In this document: positions 1 to 64,000 of the stretch, in pieces
Layout of the letters: each line of letters starts with the position of its first letter
How positions within the stretch are numbered: the stretch's first letter is position 1
NCBI GenBank assembly: GCA_944327085.1
Contig: CALVGG010000004.1
Span: forward strand, 1-64,000
Reading direction: 5' to 3'
Source of the DNA: an uncultured Elusimicrobiales bacterium
Lineage (GTDB): Bacteria; Elusimicrobiota; Elusimicrobia; Elusimicrobiales; Elusimicrobiaceae
DNA: 64,000 nt
Position numbers and translations under genes: made by a program
Notes under the pieces: generated by a model
Told to the model about the DNA's origin: nothing
Databases searched by the model: none
What the model saw: the letters and a program-made list of their open reading frames with translations, nothing else

Positions 1-75
1 AGTCCCGTTCGACTTGCATGTGTTATGCACGATGCCAGCGTTAACTCTGAGCCAGGATCAAACTCTCCATTAGAA
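1..75 (-). rRNA. rrs: 16S ribosomal RNA, 5' end only (partial)
   Basis: Read on the minus strand, positions 70 down to 1 begin with the universal 16S start (GAGTTTGATCCTGGCTCAG) and continue with the ACATGCAAGTCGAACG stretch that precedes variable region V1. The gene runs out of the window at position 1, so only about 75 nt are present. The mature 5' end is placed at about 75 by comparison with other 16S genes and is approximate. Too little is present for a phylogenetic placement. Confidence 0.97.
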
Positions 76-81
76 TTTATA

Positions 82-109
82 ATCTTTAAACCGCAAGCGG
101 TTCAAAGAT
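82..109 (-). other. Hairpin just upstream of the 16S 5' end
   Basis: Positions 82-93 and 98-109 pair (11 of 12 positions) around a 4-nt loop. Placed a few bases before the mature 16S 5' end in the leader transcript, it may be part of a processing or antitermination structure. There is no T-tract, so it is not a terminator. Confidence 0.5.
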
Positions 110-359
110 CGTAAATCGCTAACATCGAGCTGTTGACATTTGACTCTCTACTTTGAATTAACTTGGTGTCATATATATAGCTATATGACTTAGCTTTAAT
201 GAGCTTTTGAACTGTTAAACACGAAGTGTTTTTCCATTTCAAATCGCCCATTCGCACATTGCTGTCAAATTTTCAGAGAACGAAACTTCCTCGTTGCTCT
301 CTTTTTCAAGAGGCAAAGGAAAGTTTTTCACTTCTTTACGCTGTCAAAGCTGTAAAGAT

Positions 360-389
360 ATTATAACAAAATCTTTTTTATTTTGTCAA
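360..389 (-). promoter_or_regulatory. rRNA promoter P1, full sigma70 consensus
   Basis: TTGACA (384-389), an 18-nt spacer and TATAAT (360-365) on the minus strand, with an A-rich tract upstream of the -35. It is the consensus promoter closest to 16S, giving a leader of roughly 280 nt. Start near 353 is inferred. Confidence 0.8.
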
Positions 390-540
390 GCCTTTTTTAA
401 AGCTTTACTTTCCAACTGCTCGGCTTGTCAAAATCTTTACTACTCTTTTATTAAAGCATATTTTTTGCGTTTGTCAAGCACTTTTTTATTTTTTATTTTT
501 AAAGGTTGACTTTCGCTTTATGCTTCTTACTGCATTTACT

Positions 541-569
541 ATTAAAGCAAATTTATTTTTGTTTGTCAA
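541..569 (-). promoter_or_regulatory. rRNA promoter P2 candidate
   Basis: TTGACA (564-569), 17-nt spacer and TTTAAT (541-546) on the minus strand, with an AAAAAAG tract upstream. Second-best member of the array. Confidence 0.65.
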
Positions 570-1104
570 GTCTTTTTTAAAACTTCTTGGAATATTCAAG
601 AAATTCGCGGCCGCTGTGGACCAAAGGGGTAAAGACTTAACTGTACAGCTATTTGTTTTTGCTTGCTCCGCAAAACTAACTTGTCCGGCTCGGCTCAGTC
701 CGTCTTCAGCCTTTTCTCTATATAAGGTGACGTTTCGCTGCCTGAAAGTTTTCTGTTTGCTTATGGGACTTACAAAAACCAGAAGTTTTGTTAAATAAAT
801 ATTTAAAAGATCAATTACGACTACAAGATATAGTCTAGCAAAAAAAGACAGAAATGTCAAGCCCCTTTTTCTATTTTTTCAAAAATGATTTTGAAAAGGG
901 GTCCTTGAGCTTCTGTGGAAACAAGCCTTTTTGTTTCCTTATATATCTAGTGTATATAATTTGCAAATATTTGTCAAGCGGGATTTTCCCGACGAGAAAA
1001 TTTTGAACTTATCATTCCTTTGCAATTTTGCTCACACCATTTAATGAGGCAAAACCTGTTTGCCTTACAGGTTTTATTATACACTTTTTGCCTTGCCCGC
1101 GCAA

Positions 1105-1133
1105 CAAAAAAGAGGCCCTGCATATACAGAGCC
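1105..1133 (-). terminator. Intrinsic terminator (second, minus strand)
   Basis: On the minus strand 1133-1127 pairs with 1120-1114 (7 bp including one G-U) and is followed by a T-rich run at 1111-1105. It lies about 65 nt beyond the terminator at 1199-1229 and may back it up, shielding the rRNA promoters from read-through. Confidence 0.45.
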
Positions 1134-1191
1134 CCTTTTGTACCCGTTTTTATTTTTACACGCGTTTAACAACGCAAGTAAAACAACCCCC

Positions 1192-1340
1192 ATATAAAAA
1201 CCCCGCAACTTTTATTTAGCTGCGGGGTTCAAACAAAATATAAAAAGTACTTAACTAACGCCCGCAAACATACGCTTTCCATTCATTATTATGGAAAGGG
1301 AAATGTTTATTAGAATTGGCGTTAGAAATATATCTCATAT
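1192..1340 (-). ncRNA. Candidate small RNA between rRNA operon and isoprenoid synthase
   Basis: This about 149-nt minus-strand unit has a near-consensus promoter at one end and a strong intrinsic terminator at the other, with no open reading frame of note. Its body folds as a rod: 1318-1325 with 1255-1262 (8 bp), 1303-1308 with 1266-1271 (6 bp) and an apical hairpin 1273-1280/1289-1296 (8 bp, CTTTCCAT/ATGGAAAG). I cannot assign it to a known RNA family: it lacks the SRP GGAA-loop core and tmRNA or RNase P signatures. Start and end are inferred. Confidence 0.5.
1199..1229 (-). terminator. Intrinsic terminator of the candidate small RNA
   Basis: Perfect 9-bp stem (1199-1207 with 1221-1229), 13-nt loop, followed on the minus strand by TTTTTATATG. 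No minus-strand protein gene lies upstream, which is why a small RNA is proposed. Confidence 0.75.
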
Positions 1341-1346
1341 ATATAA

Positions 1347-1375
1347 GTTATATGTTTTTAAAAAACCGATGTCAA
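1347..1375 (-). promoter_or_regulatory. Minus-strand promoter of the candidate small RNA
   Basis: TTGACA (1370-1375), 17-nt spacer, TATAAC (1347-1352) on the minus strand; transcription start expected near 1340. It diverges from the coding sequence starting at 1404. Confidence 0.65.
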
Positions 1376-1403
1376 TTTTTTAAAATTTGCTATCCTTATA
1401 TAT

Positions 1404-2441
1404 ATGAACCAAGCCACCCGAACGCTTTTAAAACATACTTCGCGCAGTTTATATTTAAGCGCGCGGATTTTGCCCCGTACCATACAAGATGCGTTTGGAA
1501 TTGCCTACTTGCTGTGCCGCTATGCGGACAGTATTGCCGACACCCCGCTCCTGCCGCCGGGCCGGCGCTTATATTGGATTAGCAAATATCCCCAAATGAT
1601 TGCTTCCCCCCAACCGCAAGAGCAACAACTTTTAGTGCAAGAGATTTGCGGCGCGTCGGACAATCCGTATGAAAAAGAATTGTTAAAAAACTTGCCTTTG
1701 TGTTTGGAAGGCTTTCAGCGCTTGCCGGCTGACCAGAAACAAGCTGTTTTAACGGTGGCCCGCCATGTATGTGAAGGAATGGAAATGGACTTAAAAACCT
1801 TCCCGGCAGAAGATTGCGGCGAGCTGAGCGCCCTGCATACAGATAAAGATTTGCAGCATTATTGCCATTTAATGGGAGGGGCGCCCGGCGTATTTTGGAG
1901 CACGCTGATTGCGCAAACCGTTTCTTTGCCTATTCCGCCCGAACGGCTGCTGCAGCTGGGCAAAGACATTGGAGATGCTTTGCAAATTGTAAACATTTTG
2001 CGGGATTTACCCAAAGATTTGCGCATCGGGCGCTGTTATTTTCCGCTGGAGGAGCTTTCTGCCCACGACCTCACCCCGCAAGACTTGCTAAATCCGGAAA
2101 ATTCCCCCCGATTTGAACCCGTTAAACAAAAGTGGATTACCTGGGGGCTTAATAAATTGCGAGCCGCTTTTGACTATATGCAAGCCCTGCCCCGTACCCA
2201 GCTGCGGCACCGGGCGGCGGTGGCCTGGCCGGTACTTTGGACGGCTGACACCTTATATAAGGTATATCGGGAAAAAGATTTGCTCAACCCGGCCCGCCGG
2301 GTAAAAATACCGCGCAAGGTTATTTATAGAACCATGTTTTTATCCCTCTTTCTATTACCCAGCAACCGCTTGTTTTCCCGCTGGCTGCAACGCAAAATGG
2401 ATTTATTCCCTGACGGGCTCTCCCCCCGCCGCAGGGCCTAA
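1404..2441 (+). CDS. Squalene/phytoene synthase family protein
   Basis: A 345-residue trans-isoprenyl diphosphate synthase of the SQS/PSY family, which condenses two prenyl diphosphates head to head. Both Asp-rich substrate-Mg sites are visible: YADSIADT (about residues 40-47) and DALQIVNILRD..KD (about residues 192-207), the latter the classical QxxNIxRDxxxD pattern. Length fits the family. No other carotenoid or hopanoid gene lies nearby, so squalene, presqualene or phytoene as product cannot be decided. ATG 1404 has no Shine-Dalgarno; a TATCCT hexamer ends 7 nt before it, so the mRNA may be leaderless. Stand-alone gene, divergent from the small RNA unit. Confidence 0.88.
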   Translation: MNQATRTLLKHTSRSLYLSARILPRTIQDAFGIAYLLCRYADSIADTPLLPPGRRLYWISKYPQMIASPQPQEQQLLVQEICGASDNPYEKELLKNLPLCLEGFQRLPADQKQAVLTVARHVCEGMEMDLKTFPAEDCGELSALHTDKDLQHYCHLMGGAPGVFWSTLIAQTVSLPIPPERLLQLGKDIGDALQIVNILRDLPKDLRIGRCYFPLEELSAHDLTPQDLLNPENSPRFEPVKQKWITWGLNKLRAAFDYMQALPRTQLRHRAAVAWPVLWTADTLYKVYREKDLLNPARRVKIPRKVIYRTMFLSLFLLPSNRLFSRWLQRKMDLFPDGLSPRRRA

Positions 2442-2499
2442 ATTTTATAGGTCCTTTTTGGCACTTGAATTTTACCGTATCTGCATTACAGTATAAGTA

Positions 2500-2676
2500 C
2501 AAAGTATTTCGGGAAAGCCCGACATCTTTGGTTGCAGTTGCTGGATGCACTGCGTGTATCCCGATTGCGTGAAGACCCAGATGCGTTGCCCCCGAAAGAA
2601 AGAGGAACATAGAGTCATGATAATGACAAGAATGAGCTAAACCCCCGACTGATGATACGCGGGGGTTTATTTTTTG
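2500..2676 (+). ncRNA. Candidate structured RNA or structured 3' UTR
   Basis: Downstream of the isoprenoid synthase, this non-coding stretch contains a nested fold: 2508-2514 with 2591-2597 (TTTCGGG/CCCGAAA), 2523-2527 with 2579-2583, and an apical hairpin 2543-2550/2554-2561. It ends in an intrinsic terminator. A TATAAG hexamer at 2492-2497 could be the -10 of its own promoter, but I see no clear -35. It is either an independent RNA of about 175 nt or the structured 3' UTR of the gene before it. I could not match it to 6S, SRP, tmRNA or RNase P RNA. Confidence 0.4.
2639..2676 (+). terminator. Intrinsic terminator
   Basis: Stem 2639-2647/2660-2668 (9 bp, AAACCCCCG), 12-nt loop and a T-rich tail. 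Ends transcription from the isoprenoid synthase or the structured RNA, facing the convergent mazG. Confidence 0.8.
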
Positions 2677-2717
2677 TGTAAAACAGCAAGCGGCCTGCTA
2701 TATATAAAGGAGAAGAT

Positions 2718-3101
2718 TTATTTTTGCTGCCGTTCCTTTTTCTTCATTTCGCGCCACACGGCAAGGGCTTCTTCGGCCGTGGCGGCTTTAGCGTGATCCC
2801 CAAACACATGCGGGTGGCGGCGGTGCAGTTTATCATACAGGCCGTCCATTACGTCTTGAATGGTAAATTTGCCTTCTTCGGCCGCCAGCTGGCTGTGCAT
2901 GAGCACCTGCAAAAGCACGTCTCCCAGTTCTTCTTTCATATTCTCGTCATCTTTCTTTTCAATGGCGTCTATCAGTTCCTGGGATTCGTCTTTCAGGCAT
3001 TTAATTAAACTTTCGTGCGTTTGTTTTTTATCCCACGGGCAGCCATTGGGCCCGCGCAAAATGGCAAAGGTTTCCACCAATTCATCAAAAGTGTGTTTCA
3101 T
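2718..3101 (-). CDS. mazG: MazG-family nucleotide pyrophosphohydrolase
   Basis: A 127-residue all-helical NTP pyrophosphohydrolase that hydrolyses (d)NTPs to monophosphates and PPi, usually to clear aberrant nucleotides. The N-terminal GPNGCPWDKKQTH and ESQELIDAI..KEELGDVLLQ segments carry the Mg-binding acidic residues (ExxE...EELGD). At 127 residues it is a single MazG domain; E. coli MazG is a two-domain protein about twice as long. ATG 3101 is preceded by a clear AGGAG Shine-Dalgarno. The gene is divergent from the next coding sequence. Confidence 0.93.
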   Translation of the reverse strand: MKHTFDELVETFAILRGPNGCPWDKKQTHESLIKCLKDESQELIDAIEKKDDENMKEELGDVLLQVLMHSQLAAEEGKFTIQDVMDGLYDKLHRRHPHVFGDHAKAATAEEALAVWREMKKKERQQK

Positions 3102-3117
3102 ATTATGCTCCTGTCGG

Positions 3118-3146
3118 TTGTTCGCCCTTCTAAAAAATGCTATACA
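3118..3146 (+). promoter_or_regulatory. Promoter of the secreted protein at 3155
   Basis: TTGTTC (3118-3123), 17-nt spacer, TATACA (3141-3146). The -10 ends 8 nt before ATG 3155, so the predicted start site coincides with the start codon (leaderless mRNA). Confidence 0.6.
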
Positions 3147-3154
3147 GTTATTAT

Positions 3155-4462
3155 ATGAAAATAAACATAATTACAGCTTTTTTGCTTGTGGCGGTTGCTT
3201 TGCTGCCCGCCAAGGCGCAGGACGGCCGGGCCGTTGTGGTTAAACAAGACGGGGATAAGATTTATTTGGATATTTCCTCCCTCACTACCAAAGTAAATAA
3301 AGGGGACTCTTTTAAAATCATTACCGATACCGAACAACTCATCAACCCCGCTACGGGCAAAGACCTTGGAAACATTTATAAATATTCCCCATTGGGCGTC
3401 ATTACGGAAGTGCAGCCCTTATATGCCGTGGGCGAAATCAAACAGTCCGCCCCATATGATATAGGCGCGCAAGCCGTGTTTGAAAAGCCCTCACAGCCCG
3501 CGCCCAAAACAAACGCGGCTATTTCCCGCAAGGGGAAATCCACCCGCGGCATTATTACTTATCAGCCAGTGGAACAAACCATCATCGGCTTAACCGAAGG
3601 AATGCTCACCGCACCCAACCAAATTATTACTTTAAACGATAAAGGGCAAATTACGGTTTACACCCCGCAGGAAGAGGCCTTAATTCCGGTTTTAACCGCT
3701 TCCCTGCCTGCCGGAACGGAACCGATAGCTATTTCCGCCGTAGACGTAAAACAAACCAGCCGCAGCCAAATATTTGCCACTTTTTACAATCCTTCCCGCA
3801 AAAGTATATTCACGGCCGTATTGGAAGACGAAAACGGAAAATTAGAAACGACCGACACTTTAAACTTTTTTGCCAAAGAGCTGGGCTGCACGCCGGACAA
3901 AACCCTTTGGGGCCAAATCCCCTTTGTATTGGGGGACCGGCCCGGCAACGCCCGCAAAGTATTGTTTAGCGAGGGCAAATTTTCCCTGGATAAGCAAGAC
4001 CAAAACACCCGCCGCCAATGGTTAACCGGGCTGAACTTTTACCCGTATGCTGAAGGGCAAACAGGCCTGATATACACCACCACCAGCGGCACCTTAAAAG
4101 CGCAAACAGACAAAGAACACTGGGCAAAAAGCAAAAGTCTTTTCGCATCAACCCCAAATCGTGTAAAATATAAACAAGATGTGGTAAAATTTTATCCGTC
4201 GCTGCAAGTATATCAAACCAATCATACGCCTGTAATTGTTGCCGCAGAAAATACAGCCTCCATAGGCTTACTGGCGGATTTGTTTGGCCAATATAAAGAC
4301 GGAAAAATTCATTTTTTAAATATAGAAAAAGGACGTTTGGTAAGCGCAGACACCGTGGAGTTGGACGGTTATGTCTATGATACGGCCTGCACCGCTAACG
4401 CTATTTTGACGGCCGAAGTGCTTGAAGACGGCTACAGCGCCGTAAAAGCCATCGCCAAATAA
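3155..4462 (+). CDS. Exported protein of unknown function, FlgT-C-like N-terminal domain
   Basis: About 435 residues from ATG 3155. A standard signal peptide (MKINIITAFLLVAVALLPAKAQ) predicts export. Residues about 25-100 (GDKIYLDISSL..KVNKGDSFKII..GVITEV) resemble the beta-rich nucleus of FlgT C-terminal-like domains, which read 'VDGDKVYLDLG..VKVGD'. The rest has repeated beta-strand patterns resembling propeller-like proteins, but I recognise no family. The in-frame ATG at 3137 lies inside the promoter and would spoil the signal peptide, so 3155 is chosen. It is followed 14 nt later by thyX, possibly cotranscribed. Function unknown. Confidence 0.75.
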   Translation: MKINIITAFLLVAVALLPAKAQDGRAVVVKQDGDKIYLDISSLTTKVNKGDSFKIITDTEQLINPATGKDLGNIYKYSPLGVITEVQPLYAVGEIKQSAPYDIGAQAVFEKPSQPAPKTNAAISRKGKSTRGIITYQPVEQTIIGLTEGMLTAPNQIITLNDKGQITVYTPQEEALIPVLTASLPAGTEPIAISAVDVKQTSRSQIFATFYNPSRKSIFTAVLEDENGKLETTDTLNFFAKELGCTPDKTLWGQIPFVLGDRPGNARKVLFSEGKFSLDKQDQNTRRQWLTGLNFYPYAEGQTGLIYTTTSGTLKAQTDKEHWAKSKSLFASTPNRVKYKQDVVKFYPSLQVYQTNHTPVIVAAENTASIGLLADLFGQYKDGKIHFLNIEKGRLVSADTVELDGYVYDTACTANAILTAEVLEDGYSAVKAIAK

Positions 4463-4476
4463 CCCGGGAGATTACT

Positions 4477-5169
4477 GTGACTGATTCCAATGAAAAAATT
4501 GACGTGTTAGACAAAGGCTTCATCCGCCTGGTAGATTTTATGGGAGGGGACAACCGCGTAGTCAGCTCCGCCCGCGTATCTTTTGGTGCGGTTTCCAAAG
4601 GGGAAGAACAAGACAAACGTTTAATTAAATATTTGTTGGAACATGCCCACCACACCCCTTTTGAACATTGCTATTTTCAATTTCATATTTGCTGCCCTAT
4701 TTTTGTGGCGCGCCAGTGGATGCGCCACCGCTGGGGTTCCTATAACGAAGTAAGCGCCCGCTATACCCAGGTGAAGGACGAATTTTACATTCCTTCCCAA
4801 TTCCGCGGGCAGGACACCAAAAACAAACAAGGCTCCGTGCCCACTTCTTCGCTGGACCAAAAAGCGCTGATTAAATTGTACGAAGACAGCGTGGAAGCCT
4901 CTTACGCCGCGTATAAAAAACTGATAGACGCCGGCGTAGCCCGCGAAATGGCCCGCGGCGTATTGCCCGTGTGCCAATATACCCAATTTTACTGGAGCGT
5001 TAACGCCCGCAGTTTGCTGAACTTCTTATCCTTACGTACCGATAAACACGCACAATGGGAAATACGCGTGTATGCAGATGCCATTGCAAAAATTTTCCAG
5101 GAAAAGATGCCGTGGTCTTGGGAAGCGTTTGAAGAAATTAACCGCAAACTGCCGTTAGGCTCTGAATAA
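4477..5169 (+). CDS. thyX: Flavin-dependent thymidylate synthase ThyX
   Basis: Makes dTMP from dUMP using FAD, NADPH and methylene-tetrahydrofolate. The diagnostic ThyX motif RHRxxSxNExSxR is present as MRHRWGSYNEVSARY (about residues 87-101), and HHTPFEHCYFQF precedes it as usual. Length 230 residues is typical. The start is GTG 4477, supported by GGGAG at 4466-4470 with 6-nt spacing. Presence of ThyX suggests reliance on this enzyme rather than ThyA, though thyA could lie outside the window. Confidence 0.97.
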   Translation: MTDSNEKIDVLDKGFIRLVDFMGGDNRVVSSARVSFGAVSKGEEQDKRLIKYLLEHAHHTPFEHCYFQFHICCPIFVARQWMRHRWGSYNEVSARYTQVKDEFYIPSQFRGQDTKNKQGSVPTSSLDQKALIKLYEDSVEASYAAYKKLIDAGVAREMARGVLPVCQYTQFYWSVNARSLLNFLSLRTDKHAQWEIRVYADAIAKIFQEKMPWSWEAFEEINRKLPLGSE

Positions 5170-5192
5170 AATAAACTTATTTAGGGGGCTGT

Positions 5193-6401
5193 ATGAGAAT
5201 ACTGGGCATGATTATGGCCGGCGGGAAAGGAGAGCGCCTTTATCCGTTAACGAAAGACCGCTCCAAGCCTTCCGTGCCTTTTGGCGGCAATTACAGAATT
5301 GTGGACTTTGTACTTTCCAATTTTGTTAATTCCGGCATATTTTCGTCTTATGTATTGGTGCAGTATCTGTCGCAAAGTTTAATTGAATACCTGCGCACCA
5401 CCTGGCGCCACGAAGGGATTATACCCGATCATTTCCTTACCTGCGTGCCGCCGCAAATGCGCCTGGGTGAAATTTGGTACCGCGGCACGGCCGATTCCGT
5501 GCGCCAAAACATCAACCTGGTTAAAGATTTTAACCCGGATTTGGTGGCCATTTTCGGCGCGGACCACATTTACCGCATGGACGTACGGCAAATGGTGGAC
5601 TTCCACCTGAAAAACAAGGCCGACGTTACCGTGGCGGCCAATTCCGTATCCATTAAAGACGCGTCTTCCTTTGGCATATTGGGGGTGGACGAGTCCGACC
5701 GGATCATCCAATTTGAAGAAAAACCCGCCAAACCCCAGCATATACCCGGCAACCCCAAAATGGCGTATGCCTCTATGGGTAACTACATCTTTAATACAGA
5801 TGTACTGCTGCAAGTATTGCAAAAACGCTTTTGCGATGTGCCCGCGCTGGATTTTGGCAAACACATTTTGCCCAAAATTTTAACGGATCACCGCACTTTT
5901 GCCTACAATTTCCAAAGCCAAACCCTTCCCGGCGCAAAGCCCTATGAAGAACAAGGCTACTGGCGCGATGTAGGCACCATAGAATCTTTCTGGCAAACCA
6001 ATATGGACCTGCTTGGCCCCAAACCCAAGCTGGATTTAAACAACCCCCAATGGCCCATTAATACCACGGCGTCCCGTTTGCCTCCGTCGAAAAATTTAGG
6101 AGGCACCGTATTAGATTCTATGGTGGGCAGCGGGTGTTTAATTTACCCCAAAGCCAAAATTAAACACAGCGTGCTCAGCTCCGGCGTGATTGTACACGAA
6201 GGGGCCGAAATTGAAGACTGCGTGATTATGGACTCGTGCGAAATTAAAGCCGGGGCCAAATTAAAAAAAGTGATTATGGACCGCTTCAACACGGTTTCCC
6301 CCAAGCAAACCATCGGGCATAACCCGGAAGAAGACGCCCAGAAATACTATATTGACCCCTCCGGCATTGTAGTCATACCGCGCGGAAAAAATAAGTTTTA
6401 A
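5193..6401 (+). CDS. glgC: Glucose-1-phosphate adenylyltransferase
   Basis: ADP-glucose pyrophosphorylase, the committed step of glycogen synthesis (glucose-1-P + ATP to ADP-glucose + PPi). The N-terminal nucleotidyltransferase signature is clear (MIMAGGKGERLYPLTKDRSKPSVPFGG split over residues 6-32), followed by the IYRMD and PYWRDVGTI substrate-site motifs and a left-handed beta-helix C-terminal domain. The 402 residues fit the family. AGGGGG precedes ATG 5193 at good spacing. No other glycogen gene is adjacent. An intrinsic terminator follows directly. Confidence 0.96.
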   Translation: MRILGMIMAGGKGERLYPLTKDRSKPSVPFGGNYRIVDFVLSNFVNSGIFSSYVLVQYLSQSLIEYLRTTWRHEGIIPDHFLTCVPPQMRLGEIWYRGTADSVRQNINLVKDFNPDLVAIFGADHIYRMDVRQMVDFHLKNKADVTVAANSVSIKDASSFGILGVDESDRIIQFEEKPAKPQHIPGNPKMAYASMGNYIFNTDVLLQVLQKRFCDVPALDFGKHILPKILTDHRTFAYNFQSQTLPGAKPYEEQGYWRDVGTIESFWQTNMDLLGPKPKLDLNNPQWPINTTASRLPPSKNLGGTVLDSMVGSGCLIYPKAKIKHSVLSSGVIVHEGAEIEDCVIMDSCEIKAGAKLKKVIMDRFNTVSPKQTIGHNPEEDAQKYYIDPSGIVVIPRGKNKF

Positions 6402-6407
6402 TACACA

Positions 6408-6441
6408 CACCGCGCGGCATACACCGCGCGGTTTTTTTATT
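6408..6441 (+). terminator. Intrinsic terminator after glgC, abutting phoH
   Basis: Perfect 8-bp GC-only stem (6410-6417 with 6424-6431), 6-nt loop and seven T residues (6432-6438). It ends 3 nt before the phoH ATG, so it may act as an attenuator for phoH rather than just ending glgC. Confidence 0.9.
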
Positions 6442-7380
6442 ATGCTTAAAACCGTAAAATTAAAAAATCAAGACGAAATCCTGCTCGTACTCGGCATACA
6501 GGACAGCAAACTGCGCGCGCTGGAAAAAGAAATGCGCGTGGAGTGTTTTATTAAATATAACCCCCAAGGGGACGGGGCCGAACTGACCGTGAAAGGCACC
6601 AATTCCCGCGTGGACAAAGCCTTGGCTAAAATTCAAAAAGAATTGGCCCTCGGCGCCCAAAAGAAACCTCTTTCTTTACTCAAAGACACAAAACCCTTTG
6701 CCGATAATATCGTCTTCCGCCCGGAACATGCCCGCCCCATAGAAGCCCGCACGGAAAACCAAAAAAAATATATAGAGGCCGTTTTTGCAAATGACCTGGT
6801 TATTTCCATCGGCCCGGCGGGCACGGGCAAAACGTTTTTGGCCTGCGCCTGCGCCTTGCGCGCGCTGGAGCTGGGCATGGTGCAGCGCATTATCGTTACA
6901 CGCCCCATTGTGGAAGCCGGCGAGAAACTGGGGTTTTTACCGGGCGACATTGAAGAAAAGGTGGACCCTTACCTCCGCCCCATTTATGACGCGTTTTACG
7001 ATATGCTGGGGGCGGAGCGCTTTCGCGCGATGAAGTACAACAATGTGTTGGAAATCGTCCCCCTGGCCTATATGCGCGGCCGCACGCTGGAAAACGCTTT
7101 TATTATTTTGGACGAAGCACAAAACACCCTGCCTGCCCAAATGAAAATGTTTCTTACCCGTATGGGGCTGCATTCCAAAATGGTGGTAAACGGGGATTTA
7201 ACCCAAATTGACTTGCCCTCCAAACAGCAAAGCGGACTTATGCAAATACAAAAAATCTTAAAAAATGTACCCGGCGCTGCCTTTGCCCCTATGGAAGCGC
7301 AAGACATTGTACGCCACCCCCTGGTGAAAGACATTTTAGCCGCTTACACCAAATGGGAAAAGAAACACCCGGAGAAATAA
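6442..7380 (+). CDS. phoH: PhoH family ATPase
   Basis: A 312-residue PhoH/YbeZ protein: N-terminal KH-like region (residues 1-70), then a P-loop ATPase with Walker A GPAGTGKT (about residues 127-134) and Walker B IILDEAQN. PhoH proteins are RNA-linked ATPases; their conserved partner YbeY follows 5 nt downstream here. The start is odd: ATG 6442 sits immediately after the T-tract of a strong terminator, with no Shine-Dalgarno. The next in-frame ATG would remove much of the KH-like region, so 6442 is kept. Confidence 0.94.
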   Translation: MLKTVKLKNQDEILLVLGIQDSKLRALEKEMRVECFIKYNPQGDGAELTVKGTNSRVDKALAKIQKELALGAQKKPLSLLKDTKPFADNIVFRPEHARPIEARTENQKKYIEAVFANDLVISIGPAGTGKTFLACACALRALELGMVQRIIVTRPIVEAGEKLGFLPGDIEEKVDPYLRPIYDAFYDMLGAERFRAMKYNNVLEIVPLAYMRGRTLENAFIILDEAQNTLPAQMKMFLTRMGLHSKMVVNGDLTQIDLPSKQQSGLMQIQKILKNVPGAAFAPMEAQDIVRHPLVKDILAAYTKWEKKHPEK

Positions 7381-7385
7381 TTTAA

Positions 7386-7835
7386 ATGAATGTAAATATT
7401 TTTTATCAAACGGACGTCCCCAAACACCTGCGCCGCACAGGATTATTTAAAACAGCCGTGTTGGAGGCCCTGGGCAAATACCGTAAAGAAAAAGCGGAAG
7501 TAAATATTATTTTTGTAGACAAAAAAGAAATCCTGCGCATTAATGAAGCGTACTTAGACCACCACTACGTAACCGATGTCATTTCTTTTAATCAACCCCG
7601 GCCGGCATTTACCGCCGGCGAGCCTTGGGCCTTTGGAGACGTGTTTGTTTGCTACCCGGTAGCCAGAGAGCAAGCCAAAAACTTTGGCCATACTTTCCTG
7701 CAGGAAATGATGATGTACGCCGTGCACGGCACGCTGCACCTAACCGGAATGGACGACCACACCCTGCCCGAACGCGCGGAAATGGACCGCCGGGCCGAAG
7801 CCATTATCCGCCGTGTATTAAATAGCAAAAAATAA
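7386..7835 (+). CDS. ybeY: Endoribonuclease YbeY (16S rRNA 3' processing)
   Basis: A single-strand-specific metallo-endoribonuclease needed for 16S maturation and ribosome quality control. The zinc motif HGTLHLTGMDDH (H-x3-H-x5-H; about residues 118-129) is intact, and the VTDVISF segment is typical. 149 residues is normal. The gene follows phoH by 5 nt, the common phoH-ybeY operon order. Confidence 0.95.
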   Translation: MNVNIFYQTDVPKHLRRTGLFKTAVLEALGKYRKEKAEVNIIFVDKKEILRINEAYLDHHYVTDVISFNQPRPAFTAGEPWAFGDVFVCYPVAREQAKNFGHTFLQEMMMYAVHGTLHLTGMDDHTLPERAEMDRRAEAIIRRVLNSKK

Positions 7836-7862
7836 ATCCCTGGTTAAATAGCGGCCGGGCCG

Positions 7863-8357
7863 TTACCAGTTAAGGGTATTCCCGGCAGACCATTCTTGGC
7901 ACAGTTGCCTTTGGTAATCCGTAGCCAAGGAATACAACGCGCACATCCTTTCCCCGTTTTGTTTAATAGCCAGGGAATAAACCCTCTCGCCGCTGGTGTC
8001 GTTCTTGTCTTTGCGGCGGCTTACCAAAGCAATGTACCCGGGCAGCCCCCAGGCTGTGGAAACAAAAATAAAATCCTGGCCTACTTTAACGGGCACACCG
8101 TTGCCGTAAAGGCCGTCTTGCCCTTCGTAAGAAATATCCAAATCCCGTATATCCCGGGTATAAGAACCGTTGGCCATATAATACAAATGATTGGCCTTGG
8201 CAATGGCTTCTACGGCGGTGATGGCTTCCGTCATGCGGGCTTTTTCCACCGCTTTTTCATACTGAGGCAAAGCCACTGCCGCCAAAATGCCAATAATTAA
8301 AACAACTACCAGCAATTCTATAAGTGTAAACCCTTTAAATGATTGATTTAAAGACAT
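7863..8357 (-). CDS. Type IV pilin / pseudopilin (PilE/GspG-like)
   Basis: A 164-residue prepilin: short positively charged leader, prepilin-peptidase site after KG (KGFTLIELLVVVLIIGILAA; the Glu at +5 is present), then a long hydrophobic helix and a C-terminal globular domain with two cysteines near the end (residues about 142 and 156) that could form the D-region disulfide. It would be assembled into a type IV pilus or type II secretion pseudopilus by machinery encoded elsewhere. AGGAGG precedes ATG 8357. Single-gene unit here; Elusimicrobiota are known for many dispersed pilin genes, which is one hint to the host. Confidence 0.92.
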   Translation of the reverse strand: MSLNQSFKGFTLIELLVVVLIIGILAAVALPQYEKAVEKARMTEAITAVEAIAKANHLYYMANGSYTRDIRDLDISYEGQDGLYGNGVPVKVGQDFIFVSTAWGLPGYIALVSRRKDKNDTSGERVYSLAIKQNGERMCALYSLATDYQRQLCQEWSAGNTLNW

Positions 8358-8398
8358 TTTCCCTTTGCCTCCTTTTTATTTAAATGGGCGTTCTAACT

Positions 8399-8431
8399 AA
8401 AAAAAAGCAAGCCCTTTAAAAAACGGCTTGC
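8399..8431 (-). terminator. Intrinsic terminator of the metallophosphoesterase gene
   Basis: Stem 8407-8413/8425-8431 (7 bp, GCAAGCC/GGCTTGC) followed on the minus strand by eight T residues. Separates the phosphoesterase gene from the pilin gene downstream. Confidence 0.85.
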
Positions 8432-8447
8432 CAAAAAATATAACAGT

Positions 8448-9242
8448 TTATACTTCCGAAGCTAAAGGCGCCTCTTTAATTTCCGGCTTGCCTTCTTCAA
8501 ACACCAAATATTGCAGTTTGCGGTGCAGGCCCACATCCACGGGGATAATATTGTGGCCGTTGTTTAAGTCAATATGATCCACCTGGGTGTGGCCCACTAT
8601 TTGCGTAATGGGGCTGACAGGGTAGGAATTTAACAAATCGTCTAAATCTTCCCAAAAGATACCGCCGTATTTATCAGGGCCGCTGCGGGTAATGCTGATG
8701 TTAAAAATGGGGTGGCGGTAAAATTCGTGCTTAATGGCCTCGCGGAAAATCATATTCATTAACATAGAAAGATTTACCGCATTGGGGTCATCCAACTGCA
8801 TTTGAAAAATCTTAAACAGTTTGCGCGTTACCCCCGCATGCGTAAACAAATAGCCTTTATAGGCATAAGCAGCGCGCAGGGCCCCATTAATTACCTGGCG
8901 CGCCAGTTTATCGCGCACCAGTTTGGCTTCTTCTTTATTAAAGCCGGAAATTAAATAATTGCTAAGCAGCAGTTCCAGCTCGTGGTTGCCTACCAGGCGG
9001 ATTACGTCCCCCTGCACGTCCCCTGCTTGGCGCTGCAGTTTATCCAGCAAATCGTCCACCATGCGGGGTTGGGGGCCGCGGTCAAAAATATCACCCATTT
9101 GCAGCAAGCGGTTATTCCCGCCGGCCCAGTTTAGGTGTTCGTCCACCAAATCGGCATGGCGCAAGATGCGCACAAAGGAGTCATACTGCCCGTGCACATC
9201 CCCAATAACAATTAGTTTTCTTGCTATTTTTCCATTAACCAT
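8448..9242 (-). CDS. Calcineurin-like metallophosphoesterase (PPP-type)
   Basis: A 264-residue protein with all motifs of PPP-type binuclear metallophosphatases: GDVHGQ (residues 13-18), GDIFDRG (about 49-55), GNHE (about 85-88), HAG (about 135-137) and GHT (about 221-223). Such bacterial enzymes include Ser/Thr or Tyr protein phosphatases and diadenosine-tetraphosphatase-like proteins; the substrate cannot be read from sequence. No signal peptide, so cytoplasmic. No Shine-Dalgarno before ATG 9242. Divergent from the FAD-linked oxidase. Confidence 0.88.
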   Translation of the reverse strand: MVNGKIARKLIVIGDVHGQYDSFVRILRHADLVDEHLNWAGGNNRLLQMGDIFDRGPQPRMVDDLLDKLQRQAGDVQGDVIRLVGNHELELLLSNYLISGFNKEEAKLVRDKLARQVINGALRAAYAYKGYLFTHAGVTRKLFKIFQMQLDDPNAVNLSMLMNMIFREAIKHEFYRHPIFNISITRSGPDKYGGIFWEDLDDLLNSYPVSPITQIVGHTQVDHIDLNNGHNIIPVDVGLHRKLQYLVFEEGKPEIKEAPLASEV

Positions 9243-9297
9243 AGTCTGGCCGGCCTACTAAATAATATAATAATAGTATACAAAAAGCATTTACAAA

Positions 9298-11310
9298 ATG
9301 CGCAATCTTGGCAAAAATATGCAAATCAGCCGCAGCGTTTTAAAACAACTTAAAAAAACAGCCGGAGAGCAAAACGTCCTTACCGACGGGCTATCCTTAG
9401 CCTTATATTCTTATGATTGTTCCCTCTCCCGCACCAAGCCGGACGTGGCCATCTTGGTTCCTGCCCCGCAGGTATTGCCTGAAATCATTAAAATCTTGTC
9501 AGAAAACAAAATTCCTTTTACCCCGCGGGCAGCGGCCACCAACCACGCCGGCGGCTGTGTTACCTTATACGGCGGGGCCGTGCTGGATTTAACCCGCCTG
9601 AACCATATTTTAAACATTAACACCCAAGCCAAATTTGCCGACGTGCAGCCCGGCGTCATCACGGCCGATTTGCAAGAACAAGCCGCCGCCCAGGACCTTT
9701 TATACGCACCGGACCCGGCCAGTGCCCGCGTGTGCACCTTAGGCGGAAACGCCGCGCAAAACGCCAGCGGCGCGCGCTGTATGAAATACGGCGGCACGGC
9801 AGACTATATACTGGAGGCGGACTGGATAACCCCCTCCGGGCAAACCCTGCATTTAAACCGCAGCAACCCCGGCCCGGATTGGATTGGCTTTCTGTGCGGA
9901 AGCGAAGGCACGTTGGGCATTTTTTCACAGCTTCGTTTAAAATTAATTGACGAACCCAAACACGTAAAAACTTTTTTGGTTACTTTCCCGTCTTTACAGG
10001 CGGGTATACAAACCGTAAGCGATTTAGCCGCCCAGGGCATTATCCCCCGTTGCGTGGAAGCCATGGACCAATACACCACCCAAACGGTGGAAGAATTTGC
10101 CCACGCGGGTTACCCCACTTCGGCCAATGCACTGCTTATTTTAGAGTTGGACGGTACCCCCAAACAAATAGAAACCCAAGCCGCCCGGCTGGAAGAAATT
10201 TGCCGCAAAAACTTGTGCCAAACCTTTACCGCCGCCCGCACCGAGGCCGAACGCGCCAAACTTTGGCTGGGCCGCCGTGCGGCCTATGCGGCCACAACGC
10301 TTACTGCCCCCAATGTAATGGTGGGGGACGGCACCGTCCCGCGCAGTCAATTGCCGTTGGCTTTGCAAAAAGTAAACGCCATTATTGCCCGTTACGGTTT
10401 AAAAGCCGGGCTGTTATTCCACGCGGGGGACGGCAACTTCCACCCGCATTTGGTGTTTGACGAACGCAACCGCCTGCAGGCTGCCCAGGCCGCCAAAGCC
10501 GCCAAAGAAATTTTGCAAGCCTGCGTGGAATGCGGCGGGACGGTATCGGGAGAGCACGGCATAGGCGTGGAAAAACGCGCAGCGATGGCCTTTGAGTATG
10601 ATAAAAACACCTTGGGCTTTTTTGCCTCTTTAAAAAACGCGCTGGACCCTATGCACCTTGCCAACCCGGGCAAAATTATCCCGGTGGACTTTGCCGAAAA
10701 ATGCCGCCCGGATACGCCTTTATCCCCGGCCGAAGAACAACTGGCGCAGGAAATAAAAAAACGTTTTGAACAAAAAACACCTTCTTACGTAACGGGCAAC
10801 GCTTCGCGCCGCAAGCCATTGCCGCACGCCGCATTAAACACCCGTATGTTAAATAAAATTATTGAAATTGATAAAACCAATTACACCGCCACCGTGCAGG
10901 CGGGCGTTTCCACGGCGGAACTGGCAAAACGCCTGGAAAAAGAAGGCGTTTATGCGTCTTTCCCGGCGGACAAAGGCACCCTGGGCGGCGCGTTTGCGGC
11001 CAATATCTGCCCGGAATTTTCCCGCCAGGTTACCGGCATTAAAGCCATTTTACCTACGGGAAAATTAATCTGCTACGGCGGAAAAGTAATGAAAAACGCC
11101 GCAGGATACAATTTGTGCCGTTTATTTTCCGGCTCCTCCGGGGAACTGGGGCTTATTACAGAACTGACCTTTAAAATTTATGCCACCCCCTCCCGCCACC
11201 CGGTGCATAAACCCGCCGCCGTACAGTGGCCGAAAGAATTCCTTCCCGTCAAACAAGCGGCGGACCCGGAATTTTTATTTGGCCAAATTAAAAAGGAAAA
11301 CGCGCTATGA
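9298..11310 (+). CDS. FAD-linked oxidase, GlcD-GlcE fusion
   Basis: A 670-residue protein joining two subunits normally encoded apart. Residues about 1-465 are a complete GlcD/D-lactate dehydrogenase-type flavoprotein: FAD-binding PCMH domain (TLGGNAAQNASGARCMKYG, GSEGTLGIF) and C-terminal cap (LFHAGDGNFHPHLVF, SGEHGIGVEKR). Residues about 500-640 repeat an FAD-binding fold like GlcE (GTLGGAFAANI, GKVMKNAAGYNL, GELGLITELTF). Together with the next gene it would oxidise glycolate, lactate or a related 2-hydroxy acid. No Shine-Dalgarno is seen; ATG 9319 is an alternative start. Overlaps the next gene by 4 nt (ATGA). Confidence 0.92.
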   Translation: MRNLGKNMQISRSVLKQLKKTAGEQNVLTDGLSLALYSYDCSLSRTKPDVAILVPAPQVLPEIIKILSENKIPFTPRAAATNHAGGCVTLYGGAVLDLTRLNHILNINTQAKFADVQPGVITADLQEQAAAQDLLYAPDPASARVCTLGGNAAQNASGARCMKYGGTADYILEADWITPSGQTLHLNRSNPGPDWIGFLCGSEGTLGIFSQLRLKLIDEPKHVKTFLVTFPSLQAGIQTVSDLAAQGIIPRCVEAMDQYTTQTVEEFAHAGYPTSANALLILELDGTPKQIETQAARLEEICRKNLCQTFTAARTEAERAKLWLGRRAAYAATTLTAPNVMVGDGTVPRSQLPLALQKVNAIIARYGLKAGLLFHAGDGNFHPHLVFDERNRLQAAQAAKAAKEILQACVECGGTVSGEHGIGVEKRAAMAFEYDKNTLGFFASLKNALDPMHLANPGKIIPVDFAEKCRPDTPLSPAEEQLAQEIKKRFEQKTPSYVTGNASRRKPLPHAALNTRMLNKIIEIDKTNYTATVQAGVSTAELAKRLEKEGVYASFPADKGTLGGAFAANICPEFSRQVTGIKAILPTGKLICYGGKVMKNAAGYNLCRLFSGSSGELGLITELTFKIYATPSRHPVHKPAAVQWPKEFLPVKQAADPEFLFGQIKKENAL

Positions 11311-12593
11311 ACGATTTTTTCTCCCCCACGCTGGACCCACACCACCCCAAAGAGCATATAGACGCCCTCCCCGCGCACGGCGGTCTGCGCACTTTGTATG
11401 ACAGCGTATGCTTTTGCAACCGCTGCAATGTATGTGCGCAAAGCTGCCCCACTTTCCGTTTAACGCAAGATGAATATGCTTCCCCCCGCGGGCGAAACCA
11501 AATCTTGCGCCTGGTGTTGGAAGGGAAATTTAAAATTTCGGCTTACCGCCGCCAAATAGAGCAAAGCATGTCTTCCTGCCTGTTGTGCGGGGCATGCACG
11601 GCGGCCTGCCCCGGAAAAACCCCCACGGCCGAACACGTGCTGGAAATGCAGCGCGCGCTGGGCATTAGGCCGCTTCCTTTTTTGCTTCATAAAATTTTGT
11701 CCTGGCGCACGGCTTCCCCACGGTTATTTGACTGGGCAGCCGCCCTGTGCCGCACGGCCCATAACTGGGGAGGCGTAAAACTGCTGCGCCTTAGCGGGCT
11801 TACCCGGCTGCCCTTTTTACGCTGGATAAACCACGCAGACGATATCCTTCCGCGCAAAATTGTATTTTTGCGCCACTACCTCAAAAAAACCGTTTCTCCT
11901 CAAAACCCGGGAGTATTTTATTTGCCTTCTTTAGAAGCGGCCTATTTGGACGGCTCCCTGGGCCTGGCGGCCTGGCACAAACTGGAAGGGCACCAGCCGG
12001 CGGTTTTATTTGGCACGTCCAGCGGGCTTTTTGAATACGTATACGGCTCCCTGCGCCACGCGCGCCACGCCGCCCAAAAACTGATTATGCAGGCCGGCAA
12101 CGGTACCGCGCCTTTGGTAACGGACTCGGCCGACGTATACTTTTTTATCAAAAACTACCCGCGGCTGTTTGCCCACAGCAAGGTATGGCAGCGCAAAGCC
12201 CGACGCCTGGCCGCCCGCGTGCGCTTTATTGCCGATTATCTGCCCAAAAAGGCGGATGCCCTGCCTTACGGCCGGGTGCAAATAGACACCGGAGCGCTGT
12301 TTTCTTTTGAAAATGAGGCTTTTGAAAAAACGGAAAAAATATTTCGTGTTATTTTTAAGAAAAATTTGCTACATTATGGGTATAGGGATACACCCACACC
12401 GCCGTTTGGCTATAGCTTTCGCAAAGGAAACCTATCCAAACAGGTGTGCTTTTGCAGGGTAAAAGACATCGCCCGGACGCAAACCGATACCGTGTTTTTT
12501 CTTTCCGGGTTGTCCGCACTGGAGCTGAACTACTGGCTTAAGAAATACTATCCCGGCGCCAAGGCGGAACATATAGTACGTTTGAATGGGTGA
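11307..12593 (+). CDS. GlcF-like iron-sulfur protein with degenerate CCG domains
   Basis: A 428-residue partner of the upstream flavoprotein. Residues about 35-100 hold two [4Fe-4S] ferredoxin motifs (CNRCNVCAQSCP and CLLCGACTAACP), which would pass electrons from the flavin. The C-terminal half aligns in layout with the CCG domains of GlcF/LldF but the characteristic cysteine pairs are missing; for example the stretch LVTDSADVYFF has no Cys where GlcF-type proteins have one. It may therefore lack the extra cluster or quinone-linked function. Overlaps the upstream gene by 4 nt, so translationally coupled. Confidence 0.85.
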   Translation: MNDFFSPTLDPHHPKEHIDALPAHGGLRTLYDSVCFCNRCNVCAQSCPTFRLTQDEYASPRGRNQILRLVLEGKFKISAYRRQIEQSMSSCLLCGACTAACPGKTPTAEHVLEMQRALGIRPLPFLLHKILSWRTASPRLFDWAAALCRTAHNWGGVKLLRLSGLTRLPFLRWINHADDILPRKIVFLRHYLKKTVSPQNPGVFYLPSLEAAYLDGSLGLAAWHKLEGHQPAVLFGTSSGLFEYVYGSLRHARHAAQKLIMQAGNGTAPLVTDSADVYFFIKNYPRLFAHSKVWQRKARRLAARVRFIADYLPKKADALPYGRVQIDTGALFSFENEAFEKTEKIFRVIFKKNLLHYGYRDTPTPPFGYSFRKGNLSKQVCFCRVKDIARTQTDTVFFLSGLSALELNYWLKKYYPGAKAEHIVRLNG

Positions 12594-12598
12594 CGCTT

Positions 12599-13831
12599 AT
12601 GCAATCGTTCAAATCGGAAACGCCCAAACTCTCTGCCGAAGAGAAACTGAACCTGCTGGTGGAGTTCGGCACCCGCATCTCTAGTGAGTTGCGCTTGGAC
12701 AAACTGTTGGACATCATTGCCAAGCAAATTACCAAAATGTTAGATGTGGGGCGGTGTACTATCTATTTAAAAGACGTAGAGAAAAACGAGCTGTGGTCCA
12801 AAATAGCTCAGGGCCGCGGCTTGGAACATACCGAAATACGCCTGCCCTTAAACGGAAACGGTATCATCTCCATTGTAGCGCGCACGGGCGAAACCATCAA
12901 CCTACCCAACGCTTACGAAGACCCCCGCTTTTGCATGGATGTAGACATGGTGACGGATTTCCGCACCCACAGCATGTTGGCCGTGCCGCTTAAAAATAAT
13001 TCCGGCAAAGTATTGGGTGTGTTTCAGGTGGCCAATAAGTCAGACGCTACCCCCTTTGATAAAAAAGACGAAGGCATCCTGCTCTTGCTTGCCACCCTGG
13101 CCGCCAGCGCCATTGAAATTGCAAAATTGTATCAAGACGTACATGTAGCCCAACTGGAAACCATTTACCGCCTGGCCGTAACCGCAGAATACCGCGACCA
13201 GCAAGACACCCGCGCCCATTTAAAAAACATCAGCATTATTTCTTACCTGCTGGCCTTAGCCTTGGGCATGAGCAAAAAAGAAGCCGATTTGATTAAAAAC
13301 GCCAGCCCCCTGCACGACATAGGCAAGGTGGCCCTGGCCGACAATATTTTGCTTAAACCCGGCAAATTAACGCCGGAAGAGTTTGAAATTATGAAGTCCC
13401 ACACCGTATACGGCGGACGGATTTTAGAGGGTGCGCACTCCAAAATTTTACAAATTGCCCACAAAATGAGCCTTTACCACCACGAAAAATGGAACGGCCT
13501 GGGCTACCCCAAAGGCTTAAAAGGCGAAGAAATACCCGTGGAAGCCCGCATTGTAACCGTGGCCGACGTGTTTGACGCGCTGTGCGTATTTCGCGTATAC
13601 AAAAAAGCCTGGAAGACCGATGACGCCTACGCTTATATTGTGGGAGAATCCGGCAAAGCGTTTGACCCGCGCATTGTGGCCGCTTTCAAAAAAATCTATC
13701 CGTCCATACGCAAACTGTACTCCCCGGCGGCATCTTACGCCACCAAAGAGGAGCGGGAGAATTCCTCCTCCGCTGCGGCCGCACAGGCCGCCAAAGAAAC
13801 ACAACCAGTGCAACACCTCTCCGAAAACTAA
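12599..13831 (+). CDS. GAF domain / HD-GYP phosphodiesterase
   Basis: About 410 residues: N-terminal GAF sensory domain (about 25-185) and C-terminal HD-GYP domain (about 195-380) with HDIGKVAL and HHEKWNGLGYPKGL, the metal-binding and GYP motifs of cyclic-di-GMP phosphodiesterases. The C-terminal tail is Ala/Ser/Gln-rich and low complexity. Cytoplasmic, no membrane segment. GTG 12590 would overlap glcF by 4 nt; ATG 12599 has GGGTGA 5 nt before it and is preferred. It may couple a small-molecule signal to pilus or surface behaviour, but no target is visible nearby. Confidence 0.92.
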   Translation: MQSFKSETPKLSAEEKLNLLVEFGTRISSELRLDKLLDIIAKQITKMLDVGRCTIYLKDVEKNELWSKIAQGRGLEHTEIRLPLNGNGIISIVARTGETINLPNAYEDPRFCMDVDMVTDFRTHSMLAVPLKNNSGKVLGVFQVANKSDATPFDKKDEGILLLLATLAASAIEIAKLYQDVHVAQLETIYRLAVTAEYRDQQDTRAHLKNISIISYLLALALGMSKKEADLIKNASPLHDIGKVALADNILLKPGKLTPEEFEIMKSHTVYGGRILEGAHSKILQIAHKMSLYHHEKWNGLGYPKGLKGEEIPVEARIVTVADVFDALCVFRVYKKAWKTDDAYAYIVGESGKAFDPRIVAAFKKIYPSIRKLYSPAASYATKEERENSSSAAAAQAAKETQPVQHLSEN

Positions 13832-13834
13832 CCA

Positions 13835-13859
13835 ACGGCACATAAAAGGTGCCGTTTTT
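13835..13859 (+). terminator. Intrinsic terminator after the HD-GYP gene
   Basis: 7-bp stem 13835-13841/13849-13855 (ACGGCAC/GTGCCGT), 7-nt loop, T tail. Ends the glcDE-glcF-HD-GYP transcript. Confidence 0.88.
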
Positions 13860-13941
13860 GTTTATACTCCTTAAAATTAATACAATATAGTGTCCTTTTG
13901 GCTTTCAACCTTAAGTACAAATTTATACTGCGAGGATTTTG

Positions 13942-15021
13942 ATGGAAAAAGAGACCGTTTTAGTAGGTTTAAGCGGCGGGGTGGATTCCGCCGCCGCGGC
14001 CGTTATTCTTAAACATCAGGGGTACCGCGTCATTGGCGCAACCATGCAAATTTGGGACCCGTCCCTCCCCGTTCCCGCGGGGCCTTATGCAAAAAATGCC
14101 TGCCTCTCCCCGGAGAAGGAAGACTTAAGCGAAATACAGGCCATTGCCAAACGCCTGGATATTGAATTTTTTGCCATAGACTGCCGCGCGCGTTACCGCC
14201 AAGTGGTGCTGGATAACTTCCGGCAAGAGTACGCCTGCGGGCATACCCCCAACCCGTGCGTTATTTGCAACAGCCGCATTAAATTTGGCGTACTGCCGCA
14301 GGAAGCCCGGCGCCAAGGCATTCATTTTGACAAATTTGCCACCGGCCACTATGCCCGCATTGTATTTGACCCTGCCACCGGCAAATATCTGCTAAAAAAA
14401 GGGCTGGACCCGGCCCGCGACCAAAGCTATTTCCTGCACCGCTTAACACAGGAGCAGCTTTCTAAAATTTTATTCCCGCTGGGGAAAATGACCAAACCGC
14501 ACATACGCGATTTGGCCCGCCAGGCCGGCCTGGCCGTGGCCGATAAAGAAGACAGCCAAGACTTTTACTGCGGGGACTATAACGATTTGCTAAACTTCCC
14601 CAACCGCCCCGGGGATATTGTCACCCAGGACGGCACCCCCGTCGCCCGCCACAACGGCATTTGGGGCTACACCATTGGCAAGCGCAAAGGGCTGGGCATC
14701 AGCGGGTTTAAAACCCCCATGTACGTGGTGCGTATAGACGCGCAAAAAAACCAGGTGGTTATCGGCCCCAAAGAAGCGCTGTATTCCCGCGCTTTAAAAG
14801 CAACTCACGTAAGCTGGATAAGCGGCCAAGCCCCGGGCCCGGTGTTTGACTGCCAAATAAAAATACGCAATCTGCACCTGCCCGCACAGGTGCGTGTAAC
14901 CGTGCAGGAAGACGGCTCCATTCAGGCCGAATTTAAAGAGCCGCAGCTATCGGTAACGGCGGGTCAGTCCGCCGTGTTGTATGATGGAGACACCGTGCTG
15001 GGCGGCGGCGTGATAGGCTAA
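13942..15021 (+). CDS. mnmA: tRNA-specific 2-thiouridylase MnmA
   Basis: Installs the 2-thio group on U34 of tRNA Lys, Glu and Gln. The PP-loop SGGVDSAAAA (about residues 10-19) adenylates U34; the first catalytic Cys lies in NPCVICNSRIKFG (about residues 96-108) and the second in DSQDFYCGDYND (about 203-214). 359 residues is typical. ATG 13942 has GAGG 6 nt upstream, preferred over TTG 13939. Single gene between terminators. Confidence 0.96.
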   Translation: MEKETVLVGLSGGVDSAAAAVILKHQGYRVIGATMQIWDPSLPVPAGPYAKNACLSPEKEDLSEIQAIAKRLDIEFFAIDCRARYRQVVLDNFRQEYACGHTPNPCVICNSRIKFGVLPQEARRQGIHFDKFATGHYARIVFDPATGKYLLKKGLDPARDQSYFLHRLTQEQLSKILFPLGKMTKPHIRDLARQAGLAVADKEDSQDFYCGDYNDLLNFPNRPGDIVTQDGTPVARHNGIWGYTIGKRKGLGISGFKTPMYVVRIDAQKNQVVIGPKEALYSRALKATHVSWISGQAPGPVFDCQIKIRNLHLPAQVRVTVQEDGSIQAEFKEPQLSVTAGQSAVLYDGDTVLGGGVIG

Positions 15022-15047
15022 GCGGGGCAAACAAACCCCATTTATGC

Positions 15048-15122
15048 TATAATATAAGTACAAATTAAGGAAGGGCAAAAGCCTGCTTGCTCAAACCCCG
15101 GTGGTTTTGGGCGGGGTTTTTG
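15048..15122 (+). promoter_or_regulatory. Promoter and attenuator-like leader before rplU
   Basis: A TATAAT at 15048-15053 is followed after about 40 nt by a terminator-type hairpin (15093-15100/15112-15119, 8 bp, then T run to 15122), 26 nt before rplU. A transcript from this promoter would have to read through the hairpin to reach rplU, which suits attenuation of L21-L27 synthesis. Alternatively it ends a tiny RNA and rplU has its own promoter: TAAAAT (15136-15141) lies 6 nt before the rplU ATG. Confidence 0.5.
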
Positions 15123-15147
15123 TTTCTTTATTTGGTAAAATAAAATT

Positions 15148-15459
15148 ATGTACGCAATTATTGAAACTGGTGGAAAACAGTACTGGGTAAAACCCGGTCA
15201 AGATCTGCAGGTTGAAAAACTGGACGCGAAAGCCGGCGACAATGTAGAACTGAAAGTTCTCTGGGCCGCTAACGAAGAAGGTACCTCGGCAGATACCAAA
15301 GCCTCTAACACGGCTAAGGTCACCGCTCAGGTGGTAAAACACTTGAGAGGTCATAAAATCCTCGTATTTAAGAAAAGACCGAAAAAAGGGTACGAAAGAA
15401 CCCGCGGTCATCGCCAGGATTTAACTCAAATCAAAATCACCGACATCCAGTTGGCGTAA
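15148..15459 (+). CDS. rplU: 50S ribosomal protein L21
   Basis: 103-residue L21, which binds 23S rRNA next to L20. N-terminal MYAIIETGGKQYWVKPG and C-terminal KKGYERTRGHRQ are diagnostic. There is no Shine-Dalgarno upstream of ATG 15148; a -10-like TAAAAT 6 nt before it suggests a leaderless transcript or control through the leader hairpin. Followed 20 nt later by rpmA, then obgE further on, the conserved rplU-rpmA-obgE order. Confidence 0.97.
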   Translation: MYAIIETGGKQYWVKPGQDLQVEKLDAKAGDNVELKVLWAANEEGTSADTKASNTAKVTAQVVKHLRGHKILVFKKRPKKGYERTRGHRQDLTQIKITDIQLA

Positions 15460-15479
15460 ATTGGGAGAAGCGATAAACT

Positions 15480-15863
15480 ATGGCACACACAAAAGCACAA
15501 GGTTCTTCCTCTAACGGAAGAGACAGCCACGGCCAACGTTTAGGTATTAAACGCTACGGCTCCCAGTTTGTGAACGCTGGGGAAATCATCGTCCGCCAAC
15601 GCGGTACGAAATTCCTGCCCGGTAACAACGTATCCCGCAGCAGTGACGACAGCCTCTTCGCCCGCGTGGCCGGCATCGTTACTTTTGAATGGGTAACCCG
15701 CGGCAAGAAACAGGTTTCCGTCTACCCCAAAGAAGGGGCAGTGAAAGAAACCAAAGCCGCTGCTAAGAAAGCTCCGGCCAAGGCCGCCGCTAAACCTGCC
15801 GCCAAAAAACCGGCTGCAAAAAAAGCGCCTGCCAAAGCCAAAAAAGCTGACGCGGCTAAATAA
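15480..15863 (+). CDS. rpmA: 50S ribosomal protein L27 with Lys/Ala/Pro-rich C-terminal tail
   Basis: The first about 85 residues are ordinary L27 ([22 protein letters not shown] split at the N terminus, [13 protein letters not shown]), whose N terminus reaches the peptidyl-transferase centre. A further about 40 residues of [12 protein letters not shown]-type repeats give 127 residues in all, far beyond the usual length. The tail resembles histone H1-like or other nucleic-acid-binding basic tails. There is no N-terminal cleavable extension of the Firmicutes type. GGGAG precedes ATG 15480. Confidence 0.96.
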
Positions 15864-15879
15864 AAACGTACGGTTTTAA

Positions 15880-15912
15880 AAAGCGGCGGGACTTGTCCTG
15901 CCGCTTTTTTTA
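15880..15912 (+). terminator. Intrinsic terminator after rpmA
   Basis: Long GC-rich hairpin pairing 15880-15892 with 15895-15907 (tip opens), followed by T residues. Ends the rplU-rpmA unit. Confidence 0.88.
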
Positions 15913-15949
15913 TCCGTTCTTAAAATAACAAACTGTTGTAAAATGTAGT

Positions 15950-16099
15950 ATGAAGCAAGACCCTTTACATGTAAAACAGGACGAGTGGGCTTACCCCTGC
16001 ACGCAAAGCACCGCGCGGCGCAAGGCAAAACGCGCCCGCACAAAGGCCAAACGCCGGCTTGCCAAAAAATTACTGGGGCAAGAACTGCAAGGGGAGTAA
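15950..16099 (+). CDS. Small basic protein (49 aa), unknown
   Basis: A 49-codon frame between the rpmA terminator and obgE. The protein starts MKQDPLHVKQDEWAY and continues as a very basic stretch (TARRKAKRARTKAKRRLAKK), about 16 Arg/Lys, suggesting RNA binding. TAAAAT at 15939-15944 ends 5 nt before ATG 15950 and there is no Shine-Dalgarno, matching the leaderless pattern elsewhere in the window. It ends 32 nt before obgE. I do not recognise a family; it could be an unannotated ribosome-associated protein or a chance frame. Confidence 0.5.
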   Translation: MKQDPLHVKQDEWAYPCTQSTARRKAKRARTKAKRRLAKKLLGQELQGE

Positions 16100-16131
16100 A
16101 AGCCCCAATACAACGCCATTAAGGATACAAT

Positions 16132-17517
16132 ATGCAATCAGGAAGCTTTTTAGACCGTGTAAAAATTTACGTAACCGCCGGAAAAGGCGGTGACGGCTGC
16201 CTCTCTTTTAGAAGAGAAAAATTTATAGAATTTGGCGGCCCCAACGGGGGCAACGGCGGCAAAGGGGGAAATGTCATCATCCGCGCCGAAAGCAACCTGA
16301 CCACCCTGCTGGAACTGGCCTATAACCCGCATATTGAAGCCCAAAACGGCGAAAAGGGCGGCACTTATAACAAAACCGGCCGTGCCGGGGAAGACAAAAT
16401 CATTCTGGTACCCTGCGGCACCATCATCCGCCAAGACGGCCAAATCATTGCCGATTTAACCCAAAACGGGCAGGAAGTGGTGGTGGCCAAAGGCGGCAAC
16501 GGCGGGCGGGGAAACCAATCCTTTAAAACCCGCAACAACACCGCCCCCCGCATTGCCGAACTGGGCCAGCCGGGGGAAGAAGCAACCTTAATTTTGGAAT
16601 TAAAAGTGCTGGCGGACTTGGGTTTGGTGGGGTTCCCCAACGCGGGCAAAAGCACGTTTTTAACGCGCATTTCCGCCGCGCGCCCCAAAGTGGCCGATTA
16701 TCCCTTTACCACCTTAAACCCCAATTTAGGCATTACCATGCACAAGGGGCGCAGCTTTGCCACGGCGGACATTCCCGGTATTATTGAAGGCGCCAGCGAA
16801 GGCAAAGGGCTGGGATATCAATTTTTAAAACACATTGAGCGCACCCGCGTGTTGCTGCATCTGGTAGACCCGGAAGGCTTTGACGGCATGGACGCGGTAA
16901 CCTCGGTAAAAGTAATTGAAAAAGAACTAAAAACCTTTGATAAAGAACTGGCCAAAAAGCCGCGCATTATTGCCGTAAACAAGATGGACTTGCCCGGCGC
17001 AAAAACGGCTTATGAAACCATTAAAAAGAAATTTAAAAAACATAAAGTAATGCTGATGTCTGCCGCTACGGGCGAGGGCGTGGATAAGGTGCTGGATGAA
17101 GTGGTAAAAGTGCTTTCTGTTACCCCGGTGCCGGCCCCGGTGCTTCCCAAAGAAACCACCGCCACCCATAAAGTGGAGCCGATGTTTCGCATAGAGCGCG
17201 ATGAAGAAGGCGTTGTGCATATTACCGGCAAAAAGGTGGAAGAATTTATCCGTATGACGAATTTTTCCCAGCCGCAGGCCGTTACCCGCCTGCGCGGAAT
17301 ATTTAAAAAAATCGGTTTGGAAAAAGCCCTGCTTAAATTTGGCGTGCAGGACGGAGACCCCATGATGGTGGGCGGGAAAGAATTTGAATGGAACGGCAAC
17401 TTTGACGAAGAAGCCCCCGTCTCCCCCGAACATGCCGGTTATAAACAGCGTGAAACCAAAGCGGAACGCTTGGCCAAACGCCGTATGCGGCGGGAAGCCA
17501 AAAAACGCCAAGATTAG
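16132..17517 (+). CDS. obgE: GTPase ObgE/CgtA
   Basis: A 461-residue Obg GTPase acting in 50S assembly and stress signalling. Glycine-rich Obg fold at residues 1-157 (GGKGGDGCLSF, GGNGGKGGNV), G domain from about 158 with P-loop GFPNAGKST, switch DIPGIIEGA, and NKMD, then an OCT domain (about 335-415, HITGKKVEEFIRMT) and a basic tail. AAGGA precedes ATG 16132. The upstream neighbours rplU and rpmA are its usual partners. Confidence 0.97.
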   Translation: MQSGSFLDRVKIYVTAGKGGDGCLSFRREKFIEFGGPNGGNGGKGGNVIIRAESNLTTLLELAYNPHIEAQNGEKGGTYNKTGRAGEDKIILVPCGTIIRQDGQIIADLTQNGQEVVVAKGGNGGRGNQSFKTRNNTAPRIAELGQPGEEATLILELKVLADLGLVGFPNAGKSTFLTRISAARPKVADYPFTTLNPNLGITMHKGRSFATADIPGIIEGASEGKGLGYQFLKHIERTRVLLHLVDPEGFDGMDAVTSVKVIEKELKTFDKELAKKPRIIAVNKMDLPGAKTAYETIKKKFKKHKVMLMSAATGEGVDKVLDEVVKVLSVTPVPAPVLPKETTATHKVEPMFRIERDEEGVVHITGKKVEEFIRMTNFSQPQAVTRLRGIFKKIGLEKALLKFGVQDGDPMMVGGKEFEWNGNFDEEAPVSPEHAGYKQRETKAERLAKRRMRREAKKRQD

Positions 17518-17532
17518 GTTTTCTGTTAAACA

Positions 17533-17566
17533 AAAACGCCTGCTTACAAGAGCAGGCGTTTTTTAT
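17533..17566. terminator. Bidirectional intrinsic terminator
   Basis: Perfect 12-bp stem 17533-17544/17551-17562 with T residues on both sides; serves obgE (plus) and the protease gene (minus), which converge here. Confidence 0.9.
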
Positions 17567-17576
17567 ATGTATTCAT

Positions 17577-18602
17577 TTATTTTTTGGCTTTCTTGGCTTT
17601 TTTAGCCGCATCTTGCCTAATCTGTTTTACTATGGCGCGTATCACACTGTGGTCCCCCCGTTTGCCGGGCACAATATATTGGGGGTAGGCGTCTTTAAAT
17701 TCCAGCTGGTAGTAATCGCTGCCCATGGTTTGTTCCATAAACGCACGCATGGGTTTATTAAATGCGCTGAAAAGAAAGAAATCATACGCCAGCGTAACCG
17801 GTTTGCCGGTTTTGGGGTTGGTTTGCTTTGTGTTTACATATAAATTGGCTGACACCATACCCACCAGCTCCCCGGTATTACTCATCACGCCCGAGCCGCT
17901 CATCCCGCTGCGTATGCCAAAATTTTTGGTATAACCAAAGCCCAAATCCTTTACATAATATACCGGGTTGGGATTGGGTTTAATGCTGCGCACACCGTCA
18001 AAAATAGAAATGACGGACAGCTTGCGGTCCAACTGATAGGTATCGTCATCAAACGCCAATATGGGAGGTAAATCCCCGCTGAGTACGCGGCGCAATTTGG
18101 AAGCGGCGCGGCGGTTGGTATTTAAAAAACGGTCAAAGGTTTGTTTGGATACCGCCTCCCCGGGTTTGGCATTGGGCACACGGCGGAAGTAATAATAAGG
18201 GGCGCGGCTTAAATCCAGACGGATGAGGGCAAAATCGTCCAAAGCGGGGATTTCCAAGTCATAATCCGGGTGGATAAACACGGCCGGTTTTTTGGGGGTG
18301 GAGCGAACCGTGGCCATGGCAGTATAGTCTTCGTCCAACAAATCCATATAAATATTGCAACCGGCTTTTGCACATTCCAGCACGCAGTGGGCCGCCGTGG
18401 CAAACCAACGCCGGCCGATGCGCGTGGCCTGGCATTTTTTCCACTTGGCATTTTTGCCTAAAGGTTGTATTTGGTATTCAAAGGTGTGATAGAAATCCTC
18501 GGTAGAGGTATGCTGGTCTTCATCCGTAACAGACACTACCCCCACCTGCCCCCAAACAAGCGGGCTAAACAAACACAAACATATGGTAAAAAATAGTTTC
18601 AT
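17577..18602 (-). CDS. Exported trypsin-like serine protease (S1 family)
   Basis: About 341 residues with a signal peptide (MKLFFTICLCLFSPLVWGQ). The chymotrypsin-fold triad is visible: His in WFATAAHC (about residue 75), Asp in DDFALIRL (about 119) and Ser in RSGMSGSGV (about 237). The mature enzyme would act in the periplasm or outside the cell. The C-terminal tail is Lys/Ala-rich (AAKKAKKAKK). ATG 18602 has a GGGGG Shine-Dalgarno; TATAAT at 18625-18630 gives it its own promoter, but it lies directly after the ChaN-like array on the same strand and could also receive read-through. Confidence 0.85.
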   Translation of the reverse strand: MKLFFTICLCLFSPLVWGQVGVVSVTDEDQHTSTEDFYHTFEYQIQPLGKNAKWKKCQATRIGRRWFATAAHCVLECAKAGCNIYMDLLDEDYTAMATVRSTPKKPAVFIHPDYDLEIPALDDFALIRLDLSRAPYYYFRRVPNAKPGEAVSKQTFDRFLNTNRRAASKLRRVLSGDLPPILAFDDDTYQLDRKLSVISIFDGVRSIKPNPNPVYYVKDLGFGYTKNFGIRSGMSGSGVMSNTGELVGMVSANLYVNTKQTNPKTGKPVTLAYDFFLFSAFNKPMRAFMEQTMGSDYYQLEFKDAYPQYIVPGKRGDHSVIRAIVKQIRQDAAKKAKKAKK

Positions 18603-18689
18603 CAAATCCCCCTTTCCGCCCCTTATTATAGCAAAACAGGGGCCGAATGCAGAAAAACTCCTCCGGAAAATTGCACAGGCACGGCAGGG

Positions 18690-19781
18690 TTAAGGCAATA
18701 TATAGGCGGCGTCAAACCCGGCCAGGCGGCCCCAGCGCGGGGATTTCCAACTTAGCAAAGCCCCCGGCTTAATAAAACGGCCGTTGCTTGCGGCATGGAA
18801 GAAATAACGCGGGGCATGCCACTGTTGATAGGCGCTAAGGACAAAAGTTTCGCCCTGTGGGAATTGCCTGGCTACTGAAAACGGCATTTGATAATCAATA
18901 TGGGCATTACCCGCGTAAATAAAAAATACAGCCTGCGGGTACTTTTTTGCCCAAGCGCGTATACACTGCGCCCAATGAGCGTTGCGCAGGCGCACCCCCT
19001 CCCACGTGGCCTGCTGCGGGACGGAAGAACCGTTAAAAGAAATAAACTGGCGTTCATCTGCCGTAATAATTTTTTCTTCCAACCCGGCAAACGCAATGAC
19101 ATTCCAGGCCAGTTTATCAAAAAAACCTTGATAATTTTCAAACCGCTCTTCTGCATTAAAAGGCGTAAAAGAAAGGCCTTTATCATACTGAAATTCCGTC
19201 AGTACAATTACCTGTTTATTGGGGTGCTGTTTTTGATATTTTAAAATGAGGTTCAAAAAAAACTGTTGGATTTTTTCTTCGCGGTGCACCTCCCCCAAAA
19301 AGATATATTTGGCCGAAGCGGGAAAAGACACTGCCGGTTTTTTAAACGATACCTTTAAATCTTTTTCCATCTGCGGCATAAGCTGCGTGGCGCGGCGAAA
19401 GTTGTGTTCCAACCCGGCACGCAGTGCCAGCATACGGCGGTTATTGGCGTATACCCAGGCATTATCTATACGTACGTCCAATTCTTCCAAAGGGTCCATC
19501 TCTCCGACAGAAAACACCGGGGCAAGATGTTTAAAATGCCTATCCATAAAGGCTTGCTGTTCCCATGTTTTTTTATCCTGCCAAAAACTATGTAGTTTTT
19601 TGGCCGTTGCCGTACGCTGGCCTATAATCCGCGTTAAAGAGGCATCGGTTTTTTGCCGCCGCAACATGGTATTCATTTGGCGCAAATTGCGCCACTTGCC
19701 ATGCAGCCACTGCTGCCCATATGTTAAACCGGGCAAGCAAAAACACAGTATGCAACAAAAAAACAAACGGTAAAATTTCAT
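18690..19781 (-). CDS. Exported ChaN/EreA/Tiki-like protein, array gene 6 (copy A)
   Basis: 363 residues with signal peptide (about 1-22). Motifs of the family in order: NNR (113-115), FLGEVH (161-166), VLTEF (193-197), GLE (233-235), LRNAHW (265-270), YAGNAHIDY (289-297), ETFV (311-314) and RLAGFD (352-357). GExH, the TEF Glu and GxxH correspond to the conserved polar residues of the ChaN/EreA/TraB-Tiki superfamily, where they bind metal or haem or do catalysis. ATG 19781 is chosen: it overlaps the stop of the upstream paralogue by 4 nt (ATGA) and has AGGAAG before it. Last gene of the six-gene array. Substrate unknown. Confidence 0.82.
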   Translation of the reverse strand: MKFYRLFFCCILCFCLPGLTYGQQWLHGKWRNLRQMNTMLRRQKTDASLTRIIGQRTATAKKLHSFWQDKKTWEQQAFMDRHFKHLAPVFSVGEMDPLEELDVRIDNAWVYANNRRMLALRAGLEHNFRRATQLMPQMEKDLKVSFKKPAVSFPASAKYIFLGEVHREEKIQQFFLNLILKYQKQHPNKQVIVLTEFQYDKGLSFTPFNAEERFENYQGFFDKLAWNVIAFAGLEEKIITADERQFISFNGSSVPQQATWEGVRLRNAHWAQCIRAWAKKYPQAVFFIYAGNAHIDYQMPFSVARQFPQGETFVLSAYQQWHAPRYFFHAASNGRFIKPGALLSWKSPRWGRLAGFDAAYILP

Positions 19782-20953
19782 TTTGCACTTCCTTTCCAAT
19801 CGGTCAATATTTGCACGTCAAACCCGGCTATGCGGGCCAATTTTTTATCCGTCCACCCCAGCACCGGCGCGTTTACCAGGCCGTGGGTAAATTCATTAAT
19901 CAGGGTACAGTCTTTACGCATAAAGTGGGCTACAAAAGTTTCTTGCGGGTTAAACGCCTGGGCCAAACTAAAAGGCATAATGTAGCCGCTGTGCCATGCG
20001 CCGGTATGGATAATAAATAAAGCGTCCGGATATTTTTTACGGTAGCGCATAAGCAGCTGCAGCCAAGAGGTATTGCGCAAATAAATACCGCTTAGGCTTT
20101 GCCACAAAGAATGGGCTTGCACAGTGCCGTCCTCTTGCTTAAACAACAGTTCAACATCATTGGATAACGAAACGGCCGGGTTTTCCAACCCGTGGGCGGC
20201 GAAACTATGTTTATACACCCAGTCATAAATACGATAATAAGCCGCATCTTTGCCGGAAAAACGGAGCATAGGCAACATAGAGGCAAAGGCCACATCCTGG
20301 GATACAAACTCCGTAAAATAAATAATGCGCCGGTTTGGGTTGCGGGCATAAACGGCTTTTATAAAATCTAAAATATAGGCAGATACTTCCGGCACGTCAT
20401 GCTCTTCCCCTATTAAAATTTGTTTTACGCCGGGAGGGACCATTTCCGCCGCGCGTTGGGCAAATTCCTCCGGCTTAAAAGAAACGCTTTGCTCTATCAG
20501 CTGCTGCGTATAGGCTTGCATATCTGCCTGTATTTTTTTGCGCCGCTGCACAGTGCCGGCTGCTAAACGGTTGTGAAAAGCCAGGGCATAATTTTTAAAA
20601 GCTTTGTTAGAGGCGTTTTTTAAAGCAGGGTGCATTTTGTAAAAGAAAAAAGACATATCATCCGACCAATTCTTGACCCCCACAACCGGCATTTCCAATT
20701 CATCTAATAAAATTTTAAGGTCCTGCTGATTGGCTTTTTTATATATGTTTTTCTGTGAAGCTTCGGCCCTGGCTTTTAAAATTTTATTTAATTGTTTTTC
20801 CTGCAACACGCGGCTGCGTTTAAAACCGGCCGGTTTTATCTCTGCCGTTTTATAGAACGAGAGCCGTTTTTTCCAAACAGAACCCTGCGCCTGGCTAAAA
20901 GAAGGGAGCCAAACCAATCCAGCAGCCAACAGGCATATGATAATTTTTTTCAT
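19778..20953 (-). CDS. Exported ChaN/EreA/Tiki-like protein, array gene 5 (copy B)
   Basis: 391 residues, signal peptide ending near SQAQ (20-23). Motifs: HNR (127-129), LIGEEH (180-185), FTEF (213-216), GLE (255-257), LRNTSW (292-297), GAWHSGY (318-324), ETFV (338-341), RIAGFD (374-379). It is closest to copy C: both share VKNW, the PNRKI/PNRRI-YxTEF block and a common length, so B and C look like the most recent duplicates. A 63-nt gap separates it from copy C, holding a possible promoter (TTGAAA 21008-21013, 17-nt spacer, TATGCT 20985-20990). No clear Shine-Dalgarno before ATG 20953. Confidence 0.82.
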   Translation of the reverse strand: MKKIIICLLAAGLVWLPSFSQAQGSVWKKRLSFYKTAEIKPAGFKRSRVLQEKQLNKILKARAEASQKNIYKKANQQDLKILLDELEMPVVGVKNWSDDMSFFFYKMHPALKNASNKAFKNYALAFHNRLAAGTVQRRKKIQADMQAYTQQLIEQSVSFKPEEFAQRAAEMVPPGVKQILIGEEHDVPEVSAYILDFIKAVYARNPNRRIIYFTEFVSQDVAFASMLPMLRFSGKDAAYYRIYDWVYKHSFAAHGLENPAVSLSNDVELLFKQEDGTVQAHSLWQSLSGIYLRNTSWLQLLMRYRKKYPDALFIIHTGAWHSGYIMPFSLAQAFNPQETFVAHFMRKDCTLINEFTHGLVNAPVLGWTDKKLARIAGFDVQILTDWKGSAK

Positions 20954-20984
20954 TTTATATATTTGTCAATTTTCCGCAACGCAT

Positions 20985-21013
20985 AGCATAAATCCGGCCC
21001 GGAAATTTTTCAA
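20985..21013 (-). promoter_or_regulatory. Possible internal promoter for copies B and A
   Basis: TTGAAA (21008-21013), 17-nt spacer, TATGCT (20985-20990) on the minus strand, in the only sizeable gap inside the six-gene array. Start expected near 20978, 25 nt before the copy B ATG. Confidence 0.45.
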
Positions 21014-21016
21014 CAA

Positions 21017-22180
21017 TCAATCAATTTGTATGCGCACATCAAACCCCGCCAAACGGGCCAAGTTTTTATTCTTCCAACCCAATATGGGGTATTTGGAAAA
21101 AAATCTATTAGAAAATATATTAAAAGTCGTATTATTCTTTTGAAGGACTTCCAGCACGAAAGTTTCCTCCGGCGCAAAGAAGCGAGCCACGCTGTACGGT
21201 GCCGCATACCCCACATGGCCCTGCCCGGCGTGAATAATAAATAACGCGTCCGGGTATTGCCGGCGGGTTTTTTCAATAGTGGTCCGCCAAGCCAAGTTGC
21301 GCAGGTACACACCACCCAGGGTTTCCCACAAAGACACTTCGTGCGAATCCGGCTCAAACAGGCGCCCCAAATACAACTTGGCGTTTACATTATCCCACAC
21401 GTATACGGGCTCAAGCCCCACCACCGGCCAGCCGGCACGGTGCGCCCAGTCAAAAATATCAAAATATTCTTTATTGCCGCCTAATGAACGCATAATTTCA
21501 AGCCAATAATCCGTTTTTATATCCTGCGGGATAAATTCTGTTAAATACACAATTTTACGGTTGGGGTTTTGCACTTTAACGGCCTGGATAAATTGCAATA
21601 TTTCGTGGGAGATTTCCGGCACGCTGTGCTGCTCGGCAATTAAAATTTGTTTTACCTGGGGAGACACCTGCTTGGCTGCCTGCCACGCCAGGGGAGAGTT
21701 GGCCTCAAAATTAATTTTTTCTCTTATAAAATGAGGGATTTGCGCCTGAATATCTTTTTTTAATTGCAAACGCTGTTTAGCCACAACCCCCACCAAACGG
21801 TTATGCAGGGCAATAAAATAACTTTGTTGGGCTACCGGGCCGGCATTGCGGAGCCAAGGAGCAGATTTGTATATTCCCTCAGAAAGTGTATTTGGCCAAT
21901 TTTTTACCGCTACAGCAGGCAGTTCACCCAAGTATAAATACTCTTCCATCAAAACCGGGGGGATGGTTTTATATATTTTTTTATTGGCTTGTAAAACTCT
22001 TTTATGCAAAGTTTTTTCTATCTGTTTGGGCTCCAACATGCTTGTGCGCGAAACAGCCGGCTTGCAAAACATATTTTTGCAAACATAAGCCGCTTTTTTT
22101 ATTACACCGTTGCTGCTATAGCTTGTATGCGGCAATAGCAAACTAAAAATACAGATAAAAAGAATGTAAGTTTTTTTCAT
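21017..22180 (-). CDS. Exported ChaN/EreA/Tiki-like protein, array gene 4 (copy C; AEQH variant)
   Basis: 387 residues with signal peptide (about 1-22). Motifs: HNR (126-128), LIAEQH (180-185), LTEF (213-216), VGLEPV, LRNLAW, HAGQGHVGY, ETFV and RLAGFD near the end. The first Gly of GExH is replaced by Ala, the only such change in the window; Glu and His are kept, so activity may survive. Starts inside the stop of copy D (ATGA, 4-nt overlap), indicating coupling. Cys pair CKNMFC near residues 34-39 is specific to this copy. Confidence 0.82.
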   Translation of the reverse strand: MKKTYILFICIFSLLLPHTSYSSNGVIKKAAYVCKNMFCKPAVSRTSMLEPKQIEKTLHKRVLQANKKIYKTIPPVLMEEYLYLGELPAVAVKNWPNTLSEGIYKSAPWLRNAGPVAQQSYFIALHNRLVGVVAKQRLQLKKDIQAQIPHFIREKINFEANSPLAWQAAKQVSPQVKQILIAEQHSVPEISHEILQFIQAVKVQNPNRKIVYLTEFIPQDIKTDYWLEIMRSLGGNKEYFDIFDWAHRAGWPVVGLEPVYVWDNVNAKLYLGRLFEPDSHEVSLWETLGGVYLRNLAWRTTIEKTRRQYPDALFIIHAGQGHVGYAAPYSVARFFAPEETFVLEVLQKNNTTFNIFSNRFFSKYPILGWKNKNLARLAGFDVRIQID

Positions 22181-23367
22181 TTTTGTTTCTTAAAGGGATA
22201 GTTTTTGTCACTAAGCAATAAACGGATATCAAACCCCGCTATACGGCGAAGAGAGGCATCCTTCCAAGACAGCACTTCTTCCAAATAAAAGGGGTATTTG
22301 TCTTCTCCAACGGCTTCCAGCAAACCCCGGGCTTCGTTATCGGTGGGAGTGTCCGCAAACAAATGCGCAACAAAAACTTCTTCCCCCGGCAATTGCGAAG
22401 CCAAAGACGCAAAACTATTATATGCCAAATGATCAGCCCCTGCATAAATCATAAATACCGCATCCGGATAGGCCTGGCGCAGTTCTTTAATCCGCGCAAG
22501 CCACGCTTTATTGCGCAAACGCATTCCTTCTGGGGTTATCCACAACCCGGTCACATCCTCTTTCCCGGCCCACTGCGGGTCTAAATGTACAATGCCCTCG
22601 CCAAAATATACATACTTGGGTTCCAACCCTTTTACTGCAATGCCATTGCTGGCGGCACTGTTTAAAACATAGGCATAGGCAGGGTCTTCAGCTTTCATAT
22701 CTTGCAACAATAAAGTTTTTTTACCGTTTATGGGCAAAAACTCCGTAAGTAAAACTACTTTTCGGCCCGGATATTTGGCTTTATATTCTTTAAAAAATTT
22801 GGTCAAAAACACCTGTATTTGGCTGTGTCCGTGTTCTTCCCCCAGCAAAATGTATTTGGCGTTTGCAGGAATCACATCCGCCAGCAGTTTTTCAAACGGC
22901 TGAGGTGCAAATTGCAAACGCTCATCCCAAAGGGCCGGTAAGTTTTTTTGGATGTTTTTAACCGCTTGCTGTTTAATTTTTAAGTTCAAAGCGCCGGCAC
23001 GGTTATTGGCGGATAAAAAATAATCGCGTTTGGCTTGATCGGATAAATATTTCCAAAAGGGTAAATCTCCATACGGGGCATTGGAGTCGTAATGCGAAGG
23101 CCATCCCGTAATTCTAAGGCCCGGGAAATCCTCATTATCTAAATACTGGCTGCCCTTTTTTAAGTTTTCTATTTGGCGCGCTTGGGTACGCAGGCTGCGG
23201 TTTGCCAAAATTTTTTCTATTTGGGCCGCATTTACATTTTCGTTCCCCACTACACGGCGGCCGGCGGAAACAATCCGTTTAGCCGCACCCTGTGCCAGCG
23301 CCTCCTGCCCGGTTGCCAAACAGACAAATAAAGCAAAGTAAATACACAATAACCATCTAAAGGGCAT
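22177..23367 (-). CDS. Exported ChaN/EreA/Tiki-like protein, array gene 3 (copy D)
   Basis: 396 residues with signal peptide ending near ALAQ (23-26). Motifs: NNR (121-123), LLGEEH (174-179), LTEF (207-210), KGLEPK (246-251), LRNKAW (284-289), YAGADHLAY (308-316), EEVFV and RIAGFD. ATG 23367 is preferred over ATG 23373 because AAGGAG lies 6 nt before it; that Shine-Dalgarno overlaps the stop of copy E. Ends with a 4-nt overlap into copy C. Confidence 0.82.
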   Translation of the reverse strand: MPFRWLLCIYFALFVCLATGQEALAQGAAKRIVSAGRRVVGNENVNAAQIEKILANRSLRTQARQIENLKKGSQYLDNEDFPGLRITGWPSHYDSNAPYGDLPFWKYLSDQAKRDYFLSANNRAGALNLKIKQQAVKNIQKNLPALWDERLQFAPQPFEKLLADVIPANAKYILLGEEHGHSQIQVFLTKFFKEYKAKYPGRKVVLLTEFLPINGKKTLLLQDMKAEDPAYAYVLNSAASNGIAVKGLEPKYVYFGEGIVHLDPQWAGKEDVTGLWITPEGMRLRNKAWLARIKELRQAYPDAVFMIYAGADHLAYNSFASLASQLPGEEVFVAHLFADTPTDNEARGLLEAVGEDKYPFYLEEVLSWKDASLRRIAGFDIRLLLSDKNYPFKKQK

Positions 23368-23379
23368 TTGCATCTCCTT

Positions 23380-24552
23380 TTATAAAACAGGTATTTTAAA
23401 ACGCACGTCAAACCCGGCCAGGCGGGCCATATCGGCCGTGGGCCAGGCTACAAAACGCCGCCAGGCAAAAACGGAGCGGTTAAACGCATCCAGCAAATCG
23501 CAGCGCACAGGTTTAGTATTGTGCACTTCATACTGATAAAAAGTGGACACAAAAGTTTCCTGTTTGGGGAATTGCTCACTCAAAGAAAAGGGGGCATTGT
23601 ATTCTACATGAGAGGCCCCGGTATGAAATACAAAAAGAGCATCCGGGTACAAGGCCCGCATTTCCAATACTTTCTGCTTCCATATTTGGTTGCGCAGGCG
23701 CAGCACTTCTACGGAATGCCACATCTCTTCTTTTTCCACCAGGCCGCTTTGCTTGCTTACCCACATGACGGGCGAATCGTGATTGAACAACCAAACAGGG
23801 TCTAACCCCACAACCGGTATTTTTAATACGTCCGCCGCGCGCCAAATACTGGCATAGGAGGAAAATTTATTAGACAGTTTCTGCCGGTAAATTGCCGTAT
23901 CGGTATTGGGTAAAAATTCCGTTAACAAAAATATTTGTTTCTTGGGATATTTTTTACGCAAAGCCACCAACACGTTTTCTATTTCCTGCTGGATAACGGG
24001 CACAAAATGCACTTCCCCCAAGAAAATATATTTATGCGTATCTTTTACCCTGGCGGCTAAATCTTGCGCCGGGTTTTGGCTTGGGGCCGGGCTGTAAAAA
24101 CCGGAGGTGAGGGCTTTTTCATTAGCTTTCATGGCTTTTAAAGCATTGCGGCGCACATCGGCCGCACGCAAAACAGCCCGGTTATGGGCGGCCACAAAGT
24201 AATCCCGCTTGGCCGCGCGGGACAATTGCTGCACCAGGGTGTTTTCTTCATAAGGCCCTAAATTGGAGCTCCAAAACGGCCAGCCTTTAATTTTGCAAAT
24301 GGGGTCCTCTCCATACAACATACAGCCGGACATATCCCCTTTATGCACGGTTTGTGCCTTGGTAAAAGAGTTGCTTTTCCGGCGCGCTAATACCTTTTGG
24401 GCCTGTTTGGGGGCAATGGTCCGGCCGGAGGACGCCTCCTGCTTGGCGGTAGAGGAAACTTTTTTCCAAAAATTTTTGCCAAACAGCCCTTGCGCCTGTG
24501 CCCCGCCGGCCAATAGCAATACCGATAAAAAAATTACAAAATGCTTCTTCAT
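23380..24552 (-). CDS. Exported ChaN/EreA/Tiki-like protein, array gene 2 (copy E)
   Basis: 390 residues, signal peptide MKKHFVIFLSVLLLAGGAQA then QG. Motifs: HNR (123-125), FLGEVH (177-182), LTEF (210-213), VGLDPV (248-253, Asp in place of the Glu found in most copies), LRNQIW (286-291), HTGASHVEY (310-318), ETFV and RLAGFD at the end. Overlaps the stop of copy F by 4 nt (ATGA). A Cys pair (CMLY..ICK, near 77 and 86) is unique to it. Confidence 0.82.
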   Translation of the reverse strand: MKKHFVIFLSVLLLAGGAQAQGLFGKNFWKKVSSTAKQEASSGRTIAPKQAQKVLARRKSNSFTKAQTVHKGDMSGCMLYGEDPICKIKGWPFWSSNLGPYEENTLVQQLSRAAKRDYFVAAHNRAVLRAADVRRNALKAMKANEKALTSGFYSPAPSQNPAQDLAARVKDTHKYIFLGEVHFVPVIQQEIENVLVALRKKYPKKQIFLLTEFLPNTDTAIYRQKLSNKFSSYASIWRAADVLKIPVVGLDPVWLFNHDSPVMWVSKQSGLVEKEEMWHSVEVLRLRNQIWKQKVLEMRALYPDALFVFHTGASHVEYNAPFSLSEQFPKQETFVSTFYQYEVHNTKPVRCDLLDAFNRSVFAWRRFVAWPTADMARLAGFDVRFKIPVL

Positions 24553-25610
24553 TTTTTAGCTCCAGCAGGCAATACTACGCTTACGTCAAACCCGGATAAA
24601 CGCGCATATTTGGGGTCCTTCCAATACCAAACCCCTACCCCGGAAAATCTGCCGTTAAAAGCCCTGTCAAACGGGGTAAAACGTAAACGTTTGCCTACAA
24701 AAAAATCCATGGCAAAAGTTTCCTCTTTGGGAAACGCCGCCGCTACCGAAGCCGATAAATTATATTCCGTATGCCCCAACCCGGCATAGATAAAAAATAC
24801 CATATCCGGGTAGGTTTCGTGCATGGCTTGGATTTGTTTAATCCAATGTCTGTTGCGCGTTTGCACAGCCAGCGCGGTGGAAGATAAAAATGCCGTGCCC
24901 TTTTTTTCCGTCAAAATTTCGTTGGTTGCCTGCGCACGGGCAACGGGTTCTTCCAAACCAAAAACGGGTATGCGCCATTTCATTAACAGATTAAAAAAAG
25001 CCCTTTTGCTGGTAACGCGCGCTTCCATTTCTTTGGGAAGCAAAGACACATTGGTATCCAAAACAAATTCTGTTAAAACCATTATTTTCTTTTCCGGGTG
25101 GCGCTTTTTATAACGGGCCAAAATATATAAAATCTGTTTTTCTATATCAGGCTGATGGTGCATCTCCCCCAAGAAAATAAATTTGGCCGAAGGCGGAATT
25201 AAAGAAACCAAATCCGCCGTACGCGCATATTGCAGCCGTTCTTTAATTTCCTGCCTGTTGGCGCGCAAGCGGCGCACCGTGTGCTCAACAGACAAACGGG
25301 CTGCCAACTCTAAACGGTTATTAGTCAAAACCGCCGCTTGTTCATAGGCGCTGGCTGCGCGGCTTTGCACTCTGAAACTCCAAGGCAATACATCCTGTGC
25401 GGAAAAATGTAAAAAAGGAGCCACTGCATCGGCTGCGGCATAAGTACGCGACAATTCTTTTTGTGCTTTGGCCGGGTTGGTCATCAACCTTTCTCCTTTG
25501 CGTATTAACGCTTTTTGCACCTGGGCCCATTGCTGTGCCTGTACACCGTAGCCCCCCATGCACAATAAGCAAAACAAGACAAAAATTTTTTTAATCCCCA
25601 AAGTCTTCAT
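24549..25610 (-). CDS. Exported ChaN/EreA/Tiki-like protein, array gene 1 (copy F)
   Basis: 353 residues from ATG 25610; signal peptide to about VQAQ (23-26). Motifs: NNR (97-99), FLGEMH (146-151), LTEF (179-182), FGLEEP (217-222), TRNRHW (251-256, Thr for Leu), YAGLGHTEY (275-283), ETFA and RLSGFD. First gene of the array and nearest to copy A in the helical N-terminal part. ATG 25610 has GAGG 9 nt upstream. ATG 25625 is an alternative, 6 nt from a TATCAT -10-like hexamer. A Fur-box-like sequence and a GGCCC repeat lie upstream. Confidence 0.82.
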   Translation of the reverse strand: MKTLGIKKIFVLFCLLCMGGYGVQAQQWAQVQKALIRKGERLMTNPAKAQKELSRTYAAADAVAPFLHFSAQDVLPWSFRVQSRAASAYEQAAVLTNNRLELAARLSVEHTVRRLRANRQEIKERLQYARTADLVSLIPPSAKFIFLGEMHHQPDIEKQILYILARYKKRHPEKKIMVLTEFVLDTNVSLLPKEMEARVTSKRAFFNLLMKWRIPVFGLEEPVARAQATNEILTEKKGTAFLSSTALAVQTRNRHWIKQIQAMHETYPDMVFFIYAGLGHTEYNLSASVAAAFPKEETFAMDFFVGKRLRFTPFDRAFNGRFSGVGVWYWKDPKYARLSGFDVSVVLPAGAKK

Positions 25611-25631
25611 AGCGAGAATCCTCATACTATT

Positions 25632-25650
25632 ATGATAGATAATCATTCTC
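25632..25650 (-). promoter_or_regulatory. Fur-box-like sequence at the head of the ChaN-like array
   Basis: Read on the plus strand, 25638-25650 matches 12 of 13 positions of the right part of the consensus Fur box (GATAATCATTATC); over the full 19 positions (25632-25650) the match is 13. It covers a TATCAT hexamer that could be the -10. ChaN of Campylobacter is iron-regulated, which makes this site of interest, but such AT-rich matches arise by chance. Confidence 0.35.
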
Positions 25651-25660
25651 TATACAGCCA

Positions 25661-25674
25661 GGGTCTTTGGGCCC
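25661..25674 (-). promoter_or_regulatory. GGCCC-N3-GACCC motif upstream of copy F
   Basis: Minus-strand reading GGGCCCAAAGACCC. Nearly the same sequence lies upstream of the two other ChaN-like loci (49431-49443 and 61057-61069). Possibly an activator or repressor site. The rest of 25675-25900 shows no convincing gene. Confidence 0.4.
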
Positions 25675-25907
25675 ATTTTAAGGTGGGTCTTATGGTACGG
25701 GTTTTCAGGAGGTTGTTCCTATTGCAATGCGCGGCTTTTACCCTCCGCCCTTTGTGGCCGCCCGCCAAAGCGCCAAAACAACCCAAAATATCCCCTTTTT
25801 GAAAACCACGCGCCCAATACCCAGGTATTTGCCACCAAATAGACAGGTTTATGGCTGCCCGCCAGCAATGCGCGCCGGCTTATTCTCCGCCGGTTTACAA
25901 CAATAAA

Positions 25908-25932
25908 AAACCCCTCCTTGCAGGAGGGGTTT
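25908..25932 (-). terminator. Intrinsic terminator after rplA
   Basis: 11-bp stem 25908-25918/25922-25932 (AAACCCCTCCT), tight 3-nt loop and T tail on the minus strand. Closes the ribosomal cluster before the ChaN-like array. Confidence 0.9.
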
Positions 25933-25950
25933 TAGTGCAAAAGAGAGCTA

Positions 25951-26625
25951 CTATTTGGTAGTAACAAACACACCGGGGCCCATGGTGGAGCTTAAAGAAA
26001 TGCTCTTTACATAAACGCCCTTGGAGGTGTTCGGTTTAACACGAAGGATCGTGTCCATCACAGCTTTTGCATTTTCGGCCAATTTGGCGGCATCAAAAGA
26101 AGCCTTGCCAATAATGGTGTGTACGATACCGTAAGCGTCGGCTTTAAAGTCTACGCGGCCGGCTTTTAAGTCCTTAATCGTATTGGCTACGTCAAACGTA
26201 ACGGTGCCCGTTTTGGGGGTGGGCATCAGGCCGCGGGGGCCCAACACTTTGGCGGCTTTGGCCAGGTCTTTCATGGTATCCGGGGTGGCAACTAAAACGT
26301 CAAAGTCAATTTTGCCTTTCAATACTTCTTCCACAATGTCTTCCGCGCCTACGCGGTCGGCACCGGCTTTTTCGGCTTCTTGGGCGTGTTCGCCTTTGGC
26401 AATAACGGCAATGCGTTTGGTTTTGCCCGTACCATGCGGCAATACTACGGCAGCACGAACCATTTGGTCCGCTTTTTTCGTATCAATACCCAAGCTGACG
26501 TGCAATTCAACGGTTTCGTCAAATTTGGCTTTGGCATTGTCTTTTACGATTTGAGCGGCTTCCGCCAACGTATACACTTTGGCTTTATCGTATGCTTTTC
26601 TAGCTGCTTCAATTCTTTTTCCCAT
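25951..26625 (-). CDS. rplA: 50S ribosomal protein L1
   Basis: 224-residue L1, which forms the mobile L1 stalk on 23S rRNA and in many bacteria represses its own operon. Signature segments include KFDETVELHVSLGIDTKKADQ, GPRGLMPTPKTGTVT and VRVDFKADAYGIVHTIIGK-like C-terminal residues. Last gene of secE-nusG-rplK-rplA; rplJ-rplL-rpoB do not follow here. Confidence 0.97.
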   Translation of the reverse strand: MGKRIEAARKAYDKAKVYTLAEAAQIVKDNAKAKFDETVELHVSLGIDTKKADQMVRAAVVLPHGTGKTKRIAVIAKGEHAQEAEKAGADRVGAEDIVEEVLKGKIDFDVLVATPDTMKDLAKAAKVLGPRGLMPTPKTGTVTFDVANTIKDLKAGRVDFKADAYGIVHTIIGKASFDAAKLAENAKAVMDTILRVKPNTSKGVYVKSISLSSTMGPGVFVTTK

Positions 26626-26683
26626 CTAAAATCTCCTTTAGGTACTAGCGGGCCGGGACGGCCCTCCCTCTTACCTTCAAAAT

Positions 26684-27118
26684 TTATTTTACTACGTCTA
26701 CACCCATGCTGCGGCAGGTGCCTTTCACCATTTCCGCGGCTTGTTTGATGTCTTTGGTGTTCAAGTCAGGCAATTTCTGCGCGGCGATTTTTTCGCACTG
26801 CGCTTGGGTAATCTTGCCTACTTTGTCTTTGTGGGGCTGGCCGGAACCTTTGGCCAAACCTAATTCTTTTACAATCAGCACAGCCATAGGCGGCATCTTG
26901 GTGATAAAGGTGAAGGAGCGGTCTTCATATACAGTAATTACGACCGGGATCTTTACCCCTTTTTCCAATTTAGCCGTTTTGGCGTTAAACTGCTTGCAGA
27001 ATTCCATGATGTTTACACCATGCTGCCCCAAAGCAGGCCCCACTGGCGGGGCCGGGTTGGCGGCACCGGCGGGAATCTGCAGCTTGATATATCCTTTAAT
27101 TTTTTTCTCTTTTGCCAT
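26684..27118 (-). CDS. rplK: 50S ribosomal protein L11
   Basis: 144-residue L11 of the GTPase-associated centre. Recognised from [28 protein letters not shown]-type N terminus ([14 protein letters not shown]) and the C-terminal rRNA-binding domain with [10 protein letters not shown]. Spaced 58 nt from rplA. Confidence 0.97.
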
Positions 27119-27160
27119 TTTTTTGTTACTCCATATTTTTTACTGCTTACTGCGGTAAAA

Positions 27161-27694
27161 CTAGTTCTTTTCCACCTGCAGAAAATCCACTTCCACAGGG
27201 GTGGCGCGGTCAAACACGGTTACCATCACCTTCAGTTTGTTTTTCTGTTCGTTTACATCTTCCACCACGCCAATAAAGTGCTTGAACGGACCTTCGGTAA
27301 TACGCACGCTTTCGCCGCGTTCAAATTCCACCATATGTTTCGGTTTGCCGCTGGTATTATCGGTAAGTTCCACAATACCGGCAATTTCCTCTTCCGGCAA
27401 CGGCACCGGGTTGGGGTCTCCCAAAAAGCCGGTAACGCCGCTGATATTGCGGATAAACCAGTATGCTTCACTGGTTAATAACATCTGCACCAACACATAA
27501 CCGGGGAAGAATTTGCGTTTACGTAAGATTTTTTTATTTTGTTTTACTTCTACTACTTCTTCGGTAGGAACCAAAACGTTAAAGATACGGTCTCCAAAAT
27601 TTTGGGAATCCACATTTAAGAGAATTTTTTCTCTTACTTTGTCTTCATGACCGGTTTGGGTATGCACAACGTACCAGCATTTTTCTTCAGACAT
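27161..27694 (-). CDS. nusG: Transcription termination/antitermination factor NusG
   Basis: 177 residues: NGN domain (CWYVVHTQTGHEDKV, FPGYVLVQM) that binds RNA polymerase, and a C-terminal KOW domain (VRITEGPFKHFIGVVEDVN) that contacts Rho or S10. Start codon overlaps the secE stop by one base, so the pair is coupled. Confidence 0.97.
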   Translation of the reverse strand: MSEEKCWYVVHTQTGHEDKVREKILLNVDSQNFGDRIFNVLVPTEEVVEVKQNKKILRKRKFFPGYVLVQMLLTSEAYWFIRNISGVTGFLGDPNPVPLPEEEIAGIVELTDNTSGKPKHMVEFERGESVRITEGPFKHFIGVVEDVNEQKNKLKVMVTVFDRATPVEVDFLQVEKN

Positions 27695-27882
27695 TAGCGT
27701 CCTCCAACGACGAGCCCCAGCACTTTGGTAAGGCCAAAGTCTATAATGCTGACGTACGCGGCCAAAATAGCCACCACAATGGCTACCAAAATGGTGGATT
27801 GCACCACTTCTTTGCGTGTCAGCCAGGTGGATTTTTTAAGCTCGGCTACCGATTGTTTCAGAAAACTGATTGCTTTGTTCAT
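27694..27882 (-). CDS. secE: Preprotein translocase subunit SecE
   Basis: 62-residue single-span SecE: N-terminal amphipathic part (FLKQSVAELKKSTWLTRKEV, the KKSTWPT-type motif) and one C-terminal membrane helix (TILVAIVVAILAAYVSIIDF). Short form typical of most bacteria. Directly downstream of tRNA-Trp. Confidence 0.96.
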   Translation of the reverse strand: MNKAISFLKQSVAELKKSTWLTRKEVVQSTILVAIVVAILAAYVSIIDFGLTKVLGLVVGGR

Positions 27883-27911
27883 AAAGTTATCCGTTGTTCC
27901 TAAAATAAAAC

Positions 27912-27986
27912 TGGCAGGAGCGGAAGGACTCGAACCTTCAGTCCCGGTTTTGGAGACCGGTGGTTTACCAGTTAACCGACGCTCCC
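27912..27986 (-). tRNA. tRNA-Trp (CCA)
   Basis: 75-nt cloverleaf on the minus strand. Acceptor stem GGGAGCG pairs with CGCTCCT (one G-U); anticodon loop CTCCAAA gives CCA; T-arm GGTTCGAGTCC; 3' CCA is encoded. Position between tuf/rpmG and secE is conserved in many bacteria. Confidence 0.97.
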
Positions 27987-27993
27987 ACTAAAA

Positions 27994-28152
27994 TTAAGCC
28001 TTGCTTTCTTTGTGCTTGGTGCTCTTGCCGCACTTTTTGCAGAACTTGTTGAGTTCCAGCTTATATTCTTTCTTTTTGCCGCGGACCTGATAGTAGTTTT
28101 TATTTTTGCATTCCGTGCAGGCCAGCGCAATGGTGATTCTTTCAGTTGCCAT
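27994..28152 (-). CDS. rpmG: 50S ribosomal protein L33
   Basis: 52 residues from ATG 28152 (MATERITIALACTECKNKNYY). Two CxxC pairs (CTEC and CKKC) mark the zinc-binding C+ form of L33. ATG 28152 has AAGGAAAA upstream; the longer frame from 28200 adds unrelated residues and is rejected. Lies between tuf and tRNA-Trp. Confidence 0.95.
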   Translation of the reverse strand: MATERITIALACTECKNKNYYQVRGKKKEYKLELNKFCKKCGKSTKHKESKA

Positions 28153-28172
28153 CTTAATTTTCCTTGATATTT

Positions 28173-28253
28173 GGGGGATATCCCCCGGGTTAACGTTCAC
28201 TTTAAGGATATCTGCAGGGACATTGTGTTACCAATGTCCCTGCAACAGTGAAC
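28173..28253 (-). other. Structured tuf-rpmG intergenic region
   Basis: Contains a long hairpin (28215-28225 with 28232-28242, 11 bp) inside an outer 7-bp stem (28195-28201 with 28247-28253), plus a perfect 14-bp palindrome GGGGGATATCCCCC (28173-28186). No T-tract follows, so it looks like a processing or stability element between tuf and rpmG rather than a terminator. Confidence 0.55.
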
Positions 28254-28265
28254 TAAACAATTTTA

Positions 28266-29456
28266 CTACTCAATAATCTTGGTGACGACGCCGGCGCCTA
28301 CGGTGTGGCCGCCTTCGCGGATGGCGAAGCGCAAGCCTTCTTCCATGGCTACGGGAGTGATCAGTTTCACTTCAATTTCGGCATTGTCGCCGGGCATAAT
28401 CATGTCTTGTTTGAAAGTAAGTTCACCGGTCACGTCCGTGGTTCTCAAGTAGAACTGCGGTTTATAACCAGGGGTCAGCGGGGTGTGGCGGCCGCCTTCT
28501 TCTTTCTTCAAGATGTATACTTGCCCGATAAAGTGTTTGTGCGGGGTTACAGATTTAGGAGCAGCCAATACCTGGCCTCTTTCAACCTGAGTTTTTTCAA
28601 TACCGCGCAACAAGATACCTACGTTATCGCCGGCGATACCTTCGTCCAACAATTTGCGGAACATTTCGATACCGGTGGCTACGGTGTTCAAGGTGTCGCG
28701 GAAACCGATGATTTCCAACGGATCACCCACGTGTACCTTACCGCGTTCAATTCTGCCGGTGGCTACGGTGCCGCGACCGGTGATGGAGAATACGTCTTCT
28801 ACAGCCATCAAGAACGGTTTATCGGTATCGCGTTTCGGTTCAGGAATCCAGGTATCCAAAGCGTCCATCAATCTGTGGATAGAGGGCTCACCCAATTCGC
28901 TCTGGTCGCCTTCAATGGCTTTCAAAGCGCTGCCGCGGATGATCGGGGTGTTGTCGCGGTCAAATTCATATTTGCCCAGCAAATCGCGGATTTCTTCTTC
29001 TACCAAGTCCAACAAATCTTTATCATCTACGAGGTCCACTTTGTTGAGGAATACCACCAACCGCGGTACGTTTACCTGTTTGGCCAACAGTACGTGTTCG
29101 CGGGTCTGGGGCATCGGGCCGTCAACAGCGGAAACCACCAAGATAGCACCGTCCATCTGGGCGGCACCGGTGATCATGTTCTTAATGTAGTCGGCGTGGC
29201 CGGGGCAGTCAATGTGAGCGTAGTGTCTTTTATCGGTTTCGTATTCCACGTGGGAAACGGCGACGGTTACAATCTTGGAAGCGTCGCGGACTACGCCGCC
29301 TTTAGCGATATCGCTATAAGCCATGGCTTTGGCTTTGCCTTCTTTAGCCAATACTTTGGTGATAGCGGTGGTTAACGTGGTCTTACCGTGGTCTACGTGA
29401 CCGATGGTACCGACGTTAACGTGCGGTTTGCTTCTGGAAAATTTTTCCTTTGCCAT
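28266..29456 (-). CDS. tuf: Elongation factor Tu
   Basis: 396-residue EF-Tu delivering aminoacyl-tRNA to the ribosome. G1 [26 protein letters not shown] and the domain 2-3 sequences are intact. Gly/Thr tRNA genes upstream and tRNA-Trp, secE, nusG downstream match the widely conserved tuf neighbourhood. Start ATG 29456 has an AGGAGA Shine-Dalgarno upstream. Confidence 0.98.
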
Positions 29457-29515
29457 TTGTCTAGTTCTCCTGTTTCTAATGTTTACTTCTTATTGTTTAG
29501 TTGTTCCAAAACCAA

Positions 29516-29588
29516 AGCTGGGAGTGGGAATCGAACCCACGACCTTTTCCTTACCATGGAAATGCTCTACCGACTGAGCTACCCCAGC
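29516..29588 (-). tRNA. tRNA-Thr (GGT), copy nearer tuf
   Basis: Minus-strand cloverleaf; acceptor GCTGGGG/TCCCAGC, anticodon loop ATGGTAA (GGT), T-arm GGTTCGATTCC. CCA is not encoded. Identical in sequence to the copy at 29629-29701. Confidence 0.96.
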
Positions 29589-29628
29589 ATTAAAATACTG
29601 CCGGGTCTTAACTAATGATTTCAAAACA

Positions 29629-29701
29629 AGCTGGGAGTGGGAATCGAACCCACGACCTTTTCCTTACCATGGAAATGCTCTACCGACTGAGCTACCCCAG
29701 C
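29629..29701 (-). tRNA. tRNA-Thr (GGT), second identical copy
   Basis: Same 72-nt body as the copy at 29516-29588, 40 nt upstream of it in transcription order. CCA not encoded. Confidence 0.96.
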
Positions 29702-29725
29702 AACTACCCTTTATTGGGTGTTATA

Positions 29726-29796
29726 AGCGGGCGATGGGAATCGAACCCACGTATCAAGCTTGGAAGGCTAGTGTTCTACCATTGAACTACGCCCGC
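29726..29796 (-). tRNA. tRNA-Gly (TCC)
   Basis: Minus-strand 71-nt cloverleaf, acceptor GCGGGCG/CGCCCGC, anticodon loop CTTCCAA (TCC), T-arm GGTTCGATTCC. First gene of the tRNA-Gly-Thr-Thr-tuf unit. The anticodon stem has one U-U pair. Confidence 0.95.
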
Positions 29797-29812
29797 AATA
29801 AGACAGCACTTT

Positions 29813-29818
29813 ATTATA
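29813..29818 (-). promoter_or_regulatory. -10 of the tRNA-Gly-Thr-Thr-tuf unit
   Basis: Perfect TATAAT on the minus strand, about 17 nt before the tRNA-Gly 5' end. The -35 region (about 29836-29841) is weak. Confidence 0.6.
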
Positions 29819-29949
29819 CCAAAAAAAAACTCCCAACGGAAGATTCCCCGGGTATATTGGAACCGTCTTACGCGGGAGCAGGTACGCCCGGCCCGCTTTT
29901 ATTATATGGTTATTGTAGCAAATATAAAGCCCGCCGTACATACCATTAC

Positions 29950-30057
29950 ACAAAAAAGGCGGGCGCGCCCATAACGCGTCCGCCGGTAAATAGAATAGGG
30001 AGGCCGATTCCCCTACAAGAGGCTCACCCAAAAACGGGTCTGTCTTGGCACTCCCAT
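29950..30057 (-). ncRNA. Candidate stand-alone small RNA (about 105 nt)
   Basis: A complete minus-strand transcription unit without a protein: promoter TTGAAA-16-TATAAT, a body of about 65 nt and a strong terminator. The body closes by GGGAG(U)GCC with GGCCUCCC and holds two small hairpins (ACCC-GGGT and CCTC-GGGG), a three-way-junction layout. No known family is recognised. It ends before the tRNA-Gly promoter, so it is not a leader of the tRNAs unless termination is leaky. Confidence 0.55.
29957..29993 (-). terminator. Intrinsic terminator of the candidate small RNA
   Basis: Minus-strand stem GGCGGACGCG/CGCGCCCGCC (10 bp with one mismatch), 7-nt loop, then TTTTTTGTG. Confidence 0.85.
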
Positions 30058-30063
30058 ACTGCT

Positions 30064-30091
30064 ATTATAAAAAGGTTGGTTGAAATTTCAA
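30064..30091 (-). promoter_or_regulatory. Promoter of the candidate small RNA
   Basis: TTGAAA (30086-30091), 16-nt spacer, TATAAT (30064-30069) on the minus strand; start expected near 30057. Confidence 0.65.
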
Positions 30092-30130
30092 GGCCTAATT
30101 TTAAATTCTGTTTTATTTCCATAAAATTAT

Positions 30131-30158
30131 TTGCAGGCGTGGCTTTTTTTGATATAAT
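30131..30158 (+). promoter_or_regulatory. Promoter of tRNA-Cys
   Basis: TTGCAG (30131-30136), 16-nt spacer, TATAAT (30153-30158), 27 nt before the tRNA. Confidence 0.7.
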
Positions 30159-30185
30159 AATTATGTTCTAATTTTTGCTGTACAT

Positions 30186-30257
30186 GGTGCGGTGGCCAAG
30201 TGGTAAGGCGTGAGTCTGCAAAACTCATATTCGCGGGTTCGATTCCCGCCCGCACCT
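30186..30257 (+). tRNA. tRNA-Cys (GCA)
   Basis: 72-nt cloverleaf; acceptor GGTGCGG/CCGCACC, anticodon loop CTGCAAA (GCA), T-arm GGTTCGATTCC. CCA not encoded. Single-gene unit with its own promoter and terminator. Confidence 0.97.
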
Positions 30258-30288
30258 TTTTTTATTGCCTTTTTATCCTTTAGCACCT

Positions 30289-30313
30289 AAGCCCGCCCAA
30301 GCGGGCTTTTTGT
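30289..30313 (+). terminator. Intrinsic terminator after tRNA-Cys
   Basis: 8-bp stem 30289-30296/30301-30308 (AAGCCCGC), CCAA loop, T tail. Confidence 0.85.
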
Positions 30314-30377
30314 TTATCCGGCATTAAAGCGCCCCTTGAAAAAGCCGTATTTTAGCCACATATCCCCAATATGTGTA

Positions 30378-30411
30378 GAAATAAAAAAGCCGGGCCTTGG
30401 GGCCCGGCTTT
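30378..30411 (-). terminator. Intrinsic terminator of the efflux operon
   Basis: 11-bp stem 30386-30396/30401-30411 (AAAGCCGGGCC), 4-nt loop and T-rich tail on the minus strand, just past the RND gene. Confidence 0.88.
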
Positions 30412-30429
30412 AGACTGTTTCCCCAGAGG

Positions 30430-33400
30430 TTAATCCTCTTGCGGAGGGACTTCCGGCAAAATGACGTCTTTGCTCTTATCCTGCGGTATGGGGATACCAA
30501 AGAGCTTTAAGTTAAGCCAATCGCCAAATTCGTCCAATAATATATAGGTTACAGGCGTCATCAGCAGTGTTACCAGCAAGGACAAAGCCTGCCCGCCCAC
30601 AATCACGATGGCCAAGCTGCGGCGTTCTTCCGCCCCGGCCCCGTTGGAAATAATCATCGGGGCCACACCCATAATCAGGGTCAGCGTGGTCATTAAAATA
30701 GGGCGTAAGCGCACGCGGTTTGCCTGCAGGATGGCTTCCGTACGGCCATAACCGCGGGCACGCAGCTGGTTGGTATAATCCGTCTGCAAAATGGCGTTTT
30801 TGCTTACCACACCAATTAACATGAATATACCCAGCAAGCTGTATACGTTCATGGTTTGCCCCGTTAACAGCAGGGAAAGCACGGCAAACGGAATGGTAAG
30901 CGGCAAGGACACGATGATAGCCACCGGGTGGGTATAACTTTCAAACTGGGCGGCCAAAATCATGTATTTAAACAGGAAGGCCAAAATGAATGCCATAATA
31001 AAGGACATAAACATTTTGCCCATTTCCTGCGAGGCACCCGTTACCCCGCCACTGTATTCCACGCCGGCATGCAAGTCTTGAAAGGCTTGTTCCATAATGG
31101 CCAGGGCGCTGCGCTGGTCAATACCGTTCAAGTTGGTTTGCACGGTTACCTGGCGCTGGCGATTGAAACGGTCAATTTGGCTGGGGCCGGTGCCTTCTTC
31201 AATAGAGGCTACAGAATCCAAACGGACTATACCGTTTTCCTCATTATCAGCCGGAATCATCAACGCGGCAATGGCGGCTTTATTATCGCGGTATTCTTCC
31301 GCCACGCGCACGCGCACTTCATACAGGTCGTCCCCTTCCTTATATTTGGTGATGTCATCTTCACCGCCCACCATGGTGCGCAAGGCGGAGGCAATGTCGG
31401 ACACTTTTACCCCCATGCTGTAGGCTTTATCGCGGTTGATGACCACGCGGTATTCCGGTTTGGATAAGTCTAAAGACAAGTCCAAATCAATAAAGCGCGG
31501 GTCTTTGGAGAGTTGGGCAATCATTGTATTGCCGTATTCGGCCAGTTGGTTCAAATCCGGGCCGGACAATACATACTGCAATTCATAAGAACCGGCGGAA
31601 GGCCCGTCACTCACAATATAAGAGGTGGTTTGTAAGCCCTTATATTTCTTCATCATTTGGCGGGTTACTTCCAAATAATCATTGGTGGTTAAGCCTTCGC
31701 GTTTTTCGCGGTCTTCCAATTCATAACGCACAAACCCTTTGTTGGAAGGGTTCGAATCTGCAAAGCTGTTGCTGCCCACACCGGCCACTACCAAGGTGTC
31801 TTTTACATGCGGCAGGCGCAAGACGTCTTTTTCAATTTGCTGCAAAATATCCAGCGTATCATTATAGCTGGTGCCCACCGGGGCTTCTACCGTAATTTGC
31901 ACCTTGCCGCTGTCATCCACCGGGATGAATTCCCCGCCCACTTTGGCTAACATCGGGAACAGCATGAGCACACAAAATACAGCTACAGCCACCATAATTT
32001 TGCGGTGGTGGATGGACCAATCCAACAGCGGGATATACCAGTCCACCAGTTTTTTGTTTACCGAGTCCACCAGTTTATCCAGCTTGGTTTTGGCTTGCCC
32101 CTGCTTTAACATTTTGGCGCACAACATAGGGGTTAAAGTCAACGCCACCACACCGGACAAAGCAATAGCAAATACCACCGTCATGCCGTAACTGTTCACC
32201 ACGCGGCCAATCATACCGCTCATATACGCCAGCGGCAGGAAAATAACCAAAATGGACAGCGTGGTTGCCACTACGGTAGAGGTAATCTCGCGTGAGCCGT
32301 CCTCCGCCGCCTGCACAGGGGTTTTGCCGTATTTTTCCATATGGCGGAAGATGTTTTCCAACATTACAATAGCGTCGTCAATCACGATACCTACCGCCAC
32401 GGTAAGGCCCAATAGCGTCATGGTATCAATGGTAAACCCGCTCATTTTCATAAAAATGAACGAACCGATAATGGAAATAGGCATGGCCAAAAAGGATATA
32501 AAGGTGGAGCGCAAAGACCCCATAAAGATAAGCACCATGACCCCGGCTAAAAAACCGCCCAAAACCAAGTGTTCCAACACCGTATGCACGGAAGCCTTAA
32601 TGTTGCCGGACTGGTCCATCATTAAAGAAATCGTGATGTCTTTGGGCAAGGTGGGTTTAATCAGCTCCAGCTTATCCTTTACACCCTGCACCACGGCCAA
32701 TGTGTTAGTGCCGGACTGTTTGGTTACTTCCAGCGTTACGGAGCGGCGTTTGTTTAACCAGGAGGATTCGCGTTCATATTCGCCGGAGTCCTCGGCATAG
32801 CCAATATCGGAAATTTTAATGGAAGCCCCTTTGCGTTTGGCAATAAACACGTCATTAAATGCCTGCACCGTGGGAATACGGCCCAAAATACGCAAGGTAT
32901 ACTCCTGGTGTTCCTGTTCCACGCGCCCGCCCGGGATTTCCACGTTCTGCTCAGACAAAGCCTGGGCGACATCACTGATAGGCAGGTTTAAAGCAAACAA
33001 TTTAAACGGGTTGACGATAACGTGGATTTCACGTTCGCGGCCGCCTACGATGTTTACGGAACCCACGCCACGGATGTTTTCAATATTTTCTTTTACTTTA
33101 TCTTTGGCAAGCTCAGTTAAGTCTACAATGTCGCGGTCACCGGACACCACCACGTTTAACACGGCAATGGCGTCCATATCCAGTTTTTGCACAATAGGCG
33201 CATCGGTACCGTCCGGCAGGTCGTTCTTAATCAGTTCTACTTTATCGCGCACTTCCTGGGCGGCCACATCGCGGTCTTTGTCCATATCAAATTTAATACT
33301 GACCAAAGACGCCCCTTCCATACTTTGGGATTTAATTTCATCTATCCCTTCCACCTGGTTGACGGATTCTTCTATTACCTTTGTGATAGAAGTTTCCACT

Positions 33401-33627
33401 TCTTCCGGGCTGGCGCCCGCCAGAGAAGTTTGCACCAAAACGTATGGAATATCAATATTGGGGAACATGCCTACCCCCATGCCGGAGTAAGACATAAGCC
33501 CCAATACCACCACGGCCACACTTAACATAATAGTGGCAACCGGGCGGTGAATAAAAATAGAAGTTAGCCCGTGTTTCTTTTCCCGGCGGGCCGGCTGCTG
33601 TGCTGCAGTTTGTTTTTCTTCTTGCAT
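30430..33627 (-). CDS. RND efflux transporter, AcrB/MexB-like (HAE1)
   Basis: 1065-residue inner-membrane proton antiporter of a tripartite drug efflux pump. Twelve membrane helices with two large periplasmic loops are evident; TM4 has the proton-relay Asp pair (VGIVIDDAIVMLENI), and the C-terminal GXPLTIPF-type and LLGIFMLIGVVSKNAIL segments are typical. N-terminal GMFPNIDIPYVLVQTSLAGASPEEV is canonical. Last gene of tetR-tolC-MFP-RND. Substrates cannot be told from sequence; the short SYIVSDGPSAGSYELQY region belongs to the docking/pore domain. Confidence 0.95.
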   Translation of the reverse strand: MQEEKQTAAQQPARREKKHGLTSIFIHRPVATIMLSVAVVVLGLMSYSGMGVGMFPNIDIPYVLVQTSLAGASPEEVETSITKVIEESVNQVEGIDEIKSQSMEGASLVSIKFDMDKDRDVAAQEVRDKVELIKNDLPDGTDAPIVQKLDMDAIAVLNVVVSGDRDIVDLTELAKDKVKENIENIRGVGSVNIVGGREREIHVIVNPFKLFALNLPISDVAQALSEQNVEIPGGRVEQEHQEYTLRILGRIPTVQAFNDVFIAKRKGASIKISDIGYAEDSGEYERESSWLNKRRSVTLEVTKQSGTNTLAVVQGVKDKLELIKPTLPKDITISLMMDQSGNIKASVHTVLEHLVLGGFLAGVMVLIFMGSLRSTFISFLAMPISIIGSFIFMKMSGFTIDTMTLLGLTVAVGIVIDDAIVMLENIFRHMEKYGKTPVQAAEDGSREITSTVVATTLSILVIFLPLAYMSGMIGRVVNSYGMTVVFAIALSGVVALTLTPMLCAKMLKQGQAKTKLDKLVDSVNKKLVDWYIPLLDWSIHHRKIMVAVAVFCVLMLFPMLAKVGGEFIPVDDSGKVQITVEAPVGTSYNDTLDILQQIEKDVLRLPHVKDTLVVAGVGSNSFADSNPSNKGFVRYELEDREKREGLTTNDYLEVTRQMMKKYKGLQTTSYIVSDGPSAGSYELQYVLSGPDLNQLAEYGNTMIAQLSKDPRFIDLDLSLDLSKPEYRVVINRDKAYSMGVKVSDIASALRTMVGGEDDITKYKEGDDLYEVRVRVAEEYRDNKAAIAALMIPADNEENGIVRLDSVASIEEGTGPSQIDRFNRQRQVTVQTNLNGIDQRSALAIMEQAFQDLHAGVEYSGGVTGASQEMGKMFMSFIMAFILAFLFKYMILAAQFESYTHPVAIIVSLPLTIPFAVLSLLLTGQTMNVYSLLGIFMLIGVVSKNAILQTDYTNQLRARGYGRTEAILQANRVRLRPILMTTLTLIMGVAPMIISNGAGAEERRSLAIVIVGGQALSLLVTLLMTPVTYILLDEFGDWLNLKLFGIPIPQDKSKDVILPEVPPQED

Positions 33628-33638
33628 AATACCCCGCT

Positions 33639-34541
33639 TTATTTGCCTAAATCAATTTTGCTGCCATCCTGCAGGCCATAGGCAAATTCCAAAATCACGT
33701 CCCCTTCTTTTAAACCGTCGGCAATTTCCAAATAATCGGTATTTTCAAACCCTACGGTAACCGGTTTTTTCTGTGCGGTTTTTCCGTCTGCAGAGGGGAC
33801 AAATACAAAGGTTTCACCTTCCTGGCGATATAAGCTCTTTTTGGCAATAGACACGGCGTCTTTCTTTTCAGACAAAGTAATATCCACCTTGGCAAACATG
33901 CCGGATTTTAACAAACCTTTGGGGTTATCGGCCCAAAATTCCACCGCCACGGCGCGGCTGTTTGCGTCCACCACCGGGCTGATAATTTGCAGACGGGCAT
34001 TGAATTCTTTGCCAGGCAAAGCGTCAATGCGCAAAGTAGCCGGCTGGCCTTTGTAAATCTCCCCGATATAGCGCTCCGGTATGTCCACCGCCACGCGCAC
34101 GCGTTCCTGGTTGACAACCAGGGCCACCGGGGTGGAAATGGTTACGTTGGCGCCCGGGTCCAAATACACACGGCCGATTACACCCGTTAAGGTAGAAGGC
34201 ACCACCACCGGTTCATACACCGCGCCCACTTCGTCGCGTTCAATTAAAGAAACGGTTTGATTCTTTTTTACTGCATCGCCTTCACGCAGCAGGTTTTTAA
34301 GCAATTTGCCTTCCACACGGGGGTAAAGGGTGGCTTCTTCCCACGCTTTGATACTGCCGGACATTAAAAGCTGGTGTTTCAAATCCCGTTTTTGCACCGT
34401 TTCCGGTCGCACGGCAAATACATCCAAGGCTACCCCGTCCAACGGGGAACCGGCTTTAGGTTTCAAAAATACATAAGCCGCCATCAGCACCATCAGCACC
34501 ACGATGGCTATTTTAATGTTTCTACTTGTTTTCTTTTTCAT
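33639..34541 (-). CDS. Periplasmic adaptor (MFP) of the RND pump
   Basis: About 300 residues: N-terminal membrane anchor (IKIAIVVLMVLMAAYVFL), lipoyl/barrel-sandwich half-motifs (LYPRVEGKLLKNLLREGDAVKKNQ and VVPSTLTGVIGRVYLDPGANV), then beta-barrel and membrane-proximal domains. The alpha-hairpin is very short or absent, since the two lipoyl halves are close, so contact with TolC may be minimal. ATG 34541 is chosen: GAGG lies upstream, and it overlaps the tolC-like stop by 20 nt. Links the RND pump to the outer-membrane channel. Confidence 0.9.
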   Translation of the reverse strand: MKKKTSRNIKIAIVVLMVLMAAYVFLKPKAGSPLDGVALDVFAVRPETVQKRDLKHQLLMSGSIKAWEEATLYPRVEGKLLKNLLREGDAVKKNQTVSLIERDEVGAVYEPVVVPSTLTGVIGRVYLDPGANVTISTPVALVVNQERVRVAVDIPERYIGEIYKGQPATLRIDALPGKEFNARLQIISPVVDANSRAVAVEFWADNPKGLLKSGMFAKVDITLSEKKDAVSIAKKSLYRQEGETFVFVPSADGKTAQKKPVTVGFENTDYLEIADGLKEGDVILEFAYGLQDGSKIDLGK

Positions 34542-35904
34542 ACAGTTCAACCTCTACCCCTACGGCAAATTTTAAATCAGAAAGCGCAATGGCGCCGTCA
34601 TACACGGCCTGCACGTATTGCAGGTCGGAGTCGTTCACGTTGGCAATAGCGTCGTTCAGCTCCAACTGGCTGGTTAAGCCCGCGCGGTAGCGCTGCATTT
34701 GGGCTTCCAGGTTTTCGCGCGCCTGTTCCACCACGCCTTTGGTGGCTTCAATGCGGTTGCGGGCCTCGTCCAAATTAAGCCACGCTTCTTTTACCTGAAT
34801 GCGCACATTTTTTAACTTATTTTGATACGCGGCCACGGCCTGCTCGTAAGCCAGTTCTTTTTGTGCCACTTGAGAGCTTACCTTAAAACCTTCAAATAAC
34901 GGAATGCTTAACGTAAGCCCGGCAGTGGAAGACCAATAGCGTTCCTGTTTGTCATTGGGAAAGCCCTGATCCGTCAAGCCGTTAAACGTATAATCGGCAC
35001 TTAAAGCCAGCACCGGCATATGGCCGGACTGGGCAATTTTAACATTATAATGTGCCGCGTCCACCGCCAATTTGGAAAGGATTAATTCCGGGCGGTATTC
35101 CATGGCTTTTTGGTACAAAACGTCTAAAGAGGGCACCTGCGGGAGCGTTAAATCCTTACGCGTCCAGGTAAGGTAGATTTTGTCTTCCGGGTCCCGGTTT
35201 AAAATTTGGCGCAGATACAGGTTGCCCAGCTCAAAATTCTTTTTAGCTTGAATGACGGTAGGTTCAATATTTTCCACCTTTACCTTTTGGGTCAATACGT
35301 CCAAGCTGCTGGCTAAACCCTGCTTGTATTTGGCGCGGGTTTCGTCCAGGTGCTGCTGGGCAATTTTTAAGTACTCTTCCTGCACGCGGATATAGGCGGA
35401 AGCGTAAATAATATCGTAACAGAACTTAACCACCTGCTGGGTAACCAAATCGCGCACGTGCTTTAAATTATATACCCCTTCCTGTGTGCCCACTTTGGCC
35501 AGGTTTACATTATTGCGCACTTGCCCGCCGCTCCATAATACCTGGCTTAAATTTAAACCGGCTCCGTAGGTATTATTTTTACCTACTTCCACCATATCCC
35601 CGCCGCCAAGGGCAAACCGGGGCTTTTTAATAGCGCGGGAGTAAGACGCATCCAGCGATAACTTCGGATAATAACCGGAGCGTGCTTCCGACAGCTGTTC
35701 CTCATAAATGGCCTTTAACTTTTCGGCATCAATTACTTGGTAACTGTCCGAAAGGGCCATTTTAATAGCGTCGGAAATAGTAATTTTCTCCCCACCCACA
35801 TCCTGCTCGGCAAATAAATTAGATGCCGGAGTGGGGGCCATGGCGCCCAAACAGACGGACGCCCCGCATACGGTCATTACCGCAGTGGCAACCCATTTCT
35901 TCAT
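34522..35904 (-). CDS. TolC-family outer membrane efflux protein
   Basis: 460 residues with signal peptide (MKKWVATAVMTVCGASVCLGA). The two OEP repeats are visible as long amphipathic helices with motifs such as LSEARSGYYPKLSLDASYS and VAAYQNKLKNVRIQVKEAWLNLDEARNRIE, and GLTLSIPLFEGF in the second repeat. Forms the outer-membrane exit duct for the pump. Start is 2 nt after the tetR stop. Confidence 0.93.
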   Translation of the reverse strand: MKKWVATAVMTVCGASVCLGAMAPTPASNLFAEQDVGGEKITISDAIKMALSDSYQVIDAEKLKAIYEEQLSEARSGYYPKLSLDASYSRAIKKPRFALGGGDMVEVGKNNTYGAGLNLSQVLWSGGQVRNNVNLAKVGTQEGVYNLKHVRDLVTQQVVKFCYDIIYASAYIRVQEEYLKIAQQHLDETRAKYKQGLASSLDVLTQKVKVENIEPTVIQAKKNFELGNLYLRQILNRDPEDKIYLTWTRKDLTLPQVPSLDVLYQKAMEYRPELILSKLAVDAAHYNVKIAQSGHMPVLALSADYTFNGLTDQGFPNDKQERYWSSTAGLTLSIPLFEGFKVSSQVAQKELAYEQAVAAYQNKLKNVRIQVKEAWLNLDEARNRIEATKGVVEQARENLEAQMQRYRAGLTSQLELNDAIANVNDSDLQYVQAVYDGAIALSDLKFAVGVEVELYEKENK

Positions 35905-35905
35905 A

Positions 35906-36556
35906 TTATTTTCCTTGTTCCTCGTAATATTTGTTAATTCCCAATAAAATGATTTTTATCAAACGCGTAATTTGGCCTTCATCATAATCCGTACCGCGTT
36001 TGCCGTCATACACATATGTGTCTACATAAGAATTCAGCATCACCTCAAAAAACAAAGCGGATACCAAAATCCCGATGTCTCTCGCTGCACCCGGATACAG
36101 CCGCTGGGTTTGCTCCTTTTGGCGTAAATAATCCGCCAGCAGTTTTTCCGCGGTAGGGCGGCGGGTTTCCGCCGGGAATTTTTTATTTAAGGTATAAGCA
36201 ATCATCTGCATGACAAATTTAGAGTTAATAGGTTCTTTTCTAAAAAAATCCAAATGCGCCTTTAACAATAAATTTAACACTTCTTCCAGCCCATGCCCTT
36301 TGGCATAAGCTTCGTCCATTAACACCAAAAACCGCTGTTCATGTTCTTCTACAATGCTTTGGCACAAATCTTCTTTATTTTTAAAATAATAATACAAAAC
36401 CGGCTTGGTTACCTTTACCTTTTCGGCAATTTCACGCATGGAAACCTGATCTATCCCCTTTTCGGCCATTAAAGAAAAAGCGGCCTTTTTTATAATAGAA
36501 CGCATGCGCCGTTCCCGGGTTTGTTTATCCGTTTTGGTATGTTCGTTTGATTTCAT
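35906..36556 (-). CDS. TetR-family transcriptional regulator
   Basis: 216 residues. N-terminal helix-turn-helix (IIKKAAFSLMAEKGIDQVSMREIAEKVKVTKPVLYYYFKNKEDL, spanning about residues 20-63) is a textbook TetR DNA-binding domain; the C-terminal ligand domain resembles AcrR/YsiA-type regulators. First gene of the efflux operon and separated by 1 nt from the tolC-like gene, so it very probably represses its own operon through the palindrome at 36582-36597. Confidence 0.93.
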   Translation of the reverse strand: MKSNEHTKTDKQTRERRMRSIIKKAAFSLMAEKGIDQVSMREIAEKVKVTKPVLYYYFKNKEDLCQSIVEEHEQRFLVLMDEAYAKGHGLEEVLNLLLKAHLDFFRKEPINSKFVMQMIAYTLNKKFPAETRRPTAEKLLADYLRQKEQTQRLYPGAARDIGILVSALFFEVMLNSYVDTYVYDGKRGTDYDEGQITRLIKIILLGINKYYEEQGK

Positions 36557-36581
36557 AATATACTCATCCAGTTTGTTAGCC

Positions 36582-36597
36582 TACCTACCGGTAAGTA
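36582..36597 (-). promoter_or_regulatory. Palindromic operator of the efflux operon
   Basis: TACCTACCGGTAAGTA is a near-perfect inverted repeat (TAC-Y-TACC/GGTA-R-GTA). It begins 1 nt after a minus-strand TATAAT (36599-36604), so a bound TetR dimer would cover the transcription start. Best candidate site for the adjacent TetR protein. Confidence 0.75.
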
Positions 36598-36598
36598 C

Positions 36599-36604
36599 AT
36601 TATA
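36599..36604 (-). promoter_or_regulatory. -10 of the tetR-efflux promoter
   Basis: TATAAT on the minus strand; -35 at about 36622-36627 (ATGGAA) is weak. Start site falls inside the operator. Confidence 0.65.
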
Positions 36605-36663
36605 TCATAAAAACGTACCCCTTCCATGCACTTATGCAACCCCAAACACGTCTTTTTTATTAC

Positions 36664-36696
36664 AAAAAACATCCCGCCCCTATACAGAGGCGGGAT
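36664..36696 (-). terminator. Intrinsic terminator after the membrane protein gene
   Basis: 8-bp stem 36671-36678/36689-36696 (ATCCCGCC), 10-nt loop and GTTTTTTG tail on the minus strand. Confidence 0.82.
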
Positions 36697-36713
36697 AAAA
36701 AGGCTTTTTGGGG

Positions 36714-37274
36714 CTAAAATAACAATACCAGGCCCCAAATAAAAAATATGCCAGCCAATACGGCACTGCCCACTGCCGGCAAGGCGCAAAAGAACACCGC
36801 CCCGCAGGCGCACCAGCCGCCTACATTCCATAAACGGCTGATATTGCGCAGCAAATACCCCAGCTGTAACCCCAATACCAATAACACACAAAGCGGTACA
36901 ATAAAGGATAATACCGGGACAGCCAACGCAATCACACTGGCGGCAATCAGCAAGCCTTTAATAAAGCCGGCCGTGCCAATTAAAATAAATAATTCCGCCG
37001 GGGAAGCCTTATGGCCGGAAAAATCCAAAAACAATGCCGCGCAGGCAGCCATTACCAGCCCCAGCAGTATTTCTGCCGCAAACCAAACAGCTGTTTTAAA
37101 CAGAAAGGCAAACACGCCCAAAGCGGACCCGGCATTAAAAATACATACCGCCGCCAGCGCCGCCAGCAAGTACCCGGCAAAACCGGCCCCATATGCACGC
37201 ACGACAAACAGATGGCGCAAACCTTGCCGGGGGTCTTTCATATATAAATAATAGGCTTGTAGCAAATGTTGCAT
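36714..37274 (-). CDS. Polytopic membrane protein, Yip1-like
   Basis: 186 residues with about five hydrophobic helices. The N-terminal part (YYLYMKDPRQGLRHL) before the first helix and the spacing of the helices resemble Yip1-domain proteins of bacteria, which have no firm function. Starts 7 nt after the sppA stop with GAGG upstream, so cotranscribed with sppA. Confidence 0.7.
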   Translation of the reverse strand: MQHLLQAYYLYMKDPRQGLRHLFVVRAYGAGFAGYLLAALAAVCIFNAGSALGVFAFLFKTAVWFAAEILLGLVMAACAALFLDFSGHKASPAELFILIGTAGFIKGLLIAASVIALAVPVLSFIVPLCVLLVLGLQLGYLLRNISRLWNVGGWCACGAVFFCALPAVGSAVLAGIFFIWGLVLLF

Positions 37275-37281
37275 AATGCCT

Positions 37282-38514
37282 CTAATTCATCCACAAATAA
37301 GATACGCTGGGAGTGGTAATGGTTTCCAGCTGTTTAACCAAAGCGGTGCGGCTGTCCATACTGCTGCCTAAAGAGAAGAAGAACTCTCTTAAACCGTCCC
37401 CGCGCTGGTTGATGATTTTGGGGTTTTTTAAACCGGTCAGTTCACCGGCCAATTGGCGGGCTTCTTCTTCTCCGCCCAGTTTATCAATAAAGCCCAGTTT
37501 GTAAGCGCGTTCCCCGGTGAATACACGCCCGTCGGTATATTCGGTTAAGTCTTCCGGCTTTACGCCCGGGCGCCCCGCTTTTACCGCGGCAAAAAATTGG
37601 CCGTATGTTTCGCTTACCATATCCTGCAGCAAGGCTTTTTCCGCATCATCCATCGGGCGGTAATAGGCGCCCATGTCTTTATATTTGCCCGAGGTAATGG
37701 GCGTAATTTTAATACCCAGTTTATCAAACAAACCTTCTAAATTGCTGGTTTGCATAATAACCCCTACCGAGCCGGTAATCGTGCCCGGTTCCGCCACAAT
37801 TTTATCGGCCGCCATGGCTACATAAAAACCGCCGCTGGCCGCCACGTCACGAAACAGCGCCACAATCTTTTTGCCCTGCTGTTTGGCTTTTTGCAGTTCA
37901 CCGTAAATGTTTTGTACGGAAGCTACCGTTCCGCCGGGGGAATTAATATCCAGCACAATGGCTTTTACATTTTTATCCGCCGCAGCCGTGCGTATGCTTT
38001 TGGCAATGGCCGAAGCCCCCTGAGAGCGGGAGAACGGGCCGGAGTCATTACTTTCGGCAATCACCCCGCGGATTTTTATCCACGCAATACCGGGCTGGCT
38101 TTTTTTGTTCATTGCGCCTACCAAAGCGGCGTTTTCACTTTCCGGTTTTATTTCCGGGCAGGATACGCCGGGTTTCAACACAAGCATTACCCCGCAAACG
38201 GAAGAAACCACAAACGCCAGTAACAGAAGCGTGCTCCACACATTGCGCCCGAACGGATGCTTGCTGTGGGCAGAAGCGGCAGGAGCGTCTTGTTTCTCCG
38301 CCGGCTGTTCTGCCGGGGCGGCCTTCGGTTCTGCGGCCGGGTGCGCAACGTCCTGCGGGATAGGCAGGGGCTGCGGTTTTAACGGGGCGGGAAGCCCTAG
38401 CGTGGAAGCGGTTTTTTCGTTTTCGTACAGGCGTTTTTCCCAGGTTTTTTCAAACTTATCCTGTGTGGGGGCAGTGGGAAAAGCGTCTTTCCAGTCTTCG
38501 GTATTCATGGTCAT
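37282..38514 (-). CDS. sppA: Signal peptide peptidase SppA-like serine protease
   Basis: 410 residues: about 85-residue Pro/Ala-rich cytoplasmic N terminus, a single membrane helix (about 90-112, STLLLLAFVVSSVCGVMLVL), then an S49 protease domain. The catalytic Ser is in DVAASGGFYVAMAAD and the general-base Lys in ITSGKYKDMG; INSPGG is the oxyanion-loop motif. Short 36K-type form (one protease domain). It would cut leftover signal peptides, relevant in a genome with many exported proteins. AGAGG precedes ATG 38514. Confidence 0.93.
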   Translation of the reverse strand: MTMNTEDWKDAFPTAPTQDKFEKTWEKRLYENEKTASTLGLPAPLKPQPLPIPQDVAHPAAEPKAAPAEQPAEKQDAPAASAHSKHPFGRNVWSTLLLLAFVVSSVCGVMLVLKPGVSCPEIKPESENAALVGAMNKKSQPGIAWIKIRGVIAESNDSGPFSRSQGASAIAKSIRTAAADKNVKAIVLDINSPGGTVASVQNIYGELQKAKQQGKKIVALFRDVAASGGFYVAMAADKIVAEPGTITGSVGVIMQTSNLEGLFDKLGIKITPITSGKYKDMGAYYRPMDDAEKALLQDMVSETYGQFFAAVKAGRPGVKPEDLTEYTDGRVFTGERAYKLGFIDKLGGEEEARQLAGELTGLKNPKIINQRGDGLREFFFSLGSSMDSRTALVKQLETITTPSVSYLWMN

Positions 38515-38589
38515 AAAAATCCTCTCCGGTAAAATCTTAATTAATTATACAATTTAAATTGCTAGAATATTTTTATCCAATTTATTAAA

Positions 38590-38612
38590 CCCGCGCCATA
38601 CGCGGGGGAGGG
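38590..38612 (+). promoter_or_regulatory. Hairpin abutting the dapA ribosome-binding site
   Basis: CCCGCG (38590-38595) pairs with CGCGGG (38601-38606) directly before the GGAGG Shine-Dalgarno (38606-38611) of dapA. It could tune translation of the DAP operon. No known riboswitch is recognised. Confidence 0.4.
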
Positions 38613-38615
38613 CTT

Positions 38616-39500
38616 ATGTTTACCGGGGTTTACACCGCTTTAATTACGCCGTTTGACGCAAACGGGAATATTGATTACCCCTCCTTAGGGGCTTTGCTGG
38701 AAACACAAATAAAAGCCGGGGTGGACGGGCTGGTTCTTCTGGGCACCACGGCCGAAGCCGCCACCATGACGGCTAAAGAAAAACAAGATTTGTTGGATTT
38801 TGCCGTTAGTAAAATAAACGGCCGCGTAAAAATCATCATTGGCACCGGCACCAACAACACCGTTACCACACTGGAAAACACCCGCATGGCCTTAACCTAT
38901 AAGCCAGACGGCGTGCTGGTGGTTACCCCTTATTATAATAAGCCCAATGCCGCGGGCCTAATTGCCCATTACCAGGCCGTTGCCCAATTGGGCGCGCCCA
39001 TTGTGCTGTATCACATACCGGGCCGCACAGGGCTTAAAGTGCCCGCCGCCACCATGGACAAACTGCTGGAACAGGTGCCGCAAATACGCGGGGTCAAAGA
39101 GTCCGACTATGACATGACCGGCGTAACGGATTTTGCCGTCAAACATACGGGAAAAATAGATTATTTGTGCGGCAATGACGATTTGTTTTTATCCTTCCTT
39201 TCCATTGGTGCCAGCGGCATTATCAGCGCGGCGGCCAACGTGTTTGCCCCGGCTTTTGTGGCCGTATACAAAGCGTTTCAAAAAGGGGACACGCAAAAAG
39301 CGTGGGAACTGTATAAACCGCTTTACCCGCTTATTAAAGCCTGCTATTTTGAAACCAACCCCACTTGCGTAAAGTATATTTTATCCCGCTTAAACGTATG
39401 CGGGGAGACGGTGCGCCTGCCTTTGGGCCCGGTGGCAAAAGAAACCAAAAGCAAGGTGGACGCCCTGCTGGAAAAAGCAGACGCCAATTTATTTATTTAA
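38616..39500 (+). CDS. dapA: 4-hydroxy-tetrahydrodipicolinate synthase
   Basis: 294-residue DapA, condensing pyruvate and aspartate semialdehyde, first step of the DAP/lysine branch. TIM-barrel motifs: GTTAEAATM (substrate), YHIPGRTG with the conserved Tyr, and GVKESDYD with the Schiff-base Lys. Strong GGAGG Shine-Dalgarno. First of four coupled genes dapA-asd-dapB-murC-like. Confidence 0.97.
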   Translation: MFTGVYTALITPFDANGNIDYPSLGALLETQIKAGVDGLVLLGTTAEAATMTAKEKQDLLDFAVSKINGRVKIIIGTGTNNTVTTLENTRMALTYKPDGVLVVTPYYNKPNAAGLIAHYQAVAQLGAPIVLYHIPGRTGLKVPAATMDKLLEQVPQIRGVKESDYDMTGVTDFAVKHTGKIDYLCGNDDLFLSFLSIGASGIISAAANVFAPAFVAVYKAFQKGDTQKAWELYKPLYPLIKACYFETNPTCVKYILSRLNVCGETVRLPLGPVAKETKSKVDALLEKADANLFI

Positions 39501-39509
39501 GAGGACTTT

Positions 39510-40385
39510 ATGAAAACCGCAGGTATTATCGGCATTAACGGCATGGTAGGGCAGAAACTGCTGGCCGAGTTTAAAAAAATCAAAATTCCGTTTGAAATAA
39601 AAACTTTTGGCCGCAAAGACAACATTACCCCCCTGGATATTGCCGTTTTGTGTACGGATAATCCGGACTCCCGCCTGCTGGCCAAAGAATTAAAAGACAA
39701 AGTGCGCTTTATTGTGGATATGTCTTCCGAGTTCCGCCTGGAGCCCGATGTGCCCCTGGTCATACCGGAAATCAACCCGCAAACCATCACCGCAAATACG
39801 CACTTAATTGCCAGCCCCAACTGCACCACCACCGGCCTGGTGATGACCCTGGCCGCCCTGCGTGGGCACTATACGCCAACGGAAATTTTCTTTTGTTCTT
39901 ACCAGGCCATCAGCGGCGGCGGCAAAAAACTGCTGGAAGATTTCCACACTCCCGGTTCTTTATATGCCGGCAACTGCGTGCCGCAAATCGGCTCCATTCA
40001 ACCCAGCGGCTACACCAGCGAAGAGTTAAAAGGCATTTTTGAAACCCGCAAAATTTTAGACTTGCCAAACGTAAAAGTATACCCGCACACGGTGCGCGTG
40101 GGGGTGGAAAATTCCCACTCTTTAGGCGTAACGGCCAAGTTGGACAAACCGGCCGATTTAGACGAAATCAAAAACTTGATGAACGCCTTCCCCAATTTAA
40201 AATATACGGACGATATTGTAACCCCCAAACAGGTAAGCGGGCAGGAAACCACCTATGCCTGCCGCCTGCGCCGGGATTTGTATGAACCCAATATCATCCA
40301 TTACTTTATTACATTTGACAACCTGCTAAAAGGCGCTGCCATGAACGCCCGCCAGATAGTGGAGTTGCTGTTGGAGAAATTTTAA
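39510..40385 (+). CDS. asd: Aspartate-semialdehyde dehydrogenase
   Basis: 291 residues. Rossmann GINGMVGQKL at the N terminus, catalytic Cys in ASPNCTTTGLV (about residue 105), QAISGGGKK and the C-terminal HTVRVGVENSHS region identify Asd, which makes the aspartate semialdehyde used by DapA. It is about 40 residues shorter than most Asd proteins, mainly in the NADP-binding and dimerisation parts. The last base overlaps the dapB start. Confidence 0.9.
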   Translation: MKTAGIIGINGMVGQKLLAEFKKIKIPFEIKTFGRKDNITPLDIAVLCTDNPDSRLLAKELKDKVRFIVDMSSEFRLEPDVPLVIPEINPQTITANTHLIASPNCTTTGLVMTLAALRGHYTPTEIFFCSYQAISGGGKKLLEDFHTPGSLYAGNCVPQIGSIQPSGYTSEELKGIFETRKILDLPNVKVYPHTVRVGVENSHSLGVTAKLDKPADLDEIKNLMNAFPNLKYTDDIVTPKQVSGQETTYACRLRRDLYEPNIIHYFITFDNLLKGAAMNARQIVELLLEKF

Positions 40386-41059
40386 TGAAATCTATTTTAA
40401 TAAACGGCGGCAAAGGCAAAATGGGCCAAGCGCTTGCCCGCCTGATAGAAAAGAACCCCTCCCTGGGGCTCAGCGTGGCCGCCCTGCACGAAGCGGGTGA
40501 TCTGCTTCCCCCCCGGTTTGACTGCGTGATTGATTTTTCCTCCCCCCAGGGCGCGCAGGAAGCCTTTTACCTGGCCCGCGAAAAGAAAAAACCCTTTTTA
40601 ACCGGCACCACCAATTTGCCGGAAACATTCCTTTTCCAAATGCAGGAAGAAGACAAAATCCCCGTGTTTTACGCGCCCAACGTAAGCCTAAGCGTGTATT
40701 TTTTTACCGAACTGGCCAAAACCGCCGCGCGTATGTTCCCGGGGTATGAGGTGGCCCTGCACGAGGTGCACCACATACATAAAAAAGATGCACCCAGCGG
40801 CACCGCCAAAAAACTGGCCGACGCCCTGCACCAACCTTGGGAAAAGGTAACCTATGAACGCATAGGGGAAACCGTTGGCACGCACCGCGTCACTTTCAGC
40901 TGTGCGTTGGACGCAATCACCCTGGAACACAAAGCCTTAAACCGGGATCTGTTTGCCGATTCCGCCCTGCATATCGCCCTGTGGCTGATGCAGCGCGAAG
41001 CGGGCTTCTACACCATGTCTGATTACGCTAAATTTAAACTTAAGGAAAAGCAAAAATGA
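40385..41059 (+). CDS. dapB: 4-hydroxy-tetrahydrodipicolinate reductase
   Basis: 224 residues. N-terminal NAD(P)-binding GGKGKMGQAL and the family signature HEVHHIHKKDAPSGTAKKL, which holds the catalytic His and Lys. Slightly short for DapB. Start overlaps the asd stop (TAATG) and its own stop overlaps the next start (ATGA). Confidence 0.95.
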   Translation: MKSILINGGKGKMGQALARLIEKNPSLGLSVAALHEAGDLLPPRFDCVIDFSSPQGAQEAFYLAREKKKPFLTGTTNLPETFLFQMQEEDKIPVFYAPNVSLSVYFFTELAKTAARMFPGYEVALHEVHHIHKKDAPSGTAKKLADALHQPWEKVTYERIGETVGTHRVTFSCALDAITLEHKALNRDLFADSALHIALWLMQREAGFYTMSDYAKFKLKEKQK

Positions 41060-42471
41060 AAATTCACTTCGTAGGAATTGGCGGCGTGGGTATGAGCGCC
41101 CTGGCGCAGCTGCACGCAATGGGTAAAGATATAGTAACCGGGTCTGACCGGTTAATCAGCAAAGGCTATACGGACTTGGCCCTTTGGGACTATTTAAAAA
41201 AATTAAACATAGCCCTCTTTCCACAAGACGGCAGCGGCATTGACGAAAAAACGGATTTGGTGGTTTTGTCTTCCGCTATTGAAGAGGATAACCCCGAGCT
41301 GAAAAAAGCCAAAAAAATGGGGATTAAAATTATACACCGCTCGGACTTGCTTGCCAAACACGTGGCCGAACACCGCACCGTTGCCGTTTCCGGCACCAGC
41401 GGCAAAAGCACCACCACCGCCATGGTGTATGATATTTTGGCCTTTGCGGGGCTTAGCCCGTCCGTCATTACGGGGGCGGCTATTCTTTCTTTGCAGAAAG
41501 ACCAGGGCGTCTTTGGCAATGTATATAAAGGGGAAAGCGACATTTTGGTCATTGAGGCCGACGAGAGCGACGGCTCCATCGTGCAATACCGCCCGCACCT
41601 GGGCATTTGCTTAAACCTGCAAAAAGACCATAAAGAAATTGACGTGCTGCAAGGCTATTTTAAACAATTTATCAGCCATTGCAAAAAAGCCATTGTAAAT
41701 GCCGAAGAACCCAACCTGACCGCCATTGCCGGCGAGGCCAAAACCTTTGGCCTTACCCGCGGGGACATACACCCCTCGGCCATCAAGGCGGACGGTTTTG
41801 GCTCTGACTTTACCATCAACGGCCAGGAATTTCGCCTGCATATTCCGGGCCTGCACAATGTGGCCAATGCCACCGCGGCCGTAGCCGCCGCCCTGGAAAT
41901 GGGGGTGGACTTGGAAACCTGCGCCAAAGCCTTAAACAAATTTACGGGCATTGCGCGCCGTTTTGCCAGCGTGGGCACCTATAACAAAATAGAAGTCATT
42001 GACGATTTTGCCCACAACCCGCACAAACTGGGCGCCACGATAGACGCTGCCCACCTGCGCGGCAAACGCGTGCTGGCGTTTTACCAGCCGCATGCGTTTA
42101 CCTCCATCAAACTGTTGGCGCCGGAATTTGTGGACAGCTTTGCCAAACACATCGGCCCGGATGACCACCTTTGGCTTACGGAAGTGTATTACCCGGGTGG
42201 CACCATACCGCAAGGCGTATCCTGCCAAACCATTTACGAGGGCCTGCGCGCACGCGGCGTAAACGTAACGTATGACTCCTGCCGCGAACGCCTGCTGGCT
42301 GATATTGCCGCCAGCGCCCAACCGGGGGACGTCATCCTGGTGCTTGGCGCCAGAGACCCCACCCTGACGGACTTTGCCCGCAAAATTTTGGACGCCTTGC
42401 GCGAACACAAAAAAACGGGCACCTGCAAAGAGTGCTTGCTGGGCAACTGCTGTATGGCCTACAGCAAATAA
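41056..42471 (+). CDS. Mur ligase, MurC/Mpl-like
   Basis: 471 residues with the three Mur ligase domains: UDP-binding FVGIGGVGMSALAQ (N terminus), ATP-binding GTSGKSTTTAM (about residues 113-123), central DESDGS and a C-terminal DDFAHNPHKLGAT. The pattern is that of MurC (L-Ala addition to UDP-MurNAc) or Mpl (recycling of tripeptide), but the usual GTHGKTTT is GTSGKSTT and the HH pair of DDYAHHP is HN. The C-terminal end has a Cys cluster (CKECLLGNCC) not usual in MurC. Coupled to dapB by a 4-nt overlap. Which reaction it does is open. Confidence 0.8.
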   Translation: MKIHFVGIGGVGMSALAQLHAMGKDIVTGSDRLISKGYTDLALWDYLKKLNIALFPQDGSGIDEKTDLVVLSSAIEEDNPELKKAKKMGIKIIHRSDLLAKHVAEHRTVAVSGTSGKSTTTAMVYDILAFAGLSPSVITGAAILSLQKDQGVFGNVYKGESDILVIEADESDGSIVQYRPHLGICLNLQKDHKEIDVLQGYFKQFISHCKKAIVNAEEPNLTAIAGEAKTFGLTRGDIHPSAIKADGFGSDFTINGQEFRLHIPGLHNVANATAAVAAALEMGVDLETCAKALNKFTGIARRFASVGTYNKIEVIDDFAHNPHKLGATIDAAHLRGKRVLAFYQPHAFTSIKLLAPEFVDSFAKHIGPDDHLWLTEVYYPGGTIPQGVSCQTIYEGLRARGVNVTYDSCRERLLADIAASAQPGDVILVLGARDPTLTDFARKILDALREHKKTGTCKECLLGNCCMAYSK

Positions 42472-42474
42472 TTT

Positions 42475-42507
42475 AAAACCCCCGCTTTAGTAAGCGGGGG
42501 TTTTTTA
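42475..42507. terminator. Bidirectional intrinsic terminator
   Basis: 13-bp stem 42475-42487/42492-42504 with a 4-nt loop, T-rich in both directions; lies between the convergent MurC-like gene and murD. Confidence 0.92.
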
Positions 42508-42526
42508 TGTTAGGCAAAATTACCTA

Positions 42527-43933
42527 CTAGCGGCCTTTTTGCGTTTTCTTTTCACCGTCCATGCGGGAGGCAAAAATGCGCGCGTTCACCAACTGCTTAA
42601 ACACGCGGCCGCGGTGTTCAAAATCTTTAAACTGGTCAAAAGAGGAACACGCCGGAGACAATAAAACAATATCCCCTTTTACGGCGTTTTCAAAAGCGTA
42701 ATCCACCGCGCGGGGCAAGTCCCAACAGCGTGTAACCGGGAACACCGGCCCCAACTCGGCCTCTATTTTATCCATCGCCTCCCCTATGCAAAGCACGCGT
42801 TTGCAATACTCCTTAAGAAGCGGCACGAGCGGCGCGTAAGAGGCTCCTTTATCCCTCCCGCCCAAAATAAGCCATATATTACGGCTTTTATCAAAAGATT
42901 TTAAGGCGGTAACGGTAGAATCTACATTGGTGGCTTTGGAATCGTTTACATAAACCACGCCCGCATGGTGGGCAAATTGCTCTATGCGGTGCTCCATGGC
43001 GTTAAAGCGGTTAAAAACGGCCTGTACGGTATCGGGCTTCACCCCGGCCGCCAGCGCCATTAATGCGGCGGCCATGGCGTTTTCCACATTGTGTATGCCT
43101 TTTAAATGGGGCGGGCGGAGCTGGTATCCTTCGCTGAAAATAATTTCATCCCCGTCAAAAAATACGTCCGTTTTTAATAAATGGTTGGGGTGGGTGGAAA
43201 AAGCCAGCAGTTCTCCCTTGGCCTTGCCCGATATTTGCGCGCAGGCCGCGTCCGCCCCGTTAAGCACCAGCACATCGCCTTCCCGCTGGTTTTTAAACAC
43301 TTTGGCCTTGGCTTTAATGTAGTTTTTCATACCGCCGTGGTGGTCCAAATGATCGGGCGTTACGTTTAAAATACAGGCGTATTTGGGGCGGAAGTAGGTG
43401 CTGTCTTCCAGCTGGTAGCTGGAAACTTCTATCACCAAAAAATCACCGGGTTTTAACTGTTCCACCACGCTGGAAACCGGCGTGCCGATATTGCCGGAAA
43501 CAAAAGTTTGCCGGCCTTTGTCTTCCCGCTGGCAGTGTTCGTCCAAAATTTCACCCAGCAAAGCGGTGGTGGTGGTTTTTCCGTTGGTGCCGGTTACGGC
43601 AAAAACGGTAATATCTTTGGGGGCAAAGGCCAGGGCGGTTTCCAGTTCGCTAAAAACGGGTATGCCGCGTTTTTTACACTCCAAAAGCACCGGGCTGCCG
43701 GGCAAAATACCGGGGCTTTTAACAATAAAGTCACTGTCAAAAACGGCTTTGGTGTGGCCGCCCGTTTCCACCAAAATGCCGGCGGGCAGGTTAAAAGAGT
43801 CCGCATATTCTATAAAGGCTTCTTCACTAATCAGCACGTTATAACCCCGGCGTTTAAGCAGGGCCGCTGCGGCGCGCCCGCTGCGGCCAAAGCCAATTAC
43901 GCAGGCTTTTTTATATTTGTTTTTATGAAACAC
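42527..43933 (-). CDS. murD: UDP-N-acetylmuramoylalanine-D-glutamate ligase
   Basis: 468-residue MurD, adding D-Glu to UDP-MurNAc-L-Ala in the cytoplasm. N-terminal VIGFGRSGRAAA, ATP loop GTNGKTTTTAL (about residues 115-125), ILNVTPDHLDHHG and NDSKATNVDST are diagnostic. C-terminal tail is basic (EKKTQKGR). Overlaps the end of murE by 11 nt. Confidence 0.96.
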   Translation of the reverse strand: MFHKNKYKKACVIGFGRSGRAAAALLKRRGYNVLISEEAFIEYADSFNLPAGILVETGGHTKAVFDSDFIVKSPGILPGSPVLLECKKRGIPVFSELETALAFAPKDITVFAVTGTNGKTTTTALLGEILDEHCQREDKGRQTFVSGNIGTPVSSVVEQLKPGDFLVIEVSSYQLEDSTYFRPKYACILNVTPDHLDHHGGMKNYIKAKAKVFKNQREGDVLVLNGADAACAQISGKAKGELLAFSTHPNHLLKTDVFFDGDEIIFSEGYQLRPPHLKGIHNVENAMAAALMALAAGVKPDTVQAVFNRFNAMEHRIEQFAHHAGVVYVNDSKATNVDSTVTALKSFDKSRNIWLILGGRDKGASYAPLVPLLKEYCKRVLCIGEAMDKIEAELGPVFPVTRCWDLPRAVDYAFENAVKGDIVLLSPACSSFDQFKDFEHRGRVFKQLVNARIFASRMDGEKKTQKGR

Positions 43934-45383
43934 GGCTTTTACTCCCTAAGAACGCTAAAACGGTTTCTTTATCGGAAAAATGTTTTTTTTCCGTACCGAT
44001 GATTTGGTAATCCTCATGCCCTTTGCCGGCAATGATGACAATATCCCCGCTTTGGGCATATGCCAGCGCGCGGCGTATGGCGGCGGCGCGGTCCGGCTCC
44101 ACCACAAAGTTATTGCAGCCTTCCATGCCTTTTAAAATATCGGCAAAAATTTGCTGCGGGTCTTCGCGGCGGGGGTTGTCATTAGTTAAAAAAACCATAT
44201 CGCTGCGTTTGCAGGCGCTGGCACCCATTAAAGGGCGTTTGGTGCGGTCCCGCTCGCCCCCGCAGCCAAATACGGTAATAATGCGGTCTTTTTTAAAGCG
44301 CTCCACCGTATCAAAGGCGCGGTTAAGAGCCTCATCGGTATAAGCAAAATCCACAAATACGTAAAAATCCTGCCCCGCCTGTACGCGCTCCATACGCCCC
44401 GGCACACCGGGCAGCAAGGCAAGCCCTTCCCGTACGGTTTGGGGGTCTATCCCCTGTTGCACGCACACGGCGTATGCCGCCAGTGCATTGTATACGTTAT
44501 GGCGGCCCAATAAATGGATTTGGCACGGCGCGCCATTAATGGTAAAAGCGGTGCCGTCCAGCGTTTCCCGGATGTCTTTGGCCACATAGTCGGCCGGGGA
44601 TTCCAGGCCGTAGGTTACCACGCGCACTTTGTCCTTAAATTCCTGCACTAAACGCCGGCCGTAGGCATCGTCTGCATTGATTACGGCACAGCGGTTCTTT
44701 TTTTCGTTTTGCAGGCTGGAAAGTTCTTCAAACAGTTTACGCTTGGCCTGAAAATAATTTTCAAATGTGAGGTGATAGTCCAAATGGTCCCGCTGTAAAT
44801 TGGTAAATACGGCCGTATCAAAGTGGATGCGGCGCACGCGTTTCTGCTCCAAAGCGTGGGAAGAAACTTCCATCACCAAAAATTCGCTTTCTTTAAGCAC
44901 CATTTTGTGCATCAGTTTAAACAGCGGCAAAGCGGCCGGCGTGGTATTGGGCGCGGCGCACTGCACTTTGCCGTTAATGCGGTAATTAATGGTACCCAAG
45001 GCGCTGACCCGCTTGCCCGCGTGGGTGAGTACGCTTTCCACCAAATAGGCAATGGAAGTCTTGCCTTTTGTGCCCGTAATGCCTATTACTTTTAACCGGT
45101 CCGAGGGGCGCTGGTAAAACTCGTAAGCGGCGTCTGCCATATCGCGCTCAATATCGTCGGACTGATAATACAGCACCCCGTAGCGTTTTTTAGCTGGCAC
45201 GGCGGAAACAATCATCACCGCGCCGCGGGCAATGGCGTCGTCAATAAACAAGTTGCCGTCCACCCGCGCCCCCTGCAGGGCAAAAAAGATGGATCCCTGC
45301 CTTACGGCATTGGAATCAAAAGTTAAATCCGCCACCGGCAGATTGTTCAAATAGGCTAAACTGAGCACTTTGCTTAAACTCAT
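43923..45383 (-). CDS. murE: UDP-MurNAc-tripeptide synthetase, meso-DAP type
   Basis: 486-residue MurE. ATP loop GTKGKTSIAYL, TTPAALPLF substrate segment, GGERDRTKRPLMG and the DNPR motif (TNDNPRREDP, about residue 405) that selects meso-diaminopimelate. This agrees with the dapA-asd-dapB operon next door and predicts DAP-type peptidoglycan. Forms an operon with murD; divergent from the gene at 45418. Confidence 0.96.
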   Translation of the reverse strand: MSLSKVLSLAYLNNLPVADLTFDSNAVRQGSIFFALQGARVDGNLFIDDAIARGAVMIVSAVPAKKRYGVLYYQSDDIERDMADAAYEFYQRPSDRLKVIGITGTKGKTSIAYLVESVLTHAGKRVSALGTINYRINGKVQCAAPNTTPAALPLFKLMHKMVLKESEFLVMEVSSHALEQKRVRRIHFDTAVFTNLQRDHLDYHLTFENYFQAKRKLFEELSSLQNEKKNRCAVINADDAYGRRLVQEFKDKVRVVTYGLESPADYVAKDIRETLDGTAFTINGAPCQIHLLGRHNVYNALAAYAVCVQQGIDPQTVREGLALLPGVPGRMERVQAGQDFYVFVDFAYTDEALNRAFDTVERFKKDRIITVFGCGGERDRTKRPLMGASACKRSDMVFLTNDNPRREDPQQIFADILKGMEGCNNFVVEPDRAAAIRRALAYAQSGDIVIIAGKGHEDYQIIGTEKKHFSDKETVLAFLGSKSRVS

Positions 45384-45417
45384 AATACATATGTTATCAA
45401 ATTGATAGAATTTAGTT

Positions 45418-46200
45418 ATGCAAAAAGACCGTGCCTTTTTTGAACGCCTTTATAAGCGCTTTAACAAGCGGGGCCTGGTAACGCCGGACCCGCTGCAATT
45501 TCTGTATCATTACCCGCACATAAAAGACCGGGAACTGGCCGCTTTACTGGGGGCCTGTTTTGCGTACGGCAACGTAAAACAAATTATTAAAAATTTAAAT
45601 AACATTTTTGCGCTTATGCCCCAAGGCCCGCACGCGTTTATTACAAGCCACAGCGCCAAAGACTTTCATAAAACTTTTGCCGGCTTTAAATACCGCTTTA
45701 CCACCGGTCAGGAATTATGCGCCCTGCTGGTTAATTTAAAAACCCTGCTGGCCACATACGGCACACTGGAAAACTGCTTTTTACAAAGCTACTCCCCGCA
45801 GGACCCCACCGTGCTGCCCGCCCTGCGCGCCTTTGCCGCCAAACTGCGCCGCGGCGGGGAAATACACTCCCTGGTGCCGGACCCGCAAAAAACCTCCGCC
45901 CTCAAGCGTTTAAATTTATTTTTGCGCTGGGTTGTACGCCAAGACGAGGTGGACCCGGGCGGCTGGCAAAAGGTTTCTCCCTCCCAGTTGATTGTTCCGC
46001 TGGACGTACATATGCACCGCCTGGGCCGCATGCTGGGCTTAACCCGCCGCAACCAGGCCGATATGAACACCGCGCTGGAAATTACCCGCTCCCTGGCGCG
46101 TTTTAGCCCCAAAGACCCCATAAAATATGATTTTTGCCTCACCCGCTTTGGCATTCGGGACGATATGAACTATAAAGACCTTTCCGGAGCCGCCCGATGA
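45418..46200 (+). CDS. TIGR02757/DUF2400 family protein
   Basis: 260 residues. Matches the TIGR02757 family from PLQFLYHY, DRELAALLGACFAYGNVKQI, FLRWVVRQDEVDPGGW and IVPLDVHMHRLGRMLGL plus a closing YDFCLTRFGIR. The family has no established function; the C-terminal part resembles HhH-type DNA glycosylase folds. TAGAAT (45406-45411) ends 6 nt before ATG 45418 and no Shine-Dalgarno is present, so the mRNA is probably leaderless. Confidence 0.88.
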   Translation: MQKDRAFFERLYKRFNKRGLVTPDPLQFLYHYPHIKDRELAALLGACFAYGNVKQIIKNLNNIFALMPQGPHAFITSHSAKDFHKTFAGFKYRFTTGQELCALLVNLKTLLATYGTLENCFLQSYSPQDPTVLPALRAFAAKLRRGGEIHSLVPDPQKTSALKRLNLFLRWVVRQDEVDPGGWQKVSPSQLIVPLDVHMHRLGRMLGLTRRNQADMNTALEITRSLARFSPKDPIKYDFCLTRFGIRDDMNYKDLSGAAR

Positions 46201-46985
46201 TGCGCACCCACGGCAAACCCCCGTTTACCACGGCCGTTGTGCATGGCGGGCCGGGGGCCAAAGGTTCTTTGTATTTTTTAGCAAAAGAACTATCCTCCTA
46301 TACAGGCGTTTTAGAACCCATACAAACCCAATATACGCCACAGGCCCTGGCAGAAGAACTAAAAGAACAACTAACCCCCTTTGCAAAAACACCCCTTGTT
46401 GGGGTGGGGCACTCCTGGGGGGCGTGGCTTTTACTGCTCACCGCCCGGCAATACCCGCAACTGTTTAAAAAATTAATTTTAATCGGCTGCCCGCCGCTTA
46501 CCCCGCAATACGCCGCAAAGATACAAGAAAGACGTTTAGATAATTTGCCCCTGCCCCTGGCCAAGCGCTACGTACACGCCATTAAAACCCTGCAGCAAGG
46601 CCCGCAGGAAGCACAAGCCGCCGCCCTGCAAGAACTGGGCGCTTTATGCGAGAGAGCCGACAATGTGGACCCTCTTGATTTAGGGCCGGACCCGGACGGC
46701 TTACAGCCCGATGAAAAAGCCTTCAGCCAAGTTTGGCCCCTGGCGCAAGCACTGCGCCAAAACGGGGATTTGTTAAATGCCCTGCGCCAATTATCGCTGC
46801 CCGTTACGCTCATACAAGGTCAACAAGACCCGCACCCCGCCCAAGGCGTATACGAACCGTTTGCCCGGTGCGCAAAACCCTTAACCGTACACATACTGCC
46901 CGCCTGCGGGCACAGCCCGTTTGCGGAGCGGCAGGCAAAAGGCCCGTTTTACATACTGCTGCGTAAACTAATACTGGAAAATTAA
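46197..46985 (+). CDS. Alpha/beta hydrolase, prolyl-aminopeptidase-like
   Basis: 262 residues. HGGPGAKGS near residue 16 is the oxyanion-hole motif of proline iminopeptidases, GHSWGAW (about residue 75) holds the nucleophile Ser, QGQQDPHP the acid and CGHSPF the His. No signal peptide, so cytoplasmic. Could be a peptidase or small-ester hydrolase. Starts by 4-nt overlap (ATGA) with the upstream gene; its stop overlaps that of the convergent gene. Confidence 0.85.
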   Translation: MMRTHGKPPFTTAVVHGGPGAKGSLYFLAKELSSYTGVLEPIQTQYTPQALAEELKEQLTPFAKTPLVGVGHSWGAWLLLLTARQYPQLFKKLILIGCPPLTPQYAAKIQERRLDNLPLPLAKRYVHAIKTLQQGPQEAQAAALQELGALCERADNVDPLDLGPDPDGLQPDEKAFSQVWPLAQALRQNGDLLNALRQLSLPVTLIQGQQDPHPAQGVYEPFARCAKPLTVHILPACGHSPFAERQAKGPFYILLRKLILEN

Positions 46986-47560
46986 GAAAGTTCGTCCGTC
47001 ACGATCCCATACTTGGTAAGCAAGCCAGGCAGGGAATAAACGCTAAAGCGTGCCCCGCGCAGGCAGTTGGTTTCCGGGTCCAACGCAAGGCCAAAAGAGG
47101 TGGTAAAATCAGTCTTTTCCAAATGAGTATGCAAAAAAGACGCGTGGGTTAAATCACACCGCACAAAAGACGCTTCCTGAAGCAAAGTTTGCACAAAAGA
47201 CGCTTCGCGCAAATCACACTCTTCAAACACGGTTTTTTTAAGTGGAAGCCCCGCAAAAGAAGCAAAGCGCAGCATGCATTTTTTAAACCGCACCGCTAGC
47301 AGCCACCGCGCGCAAGCGTATAAAGGCAAGCCCTGCAATTTGCACTCCTCAAACACGACATTTTTAAAAGCGGTTCCTGTCACTTGCGCAAGGGACAAAT
47401 CACACCCGAAAAAAAGGCAGTCTTCAAACGTAAGCCCGTTTAATACGGCCCCGGGCAGGCGGCAGTTTTCAAAGCGGCAGCGGGCAAAGCTATCCGTACC
47501 GGCAGGCAATGCTTCCAAGCGGGTAAACACCTGCCGGTATTGGGTGTTATTCATGGGCAT
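46982..47560 (-). CDS. Pentapeptide-repeat protein, Qnr/MfpA-like architecture
   Basis: About 192 residues made of A(D/N)LXX-type repeats from about 25 to 165 (for example CDLREASFVQTLLQEASF), forming a right-handed quadrilateral beta-helix. The C-terminal segment NCLRGARFSVYSLPGLLTKYGI resembles the capping region of Qnr-type proteins that mimic DNA and protect gyrase. Many similar chromosomal proteins have other roles, so resistance is not claimed. ATG 47560 has GAAG upstream; it overlaps tilS by 14 nt. Confidence 0.8.
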   Translation of the reverse strand: MPMNNTQYRQVFTRLEALPAGTDSFARCRFENCRLPGAVLNGLTFEDCLFFGCDLSLAQVTGTAFKNVVFEECKLQGLPLYACARWLLAVRFKKCMLRFASFAGLPLKKTVFEECDLREASFVQTLLQEASFVRCDLTHASFLHTHLEKTDFTTSFGLALDPETNCLRGARFSVYSLPGLLTKYGIVTDELS

Positions 47561-48290
47561 TTTTTTCTTCAAATAACTCTTGTAATTCCTGCGCCATGCC
47601 GGAAAGATGCGCGCGGATTTGGGGTTGCTTGTCTTCCATCAACGGCAGCAGGCGGTGGCGTATCCAGTTGCGGGTGTAGGCATCGTCTGCATTGGTTTGG
47701 TCTGTCACGCAGGAAAGCGCGTTGGCCGCCAAATACGCTTCCACTTCCACGCGGGTAATGCACAAAAGCGGGCGCACAATTCCCACCCCGGTCGCCAGCG
47801 GGCGGCGCACCGGTATGCCGCAAAGCCCTTTGGCCTTGGTGCCGCGCAGAATATTGAGCAAAACGGTTTCGGCCTGGTCATCTAAATGATGTCCCAGGGC
47901 CACTTTAGTGGCGCCCCATTTTTTGGCCACGTCCGCCAAGGCCTGGTAGCGGCCTTTGCGCGCGGCGTGCTCCAGGCTTAAGTTCCACTTTTTGGCCAGC
48001 TGGCGCGCGGCTATTTTTTTGGTAAAAAAAGGAATGTTCCACTCGGCACAAAAAGCTTTGCAAAATTTTTGGTCAGCCAGGGCGTCCGCCCCGCGCAGAG
48101 AGTGGTTAACATGCAGGGCGGCTAATTCAAAATGTTTTTCTTTGGATAAATAATTTAAAAAATGAAGCAGGCATACCGAATCCGGCCCGCCGGAAAAACC
48201 CACCAATACGCTGTCCCCCCGTTTGATAAAACGGGACGCAAAAGCACGCATTCGGGGAAGAACGGAGGCTGAAAAACTTTTTTTTGTCAT
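47547..48290 (-). CDS. tilS: tRNA(Ile)-lysidine synthase
   Basis: 247 residues. PP-loop SGGPDSVCLL (about residues 30-39), HVNHSLRG and GHHLDDQAETVLLNILRG are diagnostic. It converts C34 of tRNA-Ile(CAT) to lysidine. At this length only the N-terminal catalytic domain and a short linker are present; the C-terminal domains of E. coli TilS are missing, as in other short forms. ATG 48290 lies 7 nt after TATACT (48298-48303), so leaderless; longer start at 48320 would sit upstream of that promoter. Confidence 0.94.
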   Translation of the reverse strand: MTKKSFSASVLPRMRAFASRFIKRGDSVLVGFSGGPDSVCLLHFLNYLSKEKHFELAALHVNHSLRGADALADQKFCKAFCAEWNIPFFTKKIAARQLAKKWNLSLEHAARKGRYQALADVAKKWGATKVALGHHLDDQAETVLLNILRGTKAKGLCGIPVRRPLATGVGIVRPLLCITRVEVEAYLAANALSCVTDQTNADDAYTRNWIRHRLLPLMEDKQPQIRAHLSGMAQELQELFEEKNAHE

Positions 48291-48297
48291 ATAAAAA

Positions 48298-48305
48298 AGT
48301 ATAAT
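48298..48305. promoter_or_regulatory. Overlapping divergent -10 elements (tilS and response regulator)
   Basis: Plus-strand TATAAT (48300-48305) and minus-strand TATACT (48298-48303) share four bases. The two promoters cannot be occupied at once, so expression of tilS and the regulator may be mutually exclusive. -35 regions are weak. Confidence 0.5.
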
Positions 48306-48335
48306 AAATATTACAGCCATTATGGGGTGAGTACT

Positions 48336-48704
48336 ATGAAAAAGAGAATTTTAATTATTGAAGACGAAACGTCCATCGTGGAACTTTTAATGCTGGTTCT
48401 TATGCGCGAAGGCTATGAGGTAAAAGCCTGCCAAAGCGGACGCGAAGCCATCGCCATGATAAAAGAATTCCACCCGAATTTGATTTTGCTGGACGTGATG
48501 TTGCCGGGGATGGACGGGGCGTCCATCGTAAAAATATTAAATGAAGACGAACAGCTGGGCTCTATCCCGGTAATTGTTACTTCCGCTTTAATAGAATCCC
48601 AAAAATTGTTTGAAACCTACCCGCAGGTGAAAGACTTTTGCGCCAAACCGTTTGTGCTCAAAGACCTGGTAATTAAAGTAAAACAAGCCATCGGGGATTT
48701 ATAA
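48336..48704 (+). CDS. Response regulator receiver-only protein
   Basis: 122 residues, CheY-like: acidic pair IIEDE (about 7-11), phospho-acceptor Asp in LLDVMLPG (about 53), switch Ser in VTSAL and Lys in CAKPF. No output domain, so it acts by protein contact. No histidine kinase is adjacent. ATG 48336 has GGGGTG upstream (48323-48328) and is preferred over GTG 48327. Confidence 0.93.
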   Translation: MKKRILIIEDETSIVELLMLVLMREGYEVKACQSGREAIAMIKEFHPNLILLDVMLPGMDGASIVKILNEDEQLGSIPVIVTSALIESQKLFETYPQVKDFCAKPFVLKDLVIKVKQAIGDL

Positions 48705-48725
48705 TTTATCTGCCCGCAAACAAAA

Positions 48726-48756
48726 AAACCCCGCGCCGTAAAGCGCGGGGTTTTTA
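48726..48756. terminator. Bidirectional intrinsic terminator
   Basis: 11-bp stem 48726-48736/48743-48753 (AAACCCCGCGC) with T runs on both strands, between the convergent response regulator and birA. Confidence 0.9.
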
Positions 48757-48768
48757 TTTATGTCAAAA

Positions 48769-49359
48769 CTAGCAGACGGAGTGTTCCCACTCCGCATAAC
48801 GGCGCCAGAAATGTTCCAGCACTTCTTCCAATACCACTTCTTTCATAATATCCTGGCCCAGCAGTTGCTTTAAGCTTACAGCCGTGCTTTTTAAAGAAGC
48901 CGGTATTTTGTTGTTTACGTTAATGCCAATGCCCACCAGCATCCAGTCCGTCTTGGTTTCGGAGGCGGAGGCTTCTATCAAAATACCGCAAATTTTTTTC
49001 CAGCTGCGGGATTTAGCATCCCACGCCAGCACATCATTGGGGGCTTTGATTTTGGTTTTAATTTCAAACAAAGCGTTTAAGGCTTCACTCACCGCCTGGG
49101 CGGCTTTTATGCTAAAGCTTTGATTGCGGGACGGGCACGCATGCGGGCGCAAAATAAGGGTGAAATAAACGCCGCCTTCTTCTGCGCTGAAGGTGCGCTC
49201 AAAACGGCCGCGGCCGTTGGTTTGGCGGCAGGCCAGCACCATGGTGTTGGCAGGTTCGCCCTGTTCGGCCAGTTCTTTGGCTACGTTATTGGTGCTGTCC
49301 ACCACTTCCAGCCCGATTACTTTTTCTACCGTTTGCACGGGTATTTGGGTTTCTTGCAT
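48769..49359 (-). CDS. birA: Biotin-[acetyl-CoA-carboxylase] ligase
   Basis: 196 residues, catalytic domain only (no N-terminal DNA-binding domain), so a group I biotin protein ligase. DSTNNVAKEL, the biotinyl-AMP loop QTNGRGRFERTF and KAPNDVL..KKICGILIE are the family motifs. TAGAAT (49366-49371) ends 6 nt before ATG 49359 and no Shine-Dalgarno is seen; leaderless mRNA likely. Confidence 0.95.
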   Translation of the reverse strand: MQETQIPVQTVEKVIGLEVVDSTNNVAKELAEQGEPANTMVLACRQTNGRGRFERTFSAEEGGVYFTLILRPHACPSRNQSFSIKAAQAVSEALNALFEIKTKIKAPNDVLAWDAKSRSWKKICGILIEASASETKTDWMLVGIGINVNNKIPASLKSTAVSLKQLLGQDIMKEVVLEEVLEHFWRRYAEWEHSVC

Positions 49360-49430
49360 AATTATATTCTACCAATTTTAAGGCATATCTGCCCGCCGCC
49401 GCGCATAGGCCCAAAAATCTGCCCATATTA

Positions 49431-49443
49431 GGCCCAAAGGCCC
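49431..49443 (+). promoter_or_regulatory. GGCCC-AAA-GGCCC motif upstream of the decayed ChaN-like gene
   Basis: GGCCCAAAGGCCC, 14 nt before a TATAAT (49458-49463). A looser copy (AGGCCCAAAAATCTGCCC) lies at about 49406-49423. Same motif as at 25661-25674 and 61057-61069. Confidence 0.4.
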
Positions 49444-49478
49444 TTTTATTATAAGCATATAATTGTTTGAATAAATTT

Positions 49479-49980
49479 ATGAGGATGCCATATTTATTTT
49501 CCGCCTGCTTATGTTTTTGTTTATTGGGCGCCGGCCTGCCCCCGGTGCACGCCCAGCAGTGGCATGCGGCCTTAAAACGCGCACAAAAAACGGCGCAAAA
49601 AACCCTTGTAAAAAATAACGGGCAAATTCATGCGGCCATAAAGCAGAGCGCGGCGCGCGCACAAAAAATGCATGCGTCCTTTAAACCCTTTAGCACGGAA
49701 AACGCCTTTGTAAACTCTTTTATATTGTTTGATAACTCCCATGGGAAAACCACCTCCGCCGCCGCAAACGGCTGGAAACTGAACGAAAACCGGGAGTGGC
49801 TTATACAGCGCATCCTGCATGAGAAAACTTTGCGGCAAATAGCAAAACAACAAAATAAATGGGAATCCTTTTTAAAAAGCACGCCCCCGCTGGCGCCCCG
49901 GCACATTAATTTGGCAAAACCCCCAATATGCCCGCATGGCCGGGTTTAACGTGCAGGTAATACTGCCGCTGGATGAATAA
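49479..49980 (+). pseudogene. Decayed ChaN-like gene with internal deletion (copy G)
   Basis: The first about 145 codons encode a signal peptide and the helical N-terminal region of the family (AQQWHAALKRAQKT, NENREWLIQRILHEK), closely parallel to the intact gene that follows. The frame then runs to a stop at 49949. In the next frame, bases 49922-49980 encode PQYARMAGFNVQVILPLDE and a stop, which is the conserved C-terminal AGFD segment. The whole middle with GExH, TEF and GxxH (about 190 codons) is gone and the remainder is frameshifted. It is thus a deletion remnant. Confidence 0.8.
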
Positions 49981-49991
49981 GGACGTTTACC

Positions 49992-51041
49992 ATGAAAAGC
50001 TTTTTTATTTTATGTTTGATTATTTGTATGTTTACCGCCGCACCCGCGCACGCCCAGCATTGGCACACGGCCGTTAAACACGCCGAAAAAACCCTGCAGC
50101 GCAATATAAAACAATATAACGGGAATGTAGAAAAAGCCCTGCACAAAAACATCACCCGTGCGCAGGCCGTGCATCAGGCATTTGCCCGCACCAATTACTT
50201 TGCCCCCACCTTCAGCCTCGGCGCATTTACGGTTAAAGAACCTATCGGGCAATACACAACCCCGATGGTTTACGGTTGGACCATGGACGAAAACAACCTG
50301 TTTATTTCCCAGCGTATTATTTACGAAAGACACATCCGCCAATTATTAAAGAAAATAGATTTTTTCCAGCACAATAAAATACAAATGCCGGCCGGTATGC
50401 CGGCCAAAAAATTGGCAGCGCTTATACCGGCCGACAAAAAATACATTTTTATGGGGGAATACCATTACCAGCAAATTACCAAGCATTTAATGGATACATT
50501 AACGGCTTTTGTGCAGCTGTACCCGGATAAAAAAATAATTGTGTTTTCGGAATTTGCAGACGAGTGGGGCTTTGAACAATCCGCCGGGAACCCTTCGCTT
50601 ATGCCTTATATCCAGCCGTTGGAAAAGGCCGGCATTACCTGGGTGGGGCTTAAAGAACCCGCCCCGCTTAAAACGGCTATATTAAGCGATGAATATAATA
50701 TGCCCGTGCAGGCCACATTAAAGGGCATAAAAACCCGCAACGCACACTGGCTGAGCATATTAAAACAATGGAGGAAGGAACACCCCGACGCTTTGTTTAT
50801 CATACATGCCGGGGGCGGGCATACAGATTATCAGGAAGCGTTTTCCGTTTCGGCCCGTTTCCCGGCAGGGGAAACTTTTGTATTGGAGTTTATCCCTTAC
50901 TTTAACGGTTTTTCGCAATATGCTTTGGAGCCTTTCCACCACGCAACCAATTATATTTTTTACCGCCCGGGCATATTGCGCTGGCAAACGCCGCGCGCGG
51001 CGCATTTGGCCGGCTTTGATATGCAGGTTATGATTCCTTAG
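49992..51041 (+). CDS. Exported ChaN/EreA/Tiki-like protein (copy H)
   Basis: 349 residues, signal peptide to AHAQ (19-22). Motifs: NN (101-102), FMGEYH (153-158), FSEF (185-188, Ser for Thr), VGLKEP (218-223, Lys in place of Glu), TRNAHW (248-253), HAGGGHTDY (272-280), ETFV and HLAGFD. AAGGA lies before ATG 49992, just past the remnant copy G, so both share one promoter. Its last 14 nt overlap the end of uvrB on the other strand. Confidence 0.82.
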   Translation: MKSFFILCLIICMFTAAPAHAQHWHTAVKHAEKTLQRNIKQYNGNVEKALHKNITRAQAVHQAFARTNYFAPTFSLGAFTVKEPIGQYTTPMVYGWTMDENNLFISQRIIYERHIRQLLKKIDFFQHNKIQMPAGMPAKKLAALIPADKKYIFMGEYHYQQITKHLMDTLTAFVQLYPDKKIIVFSEFADEWGFEQSAGNPSLMPYIQPLEKAGITWVGLKEPAPLKTAILSDEYNMPVQATLKGIKTRNAHWLSILKQWRKEHPDALFIIHAGGGHTDYQEAFSVSARFPAGETFVLEFIPYFNGFSQYALEPFHHATNYIFYRPGILRWQTPRAAHLAGFDMQVMIP

Positions 51042-53052
51042 TACGCTTTTTTTTGGCGCCCGTTCCCTTTACCTGCATTTGACGCAGTTCAAACAGGCGG
51101 TCGCGCAGTTCGGCGGCCAGCTCAAAGTTAAGGGCTTCGGCCGCTTGCAGCATTTGCTGTTCCAAATCTTCTGCCAGGGCTTTGGCATTCTTGGCGGTGG
51201 GCACAGGCAGGGCCTGGCTTAAAATACCAAAAGCGCTGGTTTTGGTTTGCTGCTCAAATTCCTTCAGTTCCACTTCCGTTTTTTGAATGGTTTTAGGCGT
51301 AATGTGATGCTCTTTATTATACGCTTCCTGCAGGCTGCGGCGGCGGTTCATTTCGGTTAAGGCGTAGCGGATAGAGTCCGTCTTGCGGTCCGCATACAAA
51401 ATCACTTCCCCGTCCGCATTGCGCGCCGCACGGCCGGAAATTTGAATTAATGTGGTGGTATTACGCAGGAAGCCTTCGTTATCGGCCCCTAAAATAGCCA
51501 CCAACCCCACTTGCGGGATATCAATGCCTTCGCGCAGTAAGTTAATGCCTACCAGTACGTCAAAATCCCCCCGGCGGAATTTTTTGAGTATTTCCACACG
51601 TTCCAGGGCCTCCAGGTCCGAATGCAAATACTGGGCTTTAATGCCGTGTTCGGCAAAATAAGCGCTTAAATCTTCGGCCGTTTTTTTGGTTAAAGCCAGC
51701 ACCAGGGTGCGTTCCCCGCGGGCGGTGTGCTCCTGTATTTTTTGGGTCAGGTGGGTAATTTGGCCTTCCGTGGGGTGCACGGTTACTTTGGGGTCCACCA
51801 GGCCGGTGGGGCGGATAACCTGCTCCACAATGTGGTTGCCGCAAACGGTTAACTCATACGGGCCGGGCGTGGCAGACACAAAAATGCTTTGGGGCATGAG
51901 GGATTCAAACTCGTCAAATTTTAAGGGGCGGTTATCCAGCGCGGTGGGCAGGCGAAAGCCGAAATCCACCAGCATTTGTTTGCGGGCCCGGTCCCCGTTA
52001 TACATGCCGCGCACCTGCGGCAGGGCCACGTGGGATTCGTCCACCACCATTAAAAAATCATCAAACTTGCGGAAATAATCCAGCAAACACGCGGGGCGCT
52101 CGCCTGGTTTGCGCCCGTCCATATACAAAGAATAGTTCTCTATGCCGGAGCAATAACCCGCCGTCAGCAGCATTTCAATATCGTATTCCGTGCGCTGTTT
52201 TAAGCGGTAGGCTTCCATTTCTTTGCCTTGGGCCAAAAGCTCGGCGCGGCGGGTTTCCAAATCCGCACGTATTTGGGCAATGGCGTTTACGGTTTCTTCT
52301 TCCGTGGCCACAAAGTGTTTGGCAGGGTAAATCCAGGCTTCATCCAGCTCGGCCACCACATCGCCCGTGATGGGGTGTATTTCATAAATATGGGAAATGA
52401 TTTTGCCGTTAATTTCCACCCGTATGGCATTTTGGCTGTAGGGGGTCATAATATCGGTAAAGGGGCCGCGCATGCGGAAGCGGCCGGAAGTAAATTCCAG
52501 CTCGTCGCGCTGGTATTGTATTTTAATTAAATGCCCGCTTAATTGGGAGCGCGTCATCTCCGCCCCTTTTTTTACGTAAATGCGCATTTCCCGAAAACTG
52601 TCCGGAGAGCCGATATTGTAAATACACGAAACGGACGCCACCACAATTACATCTTTACGCGTTACCAAGGAAGTGGTGGCTTTTAAACGCAGTTTGTCTA
52701 TATGTTCGTTAACGGCGGAGTCTTTTTCTATATAAGTATCCGTCTGCGGGATATAGGCTTCCGGCTGGTAATAATCATAATAAGAAATAAAATATTCCAC
52801 CGCGTTGTGGGGAAAGAATTGTTTAAACTCCGCATACAGCTGTGCGGCCAGCACTTTATTGGGCGATAAAATAAGCGTAGGGCGGTTTAAATTGGCTATT
52901 ACATTGGCAATGGTAAAAGTTTTGCCGGACCCAGTAACCCCCAGTAGGGTTTGACGTTTTACCCCCTGCAGCACCCCTTGTGTAAGGGCGGAAATGGCTT
53001 TGGGTTGGTCCCCCGCCGGGCTGAATTTAGAAACCAGTTCAAACTTATCCAT
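51028..53052 (-). CDS. uvrB: UvrABC system protein B
   Basis: About 674 residues. Helicase motif [11 protein letters not shown], the beta-hairpin region [22 protein letters not shown], motif [10 protein letters not shown] and a C-terminal UVR motif ([16 protein letters not shown]) that contacts UvrC. It scans DNA with UvrA and loads UvrC at lesions. ATG 53052 follows TATAAT (53059-53064) by 6 nt with no Shine-Dalgarno, so leaderless; the extended frame to 53079 crosses this promoter and is rejected. Confidence 0.96.
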
Positions 53053-53077
53053 ATGTTTATTATACCCCATACAAAAC

Positions 53078-53104
53078 AAAAAGGCGGCCCGTAAGCAGGC
53101 CGCC
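53078..53104 (-). terminator. Intrinsic terminator after marC
   Basis: 7-bp GC stem 53083-53089/53098-53104 with T tail on the minus strand, directly upstream of the uvrB promoter. Confidence 0.82.
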
Positions 53105-53123
53105 TGTCTAAAAAACGCAATGC

Positions 53124-53816
53124 TTACGCAGCGGAAGACGCCGCCAAACTGCCCAAAAAGTGGGAATCAAGCACCCCGGGCAACAACTGACCAATACCGT
53201 CAATCATAAACTGCATGGCAATGGCGCACAAAATCATACCCATAAAGCGGATGACAATCTGCGTGCCGTTCGGCCCGATTTTATTAAAAATATAGCGGGA
53301 AGCCACCAACGCGCAACCCACCAACACGGAACACAAAAAGAGAACAAAAATCATCATTACCGCCATGGTGAAAGAGGTGGTTTTTTCGGCATATAAAATA
53401 ACCGTGGCAATAGAACCGGGGCCGATAAACAAAGGCATAGCCACCGGCACCAAAATATGGCTTAAGCGGTTGCGGGCGCGGTCAAACGTATTACCCTGCT
53501 GGGCGCCGGTTTCAATACCGTTGCTTTCAAATTTGGATTTACCCTGTAACATGCGCAGCCCCACCAACAACAAAATAATGGAACCCGCCAAGCGGAAGGC
53601 CGGTATGGTAATACCGAATAAGGAAAGGATTTTACTGCCGAAAATAAAGAACATCGTAAGCATAATGAATATAGACAAAGCCATCAGCATGGCCACCACC
53701 CGCTGCACTTTGGGTTCGTCATTATCCACATGTTCCAAGAAAACCGGCACGTTGCCGATGGGGTTCAAAATAGCCAGTGTGGCAATAAAAGCGTTTACCA
53801 GCAAACTCCAATCCAT
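53124..53816 (-). CDS. MarC family integral membrane protein
   Basis: 230 residues with about six membrane helices. NPIGNVPVFL at the N terminus and VPVAMPLFIGPGSI in the middle are MarC/UPF0056 signatures. The role is unknown; it is not a proven drug exporter. AAGGAG precedes ATG 53816. Confidence 0.9.
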   Translation of the reverse strand: MDWSLLVNAFIATLAILNPIGNVPVFLEHVDNDEPKVQRVVAMLMALSIFIMLTMFFIFGSKILSLFGITIPAFRLAGSIILLLVGLRMLQGKSKFESNGIETGAQQGNTFDRARNRLSHILVPVAMPLFIGPGSIATVILYAEKTTSFTMAVMMIFVLFLCSVLVGCALVASRYIFNKIGPNGTQIVIRFMGMILCAIAMQFMIDGIGQLLPGVLDSHFLGSLAASSAA

Positions 53817-53917
53817 ATTAATTAGTAAGCTCCTTAAATATCAAAATACCCGTTGGGGGTCTATAAACAGTATATCAAAATATCACCCTGCGCGCGGGGT
53901 TGCGGCAAACGGGGAAA

Positions 53918-53949
53918 GAAAACCCGCCCGTCTATACAAAAACGGGCGG
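53918..53949 (-). terminator. Intrinsic terminator after tRNA-Val
   Basis: 8-bp stem 53924-53931/53942-53949 (CCGCCCGT) with GTTTTC tail on the minus strand. Confidence 0.7.
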
Positions 53950-53958
53950 ATTAATAAA

Positions 53959-54033
53959 TGGTGGGCAGTACAGGATTTGAACCTGTGACCTTCCGCGTGT
54001 GAGGCGGACGCGCTACCGCTGCGCCAACTGCCC
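53959..54033 (-). tRNA. tRNA-Val (CAC)
   Basis: 75-nt minus-strand cloverleaf; acceptor GGGCAGT/ACTGCCC, anticodon loop CTCACAC (CAC), T-arm AGGTTCAAATCCT, 3' CCA encoded. Confidence 0.96.
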
Positions 54034-54176
54034 AAAAACGATATATTTATTATAACAATTTACGCTCTGTTTGAAAACTAAATTCTTTTACATCCCTGCC
54101 CCGCGTATAAAAACCCTATAGTAAAGCCGTGTTTTTTGCTACCATATATTAAAATTAAATAAGGATTCTATTTACT

Positions 54177-55202
54177 ATGGCAGAAAAAACCTCCGGGGAG
54201 ATTTACGCCCCTATTAACAACATTTGTTTAATGATTTTAGCCGCCACCGCTTTAACAGCCGTATTAGTATACGCCAAGGCCGTGGTAATGCCGTTTGTAA
54301 TTGCTTTTTTTATTTACATTGTGGCCAATACCCTGGCCGGCTGGATGAAACACACCTGGAAAGTACCTTATGTGCTGGGTTTAATTGCGTGTGCGGTGTG
54401 TTTTTTAGGGTTAGCCACACTGGCTATTTTGTTTGTTTCCAACTCCATTGAAACGTTTGTAAACGGGGCCGATATTTATACCGAAAAACTAAACGACACC
54501 CTGGAATGGGCCATGCAAACAGCCCAAAAATACGGCATTAGTTTAAACTCTCAGGTATTGGCCGATCACCTGGCCAAAATCCCTATATTTAATATGGTGC
54601 GCAGCGTGGGCGGCGGGTTGGTGTCCTTCGTTACCAACACGGTGCTGATTTGTTTATTTGTTATCTTCATTTTTATGGGGAAGGCTTCCGCCTCTAATGA
54701 CGGGACCACCCTGGTAAGCACCATACAAAAACAAATATCCTACTACCTGATTATTAAAATTTTTGTATCTATTTTGGCCGCTTTGGCCACGTGGATTGTG
54801 CTGCTTCTGGTAGGCAGCGAACTGGCCGGCATGCTGGCCATACTTACGTTTATTTTAAATTTTATTCCCAACATTGGGCCTTTCATTTCCACCATTTTGC
54901 CCACGCCGGTGCTGTTTTTGCAGTATGGGTTTGACTGGCATATTGTGCTGGCCTTGTGTTTGCTCACCACGGCGCATTTTATTATCGGCAATATTCTGGA
55001 AACCAAATGGCTTGGAAAAGGAATGGACTTGGACCCCATTGTGGTGATAGCCTGCTTGATTTTTTGGGCCTTGGTATGGGGTATTATGGGCGCCCTGCTG
55101 GCCGTGCCCATGACGGCCATTGCCAAAATGATTTTGGAGCGCCACGCCACCACCAAACCGCTGGCAGACTGTTTGGCCGGCCGTTTGCTGGTATTTAAAT
55201 AA
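54177..55202 (+). CDS. AI-2E family transporter (PerM/TqsA-like)
   Basis: 341 residues with about eight membrane helices and the family's long central cytoplasmic segment. C-terminal motifs NFIPNIGPFIS, GNILETKWLGKGMDLDPIVVIACLIFWALVWG (quoted in parts) are typical. Members export autoinducer-2, act as sodium/proton antiporters or are uncharacterised. AAGGA lies upstream of ATG 54177. The stop overlaps the ampG start by one base, tying it to the peptidoglycan recycling genes. Confidence 0.88.
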   Translation: MAEKTSGEIYAPINNICLMILAATALTAVLVYAKAVVMPFVIAFFIYIVANTLAGWMKHTWKVPYVLGLIACAVCFLGLATLAILFVSNSIETFVNGADIYTEKLNDTLEWAMQTAQKYGISLNSQVLADHLAKIPIFNMVRSVGGGLVSFVTNTVLICLFVIFIFMGKASASNDGTTLVSTIQKQISYYLIIKIFVSILAALATWIVLLLVGSELAGMLAILTFILNFIPNIGPFISTILPTPVLFLQYGFDWHIVLALCLLTTAHFIIGNILETKWLGKGMDLDPIVVIACLIFWALVWGIMGALLAVPMTAIAKMILERHATTKPLADCLAGRLLVFK

Positions 55203-56533
55203 TGATAAAAAAAACCGCCGCCGGCCCTTGGGCCTATATACCCACTTTATATTTTTTAGAGGGGTTGCCGTATATTATTATTAATGCGGTATCCCCCGTT
55301 TTATATGCCAATTTGGGGTACTCCAACACGCAAATTGCCTTTTGGACCGGCTGGCTTTACCTGCCCTGGATTTTAAAAATGTTCTGGGGCCCACTTTTGG
55401 ACTCCCACAGCACAAAACGCCGTTGGCTGCTGGGGGCTCAAATCACCCTGGCGGGCATGTTTTTGCTTTTGGGTGCATTAAACACCTGGAATGCATTTTC
55501 CCACGCGCAGAACTTAAATAATCTTTCATTTTTTTCTTTATCTCTCTTCGGTTTTTTGGCGGGGGCGTTTATTTCCGCCACGCATGATATTGCCATAGAC
55601 GGCTATTACCTGCTGGCGCTTACCCCGCAGCAACAGTCTTACTTTGTGGGCATACGCACCATTTTTTACCGCCTGGCCATGATTTTCGGCAGCGGTGTTT
55701 TGGTGGCCGCCGCAGGCACTTTGGGTAAGGCCGGGCTGGGGGTGCATAACTGGTCCTGCCTGTTTTTATTTTTAGCGTTATTATTTGCCGCGGGCAGCCT
55801 GTGGCACCGGCTTATTTTGCCCGCCCCGGCGCAAGACGCCCCTGCACAGATACCCGTCAATCAGGCGTGGAAAACTTCGTTTAAAACTTACTTTACCCAA
55901 ACAAACATTATCTATATTTTGCTGTTTATCTTGCTGTACAGGCTGGGAGACGCGCTGCTGGAAAAAATCGTTCCTTTGTTTTTAATCAAACCGCAAAGCG
56001 AGGGCGCCCTGGGCCTAAGTCTGCACGCTTATGGTATCATTAAGGGAACCCTGGGCCTGGGCGCCGTGATTGCCGGCAATTTGGCAGGCGGCTGGCTGCT
56101 GGGCAGATACGGTTTTAAAAAATGTATTTGGCCGTTTGCCGTTATTTTAATTTTGCCCAATTTCTTTTACGCGTATATGGCTTGGGTGAAACCGGGGGTA
56201 AGCACGGCAGCCGTATTAATTACGCTGGAACATTTTGGCAACGGCCTGGCTTTAATGGCGTTTAACGTGTTTATTATGTATGTGTCTACGGGGAAATATA
56301 AAACTTCCCACTATGCCATTTCCACGGGCATTATGGCACTGGGTATGATGGTGCCGTCTATGCTGTCAGGCTGGATGCAAACCCGTTTTGGTTATGAATT
56401 ATTTTTTCTGGCGGCCAGCCTGCTAAGCCTTATTACGCTGGCCGTGGTTCCCCTAACCGGGAAAATAAAAACCTTGGAAGAGACGGAAAAACATTTCCGC
56501 TCCCGTTCCATCGGCTTACAGGACGCTGACTGA
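55202..56533 (+). CDS. ampG: AmpG-like muropeptide MFS permease
   Basis: 443 residues, about 12-14 membrane helices of the major facilitator fold. FLEGLPYIIINAVSPVLYANLG at the N terminus (in parts), WTGWLYLPWILKMFWGPLLDS and SATHDIAIDGYYL match AmpG permeases, which import GlcNAc-anhydroMurNAc peptides. The call is supported by murQ, anmK and nagZ directly downstream. Confidence 0.88.
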   Translation: MIKKTAAGPWAYIPTLYFLEGLPYIIINAVSPVLYANLGYSNTQIAFWTGWLYLPWILKMFWGPLLDSHSTKRRWLLGAQITLAGMFLLLGALNTWNAFSHAQNLNNLSFFSLSLFGFLAGAFISATHDIAIDGYYLLALTPQQQSYFVGIRTIFYRLAMIFGSGVLVAAAGTLGKAGLGVHNWSCLFLFLALLFAAGSLWHRLILPAPAQDAPAQIPVNQAWKTSFKTYFTQTNIIYILLFILLYRLGDALLEKIVPLFLIKPQSEGALGLSLHAYGIIKGTLGLGAVIAGNLAGGWLLGRYGFKKCIWPFAVILILPNFFYAYMAWVKPGVSTAAVLITLEHFGNGLALMAFNVFIMYVSTGKYKTSHYAISTGIMALGMMVPSMLSGWMQTRFGYELFFLAASLLSLITLAVVPLTGKIKTLEETEKHFRSRSIGLQDAD

Positions 56534-56534
56534 T

Positions 56535-57440
56535 ATGAACAATAAAACCGCTGTATCCTATGCCATCCCTACCGAAGAGGCCAACCCGCAAACCGCCGGG
56601 CTGGACCGCATGACCCCTTTGCAAATTGCGCGCAAAATTAACGCGCAGGATTTTAACGCCGCCCGCGCCGTAAAAAAAGCGGCCAAACCCATTGCCCGGG
56701 CTATTTCCGCCGCTGCGCAAGCCTTTGCCGGCGGGCATAAAATCATCTTTATCGGGGCGGGCACCAGCGGGCGCCTGGGCGTGTTGGAAGCGGCCGAATG
56801 CGTGCCCACGTTTGGCACGAAACCCTCGCAAATTATCGGCCTGATAGCAGGGGGTAAAAATGCGATGTTTCGCGCCAAAGAAGGCGCGGAGGACGACGCC
56901 GCCCAAGGCGCGCGGGACGTGCAAGCCAAAGCCCACGCGCAGGATTTTGTAATCGGCCTTACCGCCAGCGGGGTAACCCCCTATGTATTGGGTGCCTTAA
57001 AAGAAGCCAAAAAACTGGGCGCCCATACGGCTTTGCTTACCTGCAACCCGGGGGCGGATTTTTCCCACGCGGATATTGCCCTTTACCTGCCCACCGGGCC
57101 GGAAGCGCTTTGCGGTTCCACCCGCATGAAAGCGGGCACCGCCACCAAAATGGCGCTAAACACCATTACCACCGGGGCCATGGCCTTATGCGGCAAAATG
57201 TACGGCAATTTAATGGCGGACGTGCGCCCCACCAACAAAAAACTGATTGCCCGCGCCACCCGCTTAATTATGCAAATCGCGCGCACAGACCAGGCCACCG
57301 CCGCGCGCTATTTAACGTTATCGGGCCAGCAAGTAAAAACCGCCTGCGTAATGATTTGTAAACAGGTGGATAAACCCACCGCAGAGAAGCTATTAAAAAA
57401 AGTTAACGGCTTTTTAGGCAGGGTACTGCATGACGCGTAA
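56535..57440 (+). CDS. murQ: N-acetylmuramic acid 6-phosphate etherase
   Basis: 301 residues, SIS fold. TEEANPQTAGLDRM, IGAGTSGRLGVLEAAECVPTFG and LPTGPEALCGSTRMKAGTATK are the family signatures; the Glu of LEAAEC is catalytic. It cleaves the lactyl ether of MurNAc-6-P to give GlcNAc-6-P, feeding product of AnmK into central amino-sugar metabolism. Starts 1 nt after ampG; overlaps anmK by 11 nt. Confidence 0.96.
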   Translation: MNNKTAVSYAIPTEEANPQTAGLDRMTPLQIARKINAQDFNAARAVKKAAKPIARAISAAAQAFAGGHKIIFIGAGTSGRLGVLEAAECVPTFGTKPSQIIGLIAGGKNAMFRAKEGAEDDAAQGARDVQAKAHAQDFVIGLTASGVTPYVLGALKEAKKLGAHTALLTCNPGADFSHADIALYLPTGPEALCGSTRMKAGTATKMALNTITTGAMALCGKMYGNLMADVRPTNKKLIARATRLIMQIARTDQATAARYLTLSGQQVKTACVMICKQVDKPTAEKLLKKVNGFLGRVLHDA

Positions 57441-58518
57441 CATTGCTTTGGGGCTCATGAGCGGCACCAGCGCAGACGGCTTAACCATATGCGCCGTTAC
57501 CGTGCGCCCGTTTTGCGTGGTGGCTTTTAAAAATTACCCGTACCCGCCGTCCCTGCAACAAAAATTATTAAACGCATTTGCCTGCACGGCGCCGGAACTA
57601 AGCCGCCTAAATTTTGAGTTGGGCCGTTTATACGCCCGCTGCGCCCAAAAATTTTTACGTCAATTTCATATTTCCGCCAAACAAATTTGCGCGGTGGGCT
57701 CCCACGGGCAAACCGTTTACCACGGCCCGCAGGACGCGGTGCCCAATACTTTGCAAATTGGGGAGCCGTCTTTCCTGGCGTGCGCACTGCAAGTGCCGGT
57801 GGTGAGTGACTTTCGCCCCAAAGACATGGCCCTGGGCGGCCAGGGGGCCCCTCTTATTCCGTTTTTTGACCAGTTTTTATGGGGGCGCAAATCCCCCCGC
57901 ACCGTGGTAAACATTGGGGGTATTTCCAACGTAACGGCGGTGGGGAAAGGAATTAAAACCACCGGGTTTGACGCGGGCCCCGGCAACACGCTGATGGACC
58001 TTTTCTGCCAGCAAAACCTGCACACCCCCTTTGATAAAAACGGCGCCCTGGCCGCCAAAGGCCGTGCGGACCAAACCCTGGTAAAAGAGCTTTTATCTTT
58101 GCCCTATTTTAACCAACGCCCGCCCAAAAGTTTAGATAAAAATACTTTTGGCGAGGCGTTTTTGCACCGCTATTTTACCGCCGCCCGCCCGGCCGCCGAT
58201 ACGCTTGCCACATTAAACCTTTTTACCGCGGCCGCCATTACGCGCGCGCTGGATTTTTTACCCAAATCCTGCCGCGGCAAAATAGCCGTTTGCGGCGGGG
58301 GCGCGTTCAACAATACGCTTCTTAACAACCTGCGCCTTTTAAACCCGCAGGCCCAAGTATACACCACCCGGCAGGACGGGCTCCACCCGCTGGCTAAAGA
58401 AAGTGCCGCCTTTGCCGTCATGGCTTTTGAAGCCCTCCGCGGCCGCCCCAACCATTGCGCACGGGCCACGGGGGCCAAAAAGAATGCCGTTTTAGGTAAA
58501 ATTACTTTATGCAAATAA
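57430..58518 (+). CDS. anmK: Anhydro-N-acetylmuramic acid kinase
   Basis: 362 residues. GLMSGTSADGL (about 7-17), GSHGQTVYH, VVNIGGISNVT and FDAGPGNTLMD are AnmK motifs. It hydrolyses the 1,6-anhydro bond and phosphorylates, giving MurNAc-6-P for MurQ. The usual DG(V/L)D is DGLT here, a small departure. Overlaps nagZ by 10 nt. Confidence 0.95.
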   Translation: MTRNIALGLMSGTSADGLTICAVTVRPFCVVAFKNYPYPPSLQQKLLNAFACTAPELSRLNFELGRLYARCAQKFLRQFHISAKQICAVGSHGQTVYHGPQDAVPNTLQIGEPSFLACALQVPVVSDFRPKDMALGGQGAPLIPFFDQFLWGRKSPRTVVNIGGISNVTAVGKGIKTTGFDAGPGNTLMDLFCQQNLHTPFDKNGALAAKGRADQTLVKELLSLPYFNQRPPKSLDKNTFGEAFLHRYFTAARPAADTLATLNLFTAAAITRALDFLPKSCRGKIAVCGGGAFNNTLLNNLRLLNPQAQVYTTRQDGLHPLAKESAAFAVMAFEALRGRPNHCARATGAKKNAVLGKITLCK

Positions 58519-59921
58519 ACCGCCTGGTATTCCCCGGTTTTTGGTTTGACCGGCAAGACCTTTCCCTGGCAGAAGACTTAGCCCGCCAAGGCGTGGGCGG
58601 TTTTTGTTTATATGGCGGCACCACACAGCAAATAAAACTTTTTACACAAAAAGTGCGCCAAGCTTCTCCCCTAAAAAAAATACTCATTTGCGCCGATTAT
58701 GAAGACGGCCTGGGCCGCTGGGTAAAAGACGCGCCGCGCCTGGCCCCCAACCTGGCCCTGGGCGCCGCGGGGGATACGCAACTGGCTTTTGAAAAGGGCC
58801 TCTTAACCGCCTTGCAGGCGCGCCAGCTGGGGGTGGACTGGGTTTTTGCCCCCGTGTTGGATTTGGCCGACACGCCCAACAACCCCATTGTAAACACGCG
58901 CGCTTTTTCCGCCAACGGGCAGGATACCGCCCGCCTGGCCCGCGCTTTTACAAACGGGCTTACCCAAGGCGGCGTACTAAACTGCATCAAGCATTTTCCC
59001 GGGCACGGGCAGACGGAAACGGACTCCCACCTGGCACTGCCTGTTTTAAACCGAAGCCTGGATCAACTAAAACAGCACGAGCTTATCCCCTTTGTGCAGT
59101 TACTGCCTTTTACCCACGGGGTGATGACGGGGCACCTGCTTTTGCCGCAAATAGACCCGCAAAACCCGGCCTCGTTTTCCCCCGCTATTCAGACCGGTTT
59201 ACTTAAAAACCAACTGGGCTGGAAGGGCTGCGTGCTGACGGACGCGCTTCTTATGCGCGCCATTGGGGATGAAAAACAAGCCGCTTTAAAAGCCCTGCAG
59301 GCGGGCAGCCACATCCTGCTGGCCATGAATGACCCGCAGGCCCTTATCCAGTTTTTACATCAGCAAACACTGCCCCAAGACCTCCTGCAAACGGCCACCG
59401 GGCAGCTGGACCGGCTTTGCCAACAGGCTGATTTGCTGGCCGCCAACGCACGGGGCAATTTAAGCACCCTTCCCTCTTTTAATTTACGCGCCGCACACGC
59501 CGCCTGCGTGCAACAGGGGGATTGCCATATCCCGCCCCAAGCCCGCGTGAAACTGCTTGCACTGGGGGATAATGAGAAACGGGGTTTTGCCCCTTTTGAA
59601 CAAACCCTCCGCCAGGCAGGCATTACGCTTGTGCAAGAACGGGCAGACGTACTGGTTATTTTGTCTTTATCCAATTACAAATCTTTTAAAGGGCATATTA
59701 ATTTAAGCGAGGAGGAGCTCTCCCTCGCCCGAGTTGAAACCCGCAAACACTCCAAAAGCATTTTGGTTTGCCTGGGCAGCCCGTTTGCGGCGGCCGGTTT
59801 GCAATCTTGCGTAAACGGCACCGTGCACGCGTTCTGCCCGCTGGAAGCGTTCCAACAAACGGCGGCGGAAATACTGCTGGGCCGGCGCAAGGCCAAAGGG
59901 CACCTGCCCGTACAAATATAA
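58509..59921 (+). CDS. nagZ: Beta-N-acetylhexosaminidase NagZ-like (GH3)
   Basis: 470 residues. GH3 catalytic domain with ADYEDGLGRWVKD, KHFPGHGQTETDSHLALP (catalytic His of the flexible loop) and nucleophile Asp in VLTDALLM. Removes GlcNAc from GlcNAc-anhydroMurNAc in the cytoplasm, upstream of AnmK. About 130 residues longer than E. coli NagZ: a C-terminal alpha/beta-sandwich domain (from about 330) as in GH3 enzymes of Bacillus type. No signal peptide. Confidence 0.93.
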   Translation: MQINRLVFPGFWFDRQDLSLAEDLARQGVGGFCLYGGTTQQIKLFTQKVRQASPLKKILICADYEDGLGRWVKDAPRLAPNLALGAAGDTQLAFEKGLLTALQARQLGVDWVFAPVLDLADTPNNPIVNTRAFSANGQDTARLARAFTNGLTQGGVLNCIKHFPGHGQTETDSHLALPVLNRSLDQLKQHELIPFVQLLPFTHGVMTGHLLLPQIDPQNPASFSPAIQTGLLKNQLGWKGCVLTDALLMRAIGDEKQAALKALQAGSHILLAMNDPQALIQFLHQQTLPQDLLQTATGQLDRLCQQADLLAANARGNLSTLPSFNLRAAHAACVQQGDCHIPPQARVKLLALGDNEKRGFAPFEQTLRQAGITLVQERADVLVILSLSNYKSFKGHINLSEEELSLARVETRKHSKSILVCLGSPFAAAGLQSCVNGTVHAFCPLEAFQQTAAEILLGRRKAKGHLPVQI

Positions 59922-59955
59922 AACCCCCGTTTTTAAAAAACGGGGGTTTTATTTG
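59921..59955 (+). terminator. Intrinsic terminator of the recycling operon
   Basis: Stem AAAACCCCCGTTT/AAACGGGGGTTTT with short A/T loop, about 59922-59951, T-rich on both sides. It may also serve the convergent ChaN-like gene. Confidence 0.85.
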
Positions 59956-59967
59956 CAACCACAAAAA

Positions 59968-60993
59968 TTACGGAAAAATTAACTGTTCATCAAACCCAAT
60001 CGCTTGAGACCATTTTTTGTCCCTCGTGTACAACACGCCCGGTTTGGCAAACTGGAATTTACTCCACCGGTGGAACAAATTCTTTTTTAAGCTCACGCGG
60101 GACTGCAGTAACGCCACGTAACTGCTTTCCCCACCCACCATTTGCGGCAAGGCGTGCGGCATATTATAACTGCAATGTTCTGCCCCGGTGTAGATAAAGA
60201 AAATGGCTTGGGGGTATTTTTCCCGCCAGGCTTTAATGCGCTTGGCCCAATGCATATGGCGCACATAGCGCCCGTAGGCTGTATCCGCCCCGCGCACCAA
60301 AAAGCCGTTTTTTTCGTACCAATGGCCCTGCGTGCCGGGCTCTTCCAGCCCCACAATATCCACCCCACGCGCTTTTAACGAAGCAAACGCCGGGAAATAC
60401 TCCTCATAATTGCCGCCGGACGGAAAGGACTCGGCAGGGGTTAAACCGCTGTCCGGCAAGAACTGGGTAAACAGAACAATCTTTTTGTCCGGGTAGCGCT
60501 GCCTAAAATCTTTAATAATCACCTGCACTTGCTTTATTGCAGAAACCAGATGATAATCTTCCCCCAAGAAGATATTTTGTTTATCCCCCATGCGGGGCAC
60601 ATACAAAGAAGGGCTTTTTTGTTCCACCAACGCCATGGAAGCAAGCACCTCTTTTTTATGTTCTTCCAAACGGCGCAGGTTTCGCTCCTGCACAATGCGC
60701 TGGGCGGCCAGCAAACGGTTGGAACGCGCAGCCCAGGCATCTAACGCTTTATTGGTTTCCCGTATAGTATATACGTTTTCGGGGGCGTATACGCCGTCTA
60801 ACCAGGTGTTTAGTATGTCTGTTTTTTGAAAGGCTTGCTGCAAAGTTTTTAAACGGGCGGCATCACTTTTAAAGCCGGCATAAACCCCCGGTCTTTTTGC
60901 CTGACGCGTAACCGTTTGCACGGCTTTCTGCCATGTTTGCGCACAAAGACTGAAGGGTAAAATACAAAAAAAGAATAACAAACAATGTTTCAT
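59968..60993 (-). CDS. Exported ChaN/EreA/Tiki-like protein (copy I; altered active-site motifs)
   Basis: 341 residues, signal peptide to about LCAQ. Motifs: SNR (91-93), FLGEDYH (142-148), FTQF (175-178), VGLEEP, VRHMHW (244-249), YTGAEHCSY (268-276), ESSYV and IGFD. It is the most divergent copy: GExH carries an extra residue (GEDYH), TEF is TQF, LRN is VRH. It may have lost or changed activity while keeping the fold. ATG 60993 has AAGGGG upstream and is preferred over the upstream frame start at 61011. Confidence 0.8.
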   Translation of the reverse strand: MKHCLLFFFCILPFSLCAQTWQKAVQTVTRQAKRPGVYAGFKSDAARLKTLQQAFQKTDILNTWLDGVYAPENVYTIRETNKALDAWAARSNRLLAAQRIVQERNLRRLEEHKKEVLASMALVEQKSPSLYVPRMGDKQNIFLGEDYHLVSAIKQVQVIIKDFRQRYPDKKIVLFTQFLPDSGLTPAESFPSGGNYEEYFPAFASLKARGVDIVGLEEPGTQGHWYEKNGFLVRGADTAYGRYVRHMHWAKRIKAWREKYPQAIFFIYTGAEHCSYNMPHALPQMVGGESSYVALLQSRVSLKKNLFHRWSKFQFAKPGVLYTRDKKWSQAIGFDEQLIFP

Positions 60994-61050
60994 TTTTTCC
61001 CCTTTCAACATAAAAGCTTATATTATTATTTTATCTATCCCTTTCCCTCC

Positions 61051-61069
61051 GGGCCAGGGCCGTTGGGCC
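61051..61069 (-). promoter_or_regulatory. GGCCC-AAC-GGCCC motif upstream of copy I
   Basis: Minus-strand GGCCCAACGGCCCTGGCCC, three GGCCC units, 63 nt or less before the copy I ATG and preceded by ATTA as at the locus near 49431. Confidence 0.4.
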
Positions 61070-61078
61070 TAATAAAAC

Positions 61079-61109
61079 AAAAAAATGGGCCCATACCAAT
61101 ATGGGCCCA
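61079..61109 (-). terminator. Intrinsic terminator after guaD
   Basis: Perfect 10-bp stem 61086-61095/61100-61109 (TGGGCCCATA), 4-nt loop and seven T residues on the minus strand. Confidence 0.88.
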
Positions 61110-61129
61110 AGGTATAGAATAAATAAAAA

Positions 61130-61618
61130 TTAATATTCTATTTTGTCTGTGCGGGCACTCCAGGTATTAAAAGGCGCTTCGGCCTCGTCCAACACAATGT
61201 GCACGGTGGGGATGGTGCGTTTTTCGGCCGGGAGGGGGATTTCGTCATAAATAAATTTATCATCAAAGCCGTGTTTGGCGGCGCAGTAACGGTCCGCCGC
61301 GAAGTACAAGGCTTTCGGGCGCGCCCAATAAATGGCGCCCAGGCACATGGGGCACGGCTCGCAGGAAGAATAAATTACGCAGTCTTTCAGTTCGAAAGTG
61401 CCTAATTTTTGGCAGGCTTTGCGTATGGCGTCCACCTCGGCATGGCAGGTGGGGTCATTGGCGGAGGTTACTTGGTTGAAACCTTCGGCAATAATTTCCC
61501 CGTTGCGCACCACCACCGCACCAAACGGGCCGCCTTTACCGGTGTTCATATTTTGGGCGGCAAGTTCTACCGCGCGTTTTAAAAAATGTTTATGTTCTTG
61601 CAGTTCTTGTTCAGTCAT
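61130..61618 (-). CDS. guaD: Guanine deaminase (cytidine-deaminase fold)
   Basis: 162 residues from ATG 61618. Zinc motifs CHAEVDAIRKAC (HAE) and SSCEPCPMCLGAIYWARPK (PCxxC) define the fold; GKGGPFGAVVV, FDDKFIYDEI and the C-terminal Tyr agree closely with the Bacillus GuaD type rather than TadA. Converts guanine to xanthine. AAGGAAGG lies 7 nt before ATG 61618; the frame from 61627 is less likely. Confidence 0.92.
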   Translation of the reverse strand: MTEQELQEHKHFLKRAVELAAQNMNTGKGGPFGAVVVRNGEIIAEGFNQVTSANDPTCHAEVDAIRKACQKLGTFELKDCVIYSSCEPCPMCLGAIYWARPKALYFAADRYCAAKHGFDDKFIYDEIPLPAEKRTIPTVHIVLDEAEAPFNTWSARTDKIEY

Positions 61619-61648
61619 AATAAACACCTTCCTTTCTTTTATTATAAC

Positions 61649-63523
61649 TTAAATCTTCCATAAAACGGTGCCGTTGCGCGCGCTGTTGTGCACCCCTTGC
61701 GGGGTTTGCACAAAAAATTGCCCGGCGCCCAGGGTTACGGTTTCCCCGCACGTTGTTATTTGAAAAGAAAGGGTTTCCCCCTTTTGCCCGCTGTAACCGC
61801 GCGAGTGCCAAAGCGCCCCGCTTTGGCTGGTATGCAGCCCCCACACGGCTTGCACACGGGCAGAAGAAAAGCGCCACTCGTCCCCGGGCCAGGCGTCCCC
61901 CGGTGCGGCCGGAATTACCTGTCCCGTGGGCAGTAAACCCGCCAGTTCCTGGGCGTTTTGCCAGTCTTTTGGCTGGGAAGAAGTAATAAATACGCCGTCT
62001 AACTTGCGCGCGCCGCTTTTAAAAACGGCACGCGCCAAATTGGGCGCTTTTATCCCGGTTCCAAACAAAAGGGTTTCCCCCTCACAGGTGCGCACCAGCA
62101 CGCTGGCGTGGTTCCACTCCCGCAATATCCACCCGCGGGAAACATGATTATATATCCCCTGTCCCACCAAACACACCAAGGCCCCTGCCAAACAAAAAGG
62201 CATTAGTTTTTTAGCAAACAAACGCTGCGGCCAATGGAATAACCAAAACAGCACCAAATAATACGCCAAAATCCACCCGCCGCCCCACGCCGCGCACGGC
62301 ACACTGGCCAGCGGCCAGGAGGCAAAAAACTCCACCCCCGTTTTAAATAACCACAGCAGCCCGCCCAGCACCCCCTGCAATAAAAAACCCATATGCAACA
62401 GGTCCAACACGTAAAATAAAAACCCCGCCCCCATCACGACCGACGCCAACGGCACCAGCAGCATATTGGCCACCAGCCCCACCACGGATACTTTATAAAA
62501 CACATTGGTAAATACCGGCAGTAATACAAGCTGGCTGGCTAAAGTGGCCAAAAATATCTGCCCGAAAAACCGCGCCCATTTGGGCCATTTTTCAGGCAGG
62601 GTCCACAAATTTAAACAAATAATAATGGCCAGCGTAGCCAAAAAGGACATTTGAAACCCCGTCTCAAACAATGCCCCCGGCTGTATGATTAAAATAGCCA
62701 AACACGCCGCCACCAAACCCTGAAAAACCCCGCTGTTGCGGTTTAACAAAAACCCCGCGCATGCGCAAAGCGCCATAAAATAAGCGCGTACCAAAGGCGC
62801 GTCCGCCCCGGCCGCCAAAGTATATACCCCCGCTAGTACCAAAGAAACCAACACTGTTTTTTTGCGGCTTAACCCAAACAAAGCGCAAAACGCAAACGCC
62901 ATTAAGGTAACAAACCCCACATTCCCGCCAGAGGCTACCAGCAAGTGTATGGCGGCGCTGTCTTGAAACGCCGTATATAACTGCGGGGAAATAACCCCTC
63001 TTTCCCCCAGCATAACTCCTCCGGCAATGGCGGCCAGCTGCGGGGTAAAATGGGTTTGAAGCGTTTGCAGTATGCTCCCGCGCAAAGTGCGCAGCGCCCG
63101 CCAGGGCCAGGCGGCCTTTTTAACCAAGGTAAACTCCTCCGCCCGTATTTCCGCAAACACGCCTTTTAAGGCCAAATAATCCCCCCAGGCAAAATTGCCC
63201 AGCAGGTCCACATTATAAGGTTTTTTTAATTTTCCGCGCAGAAGGACAGTGTCTTTCCACTGCGGGGCCGTATATTTTACGCGCGCATACACACGCCCGT
63301 GGGCGGGTTGCCCGTCTATACGAAAAACTTGCAGGTAAACGTTGTGGTATTCTTCTTTGGAGGAGGCAAAACTTTCCACCCGCCCTTCCAGCTCTACCGG
63401 CCGGGAAGAAATAAACGAGGACACATCCCCCGGTTTTGGCACCGGGTGATAAAACAATATAAGCCCGATAATATATAAAATTAACGCCCACAAAAGCGGG
63501 CGTTTGTATACACAGGGATGCAT
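61649..63523 (-). CDS. comEC: ComEC/Rec2 family DNA uptake channel
   Basis: 624 residues. N-terminal OB-fold-like periplasmic domain (about 40-150), a competence domain with about ten membrane helices holding HLLVASGGNVGF (about 190-202; family HLLAISGLHVG), and a C-terminal metallo-beta-lactamase-like domain. In that last domain the expected THxHxDH motif is replaced by ITSSQPKDW, so metal binding is lost. Would translocate single-stranded DNA across the inner membrane; type IV pilins such as the one at 7863 are usual partners. Start overlaps the recR stop by one base (TAATG). Confidence 0.9.
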   Translation of the reverse strand: MHPCVYKRPLLWALILYIIGLILFYHPVPKPGDVSSFISSRPVELEGRVESFASSKEEYHNVYLQVFRIDGQPAHGRVYARVKYTAPQWKDTVLLRGKLKKPYNVDLLGNFAWGDYLALKGVFAEIRAEEFTLVKKAAWPWRALRTLRGSILQTLQTHFTPQLAAIAGGVMLGERGVISPQLYTAFQDSAAIHLLVASGGNVGFVTLMAFAFCALFGLSRKKTVLVSLVLAGVYTLAAGADAPLVRAYFMALCACAGFLLNRNSGVFQGLVAACLAILIIQPGALFETGFQMSFLATLAIIICLNLWTLPEKWPKWARFFGQIFLATLASQLVLLPVFTNVFYKVSVVGLVANMLLVPLASVVMGAGFLFYVLDLLHMGFLLQGVLGGLLWLFKTGVEFFASWPLASVPCAAWGGGWILAYYLVLFWLFHWPQRLFAKKLMPFCLAGALVCLVGQGIYNHVSRGWILREWNHASVLVRTCEGETLLFGTGIKAPNLARAVFKSGARKLDGVFITSSQPKDWQNAQELAGLLPTGQVIPAAPGDAWPGDEWRFSSARVQAVWGLHTSQSGALWHSRGYSGQKGETLSFQITTCGETVTLGAGQFFVQTPQGVHNSARNGTVLWKI

Positions 63524-64000
63524 TAAAGTTTCGTTCGGCCTTTGAGGGAATAACCCAAAGTCATCTCGTCAATATAATCAATATCTCCCCCCAAAGGCAC
63601 CCCGTAGCCGATGCGGGTTACTTTTTCCACCATGCCGCGCAGTAAATCGGCCAGGTAAAGGGCGGTGGTTTCACCTTCGCTATCGGGGTCGGTGGCGATG
63701 ATCACCTCGCGCACCGGGGTGGACGCATGCTGTATACGCTCCAAAAGTTCCTTTACTTTTACCTGGTCCGCCCCGCGCCCTTCCATGGGGGAAATGGCCC
63801 CGTGCAACACATGGTATAAACCTTTATAGGCGCCGGTTTTTTCTATGGATTCAATATCCTGGGGGTCTTCCACCACGCAAATGGTGTCTTGCTGGCGGTC
63901 CGGGTCGGCACAAATTTCACATATGTCCCCTTCGCAATATGCATAACAGACAGAGCAGAGCTTTACGTCTTCTTTCAACGCCAAAAGCGCGGCGATAAAC
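63523..64000 (-). CDS. recR: Recombination protein RecR, C-terminal part (cut by window end)
   Basis: About 158 residues are inside the window; the N terminus lies beyond position 64000, and the frame is open to the edge (FIAALLALKEDVKLC). Zinc finger CSVCYAYCEGDICEIC, then a Toprim domain (TICVVEDPQDIESIE, ATDPDSEGETTALYL) and C-terminal GYGVPLGGDIDYIDEMTLGYSLKGR (in parts) identify RecR. It works with RecO/RecF to load RecA at gaps. Cotranscribed with comEC. Confidence 0.95.
   Translation of the reverse strand, partial: FIAALLALKEDVKLCSVCYAYCEGDICEICADPDRQQDTICVVEDPQDIESIEKTGAYKGLYHVLHGAISPMEGRGADQVKVKELLERIQHASTPVREVIIATDPDSEGETTALYLADLLRGMVEKVTRIGYGVPLGGDIDYIDEMTLGYSLKGRTKL

What the first reader, a model, noticed from the sequence alone, without database searches (positions are those of the whole stretch)
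18690..25610. Six tandem paralogues of exported ChaN/EreA/Tiki-like proteins
Six consecutive genes on one strand encode 353-396-residue proteins, each with a signal peptide and the same ordered motifs: HNR/NNR, GExH, TEF, GLE, LRN..W, GxxHxxY, ETFV and a C-terminal AGFD. GExH, the Glu of TEF and GxxH are the conserved polar residues of the ChaN/erythromycin esterase/TraB-Tiki superfamily. Three junctions are ATGA overlaps directly read (F/E, D/C, B/A), and E/D is 12 nt apart, so they should be co-expressed. The repeats have diverged widely, which points to functional diversification rather than dosage. With three more copies elsewhere in the window, this is a lineage-specific expansion. Possible roles: haem or metal capture in the periplasm, or hydrolysis of host or bacterial substrates.
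Basis: partly seen in the sequence, partly recalled or inferred. Interest (0 to 1): 0.85.

Follow-up and report, generated by a model that had tools for sequence, protein, structure and literature searches.

The report
Co-regulated arrays of secreted hydrolase-fold proteins
A gut bacterium of the Elusimicrobia carries about 18 diverged copies of a secreted, probably hydrolytic protein, six of them in one operon, and these genes belong to a previously unnoticed set of exported-protein genes that share one promoter signature.

Summary
Confirmed: six tandem minus-strand genes (18690-25646) encode diverged Sec-exported paralogues. AlphaFold (pLDDT 91) plus Foldseek place them in the TIKI/ChaN/Ere superfamily; the 2His/2Glu catalytic set is intact in 75 of 80 homologues. 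They are not ChaN by Pfam's cut-off, rarely lipoproteins, and have no iron or TonB context, so haem capture is unsupported. The family is essentially confined to one Elusimicrobiaceae genus (0-27 copies per sampled genome, arrays of 11 or more), with a few distant relatives in sister genera. Orthologous copies are under purifying selection, which supports diversification.

New: the operon starts from a precise promoter: palindrome RGGYC-N4-GRCCY, 23 nt, TAN3T, 6 nt, ATG (leaderless). All three loci of the family in the window carry the palindrome at this spacing. In sampled stretches 27/43 operon leaders carry a perfect site, against 0/44 internal copies and 2/347 other genes. The genome has 27 sites (reversed control 0), about 21 before signal-peptide genes. 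The signature is enriched in several families of the class and absent from other classes of the phylum. Best reading: a battery of exported hydrolases in an undescribed exported-protein regulon. The regulator (canonical CRP/FNR excluded) and substrates are unknown.

The parts
25661..25674 (-). Palindrome GGGCCCAAAGACCC (RGGYC-N4-GRCCY), predicted operator of the operon, centre at about -42.5
   Evidence: identical position in five orthologous loci whose other intergenic sequence has diverged
25632..25637 (-). -10 box TATCAT, 23 nt from the palindrome and 6 nt before the leaderless ATG at 25625
   Evidence: spacing peaks at 23 nt; ATG offset peaks at 6-7 nt
24549..25625 (-). Gene F, first gene of the operon, exported TIKI-fold protein (358 aa from the leaderless start)
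23380..24552 (-). Gene E, exported TIKI-fold protein, E180/H182/E212/H315; the modelled protein
22177..23373 (-). Gene D, exported TIKI-fold protein
21017..22180 (-). Gene C, exported TIKI-fold protein (AEQH variant, Glu/His kept)
19778..20953 (-). Gene B, exported TIKI-fold protein; 63-nt gap upstream, no operator found
18690..19781 (-). Gene A, exported TIKI-fold protein (ATG at 19781; the TTG start of the ORF list at 19799 is not needed)
49430..49443 (+). Palindrome AGGCCCAAAGGCCC upstream of the second locus; 23 nt later TTGAAT (49467-49472, a variant -10), 6 nt, ATG 49479
   Evidence: geometry read directly from the sequence
49479..49980 (+). Decayed copy: N-terminal half, core deleted, last residues in another frame
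   Evidence: C-terminal remnant also found (C4:49903-49971)
49992..51041 (+). Full-length copy with intact catalytic residues, downstream of the decayed copy
61057..61070 (-). Palindrome AGGCCCAACGGCCC of the third locus, -10 TAAAAT at 61028-61033
59968..60993 (-). Copy that has lost catalytic residues (GEDYH, TQF) but keeps the predicted fold; probable pseudoenzyme

Best explanation
The six genes are one operon of a genus-specific, diversified family of Sec-exported TIKI-superfamily proteins. Most copies should be hydrolases acting outside the cytoplasm: the His-Glu pairs of GExH, TEF and GxxH at the ends of the parallel core strands would activate water against a peptide, amide or ester bond, and the variable N-terminal helical part would choose the substrate. 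A minority have lost the residues and act as binding proteins. Transcription starts at one promoter per operon. An unknown activator binds the palindrome RGGYC-N4-GRCCY centred near -42.5, next to the -35 region; RNA polymerase uses TAN3T 23 nt downstream; the first message often begins at the ATG itself. The same promoter precedes about twenty other exported proteins in this genome (trypsin-like, SpoIID-like, zinc-ribbon and others), so the array is the most expanded part of an exported-protein regulon that is much older than the array. Shown: family, fold model, residues, promoter statistics, distribution. Inferred: activation rather than repression, hydrolysis, substrate selection, place of action.
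For: Fold: model pLDDT 91.4, pTM 0.86; the top 12 PDB hits are all TIKI-superfamily structures (HopBA1 E 7.5e-5, RRSP, ChaN, EreC, PMT). Catalytic set: all four residues in 75 of 80, equivalent to the 2His/2Glu set shown essential in RRSP and shared with Ere enzymes (PMC6254334). Export: signal peptides throughout, lipobox in 3 of 80. Promoter: 27 sites in the genome against 0 for the reversed pattern. In sampled stretches, 27/43 operon leaders have a perfect site, with 0/44 internal copies and 2/347 other genes (Fisher 3e-28). Spacing peaks at 23 nt and ATG at 6-7 nt after the -10. Regulon members are mostly exported: 19/27 here by a crude rule (21 by eye), 18/21 in G034, 19/22 sampled in G097, against 35/92 background genes. 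A true homologue in another genus (L175, hhalign 97%, GEIH, RNGFW, GGMGH) has the same leaderless promoter. Selection: dN/dS 0.12-0.36.
Against: No activity or substrate has been shown; ChaN keeps a similar GExH/Glu/GxxH set, so the residues alone do not prove hydrolysis. Foldseek TM-scores are low (0.32 by query length, 0.53 by HopBA1 length), and no coordinates were available to measure the pocket. Sixteen of 43 leaders lack a perfect site; four of those have one mismatch and two deviate at two positions. No regulator was identified, and no expression data were available. Catalytically degenerate copies are also kept.
Confidence: 0.6

Rival explanations
1. The family binds haem or metal in the periplasm, as Campylobacter ChaN does, and the copies differ in ligand or timing.
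For: The nearest Pfam family is PF04187, matched by 45 of 80 members at E <= 0.01; profile comparison with canonical ChaN of the phylum gives 96%; ChaN 2g5g is the third fold hit.
Against: No TonB receptor over the cut-off; promoter shared with proteases and other non-iron genes; only 3 of 80 with a lipobox; the GExHD plus second His, WNE and other columns of the phylum's canonical ChaN are not those of this family.
Confidence: 0.12
2. Non-catalytic binding proteins (decoys, inhibitors or immunity-like proteins) that only keep an enzyme fold; variety reflects many ligands.
For: Five of 80 have lost or changed catalytic residues yet stay intact; one such pair has dN/dS 0.22, and one keeps the predicted fold. 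Tandem arrays of 11 or more with 25-44% identity.
Against: 75 of 80 keep all four residues, more than binding alone should need; R287 and G249 are invariant.
Confidence: 0.15
3. Effectors acting on neighbouring cells or on the animal or protist host, like the TIKI-fold effectors HopBA1 and RRSP.
For: The best fold hits are effectors; several relatives come from rumen samples by their record titles; shared regulation with secreted proteases resembles an effector regulon.
Against: Ordinary Sec signal peptides; no secretion system is linked to the arrays; the regulon also occurs in class members of other families, of unknown lifestyle.
Confidence: 0.1
4. The shared palindrome is not an operator but a repeat, an RNA hairpin or a by-product of composition.
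For: GC-rich palindromes can be repeats or terminators; the plain 14-mer also occurs in coding DNA.
Against: 27 against 0 in the reversed control, fixed 23-nt spacing to the -10, upstream of the start of transcription when the message is leaderless, conserved in diverged intergenic DNA.
Confidence: 0.04

Closest known systems
ChaN / PF04187 Cofac_haem_bdg
   Same: Core fold and the ordered GExH, Glu, GxxH columns; hhalign probability 96%
   Different: Window members below the Pfam cut-off, no canonical GExHD...H or WNE motif, extra N-terminal helical part with NNR/HNR motif, RN..W and C-terminal AGFD motifs, rarely lipoproteins, multi-copy arrays
Erythromycin esterase family (EreC, Bcr135)
   Same: Same superfamily by Foldseek (6xcs, 6xcq, 3b55) and the 2His/2Glu catalytic logic (PMC6254334)
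   Different: Exported, no Pfam match to the Ere family, different helical additions
TIKI-superfamily endopeptidases and effectors (RRSP, HopBA1)
   Same: Best fold hits; four catalytic residues in the same order
   Different: Sec-exported, mostly single-domain proteins in tandem arrays, not toxin domains or injected effectors
Class II activator-dependent promoters (such as those of NtcA or CRP; from general knowledge)
   Same: Palindrome centred near -41.5/-42.5 and about 22-23 nt before a TAN3T -10 box
   Different: New palindrome RGGYC-N4-GRCCY; frequent leaderless start; no CRP-family protein over the cut-off in this genome

Membership tests
TIKI superfamily | Core fold of parallel strands flanked by helices, matching solved members | tested here: met
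   (top 12 PDB hits all members); TM-scores are modest
TIKI superfamily | 2His/2Glu catalytic residues in order | tested here: met
   75 of 80; residue roles from PMC6254334
TIKI superfamily | The four residues meet in one pocket | not testable with these tools
   coordinates of the model are not given out; the residues lie at or in strands 175-180, 207-215 and 306-312
ChaN / PF04187 | Match over Pfam's gathering score | tested here: not met
   best window member 25.6 bits, cut-off 27.7; none over the cut-off in this genome (in one search a few copies in other genomes of the genus do pass weakly)
ChaN / PF04187 | Exported lipoprotein | tested here: not met
   lipobox in 3 of 80
ChaN / PF04187 | Binds two cofacial haems as a dimer | not testable with these tools
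   needs purified protein
Erythromycin esterase family | Match to a curated family model | tested here: not met
   no Pfam or NCBIfam match to Ere models
Fur-regulated iron uptake genes | Fur box and TonB-linked uptake | tested here: not met
   only a three-mismatch match overlapping the -10; no receptor over the cut-off
CRP/FNR-regulated regulon | A CRP-family protein in every genome rich in the sites | tested here: not met
   G063, G131, G217 have no match, own genome only E 1.5e-4 with no match recognised as a family member over the cut-off in the listing, yet about 23-27 sites each

The most novel reading that the evidence does not exclude
A dedicated regulator, specific to part of the class Elusimicrobia, controls much of the exported proteome through one palindromic operator and often leaderless messages. 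In one gut genus this regulon has been flooded by a diversifying family of TIKI-fold hydrolases and pseudo-hydrolases that works as an outer-surface or extracellular enzyme repertoire.
Probability: 0.45. Interest if true: 0.82.

Novelty: new variant of a known kind. Interest (0 to 1): 0.7.

Why it matters
Elusimicrobia are widespread gut and environmental bacteria with few known functions. A promoter signature that picks out exported proteins gives a way to read part of their secretome from sequence alone, to find the regulator by DNA pull-down, and to test what up to 27 diverged TIKI-fold copies do. It would also add a natural, highly diversified set to a superfamily that spans haem binding, esterase and protease roles.

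Tried and rejected
Fur box near 25637: three mismatches and it overlaps the -10 element. CRP/FNR regulator: three site-rich genomes have no match. TonB/haem uptake link: only one weak 413-aa match. Conserved neighbour as partner: arrays sit at unlinked housekeeping loci; pilin-like genes occur near nine loci, but their background frequency was not tested. PDB by sequence profile: only chance hits. NCBIfam: only chance hits. One Pfam call failed on a wrong frame and was repeated without that protein. Literature searches on Elusimicrobia regulons, leaderless promoters and the exported proteome found nothing on this signature; most subscription journals are not held.

Full report
Observation. Six consecutive minus-strand genes at 18690-25625 are as described. 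Three junctions overlap by ATGA, E/D is 6 or 12 nt apart depending on which ATG is used, and C/B is separated by 63 nt. The array lies between rplA (25951) and a trypsin-like gene (17577-18605) followed by obgE. The same family occurs at 49992-51041 and 59968-60993, with a decayed copy at 49479-49980.

Family and fold. Window members score below the ChaN cut-off of Pfam (best 25.6 bits against 27.7), and the family matches no NCBIfam model beyond chance. An alignment of 80 homologues gave an AlphaFold model with pLDDT 91.4 and pTM 0.86. Its first 12 PDB matches are all TIKI-superfamily proteins: HopBA1, RRSP, ChaN, erythromycin esterase EreC and PMT. TM-scores are modest, as expected for a distant subfamily. 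RRSP work (PMC6254334, read) showed that Glu and His of GExH, a Glu on the next strand and a later His are essential and shared with Ere enzymes. The matching four residues are intact in 75 of 80 members; R287, G249, P303 and G380 are invariant. Profile comparison with canonical ChaN proteins of the phylum aligns the same motifs (96%), and those canonical proteins occur in other families of the phylum. So membership of the superfamily is met and membership of ChaN is not.

Distribution and evolution. A sampled phylum search finds the family in 36 genomes of one genus and one genome of a sister genus; a separate scan of 84,980 species, which reaches only fairly close relatives, confirms 18 loci, all in records titled as Elusimicrobia or unnamed bacteria. 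Copies per genome in a chosen set are 18 here, 27 at most, 0 in one member, and 3 in G034 of another genus. One rumen genome has at least 11 in a row with 25-44% identity. At the rplA-obgE site the order is shared by relatives, so the duplications are older than these species. Orthologous pairs have dN/dS 0.12-0.36 (dS is near saturation for several). Copies that lost catalytic residues are retained: a pair in two relatives has dN/dS 0.22, and the window copy 59968-60993 keeps the predicted fold (pLDDT 87). This supports diversification, including pseudoenzymes.

A shared promoter. Aligning the upstream DNA of five orthologous arrays showed a block conserved in otherwise diverged DNA: GGGCCCAA(T/A)G(G/A)CCC followed by TATCATAATA. 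The palindrome also lies upstream of the other two loci in the window. In the genome, RGGYC-N4-GRCCY, 23 nt, TAN3T occurs 27 times; the reversed pattern does not occur. In 31 held stretches a site precedes 27 of 43 operon leaders, none of 44 internal copies and 2 of 347 other genes (Fisher 3e-28; spacing 21-25 nt allowed; some stretches come from the same genomes, so the p-value is indicative). Spacing to the -10 peaks at 23 nt. In 30 of 85 sites ATG begins 6-7 nt after the -10, which places the likely start of transcription on the start codon. The palindrome is then outside the message, which argues for a DNA operator; its centre near -42.5 is the position of class II activators. That it activates is inferred.

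The regulon. About 21 of the 27 sites in this genome precede genes with signal peptides. Besides this family they include trypsin-like proteins (L122, L141), a SpoIID-like protein (L135), an exported receiver-domain protein (L117), zinc-ribbon repeats (L126) and an HExxH protein (L140). In G034, a single 1,643,562-bp contig (Elusimicrobium minutum Pei191 by my memory of its length), 18 of 21 sites do so. These include L175, a true homologue with GEIH, RNGFW and GGMGH, and two more distant GExH proteins, L188 and L191 (weak evidence). In G097 of another family, 19 of 22 sampled sites precede signal-peptide genes, such as an S41 peptidase and a PLD-like protein. The background rate by the same crude rule is 35 of 92 genes, a set that includes membrane proteins and the family itself. 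Across 248 genomes the signature is enriched in families f1, f7 and f8, more weakly in f2, and is essentially absent from the other classes of the phylum. The regulator is unknown; CRP/FNR is unlikely as the common regulator because three site-rich genomes have no match.

Function. The best reading is a battery of exported hydrolases with a minority of non-catalytic binders, expressed together with other exported enzymes. Haem capture is not supported: no receptor over the cut-off, rarely a lipobox, no iron-type regulation. Activity and substrate were not shown here. I found no paper describing this regulon, but most subscription journals are not held.

Noticed in passing
L117:256-1485 (G000 contig C1, about 183 kb): A regulon member has a signal peptide and a response-regulator receiver domain (PF00072, 1.5e-12): an apparently exported receiver domain, which would be unusual.
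   Followed up: partly
L139 (G000:C6:10877) and L190 (G034): A 52-53-residue non-exported protein is conserved between two genera together with the promoter signature; a candidate small regulator or adaptor.
   Followed up: no
L064:11000-13795 (G196): A 931-residue protein carries the family domain at its C-terminus behind about 530 unrelated residues; a perfect promoter site precedes it.
   Followed up: partly
window 17577-18605: A trypsin-like exported protein flanks the array in relatives at the rplA-obgE site but has no operator of its own that I could see.
   Followed up: partly
L024:5153-6327: One copy in a relative is split into two frames, another sign of birth and decay in the arrays.
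   Followed up: no
upstream of many sites in L115-L141: A second half-site or full site (TAGGCCYAAA-like) lies about 17 or 23 nt upstream of the main palindrome in many cases, suggesting two bound dimers.
   Followed up: partly
L126/L128 (G000:C2:208.2 kb): One palindrome lies between divergent genes for a ClpP-like protease and an exported 169-residue protein, with a -10 on both sides.
   Followed up: no
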